From Spirochaetaceae bacterium (GTDB lineage Bacteria; Spirochaetota; Spirochaetia; Treponematales; Breznakiellaceae), in the NCBI GenBank assembly GCA_031290205.1, contig JAITNZ010000177.1, positions 1-39,094 on the forward strand: a DNA stretch of 39,094 bases. The letters are read 5' to 3'. How positions within the stretch are numbered: position 1 is the stretch's first letter; every line of letters begins with the position of its first letter. Both the position numbers and the translations under genes were made by a program. The notes under the pieces were generated by a model that had not been told where the DNA came from, did not search any database, and saw only the letters and a list, made by a program, of their open reading frames with translations. Of the stretch, positions 1-39,094 are shown piece after piece.

Positions 1-123
1 GAACATGAAACAGCCCTCCTGTCAGGAGGACGGTCAGACCCACGCGGCCTGATTTCGGCTAGGTTTTGGTTTTGAGGAACCACCCCATTTTCGGCTAGAT
101 TAATTATGAGGCAATGCGAACAC

Positions 124-153
124 TTGACATTTTTCAAAAGGGCGGGGTATAAT
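124..153 (+). promoter_or_regulatory. sigma70-type promoter for the LRR lipoprotein
   Basis: TTGACA at 124-129, 18-bp spacer, TATAAT at 148-153, about 30 bp before ATG 184 with an AGGAG RBS. Confidence 0.7.
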
Positions 154-183
154 CATTATAATGTTTGATACTAGGAGTATAAA

Positions 184-1506
184 ATGAGAAACGAAACTAA
201 ATCGCTCTTATTCGTCTGCACGGCAATCGCGGTGTTCGCCGCATTGACGGCACTATCCTCGTGCAGCGTGGTTGCCGATACGTCGGCTCTGAATCTGAAT
301 GAGGATAGCGCGCCGAAAATAACCGGTTTCAATTTTTTGGCTGACACAAACGATCTGAGCGAGGATGCGATTGGCATCATTGACACGAGCGATAACACTA
401 TCAGCGTTATCGTGCCCTACGGGACGGAACGAAGCGGGCTTATCCCCAGCATCATCTGGTCGGGAAACAAGATCGAGCCTGAGGATGCAAGCGCTCGGGA
501 TTTTACCGAAACGCTTAGCTGGACGGTAAAGTCACGCGCAGGCGCCGAAGCGGTCTACCGCGTAACAGTAGTGTCTGCGCCGCCGCTCTCCACGCTCTTT
601 ATCTACAACACAAGCGCAATCTACAACGGCGACGATTTAAAGCTCATAGGGAGTAGAGCGAACCTTGCTTCTAAGAGCGAGTCGACGAGCGACCGGACCA
701 TTGTGAAGCGCGAGGATGAGCCCAAGCCGAACTACGACCCTAGCCTAGACGAAATCGTAAGCTTAGGCGACCTCCCCGACTGGGCGGCGAATAGCATGAC
801 GGCGGACTCACGGCTGGCGTTGCTCTGTGGGCTGAATTACGCCTTCACGATTAACGAAGTGGAGTACCAAAAAGATTACATCTACAAGATTATATGGGGG
901 AAGGATGTGGAGGGCGCTACTACGCTCGGCGATGATTTCCTTGCTGAATTCTTCGGGCTTGCGTCGCTCGAGTTCCCCCCGCTCTCGAATATTACCAGTA
1001 TTGGCGACGGCTTTCTCGCAGGCTGCAACAACCTAGCATTGATCGACCTGAGTCCGCTCTCGAAGATTACCCGTATTGGCGAGGGCTTCATGCGTGACTG
1101 CCGCAGCTTGCCGTCGCTTGACCTTGTCGCGCTCTCGAATGTTACCAGTATCGGCGGTAACTTCCTGACAAGCTCTAGGATAGTTTCGCTCGACCTGAGC
1201 CCGCTCTCGAAGCTAAGAAGCATCGGCGAATCTTTCCTCTATAGCTGCTCCAATTTAACAACGCTTGACTTCAGCCCGCTTTCGAGTATTACCAGTATCG
1301 ACTATATATTTCTCGGAGCTTGCAGCAGCTTATCTAGCGTCAACATGGGCGCCATAAGCGTAACCGTGTTTACTGGTTACGAATATAGCTTCAACTCCTA
1401 CGATGATGAGCAAGTCTGCAAAGTTAAAGTTGCAGGCAGCACGAGTGCATGGGTAAAAAGTTTCTTTAGTGCAAGCCCGGGTGTAACATTTGTGAATAGT
1501 TTGTAA
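184..1506 (+). CDS. Lipoprotein with BspA-type leucine-rich repeats and an N-terminal DUF5018-like domain
   Basis: Lipobox ALSSC; repeated 'LSxITxIGxxFLxxCxxLxxLDLSPLS' units; good RBS. Confidence 0.8.
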   Translation: MRNETKSLLFVCTAIAVFAALTALSSCSVVADTSALNLNEDSAPKITGFNFLADTNDLSEDAIGIIDTSDNTISVIVPYGTERSGLIPSIIWSGNKIEPEDASARDFTETLSWTVKSRAGAEAVYRVTVVSAPPLSTLFIYNTSAIYNGDDLKLIGSRANLASKSESTSDRTIVKREDEPKPNYDPSLDEIVSLGDLPDWAANSMTADSRLALLCGLNYAFTINEVEYQKDYIYKIIWGKDVEGATTLGDDFLAEFFGLASLEFPPLSNITSIGDGFLAGCNNLALIDLSPLSKITRIGEGFMRDCRSLPSLDLVALSNVTSIGGNFLTSSRIVSLDLSPLSKLRSIGESFLYSCSNLTTLDFSPLSSITSIDYIFLGACSSLSSVNMGAISVTVFTGYEYSFNSYDDEQVCKVKVAGSTSAWVKSFFSASPGVTFVNSL

Positions 1507-1535
1507 GGGCTTCCCGACGGGGAGGAAAAAGAGGC

Positions 1536-1555
1536 GGGCGCTGGACTGAGCGCCC
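1536..1555. terminator. Bidirectional hairpin terminator between convergent genes
   Basis: GGGCGCT-ggactg-AGCGCCC stem; T-rich tails on both sides; lies between the stops at 1506 and 1571. Confidence 0.6.
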
Positions 1556-1570
1556 TTCTCTTATCCGCAT

Positions 1571-2608
1571 TCATCGAAACATTATCAGGTCTTTCGTTCG
1601 CGGCGCGATTTCCCCTATGATTGCGGCGTGGTAGTCGCCTGCAGTTCGTATGCGTCGTGTAAGCTCCTCCGCCTCATCAGGCGGCGCGGCTACTAACAGC
1701 CCCCCCGATGTTTGCGGGTCGAACATCAGCTCCTGGGTGGCGAAGGGAAGTGCGCACACATCGACGAGCTTTTCCACGCGGTTGCGGTTCCGTTGTCCGG
1801 CGGCAGTTAAGAGATAATCATTGGCATAGTGCACCGCCTGAGGGATGAACGGCAGGGCATCAGGATAGAGGATGATTGACGCCGAATCGCCTGCCATCTC
1901 CAGTGTATGAACGAGCAGCCCGAAACCGGTAACGTCGGTGCAGGCGCTTATATTAAATTCCGCCATGCACTCGCACGCATAGCGGTTGAGCCTTTCCATC
2001 GAAGCAAGCGCCTGCCCAACCGCACTCTCGTCCGCCATCCCCACCCGCAACGCCGCCATCACGATTCCTACGCCCAGTGGTTTCGTGAGTATCAACTTGT
2101 GCCCTCTTTTGGGGGTATTGTTGCGGAGCACTTTCGCCGTTTCAACGGAGCCGGTAACTGCCAACCCGTATTTCGGCTCTTTATCATATATTGAGTGCCC
2201 CCCCCCCAACACGGCGCCGGCTTCGGCAATTTTTTCGGCGCCGCCTGCTAGTATATCAGCCAAAATCTTTTTATCCATCGCTTCGGGGAAGCAGACGAGG
2301 TTCAACGCCAGCAGTGGGCGCCCACCCATTGCCCAGACGTCGCTCAGCGCGTTAGCCGCCGCAATCCGCCCGAATGTCTTTGCGTCATTGACCATGGGGG
2401 GGAAAAAATCAACCGTGAATATAAGCGAACGTTCTTCATCAAGCTGATACACTGCGGCATCATCGGAAGCGTCATACCCGACGAGCAGGTTTTTGTTGCT
2501 ACCGGCGGGGATCCCGCCTAATAAATGCGCCAGCGCCTCACTTTCTATCTTAGCCCCACAGCCCCCACTTGTACAATTTGATAGCAACGAATCGTTACCT
2601 TGTGCCAT
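1571..2608 (-). CDS. selD: Selenide, water dikinase (selenophosphate synthase), Cys form
   Basis: GGCGAKI catalytic motif, DDAAVY, VDFFPPMVND, GRIAAANALSDVWAMGG, GGHSI, TDVTGFGLL, DPQTSGGLL motifs. Confidence 0.96.
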   Translation of the reverse strand: MAQGNDSLLSNCTSGGCGAKIESEALAHLLGGIPAGSNKNLLVGYDASDDAAVYQLDEERSLIFTVDFFPPMVNDAKTFGRIAAANALSDVWAMGGRPLLALNLVCFPEAMDKKILADILAGGAEKIAEAGAVLGGGHSIYDKEPKYGLAVTGSVETAKVLRNNTPKRGHKLILTKPLGVGIVMAALRVGMADESAVGQALASMERLNRYACECMAEFNISACTDVTGFGLLVHTLEMAGDSASIILYPDALPFIPQAVHYANDYLLTAAGQRNRNRVEKLVDVCALPFATQELMFDPQTSGGLLVAAPPDEAEELTRRIRTAGDYHAAIIGEIAPRTKDLIMFR

Positions 2609-2746
2609 ACATAGCTCCTCTAAATATTTTTGTGCGCTACCCCGCTTGCGCGGGGTCGGGCTATCCGCTCCAATGTGCTCATTCCGCTACGCTCCATTCC
2701 GCGCATTTCCGCTTCTATCCCTAGCGCCGCAACGGCAGTGTGCCGC

Positions 2747-3388
2747 TCATTTGAAAAGTCCCTGACAGACGCGCACGGCTTCGGTAGCATTTTTTGCGTA
2801 AGCGTCCGCGCCGATGCGTTTGGAAAACGCCAGCGAAACAGGTCCCCCCCCTACCGCAACTTTGAATTGATTCCGTATCCCTCTATCATTGAGAATCTTT
2901 ATCACCTCCGCCATGTTGTCCATAGTTGTTGTCATAAGCGACGAAAGCAAAATAATATCGGCATGGTATTCGAGCGCCTTTTCGACAAATGTTGCGGGGC
3001 GCACGTCGCGCCCTAAATCCTCTATATCAAAGCCTGATGCCTCCAGCATAATTTTTACCAGATTTTTGCCTATATCGTGCGTATCGCCTTCGATGACACC
3101 AATTACCGCACGTTTGCGAAGTGCGCCGCCGCCCTGTTTGATGTGCGGCTTCAGAATAGCAATCCCCTCGTTCATAGCATCCGAGCAGATAATCAATTCG
3201 GGAACAAAATATTCCTCATCCTCGAAGAGCTTCCCTGCCCGCGACATACCGTCGGCAAGCCCCTTATCGATTGCTTCGTAAGCGTCGACGTTTTTTTCAA
3301 CAGCCTCTTTTGAAAGGCGAATGGCGCTCTCCTCGTCCATATCTACAACAGAGTCGGATAGTTTTTTATACAGTTCTTCATTAGTCAT
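2747..3388 (-). CDS. Corrinoid protein (MtbC/MtaC-like, B12-binding with methionine-synthase-type cap)
   Basis: B12-binding motif GDTHDIGKNL; cap-like N-terminus; VGGGPVS near the C-terminus; 213 aa. Confidence 0.93.
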   Translation of the reverse strand: MTNEELYKKLSDSVVDMDEESAIRLSKEAVEKNVDAYEAIDKGLADGMSRAGKLFEDEEYFVPELIICSDAMNEGIAILKPHIKQGGGALRKRAVIGVIEGDTHDIGKNLVKIMLEASGFDIEDLGRDVRPATFVEKALEYHADIILLSSLMTTTMDNMAEVIKILNDRGIRNQFKVAVGGGPVSLAFSKRIGADAYAKNATEAVRVCQGLFK

Positions 3389-3404
3389 TTAATTACTCCT
3401 CATT

Positions 3405-4439
3405 TTAATGTGAAATTTGATGTGCTAACACTACACCGGACATCGCTTTTAAGTTAGCAATTGGTGTCGAAGGCGGGATGTCGCAGCCGGGTGTCAGCAC
3501 GAAGCCGCCACCTTCGCCCGCATCACTGATGCACTGTTTGCAGGCGGCGGCGACTGCTTCCGGCGTTCCCTGCTGCATGATGCCGACAGGGTCCATATTG
3601 CCTGCGAAAGCCGTCTTTCCGCCGAACACCTCGCGGCATTTTTTTAAGCTTACCTTGTAATCCACCGAAACAATATCGATGTTTATGCCGTTCAGCAGGT
3701 CGAGGCGGTTTTCAATGTTACCGCAAATATGCAAAGCGGTAGCAACCTTCTTTGAGCGCAGTTCCGTAAAAACTTTTTTGAAAACGGGAAAAACAAATTC
3801 CTGGAAATGCTTACGGGAAATCATATCGCCTGAGGCGCTTGGTTCGGCAATCACGACAAAGTTCACCCCGTTATCAATATAGAGTTGCATATAATGCAGA
3901 CAGAGATTTGTGGTAAAATCTAACAGGCGGCGCACCGAGTCGGGATTACGGTACACATCCCGCATCAGATTCTCGGCGCCATAGAGAATGCCTGCCAGCG
4001 TCCAGGGACCCCAGCGGGTAAGGGCGATAAACTGTTTGTTATCTACTTTTTTTCCCAGATGTTTTGTTACCTCCAGCATAAAGAGCACGGCGGAGTCGTC
4101 TTTTATCGTATCGATGTTGATTGAACTAATATCTGAAATATTTTTTATCAGGGTATCGACAACATCGGGGGTGCCTTTTGCGCGGAATTGTATCTTACCC
4201 CCTATCGCGCCGACGACCATATTGTTGTAACCGGACATCGCCCAGCTTATATCAGAATCAACCGAGGTATAGGTGTTAAAAAGGATATCCGCTACTTTTT
4301 CGCTTTCCGCGCGAAGGGCATTTTCCAACGAGATGCCGTTACTCGTCAGCGCCCATGCGCCGCCCGACCATACGGTAACCGCCTGACGCGGGGTCGGTTT
4401 TAACTCCAGCGTATTTTGGATAATTTCTTTCGCATTCAT
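3405..4439 (-). CDS. Uroporphyrinogen decarboxylase-family methyltransferase (MtaA/MtbA/MtsA-like) 1
   Basis: LHICGN zinc motif and GFVLTPGCDIPPSTPIANL C-terminus. ATG at 4439 preceded by GGAGGAA; the ORF extension to 4523 runs into repeat-derived sequence. Confidence 0.9.
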   Translation of the reverse strand: MNAKEIIQNTLELKPTPRQAVTVWSGGAWALTSNGISLENALRAESEKVADILFNTYTSVDSDISWAMSGYNNMVVGAIGGKIQFRAKGTPDVVDTLIKNISDISSINIDTIKDDSAVLFMLEVTKHLGKKVDNKQFIALTRWGPWTLAGILYGAENLMRDVYRNPDSVRRLLDFTTNLCLHYMQLYIDNGVNFVVIAEPSASGDMISRKHFQEFVFPVFKKVFTELRSKKVATALHICGNIENRLDLLNGINIDIVSVDYKVSLKKCREVFGGKTAFAGNMDPVGIMQQGTPEAVAAACKQCISDAGEGGGFVLTPGCDIPPSTPIANLKAMSGVVLAHQISH

Positions 4440-4527
4440 TTTTTCCTCCTTCACATGATGTTGGAGAGTGGGGGATGGGGGATGGGGAACAGGGAACAGG
4501 GGAAGATTCCAGTTTGAAATCATTTTT

Positions 4528-4722
4528 CACTCTTCACTACTCATTCACTACTCATTCACTACTCACTCACCACTCACTTACTCACTACTCACTCACTACT
4601 CACTCACTACTCACTTTTCACTCACTCTTCACTCACTCACTCACTACTCACTACTCACTACTCACTACTCACTACTCACTACTCACTACTCACTACTCAC
4701 TCATTCACCACTCACTCCATAA
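4528..4722. repeat. Heptanucleotide-based short tandem repeat tract (TCACTAC units)
   Basis: Long run of TCACTAC/TCATTCAC/ACTCACT units; intergenic. Confidence 0.9.
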
Positions 4723-4787
4723 TCCATAATCCCCCTCGCTGCTCCCAGCCGGCCCGCATTAAAGGGACCGGCAACATCAATCATTGC

Positions 4788-5621
4788 TTATTTTACGACG
4801 CCGTGTTCTACGACGACGGATTCGGGGTCGACTGCTTTACCGTAGACGGGGAGCAGGGTTGCCTTGTAGTCGTCGTGGAAGAAGGTGTCGCCAACGCCGG
4901 TGCTGATTTCGTTGTTCAGCCAGTCGAGCAATTCCTTGTTGCCTTTACGGACGGCGGCGGCTATCGTATCGAGGCTACCGATTGATTGAATTGTCGTGGT
5001 GAAGCCGGGGTTTTGGACAGACCAGGCGAATACGACTGTGTTATCCTGCGCAAGGGCAGGGGCGCGACCGTCTTTCAGCGCGTTGAATCCGGCGCTGATC
5101 TGTTCATACTTTTGCAGCTTAATCTTGGGATAATTTTTGGCAAAGTAGACTTCGGAGGTTGTCCCCGGATTGACGATGAGTTCCTTGCCTTCCAGGTCGC
5201 TGATCTTTTTGATGGGGGCGCGGTCTGGGGAGACGATGCCGATAGCGACTTTCATGTAGGGCAGCGTAAAATCGACGGCGAGGGCGCGGTCGGGGGTTAC
5301 GGTAAAGTTTGCCATGATGATGTCAACTTTATCGGATTGCAGGAATTCGACGCGGTTTGCCGGGTCGACCGAGACAAATTCGATAGCATTTTCGTCACCG
5401 AGCATATCTTTGGCGATGCGGTGTGCGAAATACACATCGTATCCTTGGTAAATGCCCTTTGCGTCGACAAAACCAAACGGGGGTGTATCGGAAAATATAC
5501 CTATCCTGATTTTCCCCGCCTTCTTGATTTTTTCAAGAGAGCCGCTCGCATCCTGTTGTCCGCCTGCAAAGGCAGCAACAGCCATCATAAAAGCCAGTAA
5601 TACAAACAATAGCTTTTTCAT
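4788..5621 (-). CDS. Amino-acid ABC transporter substrate-binding protein, cysteine-binding (CjaA/Cj0982-like)
   Basis: Signal peptide; 'GKIRIGIFSDTPPFGFVDAKGIYQGYDVYFAHRIAKDMLGDE' and 'ANFTVTPDRALAVDFTLPYMKVAIGIV' resemble the Campylobacter cysteine-binding SBP from memory. Confidence 0.8.
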   Translation of the reverse strand: MKKLLFVLLAFMMAVAAFAGGQQDASGSLEKIKKAGKIRIGIFSDTPPFGFVDAKGIYQGYDVYFAHRIAKDMLGDENAIEFVSVDPANRVEFLQSDKVDIIMANFTVTPDRALAVDFTLPYMKVAIGIVSPDRAPIKKISDLEGKELIVNPGTTSEVYFAKNYPKIKLQKYEQISAGFNALKDGRAPALAQDNTVVFAWSVQNPGFTTTIQSIGSLDTIAAAVRKGNKELLDWLNNEISTGVGDTFFHDDYKATLLPVYGKAVDPESVVVEHGVVK

Positions 5622-5681
5622 TTTTTCCCTCCTATAGGAATAATAATATATGAGACTAAACGAGAGGCTAAAGCCTAAAGT

Positions 5682-6455
5682 TTAGGAGTCTCCTAGCTTC
5701 AAGGCGTTATCAAAACTGAAAATATTCAAAAACCGCGACGCCCGCTCGGTTTTTGGCTGGGAAAAGAACTGTTTCGGCTCGTTTTCCTCGACAATCTCGC
5801 CGCCGTCGATAAAAACGACGCGGTCGGCAACGGCGCTGGCAAACTGCATTTCGTGGGTAACGATAAGCATCGTCATCCCGCTTTTTGCCAGTTCCAGCAT
5901 AACATCCAGCACCTCGCGGACCATTTCGGGGTCGAGCGCGGCGGTTATTTCATCAAAAAGCATGATTTCGGGGTTCATCATCAGGGCACGGACTATGGCG
6001 GCGCGTTGTTTTTGCCCGCCGGAAAGCTGGCGGGGGAAGGCTCGGCTCTTATCTTGGAGCGCTACTCGCTCTAAGAGTGCCATCGCATCACGTTTTGCCT
6101 CTTTTCTGTCCCGTTTTTGCACCTGAATTGGACCCAAAAGGACATTTTCCAGCACCGTCATGTGCGGGAAGAGTTCGTAGGACTGAAAAACCATGCCGAT
6201 TTTCTGGCGGATAAGCCTCCAGTCGCTGTCTTTAGCGCTTATCAGCGTGCCATCGAGGCGTATTTCGCCTGCCTGTATAGTCTCGAGCCCGTTGATGCAA
6301 CGGAGCAGGGTGCTTTTCCCGCAGCCGGAAGGACCCAAAATCACGACGACTTCCCGGTTATTGATGGACAGCGAGACATCTTTGAGCACCGGATTGCCGT
6401 CAAATTCCTTGAAAAGGCGCACGATTTCCAAAACCGGCTTTCGCTTTACTGCCAT
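5682..6455 (-). CDS. Amino-acid ABC transporter ATP-binding protein
   Basis: Walker [10 protein letters not shown], signature LSGGQKQR, Walker [14 protein letters not shown]; start MAVKRKP overlaps the upstream permease stop. Confidence 0.92.
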
Positions 6456-7114
6456 AGCCTCTCCAAATACTTTGAAACCCGAGAGAGCGGCATACAAAGA
6501 ATAAAATAAAGCAAAAATATCAATCCGTAAACCCAGAAGGCGGCGTCCGGGCTTTGAAAGCGATTGGCTTCGATGACCTGCTGTCCGATTTTCAGCACCT
6601 CGACCACGCCGATCATCACGACAAGCGACGTGCTTTTTATCATACGGGTTGTCAGATTGATGGCGCCCGGTATCAAGCGGCGCACTGCCTGCGGGATGAT
6701 GACAAAGAAATATACCTGCGCTTGGGAAAGTCCCAGCGCATAGCCGCTTTCATACTGATGATGATCGATGCTGGTGATGGAGCCGCGCACCAGATCGCCC
6801 ATTTCGGCGGCGCCCCAGAGGACAAAAACGAGTATCGAGGCTGTTTCGCCGCTCAAATTCAGGTGAAAGTTGATGGAAAGTCCAAAATATATGATGAAGA
6901 GCCAGACTATCACCGGGATAATCCGCATCGCTTCCAGATAGAAGCGGCAGACGACGCGCAAAATCAGGCTCTGCTTGGTCATCAGGATACCTGTGAAAAT
7001 CCCCGCCACCATCGAAAGCGTTACGGAAACAAGCGCGATGCGGGCGCTTATCCACAGCCCGCCGAGGATACGCTGCATGTTGATGCCGTCAAAGAGAATG
7101 TCCAAACCCTGCAA
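6446..7114 (-). CDS. Amino-acid ABC transporter permease (HisM family)
   Basis: HisM/GlnP-type permease; TTG start at 7114 preceded by AAAGGAGG. Confidence 0.85.
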
Positions 7115-7754
7115 AACGCAGCCTCCTTTCCGCGAAGCGGAACAAGAACGAAAGCGGCAGCAGCAGCACCAGATAGCCGGCAACGAGCAGCACCAGCGAT
7201 TCGTTTGTTTTATAATACATCCCGATAAGCTGCCGTGCCACGGCGATGAGGTCCGAGAGCGCGATGATGCTCACCACGCCCGTCTCCTTGATGAGGAAGA
7301 GCACGTTGGCAGCCAGCGCGCTCATCGAGACGGCGAGGGCTTGGGGCAGCACGACAAAGCGTATCAGCTGCGGCTGGGAGAGCCCAATCGAAAGCCCCGC
7401 CTCAATCTGTCCTTTGCTAATTGCCTCGAAGCCGCCCCGAAATGCCTCTGCCATGTAGGAGCCGCCGAGGAACGAAAGCCCTACGACCGCGCAGGTAAAC
7501 GAAGTGAAGGTTATCCCTATGCGGGGCAGCCCGAAGTAGAGGAGAAAAAGCTGAATCAAAAGCGGCGTATTCCGCGAAAGTTCGATATAGGCGCCGCAAA
7601 GCCGCTTAAGAGCTGGCACGCGGTAATAGCGGACAAGCGCGCAGAAAAACCCGATTACCAGTGAGTAAAGCACCCCAAAGAAGCAGAGTTTAAGCACCAA
7701 AATGATGGCATCGATATAGAGGGGTATGAATTGTATGATAAAAGTCTGACTCAA
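7089..7754 (-). CDS. Amino-acid ABC transporter permease (HisM family)
   Basis: 'IELSRNTPLLIQLFLLYFGLPRIG' permease signature; overlaps the next gene. Confidence 0.9.
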   Translation of the reverse strand: MSQTFIIQFIPLYIDAIILVLKLCFFGVLYSLVIGFFCALVRYYRVPALKRLCGAYIELSRNTPLLIQLFLLYFGLPRIGITFTSFTCAVVGLSFLGGSYMAEAFRGGFEAISKGQIEAGLSIGLSQPQLIRFVVLPQALAVSMSALAANVLFLIKETGVVSIIALSDLIAVARQLIGMYYKTNESLVLLVAGYLVLLLPLSFLFRFAERRLRFAGFGHSL

Positions 7755-7793
7755 AGGATAATTCCTATTATATTTATATATTTGCTAGGTATA

Positions 7794-7822
7794 AGCATAG
7801 CATTACTCAATGTAACTGTCAA
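7794..7822 (-). promoter_or_regulatory. sigma70-type promoter upstream of the cysteine-type ABC operon
   Basis: Minus strand TTGACA (7822-7817), 17-bp spacer, TATGCT (7799-7794). Confidence 0.55.
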
Positions 7823-7884
7823 GAGGGCGCCTCAGGCGCTTCCAAGGTGCAATTTATTTTTCGTGGTAAATTCCAAATTGCCAA

Positions 7885-7965
7885 CGGGGGGGCGTTGCGG
7901 GGGCACTCCCCCGCAGAGGAGGTAGCGCGCAACAAAGTGCGCGCGTAGGGGGATACTTCCCCCTC
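7885..7965 (+). repeat. GC-rich triple-hairpin repeat, copy 1
   Basis: GCGTTGCGGGGGCACTCCCCCGCAGAGGAGGTAGCGCGCAACAAAGTGCGCGCGTAGGGGGATACTTCCCCCTC; matches the reverse complement of 30921-31002. Confidence 0.85.
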
Positions 7966-7984
7966 TTCCCCTACTCCCCACGCT

Positions 7985-9025
7985 CTATATACCACGAATT
8001 GGGAAGCACACCCCGGCTTCCTCTACGGTCTTGACCATCGCGCTGATGTTTTCAAACGGCGTATTAGTAGCGAGGCTGCAACCGGTAGCGATGATGACCC
8101 CTTTCGGGGAGTCGTAGGCTTCCTCGATACAGCGCCGCGTCGCCTCCCGGACATCGGCTACCGTTCCCTGAAACATGACTTCGGAGGGCGGTACATTTCC
8201 CATAATTCTGACACGGCTGCCGACCGCTTCTTTCGCCGAGCGCATCGAGACTTCATTGTCTATACTGAGGCAATTTGCTCCGGTATCAGCCATCAGGTCC
8301 CATATTTTTTCGGTTTTTCCACAAATATGAAGCGTTACTGATTTTCCTCGGCTCTGTATGTCTGCAATGAGCCGTTTTAGATAGGGGAAGGCAAAGGTCT
8401 GGAAATGCTTCCTGCTGATAACCGTGCCCGAACCCATCGGGTCGGAAAGACTCGGTGAGCAGCCGGTCTCGATAATATCTTTCGCGTAATTAAGGCAACT
8501 TTGTAATGAAATCTCGCAGAGTTCATGGACGGCGGCAGGGTTGTGCAACATGAGGCGGGCAATATTTTCTTCACCTATCACGAGACAGGCGACCGTAAAG
8601 GGTGCGGTAAGGGCGCCTGCAACCGGCACTTCCTTTCCAACCGCGTCGATCGTTATCCGCATCGCTTCGAGGCAGCGCTGGAGAATGGGACTCTTTGCCG
8701 ATTCGGCGGGTGTGAGCGTTTTGATTTCCGCCGCGCTTTTGATTGCCGGTTCTTCAATATAGGCGGTCTCGTCGTCGGGAACGTAGACTTTTGCGCCAAG
8801 AGCTTCGGGCAGAGTAAAGAGGTCGGTAAAAACACGGATATTGTCATAGCCGAATTTTCGGTATGCCTCAATCTGTGCTTTTGCGAGGAGTTTTCCGTCC
8901 CTGCGCAGACTGGAAACCTTTTCGCCGATAACGCGCGCGCCCGTATTCCCCACGATTGGCACACAGGGGAGGCGGTCAATCGCTTCACCCTTATTGTATG
9001 CGCTCATTCTTTCAAGTGCTGTCAT
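7985..9025 (-). CDS. Uroporphyrinogen decarboxylase-family methyltransferase 2
   Basis: LHICGKTEKIWDLM, GVIIATGCSLATNTPFENI; 346 aa. Confidence 0.9.
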   Translation of the reverse strand: MTALERMSAYNKGEAIDRLPCVPIVGNTGARVIGEKVSSLRRDGKLLAKAQIEAYRKFGYDNIRVFTDLFTLPEALGAKVYVPDDETAYIEEPAIKSAAEIKTLTPAESAKSPILQRCLEAMRITIDAVGKEVPVAGALTAPFTVACLVIGEENIARLMLHNPAAVHELCEISLQSCLNYAKDIIETGCSPSLSDPMGSGTVISRKHFQTFAFPYLKRLIADIQSRGKSVTLHICGKTEKIWDLMADTGANCLSIDNEVSMRSAKEAVGSRVRIMGNVPPSEVMFQGTVADVREATRRCIEEAYDSPKGVIIATGCSLATNTPFENISAMVKTVEEAGVCFPIRGI

Positions 9026-9060
9026 ACATTCTCCTCCTATAAAAAATCACTTGCTATGCA

Positions 9061-9118
9061 CCCCGTTCTCTTATCAAACGGAAGGCAGAAGTGCCGCAGG
9101 CACCGGCTGTGGCGTCGC
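9061..9118 (-). repeat. Dispersed two-hairpin element (copy near the permease stop)
   Basis: GTGCC-gca-GGCAC hairpin plus CCGTT...AACGG hairpin; shared with 13391-13434 and 16408-16453. Confidence 0.75.
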
Positions 9119-9879
9119 TACCGCTTCTTTGTCCAATACAACACCCGCGTTTTGAGGCGATTGAATCCTAAGGTGATGAGCAGGACGACTAACGACAGCA
9201 CGAACATACCGGCAAGCACGCGGTCGTACTCGGCAAAATCGGCGTAGTACTGCACAAAATAGCCCAAACCTGCCCGCGCGCCGAATATCTCGCCGACGGT
9301 GAGCAGGATGAAACTCATGATAAGCCCTGACTCAATACCTGCAAAAATCTGCGGCATAATTCCCGGCAGGATAATCTTAAAAACAAGTTTCGCGCCTTTC
9401 AGATTAAGGCATCTCGCGTTATCAATCCAGCGCGGCTCAAGGAATATGATGCCGTGTATTGTGCTGCGCAAGACGGGCCAGAAAACGCCAATCATGATGA
9501 TTGATGCCGAAGACAACCAGAATGTCGGAAATATCGCGATGGCATAGGGAATGAGCATTGTCGGAGGTATCGGATTAAGCGCGCTGAAGATGGGCATAAA
9601 AAGCCGTTTCAGTTTTTCGTTAAGCCCCACAACGGCGCCTATGCTCACACCGAGGACGATGGCAAGCAGGAGCGCGGGAAAGAGAAGGCGCATCGAGCTT
9701 AAAAAACCGATAAAAAGCAATTTTCTTGAAGAAATGAGCGCCCGAAATATTTTCCCGAGTCCCGGGAATATCAAAGGGTTGAGCAATTTTCCAATATCGG
9801 TAATGAGCGCGTAGACAAAGAACAAACCGGCAAATATCAGGATAGAGCCTACATACCGGCTTAAACCGCTTTTTTTCAT
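9118..9879 (-). CDS. ABC transporter permease (SsuC/TauC type)
   Basis: BPD_transp_1-type permease; start MKKSGLSRYV at 9879. The longer ORF to 9933 reads through tandem repeats. Confidence 0.88.
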   Translation of the reverse strand: MKKSGLSRYVGSILIFAGLFFVYALITDIGKLLNPLIFPGLGKIFRALISSRKLLFIGFLSSMRLLFPALLLAIVLGVSIGAVVGLNEKLKRLFMPIFSALNPIPPTMLIPYAIAIFPTFWLSSASIIMIGVFWPVLRSTIHGIIFLEPRWIDNARCLNLKGAKLVFKIILPGIMPQIFAGIESGLIMSFILLTVGEIFGARAGLGYFVQYYADFAEYDRVLAGMFVLSLVVLLITLGFNRLKTRVLYWTKKR

Positions 9880-9996
9880 ATTCTCGAACCATCCTCTATA
9901 ATCTTTTTCATATTCTCGAACCGTCCTCCACAATTTTTTTCATATTTTCGAACCATTCTCCATAATCTTTTTCATATTCTCGAACCGTCCTCCACA
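9877..9996 (-). repeat. 32-bp tandem repeat, about 3.75 copies, spanning the ATPase/permease junction
   Basis: CATATTCTCGAACC(A/G)TCCTC(T/C)A(T/C)AATCTTTTT repeats with CAT at exactly 9877, 9909, 9941 and 9973. Confidence 0.97.
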
Positions 9997-10790
9997 ACAA
10001 TCTCATGTTCGATAAGCTCACCAACAAGCACATTCAGTTTGTCCAGCAGGCTGTTACGCAATCCCGCGAAATTCGGATGATGCAGTGAAGAACTGTGCGA
10101 GCGCGGTCTGTCAAGGCTGACCGTTTCCTCGAACACGATGCGTCCGGGCTGTGCGCCCATGACAATTACCCGGTCGCCAAGTATCAGCGCTTCCTCGACA
10201 TCGTGGGTGACAAACAGAATAGTCTTTCCGGTTTCGCCCGAGGTCCCCTGCCACAAATCAAGTAACGCATCCTGCTGCTTCGCACGGGTAATTTCGTCAA
10301 GAGCGCCAAAGGGCTCATCCATGAGGAGTATCGGCGCGTTCTGCGCGAGGGCGCGCGCAATCGCCGTGCGCTGGCGCATACCGCCTGAAAGCTCTCCCGG
10401 AAGTTTCTTCCCCTGCCCCGAAAGCCCGACAAGCTCAAGATACGTCTCCGCTATGTTTTCCCTCTCCGCTTTTGACTCGCCAAGGCAAGCCTGTTCAAGC
10501 GCAAGCACGACATTCTGAAGGCAGGTCATCCAAGGGAAGAGGCTGTAGTCCTGAAAGACAACCGCGCGGTCAAGCCCGGGACCGGAAATTGTTTTATGGT
10601 TGACCGTAATGGAACCCTCGTGCGGAAAGATAAGGCCGGCAAGAAGGCGCAGCATCGTACTCTTGCCGCAGCCGGAGGGTCCGATCACCGAAACAAATTC
10701 GCCTTTGGATATGGAAAGGTTGACATGAAAGAGCACGTCTTCCTTGCCATACCCAAAAACTACATCGTCAATGCTGATATAAGCATTCAT
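9972..10790 (-). CDS. ABC transporter ATP-binding protein (SsuB/TauB type)
   Basis: [39 protein letters not shown]. Confidence 0.93.
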
Positions 10791-10795
10791 CGGGC

Positions 10796-11845
10796 TTAGG
10801 TATTCTGCTCTGCAAAAAGCGTGCTAAGCGTATTCCAGTAAGGGGAAGGCGCTTCTTGTTTAAGCGCTTCCAATGCTTCAACGTAGAGCGAGGTGTCAAT
10901 CAGCGCATAGGGGTCGACCGTTGTAGAAGGATCAAGGTAATCGATCGACTTCATTTGGTTAAACATTTTGACTACCGCGTTGGTATTTGGATCGAGCGAA
11001 TACTCAGCGTGAGGCGAGAACGTGATATCGCGCGCGTTCTGCTCGGTAAAATTCTGCTGTTTGATATTCGCCCGAACCCCCGATTCAGGGTCTTCGACGA
11101 ATTTCCGTTCCGCAAGCAACATTCCTTTCAGAAACGCGACAAGAGCCGCCCGCTTGTCTTTGATCGCGGCTTGGGTCGTAACAATGCGGCAGCAGGGGTG
11201 GCGGGGGAAGAGGTCTGTCGTGTAAAGCGGCGTGGCGAGTCCCGCCTCGCGTATCTGAACCACGAGCCCGTTAGGACCGATGCCCACATCGACCTTCCCG
11301 CTTTTTACCGCTTCGAGCACATCCACTGGCCGCTTGAATTCGATAATCTCAAGGTCGCGTCCCGGTTCAATACCGGCTTCAAAAAGCGCCCCGCGAAATA
11401 CGACGTCGGGGGTATAGAGGCGCGGCGAACCCACAATCTTCCCCTTAAACCCGTATATGTCCTTATACTTGCCCGCATTTTCGGCTTTGGTAAAAATGGG
11501 GTGAGAGCCGGTCTGGTTCCCCGCGATGATAACCAGCTTCGCGCCGTTCACCGCCAGCGCGAGCGGGGCGCTTGTCCCGAAGGATACGCCCACATCGAGT
11601 TTGCCCAATTCGAGCGCGGCGAGTCCGTCGGCGGTATTCGAAAATGATACCAATTCCGCATCCACGCCCGCATCCTTAAAATAGCCTTCCTCGACAGCCA
11701 GCATGGGAAGCGTTGTACTGGAACTCGGCTGAAAGCCCGCCACAATCTTGCCTAAAATTCCGCTCTTTGCCGCATCTTTCTTGCTGCAACCGATAACTGC
11801 AAGCAGAAGCGCCGCAGTCATTAAAAACACAAAAATCTTTTTCAT
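10796..11845 (-). CDS. Lipoprotein substrate-binding protein, NMT1/SsuA-like
   Basis: Leader MKKIFVFLMTAALLLAVIGCSKKDAAKS (lipobox IGC) starting at 11845; type-II SBP sequence; contains HPCCRIV. Confidence 0.88.
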   Translation of the reverse strand: MKKIFVFLMTAALLLAVIGCSKKDAAKSGILGKIVAGFQPSSSTTLPMLAVEEGYFKDAGVDAELVSFSNTADGLAALELGKLDVGVSFGTSAPLALAVNGAKLVIIAGNQTGSHPIFTKAENAGKYKDIYGFKGKIVGSPRLYTPDVVFRGALFEAGIEPGRDLEIIEFKRPVDVLEAVKSGKVDVGIGPNGLVVQIREAGLATPLYTTDLFPRHPCCRIVTTQAAIKDKRAALVAFLKGMLLAERKFVEDPESGVRANIKQQNFTEQNARDITFSPHAEYSLDPNTNAVVKMFNQMKSIDYLDPSTTVDPYALIDTSLYVEALEALKQEAPSPYWNTLSTLFAEQNT

Positions 11846-12028
11846 TTTTTCTCCTATAAATTTTTTTCTAACCATCGGAATAAGCGCTAACCACCCGAAC
11901 CTAATGGGGAGTGGGTTATAGGGAGTGGGGAGTGGATTTTCACTCTGTAAGTCTCTGTTGCTACTGTGAGATTCCACGTTAGTATCAGAAATCCTCGAAC
12001 CCGCATATTCCCTACTCCCTACTCCCTA

Positions 12029-13033
12029 CTAGAAAAGCGAGTCCGGTACGCCGGGAACCTCGACATAAACATCCCGAATCAAAGCGTCGACATCAATATC
12101 AGCCTTGATAAGCCCAAGCCGCTGCATATCTCTCGCGTTGCGGGTAAGCGCGGGCAACGCCTGGCTGACCGACGCGCGATAGCTTAAGGTTTTGAGAACC
12201 CCGGCATTCACCAGCGGGTCGCCGGCAACACGCTTATTGTCGGACAGGATCTGCGCTGCCTCGTCGGGATGATCCTGCACAAACTTGGCAGCCTTTTGGA
12301 TGGCACGCAAAAATTTCGCCGTTGCTTCGGGATGCGCCTTAATCGTTTCGGCGCGCACCGGAACTGCGCAGCAGAATTCGTCTTTATACGCTTCATCTAC
12401 CGCATTATCAATGATGGCACGAAAGCCCCTCGCGTTCTGGGCGATTTGCGCGGCAGGGTCTACCAGCGCGATTGCGTCAACACCGCCGCGTTCAAGGAGC
12501 AGCGGCAATTCCGCGCCGGTCTGATAGATGAATTCGACATCGGCGTTCTCCCCGTCAACTTTGAATCCCTGACCCGCCAAGAAACGCTTGACAAAGAGGA
12601 GCGGAGGTGAACTCGGTCCTCCACCACCGATTTTCTTTCCCTTGAGGTCGGCGAATGTCTTGATGGACGCATCGTCTCCCCTGACCAAAGCCTTGACGCA
12701 GCCGGTGTGCATGGCAAGCGGAATCTGCACCGGAAGCCCGTTGGACAGCGGCTGAATGAGCCCCACCATCAAGGTGATTAAGCCATCCACACTGCCGTTG
12801 GTGAGGAGGTTGAACGCCTCGCCGTCACCGACCTGGACTATTTCCCATTTGAGCCCTTCCTCCTCATAGTAGCCCTTGTCAAGCGCTATGTATAATGGCG
12901 CATGACAGAGGAATGTGTAGCCAATCTTGAACACATAGTCGTCTTCGCTCTTTGCCGCATCTTTCTTGCTGCAACCGATAACTGCAAGCAGAAGCGCCGC
13001 AGTCATTAAAACACCTAAAACTCTTTTCATCAT
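12029..13033 (-). CDS. Lipoprotein substrate-binding protein, NMT1/SsuA-like (paralog 1)
   Basis: Shared lipoprotein leader; 'APLYIALDKGYYEEEGLKWE'; EFCCAVPVR. Confidence 0.9.
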   Translation of the reverse strand: MMKRVLGVLMTAALLLAVIGCSKKDAAKSEDDYVFKIGYTFLCHAPLYIALDKGYYEEEGLKWEIVQVGDGEAFNLLTNGSVDGLITLMVGLIQPLSNGLPVQIPLAMHTGCVKALVRGDDASIKTFADLKGKKIGGGGPSSPPLLFVKRFLAGQGFKVDGENADVEFIYQTGAELPLLLERGGVDAIALVDPAAQIAQNARGFRAIIDNAVDEAYKDEFCCAVPVRAETIKAHPEATAKFLRAIQKAAKFVQDHPDEAAQILSDNKRVAGDPLVNAGVLKTLSYRASVSQALPALTRNARDMQRLGLIKADIDVDALIRDVYVEVPGVPDSLF

Positions 13034-13074
13034 TTTCTCCTATAAATTTTTTTTCATTGCTCATTGCTCATTGC

Positions 13075-13341
13075 TCATTGCTTATTGCTCATTAAATACG
13101 AGACCGTCCCGTCCGGTTCCTTCACCATGCGATACGTTTCTGTAATATTCACTCCGCACTCCGACAGAAAGGCGACAGCTTGTTCGAGTGCCTCCGGCAT
13201 AAACCGCAGACAAAACCCGCATCCCGCTTTAATGCTGGACGGTTTGGGCATAACACGAACGTCCAATTTTCGTTCGAGGAACGCCTGCTCCGCCATAATA
13301 GCTTGGGAGGTGCTTTCAAAACAGATTATCGCTTCATCCAT
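13075..13341 (-). CDS. DUF3343 family putative Se/S carrier protein
   Basis: 88 aa; SIKAGCGFCLRF matches the DUF3343 AGCGxxLR motif; FESTSQAIMAEQAF N-terminus. Confidence 0.82.
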   Translation of the reverse strand: MDEAIICFESTSQAIMAEQAFLERKLDVRVMPKPSSIKAGCGFCLRFMPEALEQAVAFLSECGVNITETYRMVKEPDGTVSYLMSNKQ

Positions 13342-13390
13342 TGATTTTATCGTAGCGCAAATCCTCCTTAAAAAACAAACTGCTTATACC

Positions 13391-13434
13391 CCATTCCCTT
13401 ATCAAACGGAAAGCTGAGCGCGCCTGTGGCGCTA
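13391..13434 (-). repeat. Dispersed two-hairpin element overlapping the paralog 2 stop codon
   Basis: GCGCC-tgt-GGCGC (13420-13432) and CCATT...AACGG; TAG stop at 13434-13432. Confidence 0.75.
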
Positions 13435-14439
13435 AAACAGCGAATCCGGCACACCGGGCACTTGGACATAAACATCCCGTATCAATGCGTCGACATCGAC
13501 ATCAGCTTTGATGAGTCCAATTCTCTGCATATCTCTTGCGTTACGTTCGAGTGCTGGCAACGCTTGGCTGACCGATGCGCGGTAACTAAAAGTTTTTAGA
13601 ATTGCGGCGTTCATAAGCGGGTCGCCGGGGACATACTTGTTATTGGCGAGAATTTGCACGGTTTCGTCGGGGTTTTCCTGCACAAACTTGGCAGCCTTCT
13701 GAACCGCGCGCAAAAATTTTGCCGTCGCTTCAGGGTGCGCCTTGATTGTTTCGGAGCGCACGGGAACCACGCAACAGAATTCGTCTTTGTACCCTTCGTC
13801 AACCGCCATATCGATGATGGCGCGAAAGCCTTTTGTGTTTTGCGCGATTTGGGCTGAGGGGTCGGTAAGCCCGATTGCGTCAACACCGCCGCGTTCAAGG
13901 AGCAACGGCAATTCGGCGCCGCTCTGATAGACAAATTCAATATCGGCGTTCTCACCCTCTACGTTGAATCCCTCTGCTGCCAGAAACCGTTTAGCAAAGA
14001 GGACGCTAGTCGCGCTCGGGCTGCCCCCGCCAATTTTCTTTCCCTTAAGGTCGGCGAATGTTTTGATGGACGGGTCATCTCCGCGAACCAACAGTTTGAT
14101 ACAACCGGTATGGAGGGCAAGCGGAATCTGAACGGGAAGCCCGTTGGTAAGCGGCTGAATGAGCCCCACCATCAAGGTATTGAGCCCGTCAACATTACCA
14201 TTGGTAAGCAGGTTAAATGCCTCACCGTCGCCAACATTGGTGCGTTCCCACTTCAGCCCCTCTTCATCAAAATAGCCTTTGTCAATCGCCACATAGAGCG
14301 GCGCATTACAGAGACCGTTCAAGGAAATGCCGACCTTAAACACATAGTCATCTTCACTCTTTGCAGCATCTTTCTTGCTACAACCGATGATTGCAAACAA
14401 AAACGCCGCAATCATTAAAACACTTAAAATCTTTTTCAT
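13432..14439 (-). CDS. Lipoprotein substrate-binding protein, NMT1/SsuA-like (paralog 2)
   Basis: Shared leader; strong similarity to the products at 12029 and 16451; EFCCVVPVR. Confidence 0.9.
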   Translation of the reverse strand: MKKILSVLMIAAFLFAIIGCSKKDAAKSEDDYVFKVGISLNGLCNAPLYVAIDKGYFDEEGLKWERTNVGDGEAFNLLTNGNVDGLNTLMVGLIQPLTNGLPVQIPLALHTGCIKLLVRGDDPSIKTFADLKGKKIGGGSPSATSVLFAKRFLAAEGFNVEGENADIEFVYQSGAELPLLLERGGVDAIGLTDPSAQIAQNTKGFRAIIDMAVDEGYKDEFCCVVPVRSETIKAHPEATAKFLRAVQKAAKFVQENPDETVQILANNKYVPGDPLMNAAILKTFSYRASVSQALPALERNARDMQRIGLIKADVDVDALIRDVYVQVPGVPDSLF

Positions 14440-14480
14440 TTTTTTCTCCTATATATAAAAAAATTTATTAACATCATTAT

Positions 14481-14942
14481 TCACTGTTCAATCTTGATGT
14501 TCAATTCACGCGCAATTATTTCCGCTGTTTTTGCCGCGACTTCGCCGGTAAATGAAATACATTGCTCCATGTGAACGGGGGATCCCAGTTCCATACCCTT
14601 CGTCAAAATTTTACAACAGGCAACTTTATGATTTCCTGTAAAAGCGTCATATAACTCTTTTGAAAGTGCCATTGCTTTATTAACTTTATCATCTTTTGGC
14701 TGTGTCCTTCCAAAAAAATATCCAAGACACATTATGCCGCCGGATACCGCTCCGCACATACAGAGGGCGCCCCCGACGCCGACAGGAAATCCCGAAGCCA
14801 TAGCGATAGCCTCTGCCGGCATTTCAGGCTCAATCTGACGGCGAATGGTAGACGCTATTGCTTCCGAACAATAAAAATCATGGTTGCGATAAAGTTCTTC
14901 AGCCTCTTTACGAATTGCCGCAATACAAATTGTTTTTTTCAT
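14481..14942 (-). CDS. C_GCAxxG_C_C family protein
   Basis: 'CSEAIASTI...GFPVGVGGALCMCGAVSGGIMCLGYFFGR...HKVACCKI...HMEQC' pattern. Confidence 0.85.
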   Translation of the reverse strand: MKKTICIAAIRKEAEELYRNHDFYCSEAIASTIRRQIEPEMPAEAIAMASGFPVGVGGALCMCGAVSGGIMCLGYFFGRTQPKDDKVNKAMALSKELYDAFTGNHKVACCKILTKGMELGSPVHMEQCISFTGEVAAKTAEIIARELNIKIEQ

Positions 14943-14991
14943 TTTCTTTCTCCTATAAAATTAGTTGTTAGTGATTAGTGGATAGCAAAAA

Positions 14992-16323
14992 CTACTCACT
15001 ACTCACTATTTCGTGTTCCCACTTGCCAGCCACATAGCCCGCCAAAATACTATCAGATACGTTTAACGCTGTTCTGCCCATATCAACGATAAAGTCAACG
15101 GCAATAAGTACGGCGACAAGCTCAATGGGCAAGCCCATAAGCGATAGCACAAAGAGCGACACATTTGTGGCTCCTCCGCCCACGCCTGCCGTGCCTATTG
15201 AACCAATAACCACATACAATACAAGCGGAATTAGAAATGCCGCACTCCACACGTTCCAACCCTGGACAAGCCCCACGAGTATTGCCAGCATTGTAACGAA
15301 CACGCCCGCGCAGCCGTTTTGCCCAACACAGGTGCCGAGTGAAGCCGCGAGATTGGCATTTGCCTCACTTACGCCCAGAGCCGTTTGCGCCTTTATTGTA
15401 AGGGGCATTGTCGCGGCGCTGCTGCGCGATGAAAAAGCAAACAACAGAGCCGCCGAAGATGTTTTAACAAAGCGTATGGGATTTAATCCGAACAGCGCAA
15501 AAATGACCAAATGGGATATAAAGACTAAGATGAGTGCGGCAAATATTCCGCCGGTAATAATACCGAGCTGCGCCACCACCTGCCAATTACCCGCGATGAT
15601 GCGCGACGACATTATTGCAAGCACGCCGTACGGTGTAAAGTCAATTACAAACTCAACAACCTTCATTACGAATTCGTAGGCCGTATGTAAAAACGATTCA
15701 AACTTTAGCGCCGAATCGGGCGCGATCTTTTTAACCGATATATAGGCCATTCCGATAAGCGCCGCGATAAAAACCACAGGCAGCACCGAGCCACCCGCAA
15801 GAGCCGCAAATAAATTTGATGGTATAAGATCAAGGATTGCGCCGCTTACTGAAGCCGGCTGTCTCGAAGAAGCGCTATATTCTATAAGTTTGTCCGCGCT
15901 CAATCCAAAAACGGCTGTAACTATTATTGATAAAACCGCCGATATAACCGTAGTTGCAAGCAACACGCCGATTATTTTCCCCGTCTTTCTTGCACCCTGC
16001 GCCGACCCGGTTGTTTTTGTTATAGCGGTGATAATTGATACCGTAACGAGCGGCACGATAACCAACTGCAACACATGTATGAAACCGACGCCAATTAAGT
16101 TCACCCATTCGCGTATGCCCGCCGATACCCCGCTGCCGTCGCTAAGAGGCACGCCGAATAGCGCTTGTACGACGATACCGTATGCAATGCCCGCCACAAG
16201 AGCGATGGCAACTACAGCGCTAAATCCCGCGTTCAACTTGCGGCGCAATGCGGCAAGAGCCCAGATTAGCAACGCGAACACGACCAGAGCGATGATAATT
16301 TGCAAATTCTGAAATGTAAACAT
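14992..16323 (-). CDS. Dicarboxylate/amino acid:cation symporter, TcyP/YdjN-like cystine transporter
   Basis: DAACS-type fold; 'WVNLIGVGFIHVLQLVIVPLVTVSIITAITK' resembles the TcyP subfamily from memory. Confidence 0.8.
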   Translation of the reverse strand: MFTFQNLQIIIALVVFALLIWALAALRRKLNAGFSAVVAIALVAGIAYGIVVQALFGVPLSDGSGVSAGIREWVNLIGVGFIHVLQLVIVPLVTVSIITAITKTTGSAQGARKTGKIIGVLLATTVISAVLSIIVTAVFGLSADKLIEYSASSRQPASVSGAILDLIPSNLFAALAGGSVLPVVFIAALIGMAYISVKKIAPDSALKFESFLHTAYEFVMKVVEFVIDFTPYGVLAIMSSRIIAGNWQVVAQLGIITGGIFAALILVFISHLVIFALFGLNPIRFVKTSSAALLFAFSSRSSAATMPLTIKAQTALGVSEANANLAASLGTCVGQNGCAGVFVTMLAILVGLVQGWNVWSAAFLIPLVLYVVIGSIGTAGVGGGATNVSLFVLSLMGLPIELVAVLIAVDFIVDMGRTALNVSDSILAGYVAGKWEHEIVSSE

Positions 16324-16407
16324 TTTTTTCTCCTATAAAATTTAGTTGGTAATGTGTAGTGGACAGTGTGTAAAAAAACCTACTCACTGCTCACTATATC
16401 ACCACCC

Positions 16408-16453
16408 CCGTTTCCTTATAAAACGGAAGGGTCAGAAAGTGCCTGTGGCACTA
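16408..16453 (-). repeat. Dispersed two-hairpin element overlapping the paralog 3 stop codon
   Basis: GTGCC-tgt-GGCAC (16439-16451) and CCGTTT...AAACGG; TAG stop at 16453-16451. Confidence 0.75.
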
Positions 16454-17461
16454 AAACAACGATTCCGGTACACCGGGCACCTTGATGTAAACATCCCGTA
16501 TCAAAGCGTTGACATCGACATCAGGCTTGATAAGTCCAAGCCTTTGCAAGTCTTTCGCGTTGCGTTCAAGGGCGGGAAGCACCTGACTTACCGATGAACG
16601 GTAGTTGTAGGTTTTAAGAATTCTGGCGTTCACTAGCGGGTCGCCGGCGACATACTTGTTGTTGGTAAGAATTTGCACGGTCTCGTCGGGATGTTCCTGC
16701 ACAAACTTCGCGCCTTTCTGAAGAGCGCGCAGATATTTTGCCGTTGCTTCGGGATGTTCCTTAATTGTTTCGGAGCGCACGGGAACCACGCAGCAGAATT
16801 CATCTTTATACTGATCGTCTGTTGCGTTATCAACGATGGCGCGGAAGCCCCTGGAATCTTGAGCGATTTGAGCGCCCGGGTCGCTCAGCGCGATTGCGTC
16901 AACGCCGCCCCGTTCAAGGAACAGCGGCAATTCGGCGGCGCTCTGATAGATGAATTCAAAATCGGCGTTTTCCCCCTCAACTTTGAAACCCGCAGCCGCC
17001 AGATGGCGTTTGGTAAAGAGGAGGGCGCTTGCACTCGGGCTGCCTCCGCCGATTTTCTTTCCCTTAAGGTCGGAGGCTGTCTTTATAGATGTGTCGTCTC
17101 CGCGAACAAGTATCTTGATGCAGCCTGTGTGGAGGGCAAGCGGAATCTGCGCCGGCAGCCCGTTGGTGAGCGGCTGAATCAGTCCTATCATCAAGCCGGC
17201 CGTTCCGTCGACATTACCGTTGGTAAGGAGGTTATACACCTCACCATCACCAATTTTTGCCCAATCCCATTTGAGTCCCTCTTCTTCATAGTAGCCTTGA
17301 TCAATCGCTATGTATATTGGCGCCGCGCAGAGATTTCCGTTTATGGGAATACCAACCTTAAACACATAGTCATCTTCACTCTTTGCAGCATCTTTCTTGC
17401 TACACCCGATGATTGCTAACAGAAACGCCGCAATCATTAAAACACTAAAAATCTTTTTCAT
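16451..17461 (-). CDS. Lipoprotein substrate-binding protein, NMT1/SsuA-like (paralog 3)
   Basis: Shared leader; 'APIYIAIDQGYYEEEGLKWD'; EFCCVVPVR. Confidence 0.9.
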   Translation of the reverse strand: MKKIFSVLMIAAFLLAIIGCSKKDAAKSEDDYVFKVGIPINGNLCAAPIYIAIDQGYYEEEGLKWDWAKIGDGEVYNLLTNGNVDGTAGLMIGLIQPLTNGLPAQIPLALHTGCIKILVRGDDTSIKTASDLKGKKIGGGSPSASALLFTKRHLAAAGFKVEGENADFEFIYQSAAELPLFLERGGVDAIALSDPGAQIAQDSRGFRAIVDNATDDQYKDEFCCVVPVRSETIKEHPEATAKYLRALQKGAKFVQEHPDETVQILTNNKYVAGDPLVNARILKTYNYRSSVSQVLPALERNAKDLQRLGLIKPDVDVNALIRDVYIKVPGVPESLF

Positions 17462-17500
17462 TTTTTTTCTCCTTAAAAAAAAATATTAGTTCATTATTCT

Positions 17501-18742
17501 CTATTCTCTATTCTCTGTTCTCTGTTCATTCCTCATTGCTCTCTTCTCCCAGTGATCGGCGATAATCCACAGAGCAAGTAGGAGGAGTAATTGAATGAGC
17601 AGTGCGGGACCAAAACCACCAAACAATTTTGGAAGGTAGATTGCTTTACCTGAACTGAGTAGGGGATTTGGCTTGACAACATTTTGCATAAGCCATGCGC
17701 CGGGTAAAGAGCCTGCGATGAAAAATACAAAGGTTATCATACTTTGAACATAGCCTTCGCCAATGCGGATAAATGTACCGGAGGCACAGCATCCGGCGAT
17801 GGCTGCTCCTATACCGAATAAAAATGAACCGATAGGCAGATGCAAGGCAACATTGCCGCCAGGAATTGTTTCCGGTAATTTTGCAAGGTCGATACCATAG
17901 CGCGCTATATGTATTCCGGTAAACATGATGGTAGAAACGGCAAGCGCGGCAATCAACGCTTTCGTTACTTTAGTGCTGCCTGTAAGAGCGGGGTCGCGCA
18001 TCGCGGCGGTAAAACAAAACCGTGAACGTTGAATCGCATACCCTAAACCTAAACCAACAAAAATAAAAATACCCGCTAACGGCGCTTGAGCTTTGGCAGC
18101 ATAGGCGGCTATAAAACCAAGTACAAGAAGAAGCATTGCTGCGGCGATTTGTATACGCCTGTTCCGTTTATGTTCCGCCTCGCTTAATTTTTTTCGCGGT
18201 GTTCTGCGTTCATGGGATACAGGCGGGATAAACCAGCGCACGAGCATCTTCCCCCCCACTACAGCTCCCGCGACCGCGCATACAAGATAAATCCAGCCGC
18301 TTAAACTGAACTGCGGGATAGAAGAAAACATGGCGCCTATATTACAGGCGGGCGCGATCCTCGTTCCAATGCCCATCAATAAACCGCCAACGACTGCCGC
18401 CCAAACCTGCCTCGTACTTTTAATCATCCTCAGTTTCCATTGCGAGGCGAGCAGACAGGAAATCAGAGCGCCGAAAATAAGCGCGATGTCGGTGATAGAC
18501 CCCTGGTTATTTAGAAAACTATATTTAGACAACTGTCCGTTAAATATTTTCCATGAATCCGCATTTGCGCTGAAGAGGGCAAGCGTTTTACCCCCCCAAA
18601 TAGCAAAGGGACCGACGATTCCCCATGCGCCGCCGAAGGCAGCCATAGAAACCGCGAGGAGCGCCATAATGACCGCGCCTGTCGTATAACTCCATTCGTT
18701 CTTACATAGAATTGCGTAATAGTTTGTTTTATTTTTTTCCAT
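17501..18742 (-). CDS. YeeE/YedE family transporter (putative selenium or thiosulfate uptake)
   Basis: Polytopic; GIGTRIAPACNIGAMF and AGCCASGTFIRIGEGY motifs typical of YeeE/YedE. Confidence 0.88.
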   Translation of the reverse strand: MEKNKTNYYAILCKNEWSYTTGAVIMALLAVSMAAFGGAWGIVGPFAIWGGKTLALFSANADSWKIFNGQLSKYSFLNNQGSITDIALIFGALISCLLASQWKLRMIKSTRQVWAAVVGGLLMGIGTRIAPACNIGAMFSSIPQFSLSGWIYLVCAVAGAVVGGKMLVRWFIPPVSHERRTPRKKLSEAEHKRNRRIQIAAAMLLLVLGFIAAYAAKAQAPLAGIFIFVGLGLGYAIQRSRFCFTAAMRDPALTGSTKVTKALIAALAVSTIMFTGIHIARYGIDLAKLPETIPGGNVALHLPIGSFLFGIGAAIAGCCASGTFIRIGEGYVQSMITFVFFIAGSLPGAWLMQNVVKPNPLLSSGKAIYLPKLFGGFGPALLIQLLLLLALWIIADHWEKRAMRNEQRTENRE

Positions 18743-18751
18743 ATTATTACC

Positions 18752-18976
18752 TTATGTTTTTTTAACGACAATATCCCATTCACCTTCACCGGTTTCTTTG
18801 AGTTCCGCTGGGTAACCCAAGCCGCTCATATAATCGGGGATGTTCTTAATCGCGCAGGTGTGGTCAACATTGATAGTCAACACATCACCGCTATGCATAC
18901 CGGCAAGCTCTTGCTTCGCTTTAATAAGCGGCACAGGACACGCTTCGCCGATACAATCCAAAAAATGTTCCGCCAT
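18752..18976 (-). CDS. TusA/SirA-family sulfur (selenium) carrier protein
   Basis: 74 aa; LDCIGEACPVPLIKAKQEL (CPxPL motif). Confidence 0.93.
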   Translation of the reverse strand: MAEHFLDCIGEACPVPLIKAKQELAGMHSGDVLTINVDHTCAIKNIPDYMSGLGYPAELKETGEGEWDIVVKKT

Positions 18977-18982
18977 TTTTAA

Positions 18983-20041
18983 TTACTCCTTCTTCCCTTT
19001 TTGATACGTTACGGTATATACAAAATTTTTATTATCAAAATAATTGAGCGTCGTGCCGTCGACTTGCGCGAACGGATACATAAAATAATCCAGCGCTTCG
19101 CCTGATTGCGGAGGGTCGAAGCGCAACCCTTTATCAGCGCGGCTTACAATAATGCGATATAGATTGTCTCCGTTCCAAAAAAATTCTTTCCATTCGCCGG
19201 TTTTAGGATCATCGAGTTGCAGATTTTCTACGAGCATCGCCTTACGAACATCGGCGGGGTCGGCTTGCACCCAACCAGTGTCGGGTAAATAAAATTCACT
19301 CCAACAATGAAAATCGCCGGTTATTTCCCCGTCTTTACCGGCAATACGCAATCCATATACTTCCCGCGCGGGGATACCGGCGGCGCGCAAAACAGCCACA
19401 AACACCGAGCTAATATCGGCGCACTTTCCGCCGCCGCCGTCCTCGTTCAGCGTAACTAAAGGCTGCCCCAATCCACAGCCTACGATAGAGGCATTTCGAT
19501 AAGTGTTAGCTACCGTCCATTCATACACAGCGCGCGCCTTTTCCAGCATCGTTTTGGAATTGCCGACCGCTTCCTCCGCATTGGCAACAAGCGCCGCGTC
19601 ATCACAGGGGATATACCGGCTTGCTTGCAAATATTTTTTTATATCATCCGGTATTTGTTCCTTGCCTGTTTTAAGCGGCGCGCCCTTAGTAAAATGAGAA
19701 TCAACATTAAATGCAAAAGTCATTTTTGGCGCATCCGCGATTTTTCCAATATCAGCCCACTGTGCATATACGTATGCGGCGCCGCTTTCAGCATCCTCTT
19801 TGATTTCGTACTTGTCATAATTGCCGCTTATAACAACGTCTGAAATATCCTGCTGCCGCTCTGTTCGTGGATACGGAACATAAAGTTTTGCTTCTTTTGC
19901 TTCTTTTCCCCCAGCGTCAGTGTTAAGTTCAAATTCGAACGTAACACGATCTTCTTCACTCTTTGCCGCCTCTTTCTTGCTACACCCAATGATTGCAAAC
20001 AAAAACGCCGCAACCATTAAAATACTAAAAATCTTTTTCAT
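18983..20041 (-). CDS. Transglutaminase-like lipoprotein
   Basis: SBP-type leader MKKIFSILMVAAFLFAIIGCSKKEAAKSE; GGGGKCADISSVFVAVLRAAGIPARE and FHCWSEFYLPDTGWVQADPAD give a Cys-His-Asp triad. Confidence 0.88.
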   Translation of the reverse strand: MKKIFSILMVAAFLFAIIGCSKKEAAKSEEDRVTFEFELNTDAGGKEAKEAKLYVPYPRTERQQDISDVVISGNYDKYEIKEDAESGAAYVYAQWADIGKIADAPKMTFAFNVDSHFTKGAPLKTGKEQIPDDIKKYLQASRYIPCDDAALVANAEEAVGNSKTMLEKARAVYEWTVANTYRNASIVGCGLGQPLVTLNEDGGGGKCADISSVFVAVLRAAGIPAREVYGLRIAGKDGEITGDFHCWSEFYLPDTGWVQADPADVRKAMLVENLQLDDPKTGEWKEFFWNGDNLYRIIVSRADKGLRFDPPQSGEALDYFMYPFAQVDGTTLNYFDNKNFVYTVTYQKGKKE

Positions 20042-20072
20042 TTTTTTTCTCCTAATATATAAAAAATCTTTT

Positions 20073-21191
20073 TTACTCATCATTCACTCCCTGGGGCATC
20101 ACGCCTTTTCTGGCGCCGCGTCCATACTTTCTGGCGGCGTATATATAGGCTTCTATATTTCTGCGGGGGGTGCCTAACGGAACTTGGCAGCCTGAATCCA
20201 GCATGAAGCCTTTGGGGTTATCGCCGCATTTACGGATACATACTTTACAGGCTTCTATAACATCATCTATCGTGCCCATCTTCAGCACATCGACCGGCGC
20301 GACATTTCCTGACAGGGCAAGTTTATTGCCGACGGCAATTTTTGCTTCTTCAAGATCCTCGCAGTTATCGATACTCAACGCGCCTATACCTGTATCGGCA
20401 AGATCCGCCCAGAGCGCTTTTGTTTTACCGCATATATGGGCGCTCGGCGGGAAGCCGCTAATTGTGGTTATTCCTTCCGAAAGCCGCTTTATATACGGCA
20501 ATGAAAATTCATCAAACTGTTTTTTACCAAACATATTCATACAGGTAACCGGATCCGCAAAACCGACACGAACCGGACCAAACTCTTTACAGAAAACTTC
20601 CACCCATTTAAGCGAGGCGTCAACTGCTAAATCCAAAACAGCGCGTAACATTGCGGGATTTTTTTTTGTATCACGCATGAGGCTTTCGGCAGGGCGCAGT
20701 GCGGCGGCTGTTGTAAGAGGACCGCCGACACCGGTGCCTATCTTCATATCAGGAAATCTATCTTTCAATTTTTTAGCAAGTTCCAAAAGTTTGCTCAGCA
20801 CTTCATTCTTGTATGGATCGCTCGAGTTTAGTTTATCAAAATTTGCATAATCGTGAAGAATAAAATCGCTGATATAATCACTTCCATGATTCGGTTTCCA
20901 CAGCGTCGACCCCAAAGCCTCTCCCAGTAATTTAAGCCCCAATGGAACGCTCAGCCCTTCGATGCCAAACTCTTCTTTTTTTCGTTTAATGACTTCGGCT
21001 TTAATTTCAAAGTCTTCATTCAGTTGACTCGTCGTCCAGCCGAATATTTCGGCGAAAACAGGATCAGGTGATAAAAGTGAATAGGGCAAATGATCCACCT
21101 CCTGCCCATTTTGATAAGCCGCCGCCCGTTCGGCAGGACTCATCTCTGGTTTATACCGAGCTAATAACTCTAATAGTTTTTTATACTCCAT
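20073..21191 (-). CDS. Uroporphyrinogen decarboxylase-family methyltransferase 3
   Basis: AHICGKTKALWADLADTG, GFMLDSGCQVPLGTPRRNIEA; 372 aa. Confidence 0.9.
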   Translation of the reverse strand: MEYKKLLELLARYKPEMSPAERAAAYQNGQEVDHLPYSLLSPDPVFAEIFGWTTSQLNEDFEIKAEVIKRKKEEFGIEGLSVPLGLKLLGEALGSTLWKPNHGSDYISDFILHDYANFDKLNSSDPYKNEVLSKLLELAKKLKDRFPDMKIGTGVGGPLTTAAALRPAESLMRDTKKNPAMLRAVLDLAVDASLKWVEVFCKEFGPVRVGFADPVTCMNMFGKKQFDEFSLPYIKRLSEGITTISGFPPSAHICGKTKALWADLADTGIGALSIDNCEDLEEAKIAVGNKLALSGNVAPVDVLKMGTIDDVIEACKVCIRKCGDNPKGFMLDSGCQVPLGTPRRNIEAYIYAARKYGRGARKGVMPQGVNDE

Positions 21192-22015
21192 GTTGTTCCT
21201 CCTAAGGCACTGCCGGCGAAGTGCAATATGCGCAATATTTCGGTGCGCAGTTCTAGAAAATCGTTTGAGTCGCGGCGGCGGGGGTGCGCTGCTTCAACCT
21301 TGATGACTTTTTCTATTTTCGCAGGACGCGCGGACATCACGATGATGCTGGTTGCCATGTAGATAGCTTCGTCGACATCGTGCGTGACCATCACCGTCGT
21401 CATCTGCTGTTGCTGCCAAATCGCCAGAATCTCGTCCTGCATATTCATGCGCGTGAATGCGTCGAGCGCCCCCAACGGCTCATCGAGCAGCAGCACCTTT
21501 GGTTGATTCACCAGCGTGCGCGCCAGTGCCGCCCGCTGCGCCATACCGCCCGATAGATGGTGAGGATACGATTTCTCGAAACCATCAAGCCCGACCAGCT
21601 TAAAAAAACTGGGGATGGTGTGCTTTTTAAGTTTATATATACCCCGTGAACGCAGCCCATAGGCAATGTTTTCGTAAATAGTCATCCAAGGGAAAAGCGT
21701 CGGATCCTGAAAGACGAGCCCGCGCTCGTAACCGGGCTTTGTTATTGCAACACCGTCCAGACTGAGAGCGCCCGAATCCTGCTGCGTAAGACCGGCGATA
21801 AGGCGGAGGAGCGTCGACTTCCCGCAACCCGACGGACCTATCAGACTGATAAATTCCCCGCGCTCGAATGTAAGGTCGACATCATCCAAGACCACAATGT
21901 CCTGCCCCTCGTTACGGGGAAACGTCTTGCGCAATTTTTTGATTTCTATTAGTCCGCCACATCTGGGTTCAGCTTTGCCTTCGTTAAGAGAGTATCTATT
22001 TATTGATTCATTCAT
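21170..22015 (-). CDS. ABC transporter ATP-binding protein (SsuB/TauB type)
   Basis: [39 protein letters not shown]; probable start MNESINRYS at 22015. Confidence 0.9.
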   Translation of the reverse strand: MNESINRYSLNEGKAEPRCGGLIEIKKLRKTFPRNEGQDIVVLDDVDLTFERGEFISLIGPSGCGKSTLLRLIAGLTQQDSGALSLDGVAITKPGYERGLVFQDPTLFPWMTIYENIAYGLRSRGIYKLKKHTIPSFFKLVGLDGFEKSYPHHLSGGMAQRAALARTLVNQPKVLLLDEPLGALDAFTRMNMQDEILAIWQQQQMTTVMVTHDVDEAIYMATSIIVMSARPAKIEKVIKVEAAHPRRRDSNDFLELRTEILRILHFAGSALGGTTWSIKNY

Positions 22016-22023
22016 TGCTACCT

Positions 22024-23067
22024 TCACCACCGTATCGTTCCCTTCTGCCATGCGAGCACCTTGTTGCGAATCTTGAATTGCAGCCCGATTAGACATGAAA
22101 ACGTGACCGCAATGATGATGAGCGCCGCATAGACGTTGGCGTAGGAAAGCATTTCCCGCTGCCAGTTGATATACCAACCGATGCCGAACTTGCAGCCGAT
22201 CATCTCGGCAGCCATGAGCGTGAGGAAGCAGGCTGAGGTGCCATTAAAGAGCCCGGTAAAAATATTGGGGGCGGCGGCGGGAAGCGCAACCGTCAATATC
22301 ATGCGGAGGTCGCTTGCGCCGAGTGTGCTGGACACTTCAAAATAGCTCTTGCGGACGTTCATAATCCCAGAGCTGGTCAGCACGGTCGTGGGGAACCAGA
22401 CGCCGAGCGCGATAAGGAATATGCTGGCGCTGGTGGGCTCGAAGAATACGACGAGCGCGACCGGAATCCACGCGGTTGACGGGATGGGTCCCACGACGCG
22501 GATAAAGGGCATGATCCAATAATTGAAACGCCGGCTCCAGCCGATAAGCGTTCCGGTAAACACGCCGAGGAGCGCGCCTGTGATAAAGCCGCCGGCGAGG
22601 AGGCGCAGCGAATAGACGAGGCAGCGGAGCAAAAAAAGCCAATCTTCGGCAAAAACGCTGATAATCCGTTCGGGTGCGGGGAAGTAAATGTAAGGAATTA
22701 CGTTAAATTTGAGGGTGATAAGGTCATAAAGCCCCAGTGCGAGGTAGCCTGTGGCATGAAAACCCGCCTTAAAACTCAATTTTTTTCGTAATACGGGGCT
22801 AAAAATGCTTGCAATCGCGGCGGCGCTGTACAAAATCAATAAAAGGAAGATAAAATTGCTAAAAAAGGGCAGTAATTTTGGACGGTAATTTGCATGAACG
22901 GGTAAAATCAGGTGCAACGTCAGCACGATGCCCAGACTGGCTACCGGTAGAAGCACTCGCCAGTTAAACGAAACACTTGAAAAAGCGAACGCGGAAAAGA
23001 GATTTTTTCCTGTTTTTTTTGGGTGATAACCGGGCACGCCGATTGGGGACAAGTCCATTTCAGTCAA
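22024..23067 (-). CDS. ABC transporter permease (SsuC/TauC type) with extended N-terminal membrane region
   Basis: BPD_transp_1 permease in the C-terminal two thirds; extra hydrophobic segments in the first ~110 residues. Confidence 0.85.
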   Translation of the reverse strand: MTEMDLSPIGVPGYHPKKTGKNLFSAFAFSSVSFNWRVLLPVASLGIVLTLHLILPVHANYRPKLLPFFSNFIFLLLILYSAAAIASIFSPVLRKKLSFKAGFHATGYLALGLYDLITLKFNVIPYIYFPAPERIISVFAEDWLFLLRCLVYSLRLLAGGFITGALLGVFTGTLIGWSRRFNYWIMPFIRVVGPIPSTAWIPVALVVFFEPTSASIFLIALGVWFPTTVLTSSGIMNVRKSYFEVSSTLGASDLRMILTVALPAAAPNIFTGLFNGTSACFLTLMAAEMIGCKFGIGWYINWQREMLSYANVYAALIIIAVTFSCLIGLQFKIRNKVLAWQKGTIRW

Positions 23068-23126
23068 TACCCATTAAACCGATAGAATTGATATATTTTA
23101 TGCAAAACTAAAGCTGCCATGGAATT

Positions 23127-23154
23127 ATTATACGCAAAGTGATTTTTTTGTCAA
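23127..23154 (-). promoter_or_regulatory. Consensus sigma70 promoter at the head of the co-directional gene run
   Basis: Minus strand TTGACA (23154-23149), 16-bp spacer, TATAAT (23132-23127). Confidence 0.7.
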
Positions 23155-23286
23155 GGGGGGAATTATTTTTGGAAACTTAACGGGGGGCAAACTGAGAAGC
23201 CGTCTGCGGTTTTTTATTCACTATTCATTACTAAGCGGAGTCTCGTAGAGCGCACTTGGCATGGGTACATGGGTATAAGCGGGCGC

Positions 23287-23796
23287 TCACTGAATTACCA
23301 TGAAGTCTGTGAAATAGAGTTTTTCGATTTTTCCAAGCCTGAGGAAGCTGTTATAGCGCGCCAGAAGCTTGTTTTTAATGGTTGCGTCATCGTTAAGAAT
23401 GGGGCTTGAAGCTGGAAGTTCTGCGAAAAAATCAAGTGTTGCGTTACGGAAATCGCGGATATGCAGGGCAAGTTCTTCGTAAAAAGCCCGGTCCTCGCTG
23501 TTGTAGGGGAAGTAAGGCTCGATTATCACCGTAGCCAGCGTCATATTCCGCTCCGCCTTTAATGCGGCGCGGATTCTCCCGATGCCACCGAATGTTTTCT
23601 CGGAAAACAGCTGGATTGGAGACTGTGCCGCGCCTAAGTTTTCTGCTGGAAGCGGCGGCATAGCAGCGTTCTGCGACGCTTCTCTAAGAAACACCGCAGA
23701 ACTAACGGTAATAAAAAGCAATTGCACAATCAAGATGCCAAGTAAAACCCCGTCAAACTTGGACTTATTAGACTTCTTCACATTGCACTTTACCAT
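23287..23796 (-). CDS. FliL-like single-TM protein
   Basis: N-terminal TM; FGGIGRIRAAL, VIIEPYFPYNSEDRAFYEEL, LGKIEKLYFTDFMVIQ resemble FliL-family sequence. Confidence 0.6.
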   Translation of the reverse strand: MVKCNVKKSNKSKFDGVLLGILIVQLLFITVSSAVFLREASQNAAMPPLPAENLGAAQSPIQLFSEKTFGGIGRIRAALKAERNMTLATVIIEPYFPYNSEDRAFYEELALHIRDFRNATLDFFAELPASSPILNDDATIKNKLLARYNSFLRLGKIEKLYFTDFMVIQ

Positions 23797-23898
23797 AAGG
23801 GCGCCTCTGGAAACTAGTGTTCTGTCCGAAACAGAGTGCGTAATAATTGTCGTAGATTCGGGATGTGGTTTGAAGCCGCAAAACACGCAGCGTAAGCA

Positions 23899-24139
23899 GT
23901 GCAAGCAGCGGCTATCGCCAATTTGACCGCCTTGTTCGCTTTTAAGGGCAGCGTTTCATCGGGATTGCCTGGCGCATTCGAAGCGGGGTTTCGGAAGTCT
24001 ATTGATGAGTATGCCGAGGGTAATTATGGATGAAGTTGTTAACGATATGACCGCACTCTATCGACGCCGCTATAACAATCGTCGCGCCATGCTTGACGTG
24101 TTGCGCAGGTTTCCTCCACCCGAACCGCGAAAGAAATAG
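23899..24139 (+). other. Two short overlapping ORFs (GTG 23899-24033 and ATG 24026-24139), possible gene remnants
   Basis: 'PGAFEAGFRKSIDEYAEGNYG*' followed by overlapping 'MDEVVNDMTALYRRRYNNRRAMLDVLRRFPPPEPRKK*'; protein-like composition only. Confidence 0.25.
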
Positions 24140-24173
24140 CAATCACTGTAGCTTGACGGTAGCGATTACTGAA

Positions 24174-24989
24174 TTAGCCTTTAACAGCGCCGGCGGTTAA
24201 ACCGCGGACGACATATTTCTGGAATATCATCGTGAGGATGATTGCCGGTGTTACGATGGCGACTGCGGCTGCCATGACGCCGCCCCAGTCAACTTCAGCA
24301 TAGGACATAAAATTATAGACGGCTATGGGGAGCGTTTTTGTTTTCTCCATGCTGAGGACTTGCGAGAACATAAAGTTATTCCACGAAAAAATAAAACTCA
24401 ATGTTGTTGCCGTAACGATACCGGGCATCGAAAGCGGCAGTATGATCTTGATAAAAGCGTAGGGGCGCGAAGCGCCGTCCACGAGCGCGGAGTCTTCCAG
24501 CTCGGTGGGTATCGTCTCGAAGTAGGCCGACATGATCCAGACGACTATCGGCAGCGCAATCAGTATATGTGAAAGTATCAACGCCGTGTAAGAATCCATC
24601 AGATTGAGGCGCGAGAAAACTATATACCAGGGCATTAAAAACGAGATGCCGGGCATCAAGCGGGCGACGAGGATGAGCATTAAAAGTTTTTTCTGCATAT
24701 AGCGGGCTATCGAATACGCGGCGGGGAGCCCTATCACTAACGAAATGAGGACTGCCGTAACGGCGACTACCGTTGAGTTTTTTAGATACAAAAGAAAATT
24801 CTGCTCACCAAAAACTTTATGAAAATTACGCATCGTCGGCGAAAAAATAAATTTTGGGGGCCAGGATATTATATCAACCTGCGTCTTGAATGATGATAAG
24901 AACATCCACAAAAATGGAAACACCACCGGAATCAATATGGCAATAACCAACAGGGCAAATAAAATTTTTTGTAAACAAGACGACTTCAT
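24174..24989 (-). CDS. Carbohydrate ABC transporter permease (MalG/UgpE type)
   Basis: 'LEDSALVDGASRPYAFIKIILPLSMPGI' EAA-loop motif. Confidence 0.92.
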   Translation of the reverse strand: MKSSCLQKILFALLVIAILIPVVFPFLWMFLSSFKTQVDIISWPPKFIFSPTMRNFHKVFGEQNFLLYLKNSTVVAVTAVLISLVIGLPAAYSIARYMQKKLLMLILVARLMPGISFLMPWYIVFSRLNLMDSYTALILSHILIALPIVVWIMSAYFETIPTELEDSALVDGASRPYAFIKIILPLSMPGIVTATTLSFIFSWNNFMFSQVLSMEKTKTLPIAVYNFMSYAEVDWGGVMAAAVAIVTPAIILTMIFQKYVVRGLTAGAVKG

Positions 24990-24999
24990 AATTTTCCCC

Positions 25000-25890
25000 T
25001 TAGACTTCGAAGCGAGTGCGAAGTTTCATCACTCCGAGGCTGAAGAACAGCACGATGAGGAAGAGAAAGACGAGCGACACCGACGAGCGCCCCATCTCGA
25101 AATACTCAAAACTCAGCTTAAACGCATAAATATTTAATGTTTCCGATGAATAGCCGGGACCGCCGCGCGTCATCGCATAGATAATATCGTAGGTTTTAAG
25201 CGCGTCGACGGCGCGTAAGACGAGCGCGGTAAGCATCGTCGGCATTATCATCGGCAGCGTGATGTGAAAAAAAGTCTGCACGCCGCCGGCGCCGTCCACC
25301 CGCGCCGATTCAAACACTTCATGCGGCAGCCCGGAAAGACCGGCAAGCATGATCAGCGCGATCATCGGCGTCCATTGCCATATATCGACGAGCATCAGCG
25401 CCTGCATGACGGTGGATGTCTCGGTTACCCACCCGCTTTGCGGGAGGTGCAACACACTCAGTATATAGTTGAGGAAGCCTATCGTCGGATCATAAAAAAG
25501 ATTGAACACGATACCGATAGCAACCGGCGTTACTACAAGCGGAAGGAGAAGGAGGAACTTCAGCAATCCCTTCCCCCTAAAATCGTTGTTCAATACCAAC
25601 GCAATGATCGTCCCCAACACCGTCTCGGCGGCAACAACGCCAAAGGTGAAGGCAAACGTGCGCAACACGGCGTTGAGGAAGCGGCTGTCTTTTATCACAT
25701 CAATATAACTTTTGAAGCCGGCGAGCGTAAGCGGGCGCCCCGAAGTAAGCGCCCAATCAGAAAAACTGACAAAGAGCGTGTAGACGATGGGAAACGCCAT
25801 CAAGAGGATGATGAAGACTGCCGCCGGCAGCGGGAAGATATATTTTAAGTTACGCTCAAAAAAACTTCCCGCTAAAGCATTATGTTTCAT
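25000..25890 (-). CDS. Carbohydrate ABC transporter permease (MalF/UgpA type)
   Basis: 'VFESARVDGAGGVQTFFHITLPMIMPTM' EAA-loop motif. Confidence 0.92.
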   Translation of the reverse strand: MKHNALAGSFFERNLKYIFPLPAAVFIILLMAFPIVYTLFVSFSDWALTSGRPLTLAGFKSYIDVIKDSRFLNAVLRTFAFTFGVVAAETVLGTIIALVLNNDFRGKGLLKFLLLLPLVVTPVAIGIVFNLFYDPTIGFLNYILSVLHLPQSGWVTETSTVMQALMLVDIWQWTPMIALIMLAGLSGLPHEVFESARVDGAGGVQTFFHITLPMIMPTMLTALVLRAVDALKTYDIIYAMTRGGPGYSSETLNIYAFKLSFEYFEMGRSSVSLVFLFLIVLFFSLGVMKLRTRFEV

Positions 25891-27146
25891 TATTTTCCGT
25901 ATTCGCCGTCAGTTTTTAACAGTTCGTTGACCGCGGCGGCTTTTTCGCTTGCTAAGGCTGCGAGGCGGGGCGACGCGCCCTTCGTATCAATCGACTCGAT
26001 GATCACTTCGCCGATAAGATCGCGCGCCTTGCCGACCGAGCTCATGAAGGGTCTGTCGTAGGGGTAGCCGTTTTGCGCGGCGTGCTCCTGCGTTTCAATC
26101 AAGCCGGGGTTCATCGCCGCACGGACGCCGGAATCCTGCCATGCTGAGTTGCGCGCCATCGTAATATTGCGCCCCATACCCGCGATGGCAAGCTCTTGGC
26201 TGGTAGCCCAGTCGAGGAATTTTTGCGCCGCGTCAAGATTCTTTGTCTTTGCCGAAATGCCCATCGCCCAGGAAACAACGATGAAGGGGCTGTCCGCTTT
26301 TGGACCCGCCGGCAGCTTTGCCACGCCGACATTTTCCTGCGGAATCTGGGTCTTCGCGGGGTCGATAACCTGCCCGTAGAAGACCGAAGCATCCGTCCAC
26401 ATGGCGAGTTTACCCGCCTGGAAGACCGGCATCAGGTTTTCCCACGACATCGAGGTGATGCCCTGCGGTCCGTAGCTGCCGAGCATTCTTCCATAAAACT
26501 GAATCGCTTCGAGCGCTTCGGGGCTGTCGAAAACCGCGACGCCGCCGTCAAGATAACGCCCGCCGAAATTGTAAACATAGCTTGACATCTGCGTTACCGC
26601 CGCCGCGCCCGCTCCCCGTGAGCCGAAACCGGCAACGTCGCCGCTATTCAGCGCCTGGGCGGCTGCCTCAAGCTCGGTAAAATTAAGCGGCACTTGCAGC
26701 CCCGCCTTTGCGAAGAGGTCTTTGCGGTAGTAGAGCACCTGCCACTCGGTTACCAGCGGGACGATGTAGGGTGTGCCGTCTTTGCGCCCAATATCGACGG
26801 TATTTGCCGGATAATCGGCAAAATCATAGCTGTCGAGCGGCGCATACCAGCCGTTTTTGTTAAAAAGCAGCGTGTCCTGCAAGGGGCGCGTCATAAAAAC
26901 ATCCACTGAGGAGGAATTAGTCGCAAATTCCGTGGTAAGTTTCTGGGTAAGCTGGGCTTCTTGCAGGCTTTCGACCTGCACTTTGATGCCGCTTTCCTGT
27001 TCAAATTGAGGAATAGCGGATTTTAAGAGCTCGCCATAGGGGTGGTTGGCAAGCAAAACACGGATTTCGCCGGTGGCTTTCTTCCCACTACAGCTAAAAA
27101 AGAAAATCGAGCCCGTTATTAAAAGGGCGCATAAGATACGTTTCAT
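25890..27146 (-). CDS. Carbohydrate ABC transporter substrate-binding lipoprotein (SBP family 1)
   Basis: MKRILCALLITGSIFFFSCSGKK lipobox; family-1 SBP pattern; GGAG RBS before ATG 27146. Confidence 0.9.
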   Translation of the reverse strand: MKRILCALLITGSIFFFSCSGKKATGEIRVLLANHPYGELLKSAIPQFEQESGIKVQVESLQEAQLTQKLTTEFATNSSSVDVFMTRPLQDTLLFNKNGWYAPLDSYDFADYPANTVDIGRKDGTPYIVPLVTEWQVLYYRKDLFAKAGLQVPLNFTELEAAAQALNSGDVAGFGSRGAGAAAVTQMSSYVYNFGGRYLDGGVAVFDSPEALEAIQFYGRMLGSYGPQGITSMSWENLMPVFQAGKLAMWTDASVFYGQVIDPAKTQIPQENVGVAKLPAGPKADSPFIVVSWAMGISAKTKNLDAAQKFLDWATSQELAIAGMGRNITMARNSAWQDSGVRAAMNPGLIETQEHAAQNGYPYDRPFMSSVGKARDLIGEVIIESIDTKGASPRLAALASEKAAAVNELLKTDGEYGK

Positions 27147-27230
27147 TTTGTTCTCCATAAAATATAAAAAAAGATTTCACCATTAAAAGGCTAGGGACAA
27201 GTGTAAACGATTTTGAAAAACAATGGAAGA

Positions 27231-27315
27231 GGGCGCCTCAGGCGCTTTCAGCCCATGCAAACGGCGCTCGCAGTCTTAACAGCCTAAGCAGGGGGCCTCA
27301 GGCGCTTCCTGCCCT
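27231..27315 (+). repeat. Dispersed hairpin element (long form)
   Basis: GGCGCCTCAGGCGCTTTCAGCCC...CGGCGCTCGCAGTCTTAACAGCCTAAGCAGG; shared with 36708-36770 and the complement of 27661-27735. Confidence 0.8.
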
Positions 27316-27449
27316 AGCAGCCTGTTGGACTTTGCCATTTTTTGCGAATTTTATATGCTATTAGATAGTATTTTGAAGAAATTTTCAACGAATTTCCATC
27401 AAAACAGATGCTATTAGCGAGATTTTGGTCGAAGTCCGACAGGCTGCTA
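27315..27449. mobile_element. MITE-like element with 17-bp terminal inverted repeats and TA flanks
   Basis: AGCAGCCTGTTGGACTT (27316-27332) versus AAGTCCGACAGGCTGCT (27432-27448), one mismatch; TA at both ends; no ORF. Confidence 0.7.
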
Positions 27450-27450
27450 A

Positions 27451-27535
27451 GAGCATGGCGGCGAGCACTGGCGCGTCCGCGCTTGTGTCGCGTACCTGAG
27501 AAAGCCTTCCCCTTGGACGCGAATGCACACGAATA
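27451..27535 (+). repeat. Direct repeat copy 1 (also at 31318-31413)
   Basis: GAGCATGGCGGCGAGCACTGGCGCGTNNGCGCTTGTGTCGCGTACCTGAGAAAGCCTTCCC shared. Confidence 0.85.
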
Positions 27536-27709
27536 ATCGTAAAATATCCTTATGAATTCGCGATTTCATCGCGTCATTCGCAGACTTTTTTCTGCATCAA
27601 TCCGCAAATTTTGCGGATTTCCTTGATTTTTCTATTTTAATGCGCTCGCCCTGACCGACATAGGGCAGCCCCAAACCTGCATACGCAGTTTGGACTGCGA
27701 ACGCCCTTT

Positions 27710-29035
27710 TCAAGGGCAGAAAGCGCCCGAGGCGCAGGCGGTGAGCGTCTTGTCGATTTCGATTTGCGTGTGCGCCGCCGAGATGAACATCGCCTCGAAC
27801 TGGGCAGGCGCTTGATAGATGCCCTGTTCCAGCATGAAGTTAAAATACGCGGCGTATCGCGCGGTGTCCGCTTTCATCGCGGAATCCAAATCGAAAACCG
27901 GCTCGTCCGTCCAGAAGAGCGAGCCTATCGAGCCTATCTTGTTGATGACGCAGTGCGCGCCTTTCTGCTGGGCAATTTCGGCGAGCCCTGTAAAGAGCGC
28001 GTCCGCCGTCTTTTCGAGGGCGGGGTAGATTTCCGGGTGGTCGCGCAGGAAGCCAAGTTGGGCGATGCCGGCAGCCATCGCCACAGGGTTGCCGGAAAGC
28101 GTTCCCGCCTGATAGACGGGACCGGCAGGCGAGACCATCTCCATGATTGCGCGCCTGCCGCCATAAGCGCCGACGGGCATTCCGCCGCCGATGATCTTGC
28201 CGAAACAGCTTAAGTCGGGCGCTATGCCGAACAAGTCCTGCGCGCCGCCCAAACCGAGCCGGAAGCCTGTTATCACCTCATCAAAGATGAGGAGCGCGCC
28301 CGCCGCCGTGCAGAGCGAGCGCAACCCGACGAGGAAGCCCTCTGCGGGGAGGACGACGCCCATATTTGCGGCGACCGGCTCCACGATGACGGCGGCGATT
28401 TCCCCTTTATGCCGCTCGAAAAGGCGGGACACGCTGTCGAGGTCATTGTAGCGGGCGACGAGGGTATCGCGGGCGCAGGCGGCGCTCACTCCGGCGCTGT
28501 CGGGGCGCGCCTCGCTGAGCAGCCCCGAGCCGGCTTTGACGAGCAGGGCGTCGCTGTGCCCGTGGTAGCAGCCGGCGAACTTGACGATCTTGTCGCGTCC
28601 GGTGAAGCCGCGGGCGACGCGGAGGGCGCTCATCGTTGCCTCGGTGCCTGAATTGACCATGCGAACCATCTCGAGAGCGGGAACGAGGCTCGTCAGCAGC
28701 CGCGCCATCACCACTTCAGCTTCGGTTGCCGCGCCGAAACTCAAGCCCGACTGCGCCGCCTTGCAGACTGCTTCCCGCACGACGGGGTGGTTATGCCCCA
28801 AAATCGCCGGTCCCCACGAGCAGACATAGTCGATATAGCGATTGCCGTCGGCGTCAGTCATGTAGGCGCCGTCGGCGGATTGGATGAACAGCGGGGGGCG
28901 GTTCACCGAGCGAAACGCCCGCACGGGGCTATTCACCCCGCCGGGAATGAGCGTTTTCGCCTCAGCAAAAAGAGCGCCTGAGGCAGTGCCACAGGCACCT
29001 TCAGCCTTGCTTTCACTATGAAAAAGGCGGTTCAT
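27710..29035 (-). CDS. hemL: Glutamate-1-semialdehyde 2,1-aminomutase
   Basis: LIPGGVNSPVRAF, NSGTEATMSALRVARGFTGRDKIVKF, CYHGHSDALLVKAGSG, GKIIGGGMPVGAYGGR. Confidence 0.96.
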   Translation of the reverse strand: MNRLFHSESKAEGACGTASGALFAEAKTLIPGGVNSPVRAFRSVNRPPLFIQSADGAYMTDADGNRYIDYVCSWGPAILGHNHPVVREAVCKAAQSGLSFGAATEAEVVMARLLTSLVPALEMVRMVNSGTEATMSALRVARGFTGRDKIVKFAGCYHGHSDALLVKAGSGLLSEARPDSAGVSAACARDTLVARYNDLDSVSRLFERHKGEIAAVIVEPVAANMGVVLPAEGFLVGLRSLCTAAGALLIFDEVITGFRLGLGGAQDLFGIAPDLSCFGKIIGGGMPVGAYGGRRAIMEMVSPAGPVYQAGTLSGNPVAMAAGIAQLGFLRDHPEIYPALEKTADALFTGLAEIAQQKGAHCVINKIGSIGSLFWTDEPVFDLDSAMKADTARYAAYFNFMLEQGIYQAPAQFEAMFISAAHTQIEIDKTLTACASGAFCP

Positions 29036-29038
29036 CTT

Positions 29039-30859
29039 TTAATCGCCGCCTCGTTTCTTTTTATAGGTGGTTGGTCCGCGAAAGTAATCGGTCGCTTCCA
29101 GCCAATCATCATGGTAGCGTGTTCTGCCGAGTCTGCGCGCCTCTCCGGGCTGAGCATGGTTCACATCACCTTGATTGTAATTCAACACGAGCGTCTCGAA
29201 TAATTCGTGCCACGAACGCTGGATGGTCATCGCGTTGGCATTGAGGACATCGCTGAATATCACGAGCGCCTCGGCGGGGTTTTCTTTTGCCAGCGGCGCC
29301 AATGCCGCTTGGAGGAGGGGCACCATCCGGTCGGCTGAGCCTTCGTGCTTCGCTTGCGCGGCATTAATATCGTTTATCATGAAACTATATTTGAGGTTGG
29401 CATACTGCCCGACAAGGTTGAAGATGCGCCATGCCTGCCCGTCCAGATTGAACACCCGCGAATCGAAAACTTCATAATTCGGCGGCGGCGGCGCGACTGC
29501 TAACGGAACAAAGGTTGATTCGGCGCTGGCATTCAGCGCAATCCACGAAACAATGTTGATGGGATACGGCATATCAGGGCGCATTTGGTTGATATAGGTA
29601 ATATTCGTGTAATACACGCCGATGGGACGCTCCCACGCGCCGGTCAGCTCGGCTTGCGGGTCGCCGATATCACCGTCCGGATCGTTCGTCCCCAAATAGC
29701 GATTGGGGTTGCCCCAAGGTCCCGCCGCCGTTCCCTTGGTGAGGTCAAACTCAGTCCCCTCGTAGTGGTCGCGATGCATGGCGCGCAGATCGGCAAGGGT
29801 GAGCTTCTTGTCGGGCACCACCGAAAAGGGATACTGACGGGTAAGCCCCCGTTTGCCATCCTTCACCCAAGGCGATAAATTGAGGGAGGGCGCGGCGAGC
29901 GATAATCCCCGCCACACGCGGCGCAACGAATAATAGGGATGGCTGTATTCGCCGAGGCTTACCGTCGCAAGCCAATCCATAAGCCCCGATTGCTCGTCGC
30001 TCACCGTCCGCCAGCCCAGCTCGCGGGTAATATCGAAGAGCTTATCGCCATACATTTGGCTAAGGTTCCGCTTTGCCGGATCAATCTCGCGGATGCGAAA
30101 CTCGTTGGCGGCGATAAAAAACTCGCCGTCAGGCACCAGCTGCGCAACCCAGAGCCCGTTCGCGCCGGTATAATCCTCCGGCACAGGCGCCATCTCGATA
30201 ACCCACGCTTCGTCGGCATCGGCAACAGGCAGCGTTTCGCCGGTTCCCCAGTAGCCATAAACTTCAATAAGATGACCGATAAGGCGGACGGCATCGCGGG
30301 CGGTTTTGCAATGTTCAAGAGCAAGCTGAGAAAGCTCCGATGAATAAAAAATCCTTTTTTGGGGAACAGGCATATGTTCGATTTTGGCGCTGTTCGTGCA
30401 CTCGCCGAACATCACTCCCCATTCGTTGACAATGCCGTAATTCGCTTCTAAATACGAATAAGTCGCCGTGCGTCCGGTATCGCCCAGAAATCCCAGAATA
30501 TCGCGGTAGGGCACCGCGCCAATCGCGAGCGAACGCGGCAGCCCCGGATGGCGGTATGCTTCGGGACCATCGTCCAGCACCAGACGGGGAATCCCCAGCG
30601 CATGGTATTCCGGCAGATCACCCACGGCGACCGCAACCGCATAGATCGCGCGGCTGCCCGCAGGGTCAAACGTTTTCGCGGGAACAAAGACCACGCTCGA
30701 ATCGCCTTCGATATGCCCGTCGTCCGAATGGCTCACCATGACGCTACCGTCCGCGCTTGCTCCCTTGGTAACGATGGTCGTCGTGCAGGCAAACGCCGTG
30801 TCGAGCCCCGATAAGGCGAATATCACCAGCGCCAAAACGAGCATTTTAAGTGATTTCAC
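29039..30859 (-). CDS. Peptidase C69 family dipeptidase
   Basis: Signal peptide then ACTTTIVTKGASADGSVMVSHSDDGH; probable GTG start at 30859 with GGAGG RBS (longer ORF to 30871). Confidence 0.9.
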   Translation of the reverse strand: MKSLKMLVLALVIFALSGLDTAFACTTTIVTKGASADGSVMVSHSDDGHIEGDSSVVFVPAKTFDPAGSRAIYAVAVAVGDLPEYHALGIPRLVLDDGPEAYRHPGLPRSLAIGAVPYRDILGFLGDTGRTATYSYLEANYGIVNEWGVMFGECTNSAKIEHMPVPQKRIFYSSELSQLALEHCKTARDAVRLIGHLIEVYGYWGTGETLPVADADEAWVIEMAPVPEDYTGANGLWVAQLVPDGEFFIAANEFRIREIDPAKRNLSQMYGDKLFDITRELGWRTVSDEQSGLMDWLATVSLGEYSHPYYSLRRVWRGLSLAAPSLNLSPWVKDGKRGLTRQYPFSVVPDKKLTLADLRAMHRDHYEGTEFDLTKGTAAGPWGNPNRYLGTNDPDGDIGDPQAELTGAWERPIGVYYTNITYINQMRPDMPYPINIVSWIALNASAESTFVPLAVAPPPPNYEVFDSRVFNLDGQAWRIFNLVGQYANLKYSFMINDINAAQAKHEGSADRMVPLLQAALAPLAKENPAEALVIFSDVLNANAMTIQRSWHELFETLVLNYNQGDVNHAQPGEARRLGRTRYHDDWLEATDYFRGPTTYKKKRGGD

Positions 30860-30920
30860 AGAATCCTCCATAAGAAACTAAGCCCCATTGTGCCGCTTTA
30901 CCCCTGAAAATTCAAGGGGA

Positions 30921-31002
30921 GGAGGGGGAAGTCTCCCCCTACGGGCGCACTGCGTTGCGCCCTACCCCCTCTGCGGGGGAGTGTGCCCCCGCAACGCCCC
31001 CC
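30921..31002 (-). repeat. GC-rich triple-hairpin repeat, copy 2 (inverted relative to copy 1)
   Basis: Reverse complement GCGTTGCGGGGGCACACTCCCCCGCAGAGGGGGTAGGGCGCAACGCAGTGCGCCCGTAGGGGGAGACTTCCCCCTC. Confidence 0.85.
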
Positions 31003-31197
31003 TGCGTAAAAATCGCCCTCCTCTTACCGAAGGCAAGGCAGGAACCGCCTGTGGCGGACCGCAACGCCCCGCTGGGGGGGAGAGGTGCCCCCCAGACCCT
31101 CCGTTAGCAATATAGGTATCACTTTAGAATTTACCCCGAAAAATAAATTGCACCCGGGGAGACGGGGAGCCCACTAGGGCGAGCGCATTAAGAATTT

Positions 31198-31280
31198 GTC
31201 CACAGATGGACACAGATACACACAGATTTTCACACTGCAATTTTCTTCATCTGTGTTAATCTGTGTGTATCTGTGGACAT
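31198..31280. repeat. CACAGAT-type imperfect inverted repeat
   Basis: GTCCACAGATGGACACAGATACACACAGATT ... AATCTGTGTGTATCTGTGGAC. Confidence 0.8.
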
Positions 31281-31317
31281 TCATCGGTGAAGCCGTAACA
31301 GTTGAGTGCGCGGCAAG

Positions 31318-31413
31318 GAGCATGGCGGCGAGCACTGGCGCGTAAGCGCTTGTGTCGCGTACCTGAGAAAGCCTTCCCATTGTCCGCGAATGGACGCGAA
31401 TGCACACGAATAA
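31318..31413 (+). repeat. Direct repeat copy 2 (also at 27451-27535)
   Basis: See 27451-27535. Confidence 0.85.
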
Positions 31414-31613
31414 AACGAATAAATTGCGCACAATTCTTACGATTTCTGCCTTGTTTATCACCATTATTCATATTCATTTCGTCTTCCGTTCGTGTTGTTC
31501 TTGAGGTTCGTGGTTGAATTCGGAACTGCTGTGGGCACAGGGTGCACTTCCAAATTCGGGGTAAATCAGGCGGCATTAACAGGGAACAGGGGAAGATTAC
31601 ACTGCGCAATCAT

Positions 31614-31772
31614 TCCTCACTGTCCACTATCCACTGTCCACTCTTCACTCTTCACTCTTCACTGTCCACTGTCCACTGTCCACTGTCCACTGTCCACTAT
31701 CCACTATCCACTATCCACTATCCACTATCCACTATCCACTATCCACTATCCACTATCCACTATCCACTATCC
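31614..31772. repeat. Heptanucleotide short tandem repeat tract (TCCACTA/TCCACTG units)
   Basis: About 20 consecutive 7-bp units ending 4 bp before the lipoprotein stop at 31777. Confidence 0.95.
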
Positions 31773-31776
31773 ACCC

Positions 31777-33999
31777 TTACCGGTATCTCACCATCACGGC
31801 GGTTCCGACTTCGGCGGTGGCTGTGAGGGGGGCGCCGTTGCCGTAATCGATTGTGCCTCTGTTTTGGGTGCCCACTGCGGAGAAGCCGCCTCGACCGTCG
31901 GCGGCGATGCTGTGAAGCCGCGTGAAGGCGCCGCCTTGGACCGCATGTGCCCATACCGCCGCTTCGTCGCCGCCTCGGCTGTCGTATTTTACTATCACCG
32001 ATGTATCGCTGTTGTAGCTTCCCGTCGCGCTTGCCGTGCCGTAATCAAACGGCGAGCTACCGGTCTGGCAGCCCACCGCATAGACGTTGCCGAGCACGTC
32101 CGCCGTAACACCAAAAAAATCCGAATTATTGTTACCGCCGTTTACCGACTTCGCCCACAGTGCTGCTCCGTTGCCGCCGTCGTATTTCACGATAACCGCG
32201 TTATATCCCCAACCGGTGACGCCCGCCGCCGCGCTTGCGCCGCCATAATTAAATGTGCCGTCGCCGTGCTGGTTGCCTGCCGCATAGAGATTGCCGAGCC
32301 CATCCGCCGCGAGAGCACGAAAGGACGAAATATTATCGCCGCTTACCACCGTCTTTGCCCAAAGAGCTTTACAGCCGACGCTGTTGCCGTCGTATTTTAC
32401 GAGCACCGCGTTCGAGCCAAATTGCCCTGCCTTGACCCCTGTCGCTTGCGCCCCGCCGTACTCATAGGTGTAGGTGCCATCCTGATGCCCCGCCACATAG
32501 ACATTGCCGAGTGCGTCCGCCACGATACCATTAAATATCGCCATATTCAACATTGAATCGCCGTCGTCGGCGATAGGGGCGCTTGCCCAAAGAGCCGCTC
32601 CGGTGTCGCTCTTGTATTTCACTATCACCGCCCCGCCGTTCATACCGGTGCTTGCCGCGATGGCGCTGCCGCCGTAATTATGCGGATTGATCGAGCTCTG
32701 CCACCCCACCGCATAGACGTTGCCCCGATCGTCCGGCGCAACAGCATTAAATTGCCCTCCGTCTCCGCCGACAGTCGACTTTGCCCACTGCGCCTCTCCG
32801 TCCCGGTTGTATTTCACTATCGACACATTATTAGGGCCGGAGGCAGATCCGGTTCCCGTTACACCGTTGCCGTAATCATACCCAAGAACATCCATCTGGT
32901 TCCCCACCGCATAGACGTTGCCAGACCCATCAACCGCGACACCGAGAAATATCGAACCTCCCTGTCCATCTTCCCCGTCGAGCACCTGTGGCGATTTTGC
33001 CCAAAGCGCCGCTCCGGCGTTGTCGTATTTTACGATAACCGCATTTCCGTACACCAAGCTTTTCGTTATGCTGACATTGGCGCCGTAGCTGTACGTTCCA
33101 GCTGACTGCATACCCACCGCATAGGTGCAGCCTTCCGTATCCTTTGCGACCGCCATAAACTCACTATATGCATCATCCCCGCCCCCCGTTGCCGCTTCCG
33201 CGCTTTCCGTGTGGGGCAGCCTCACCGCGAAACTCACGGTAAAGTTCTGTTTTATGCCGTTACCGCCGCTCACCGTAACTACCGCAGTGTAATCTCCCAG
33301 AGGAAGCCCCGCAACAGGCTGTACGGCAAAAGCATTTTCAACGGCGCCGCCCAGCGCAATGCTGGTAAGGGAACTCGAAGTGAGGGTGAATTGCGCCGCG
33401 TTATCCCCGGACAGCGCGACTTGCAAGACGCCTGTGGGCGTGGTGCACAAATTGGTAATCGTTACACCAAGCGGAGGCGGCAAATAGCCGATAACGGCTT
33501 CGCAATTGTAGGGGTTTGCATCGTCAAGGATGCTCCCGTCACCAGTGCGGCTGAGGCTAATATTGTTCAGGGACCATGCGCGGGTCGGCGGCGTAATGCC
33601 CGCCTTGTTGATGGTTACCAGCACGGCGCCCTTCTCGTCATCGGGAACATTTTCTACCGTGAGCGTGTAAACTGCCACAGAATCTTGCGTGATGCCTGTC
33701 GGCGTGATTTTTTCCGCCCCGTAGCTGCCATCGGCATATTTGAACGTGAAGAGAGCGCCTAACTCCGCCTTGGAAGTTTCCTTCGTTAAGCCGGGAATCG
33801 CCCGGCTCAAATCGAGCACGAGCGTTGCCTTCCCCCCGACCGCCACAGACGGCACCATGCGTATCCACACCGTCTCGCTCCCCGCCGCTCCCGTGCCGGC
33901 AGCAATCACCTCGCAAGAGGCAAGAACCACGCCAAGAGCCAAAACAGCCATCAATGAGCATATACCCGCTATCATAAATTGCCTTAATTTCGTTTTCAT
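31777..33999 (-). CDS. Lipoprotein with SBBP-type beta-propeller repeats
   Basis: Lipobox LASC; repeated 'DxxGNVYAVGxQ...YGG...AVIVKYDxxGAALWAKS' units. Confidence 0.85.
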   Translation of the reverse strand: MKTKLRQFMIAGICSLMAVLALGVVLASCEVIAAGTGAAGSETVWIRMVPSVAVGGKATLVLDLSRAIPGLTKETSKAELGALFTFKYADGSYGAEKITPTGITQDSVAVYTLTVENVPDDEKGAVLVTINKAGITPPTRAWSLNNISLSRTGDGSILDDANPYNCEAVIGYLPPPLGVTITNLCTTPTGVLQVALSGDNAAQFTLTSSSLTSIALGGAVENAFAVQPVAGLPLGDYTAVVTVSGGNGIKQNFTVSFAVRLPHTESAEAATGGGDDAYSEFMAVAKDTEGCTYAVGMQSAGTYSYGANVSITKSLVYGNAVIVKYDNAGAALWAKSPQVLDGEDGQGGSIFLGVAVDGSGNVYAVGNQMDVLGYDYGNGVTGTGSASGPNNVSIVKYNRDGEAQWAKSTVGGDGGQFNAVAPDDRGNVYAVGWQSSINPHNYGGSAIAASTGMNGGAVIVKYKSDTGAALWASAPIADDGDSMLNMAIFNGIVADALGNVYVAGHQDGTYTYEYGGAQATGVKAGQFGSNAVLVKYDGNSVGCKALWAKTVVSGDNISSFRALAADGLGNLYAAGNQHGDGTFNYGGASAAAGVTGWGYNAVIVKYDGGNGAALWAKSVNGGNNNSDFFGVTADVLGNVYAVGCQTGSSPFDYGTASATGSYNSDTSVIVKYDSRGGDEAAVWAHAVQGGAFTRLHSIAADGRGGFSAVGTQNRGTIDYGNGAPLTATAEVGTAVMVRYR

Positions 34000-34145
34000 A
34001 AGCTTCTCCTAAAGACGAGCCATTCTATCATAAAAACAAGATGAGGTCAACCATTATTTTTTGAGCGTTATTTTTGAGCGTTATTTTTTTGGCGGTAGAC
34101 ACAAGCGCTTCAATCTGATAAACTATCATCAGGATGGTTATCTAG

Positions 34146-36668
34146 GTGCCAGAAATTGAGGGGGGCTTGCCTCCGAAAAGCGGGAAAATAATCCCGATTG
34201 CTATCGAAGATGAGGTAAAGACCGCTTACCTGAACTATGCGATGTCGGTTATTGTTTCACGCGCGCTGCCCGATGCGCGGGACGGCTTGAAGCCTGTCCA
34301 CCGGCGGCTGCTCTACGCGATGGACGAGCTGGGCTTGCGCCCGAATGCGGCGACGAAGAAGAGCGCCCGTATTGTCGGCGATACGATGGGTAAATACCAC
34401 CCGCACGGCGATGCGGCGCTTTACGACGCCCTTGTCCGCATGGCGCAGGATTTTTCGCTGCGTTATGTGCTCGTTTCGGGGCAGGGCAACTTCGGCAGCA
34501 TCGACGGCGACCCGCCGGCAGCCATGCGCTACACCGAGGCGAAGCTGTCGAAAATCGGCGACGAAATGCTCGTCGATTTGCGGAAAGAAACGGTCGATTT
34601 TGCGCCGAACTTCGACGAATCCCTCCAAGAGCCGATGGTGCTGCCCGCCGCCGTCCCCAACCTCCTCGTCAACGGGTCGAGCGGTATCGCCGTCGGCATG
34701 GCAACGGAAATGCCGCCGCATAACCTCCGCGAAGTCTGCGCGGCGGTCTGCGCGCTCATCGACAATCCTGAAATCAGCATCGAAGAGCTAATGGCTTTCG
34801 TGACCGGTCCCGACTTCCCCACCGGCGGCATCGTCTTCGGGCGGCAGGGCATCCGCGATGCCTACAGAACCGGGCGCGGCAAAATCCTCATGCGGGGGAA
34901 GTTCAAGATCGAGACGACGAAGAGCGGCAAAGAGGTAATCGTCTTTACCGAGCTGCCCTATAACGTCAAGCCGAAAATCCTCCTCGAAAAAATCGGCGCG
35001 ATGATGCGCGAAAAAGAGTTCGAGGGCATAGGCTATGCCAACGACGAATCCGACCGCGAAGGTATCCGCGTCGTCATCGAATTGAAGAAGGGCGCTATCG
35101 TCCGCGTCGTGCTCAACCAGCTCTTCGCTCAGACTTCGCTTCAATCAACATTCGGCATAAACAACCTCGCGCTGGTCAAAGGCAGACCTCAGCAACTCAA
35201 TCTGAAAGAGCTGCTCACTTACTTCGTCCTCCACCGCATCGAAGTGGTAACGCGGCGCACTCAGTTTGATTTACGCAAGGCTGAGGAGCGCGAAAACATC
35301 CTCCATGGGCTTGCTATCACGCTTGCCAACATTGACGAGGTGGTGGCAATCATCAAGGCATCGCGCGACATCGACAGCGCGAAGAACGCCCTCAAAGAAA
35401 AATTCCTCTACCCCGCCGCACTCGAGCGCAACAAGACCGAGGGGCGCAGCAGCGAACAGATAGACATCCGCGTGGAAGCGCAGGCTCATGCGATTATCGA
35501 AATGCGGCTCGGTCGGCTCACTCATCTTGAGGTCGAAAAAATCGAAAAAGAGCTTAGCGTACTGAAAGAGCAGATTGCTTACTACAAGGCGCTGCTTGCC
35601 GACGAGGGGAAGCTGCGCGAGCTTATCAAGGAAGAGACGCGGAGTATCGCCGAGCGTTATGGCGACGACCGGCGCACGGAAATTGTTGACGGCGAAATCG
35701 AGAACATCGACATCGAAGACCTCATCAAGAAAGAAGAGATGATGATAATCGTGTCGAACCTCGGCTACATAAAAAGGGTGCCGGTGGCGGCATACAAGAA
35801 TCAAGGACGGGGGGGTAAGGGTATGATTAGCGCGAAACTAGCCGATGACGATTATGTGAAGCAGATTTTCGTCGCCTCGACGCACGAATACGTTACGTTT
35901 ATCACGAGTGCGGGGAAGGCGTATTGGATGAAGGCGCACGAGCTACCGGAGGGGACGCGGACGACGAAGGGGGCGCACATCAAGGGGCTGCTTTCGATGA
36001 GCCCGAACGAAGAGATTGCGGCGATTGTTTCGTTTAAGGAAGTGGTGCCCGGCAAATACCTCTTCATGGGCACCGCGCGCGGGGTGGTGAAGAAGGTGCA
36101 GGTTACCGAATTCGCCAATGCCAAAACCCGCGGCGTCATCGCCATCAAATTGGATGAGGGCGACCGGCTCGTCAGCGCGATGCTGACGTCGGGGAACGAC
36201 GAGCTCTTCCTGATTTCGCGGCAGGGGCAGGCGCTGCGCACCCACGAAGACGCCGTCCGGGCGATGGGGCGCGCTTCGCGGGGTGTCTGCGGCATCAAAT
36301 TGGCTGCCGACGACGAGCTGACGGGGCTGCTGCGTATCGTCGAAGGCGAAACGATGCTGCTGCTCTCGGAATACGGCTACGGTAAGCGGGTTGATTTTAA
36401 CGAATTTAACTCGCACGGGCGGGCAACCGGCGGACAGAGGATATACACCATCAGCGATAAAACCGGCGAACTGGTCGGCTGCGTGAATGTCCTTGACGAC
36501 GAAGAGATTATGTGCATCACCAGCCAGGGGAAGTCGATCAAAGTGATGGTCGATACGATACGAGTGATGGGACGGAGCGCGTCAGGGGTGCGCATCCTCA
36601 ACATCGAAAAACCCGACTTCGTGGTCGGCGTCGACCGCATCGTGCGGGAACCGCCACAGGCGGTTTAA
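34146..36668 (+). CDS. gyrA: DNA gyrase subunit A
   Basis: [60 protein letters not shown]; GyrA-box-like QGRGGKG; GTG start. Confidence 0.94.
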
Positions 36669-36707
36669 ACCCTAGAGAACGGCGCTCGTAGTCCAAACCG
36701 CGAAAGC

Positions 36708-36770
36708 AGGGCGCCTAGGGCGCTTTCAGCCCTAGAGAACGGCGTTCGCAGTTTTAACTGCCTAAGCAGG
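36708..36770 (+). repeat. Dispersed hairpin element (long form)
   Basis: GGGCGCCTAGGGCGCTTTCAGCCCTAGAGAACGGCGTTCGCAGTTTTAACTGCCTAAGCAGG. Confidence 0.8.
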
Positions 36771-36834
36771 TTTTTTGCTGCTTTATGTCTTGCCTTCACT
36801 AAGAAAAGGGCGGTTGTTAGAAAAGGACGATTTA

Positions 36835-37707
36835 TTGAAAAGGACGATTTATTTTTTTACGCTCTTCCTCTTTTTGTTCTCGAGTATGCTGATGAGTGCT
36901 ATGGACCAGCCCGCGCCTGATGCAAAAATTCTGAAAAACTTCGGGACGAATGACCGGGGGCAGCCTGTTCTGGGCGAAAGTTTTGCCGCGGCAGGGAACA
37001 TCTTTGCGGCGGATTCGGGCGAAATCTTTTTTTCGGTCTCCGAGGGGGATGCCGCGCAGAGTTTTGCCAGCCCGCTCGGTGATTGGATTGCCGTTGACCA
37101 CGGCGAGGGGCTTATCGGGATTTACGCGCGGGGTAAAGAGAGTGAGGTGAGCGAAAAACCGAAAAAAGTCGGCAAAGATACGGTGATGGCACGGGCGGAA
37201 AAATCCGGCTGGACGGATTCCGAGGGCTTTTATTTTTCATTTTACGACCGGAAAGAGCGGCGTTGGATAAATCCTGCTATGATTGTCGGCGCGATGCTCG
37301 ACACGATAGCCCCCGCGATTCAGAGTGTCAAACTAAGGGGCGAAAACGGGCAGACGATCGCCCTTGAGTCGACGCGGGTGATAAAACAGGGGCGCTATGC
37401 TATCGAAGTGGAGGCGGCTGACCGCTCGGAATCCGCCGCCAACGCGACTGCCCCCTACCGAATCATCTGCTCGCTGAACGGCGCTGAAGTGGGCATTCTT
37501 GCCCTCGAGACGCTATCGGCGCGGGATGGCGTCTTGATGATGTACCGGAACGGGCTGGTACCGGCAAGCAGGATTTACGCGCCCTATCCCGCGCTGGAAG
37601 TTGCTTCGGATTTGTGGTTCACCCGCGGTATGCTGAGTCTTGATGTTATCGTGCAAGACTACAACAAAAACACCCGAAACGCGGGCTACCGAATTTTTGT
37701 AGAATAA
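36835..37707 (+). CDS. Exported protein, possible degenerate M23/LytM-like domain
   Basis: N-terminal hydrophobic signal; 'PLGDWIAVDHGEGLIGIYARG' resembles LytM without HxH. TTG start at 36835 with AAGGA RBS; the ORF is open from 36775 through repeat sequence. Confidence 0.6.
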   Translation: MKRTIYFFTLFLFLFSSMLMSAMDQPAPDAKILKNFGTNDRGQPVLGESFAAAGNIFAADSGEIFFSVSEGDAAQSFASPLGDWIAVDHGEGLIGIYARGKESEVSEKPKKVGKDTVMARAEKSGWTDSEGFYFSFYDRKERRWINPAMIVGAMLDTIAPAIQSVKLRGENGQTIALESTRVIKQGRYAIEVEAADRSESAANATAPYRIICSLNGAEVGILALETLSARDGVLMMYRNGLVPASRIYAPYPALEVASDLWFTRGMLSLDVIVQDYNKNTRNAGYRIFVE

Positions 37708-37712
37708 AAAAT

Positions 37713-37733
37713 CCCCGCCGCAGAGCGGCGGGG
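37713..37733 (-). terminator. Rho-independent terminator (minus strand)
   Basis: CCCCGCCG-cagag-CGGCGGGG; minus strand followed by ATTTTTTATTC. Confidence 0.75.
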
Positions 37734-37895
37734 TATCAGACCCCAAGTTGATGACGCCCTTTTCATCCTGAAGGCGAGGGCAAAAAGCGCCTGAGGCGCA
37801 ATGAAAGCGCAACAAACAGGGTCAACGCCGGTTATTACCGAAAAAATCGTTACTTGGGGCGGCTGCGCCCAGCACCCCCTCAAATTTCAAACAAT

Positions 37896-38825
37896 TTAAT
37901 ACCGCATCGTATACGCCAACTTTAACCCCACTGTATTGTGCGAAGTCGGCGTTATTTCCACGTTAAACCCGTCAAATCCATCGGGTTTTTTTGACGCAAG
38001 CGTGGATGCAGGTTTGTGATAGGTAATTGCCCGAACAATGCCAAACACAGCCCCGCCAACGTATGCCGCAATCCCTATATACAGTGGATAGGCATAATAG
38101 GTCCTTCCAATTGCCCTGCGGGATGTTCCCGCCTCCTCATAATAACTCGATCCTCTATCTGGATAATCGGCATTATACAATGCAGAGGCAACGATTATTG
38201 CAACAAGCCCTATGCCTTCAAAGACTGCAGTTACCGTGCCGCCAGATATATCTTTTTCGATAAAAAAAGAACCCATGCCAAACGCCAGATTCAACGCTAC
38301 CGCACCCGCCCGTTGCTCAGGAGAAAAATCGGCAAGCAATCCGCCTCTCATAAGCGATTCCATCGTATCGTTGCTTTTGACATCAGCCGTATAGCTGAAT
38401 TGAAGCGTCGCGCTTTCAACCGACACCGCTTGAAACCTGACCCGATAGATGCTTCCGGTTACGTCGATGGAACCAAGTACCATGTTTCGCGCGCCAAGCA
38501 TCCGTCCAATCCTCTGCGCCGAGTCGTCGCTTACATCGCCTGACATATTGAACTTCAATTCGGTTTGAAGTGAATCAAGGCGCCGCCGTTCGATTGGTTT
38601 TAAGCCCCCCGCATTCACCAAGGCATCATTCAGTTCATCAATGACATAATCGGTAAACCGCGTGGAGCTTGACCGGAAGTTGATAACCGCAATAGTTGAG
38701 CCCTTAGGCAATTTGCCGCTCATCTCTGCGGCGGCATTTTTAATTGCCTCGTCCAGCGTTATGCTTTGGGCGGACACAATACCGGACAACAAAACAAATC
38801 CTAATACAACAAAAACACATTTCAT
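37896..38825 (-). CDS. Exported protein with CsgG/LpoB-like N-terminus and P13-like C-terminal membrane region
   Basis: Signal peptide; 'GSTIAVINFRSSSTRFTDYVIDELNDALV...PIERRRLD...RIGRMLGARNMVLGSI'; hydrophobic 'ALNLAFGMGSFFIEKDISGGTVTAVFEGIGL'. Confidence 0.65.
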   Translation of the reverse strand: MKCVFVVLGFVLLSGIVSAQSITLDEAIKNAAAEMSGKLPKGSTIAVINFRSSSTRFTDYVIDELNDALVNAGGLKPIERRRLDSLQTELKFNMSGDVSDDSAQRIGRMLGARNMVLGSIDVTGSIYRVRFQAVSVESATLQFSYTADVKSNDTMESLMRGGLLADFSPEQRAGAVALNLAFGMGSFFIEKDISGGTVTAVFEGIGLVAIIVASALYNADYPDRGSSYYEEAGTSRRAIGRTYYAYPLYIGIAAYVGGAVFGIVRAITYHKPASTLASKKPDGFDGFNVEITPTSHNTVGLKLAYTMRY

Positions 38826-39038
38826 AAAAACTCCTTCGCGGTCTTTCCCGCCGTCGTATTATTTATTAACCGCCCATACGAGCAGCCTCTTTTATCACCG
38901 CGCAAGCGGTGTAAAATACCGATGAAAGAAGTATGTAGGCTGAAAAAAGAATCATTGATCCGCCATAGAACGCAGATCGATTTGCATATATTGAAGGAAG
39001 TAAAACTACGTTTTTGTCTTGTATTCGCTAAATGATAT

Positions 39039-39057
39039 GGGGGGGGGGGGGGGGGGG
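39039..39057 (+). repeat. Homopolymeric G19 tract
   Basis: Directly read run of 19 G in intergenic sequence. Confidence 0.95.
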
Positions 39058-39094
39058 TATCAAATTAACAATGAACAATTAACAGTGAAAAATG

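Follow-up and report, generated by a model that had tools for sequence, protein, structure and literature searches.

A 32-bp tandem array of ATGA-linked mini-ORFs at an ABC transporter ATPase-permease junction of a spirochete, a candidate stop-restart relay

An array of MIRU repeats at senX3-regX3 was reportedly described by Supply and colleagues in 1997. MIRUs measure roughly 40-100 bp, with lengths of 77 and 53 bp at senX3-regX3; they occupy about 41 loci of M. tuberculosis H37Rv and are apparently mobile (PMC12548453; PMC4213456). Those situated at start codons contain an internal ORF that is coupled to the downstream gene at -4 nt, which likely limits the impact of the insertion (PMC12548453). 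Coupling at simple ATGA junctions is documented as well: four of the five ATGA pairs tested in E. coli were coupled (PMC6728339), and in reporters the last 15 nt of the upstream gene are enough for coupling, of which almost nothing is left across gaps of about 20-38 nt (PMC10666635). For M. tuberculosis fpg1, the length of upstream tandem repeats correlates with transcript level (PMC2734929). In Beggiatoaceae, TAACTGA heptamer repeats upstream of start codons have been proposed as protein-binding sites (PMC4679880).

In this work, we analysed a window (i.e. the whole stretch of 39,094 nucleotides) from a Spirochaetaceae genome assembly of 2.13 Mb in 265 contigs, 66% complete. It carries an ABC transporter operon in which the spacer between the ATPase and permease genes consists of three 32-bp units (9880-9975, minus strand) with four ATGA overlaps; a URO-D family gene lies downstream of this gene pair. 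The features concerned are the following:

10796 to 11845, minus strand: gene of an NMT1/TauA-type substrate-binding protein (PF13379 and PF09084), upstream in the same operon
9972 to 10790, minus strand: ABC transporter ATPase gene (ORF; PF00005, E 9.8e-32), ending in VVEDGSRI and a stop; its last codons (GTGGAGGACGGTTCGAGAATATGA) contain an SD-like GGAGGA together with the first ATGA overlap
9880 to 9975, minus strand: three complete 32-bp tandem units, extra relative to the orthologs (extent according to TRF, 9870-9997)
9944 to 9975, minus strand: unit 1
9912 to 9943, minus strand: unit 2
9880 to 9911, minus strand: unit 3
9940 to 9975, minus strand: mini-ORF 1, with ATGA overlaps at both ends
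9908 to 9943, minus strand: mini-ORF 2, MKKIVEDGSRI and a stop, with ATGA overlaps at both ends
9876 to 9911, minus strand: mini-ORF 3, MKKIIEDGSRI and a stop, its TGA overlapping the permease ATG
9118 to 9879, minus strand: ABC transporter permease gene (PF00528, E 3.7e-16), starting MKKSGLSRYV

The preliminary description had placed CAT triplets exactly at 9877, 9909, 9941 and 9973 and read from them a chain of ATGA-linked 11-codon mini-ORFs; both were recovered exactly, an ATGA standing at each position on the minus strand. Read along that strand, the ATPase gene ends in GTGGAGGACGGTTCGAGAAT-ATGA, three 32-bp units each opening with ATGA follow, and the permease begins with ATGAAAAAAAGCGG. 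Each mini-ORF comprises 11 codons and a stop (36 nt), and since successive mini-ORFs overlap by 4 nt the period is 32 bp. Their peptides are alike (MKKI[MVI]E[DN]GS[RK]I, n=3). The 32-bp tandem repeat claimed in the same description was borne out by TRF (9870-9997; period 32, 3.8 copies, 86% matches), which also fitted the same array with a period of 64 (2.0 copies, 95% matches). Such a repeat is far beyond chance. A permease start at TTG 9933 was rejected, as this extension is open only via the repeat and the orthologs start at or near the ATG matching 9879.

Given a fragmented assembly, an array of this kind might be an artefact. The unit copies are however distinguishable, differing pairwise at 3-5 of 32 sites, by transitions only; the longest exact stretch common to the array copies is 36 nt (by inspection), and the whole array, at less than 130 bp, fits in one ordinary short read. 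As the copies differ and the exact stretch is so short, collapse or invention by the assembler is unlikely, and we regard an artefact as very improbable.

Antisense to the operon, the plus strand of the array has recurring promoter-like hexamer pairs at 9873-9902 and 9937-9966 (4 found, 0.5 expected), which probably arose by coincidence in AT-rich sequence and were multiplied with the repeat. A structured RNA element was rejected: an Rfam search of the array gave no match, and no stable fold was predicted within it (fold z-score -0.45).

In order to trace the origin of the unit, 16 orthologous ATPase-permease junctions were compared (15 from genome contigs and one, L056, from a genome search). 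The array was absent from all 16, each of which has a single stop/start junction: an ATGA overlap in 11 (four of which, L038-L041, are closely related to each other), an 11-nt overlap in two and a gap of 1-2 nt in three. The nearest orthologs of the gene pair belong to Spirochaetaceae MAGs; in the closest one (L032, permease 80% identical), the ATPase ends in ...EQDGSGI-TGA, with an ATGA overlap onto a permease starting MKNIFKN. The unit has the composition of a fused junction: the permease start (ATGAAAAA, MKK) recurs in its 5' part and the ATPase end (GTGGAGGACGGTTCGAGAAT) in its 3' part. When the unit core was searched with up to three mismatches in the whole assembly (66% complete), every match fell inside this array, and a dispersed repeat was thus rejected. 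Since the orthologs lack the array and the unit is confined to this locus, the array reads as the native coupling junction expanded in tandem at this one place. The better fit of the 64-bp than of the 32-bp register suggests at least two steps of growth; we infer that a 32-bp duplication came first and, once its copies had diverged, a 64-bp one. That the three similar peptides form a functional family of 11-residue products is exceedingly improbable: the origin of the unit accounts for their sequence, and the array is without homologs in relatives.

From the same sequence comparisons, which show the anatomy of the array, its local origin and the single-junction state in relatives, we propose the following course of events, in which slippage, ribosome relay and any effect on yield are stated conditionally. 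The native stop/start overlap would couple translation of the two subunits of one complex. Replication slippage, the probable cause, would have duplicated this junction by 32 bp and then by 64 bp, yielding three extra junctions. With a unit length of 2 mod 3, ATGA is re-formed in every copy, and 11 codons of open frame separate one junction from the next. On finishing the ATPase, a ribosome could re-initiate, read 11 codons and do so again, reaching the permease after four termination-reinitiation steps, not one. Successive re-initiation is the natural reading because the native junction has the marks of a conserved coupling site. A plain 96-bp insertion should uncouple the permease, considering how little coupling is left at gaps of about 20-38 nt. 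We hold it rather probable that the array serves as a stop-restart relay keeping the permease coupled across this 96-bp insertion, and that it is mainly a tolerated, coupling-preserving expansion. Supporting this relay, the units join permease start and ATPase end exactly, the 16 orthologous pairs have a single junction and lack the array, the unit is confined to this locus of the assembly, and an anti-SD match precedes all four starts (dG -6.4 to -9.3 kcal/mol, computed with a generic CACCUCCUUU tail; spacers of 7-13 nt). The published reporters and ATGA pairs point the same way (PMC10666635, PMC6728339), as does the abundance of tandem arrays in this genome, one of which, at a gene junction (L096:9438-9544), likewise closes with an ATGA that overlaps the next gene. 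Altered permease yield would be an expected side effect: with a per-step efficiency e, yield would be multiplied by about e^3, i.e. 0.73 at e = 0.9 and 0.13 at e = 0.5, an estimate that would not hold if most permease synthesis began de novo at its own start.

Two points run contrary to the relay. The first is that, with an SD-like sequence of its own at each start, the permease could be initiated de novo and the mini-ORFs stay idle. The second is that the chain is expected from duplication as such. After duplication of an ATGA junction by L = 2 mod 3, the frame opened by one ATG closes at the TGA that follows. When duplications of L = 12-102 were simulated on the reconstructed single junction, an open mini-ORF chain resulted in 1515 of the 1575 cases with L = 2 mod 3 and in 32% of those of any length (31% with the L032 junction). 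The chain is thus no independent surprise, since a duplication of L = 2 mod 3 nearly always makes one; and as about one third of such duplications yield a chain, it is no proof that selection has maintained coupling. The six substitutions separating the units from their consensus were further placed at random as transitions, and the chain stayed intact in 44% of runs, so that the simulation gave no signature of selection on it. The chain is a consequence of the duplication, and that it has lasted is no evidence of selection; selection on the mini-ORFs was rejected on these grounds.

The abundance of tandem arrays in this genome bears on a further reading. In sampled contigs of the source genome (G000; 420 kb), 86 tandem arrays were counted (20.5 per 100 kb), as compared with 8.0 per 100 kb in a congener (188 kb sampled) and 2.8 per 100 kb in three complete family members (400 kb sampled), the source density being about 7 times that of the latter. 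Among arrays with a period of at least 18, 18 of 40 lay within 60 bp of a predicted ORF start, a count uncorrected for array length and intergenic tolerance. The locus might hold a neutral minisatellite, expanded by slippage, in which the mini-ORFs are a by-product with little translation and the permease is initiated de novo at its own SD and start. Such a minisatellite would suit a genome with about 20 arrays in every 100 kb where complete relatives have 2.8, a chain that arises in 32% of random duplications and survives 44% of random-substitution runs, and the SD-like GAGGA preceding the permease start. But an overlap in 13 of the 16 orthologous junctions argues that coupling matters here, and the array spans the very coupling site; we consider a neutral minisatellite possible, if on the unlikely side.

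Several other repeats were noted during this survey. The array at L096:9438-9544 (G000:C55, minus strand) has a 15-bp period and about 7 units, and spans a junction of two genes, the downstream one glycosyltransferase-like. It holds a 33-codon ORF, running from MSIEVMSIKAMTIEV to MTI and a stop, that begins just before the stop of the first gene and whose TGA overlaps the next ATG; by its sequence it is a second coupling-compatible array, with an in-frame period. A DNA search in 60 relatives returned no relative of the glycosyltransferase gene beside it. On the same contig, a 73-bp tandem duplication of the RBS and first codons of triosephosphate isomerase creates an upstream ORF (L096:19518-19666, plus strand), and at L100:976-1250 (G000:C85, plus strand) the start of a gene for a CbiJ-type precorrin-6x reductase carries 4.6 copies of a 60-bp unit, which lengthen the N-terminus in frame, with several possible starts.

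Arrays of period 7 are common in the source genome. At 13054-13093 of the window (minus strand), a heptamer array (GCAATGA) follows an 88-codon ORF ending MSNKQ and a stop; because two heptamers make a 14-nt period, short ATGA-linked ORFs (MSNEQ and a stop) result. Further heptamer arrays lie at 4534-4717, 17495-17527 and 31618-31774 (TCACTAC, TATTCTC and CACTATC types). Other family genomes, G104, G114, G012 and G117 included, contain many 21-bp minisatellites of one period and differing sequences, some of them dispersed over several contigs. A crude pattern survey of 199 family genomes for other ATGA chains gave no clear second case among the matches listed, which were mostly minisatellites and coding repeats.

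The preliminary description had also argued that unit number can change without breaking either gene, which holds by sequence logic, a stop and a restart lying inside every unit. Its interpretation stood in part: re-initiation through successive units is a natural reading, whereas tuning of the ATPase:permease ratio was not upheld, in view of the missing selection signature and the commonness of arrays. An adaptive tuner would require that unit number vary among cells and thereby set this ratio, an extra junction either lowering yield (serial loss) or raising it (additional ribosome-binding sites). It would draw on the harmless gain and loss of units, the at least two growth steps implied by the 64-bp register and the fpg1 precedent of upstream repeat length correlating with transcript level (PMC2734929). 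Against it, the array comes from a single genome, the simulation bears no sign of selection, and the ATPase and permease of such transporters are expected in equal numbers. Neutral expansion explains the array equally well, since there is no selection signature and tandem arrays are very common here, and we judge tuning improbable. The broader notion that a fast-changing relay copy number sets a two-subunit ratio without frame damage, as a coupling-preserving counterpart of phase variation, would likewise be rather unlikely; it would include the idea that this genome repeatedly alters expression through tandem amplification of start or junction regions.

The relay is a plausible reading, and local expansion in a repeat-rich genome, tolerated because coupling is preserved, offers the most economical account. 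The array shows that a translationally coupled operon can accommodate a repeat with a length not divisible by three and stay unbroken, because an ATGA duplication of L = 2 mod 3 restores coupling in every copy. Provided that the relay works, there would be a natural series of 0-3 extra junctions with which to measure how efficient each re-initiation step is.

Compared with known systems, the locus shares with ATGA termination-reinitiation pairs (PMC6728339, PMC10666635) the 4-nt overlap between genes for subunits of one complex, here an ABC ATPase and its permease, and 11 of the 16 orthologs have this overlap too; those pairs have one overlap, whereas four consecutive ones with 11-codon ORFs between them occur here. 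Like the fpg1 repeats, the array lies between neighbouring genes where relatives have few bases and may affect expression; the effect at fpg1 is however on transcript level, and the accessible part of the source describes no mini-ORF chain (PMC2734929). TAACTGA repeats are likewise short, tandem and immediately upstream of start codons, and contain stop codons, but form a dispersed family of fixed sequence. MIRU is the closest known system and a precise precedent, sharing tandem units at a gene junction, a small ORF per unit and a 4-nt overlap downstream, here in the form of four ATGA overlaps and three 11-codon ORFs. The array departs from MIRUs in dispersal (all matches with up to three mismatches lie within it, in an assembly 66% complete), in length (32 bp against about 40-100 bp) and in host, MIRUs being mycobacterial and the nearest orthologs here belonging to Spirochaetaceae MAGs. 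By dispersal, size and taxon it does not count as a MIRU, yet by analogy it would work like one. A MIRU is an apparently mobile repeat, whereas the spirochete array derives from the junction itself; if the relay works, a MIRU-like architecture would have arisen by local duplication and not from a mobile repeat.
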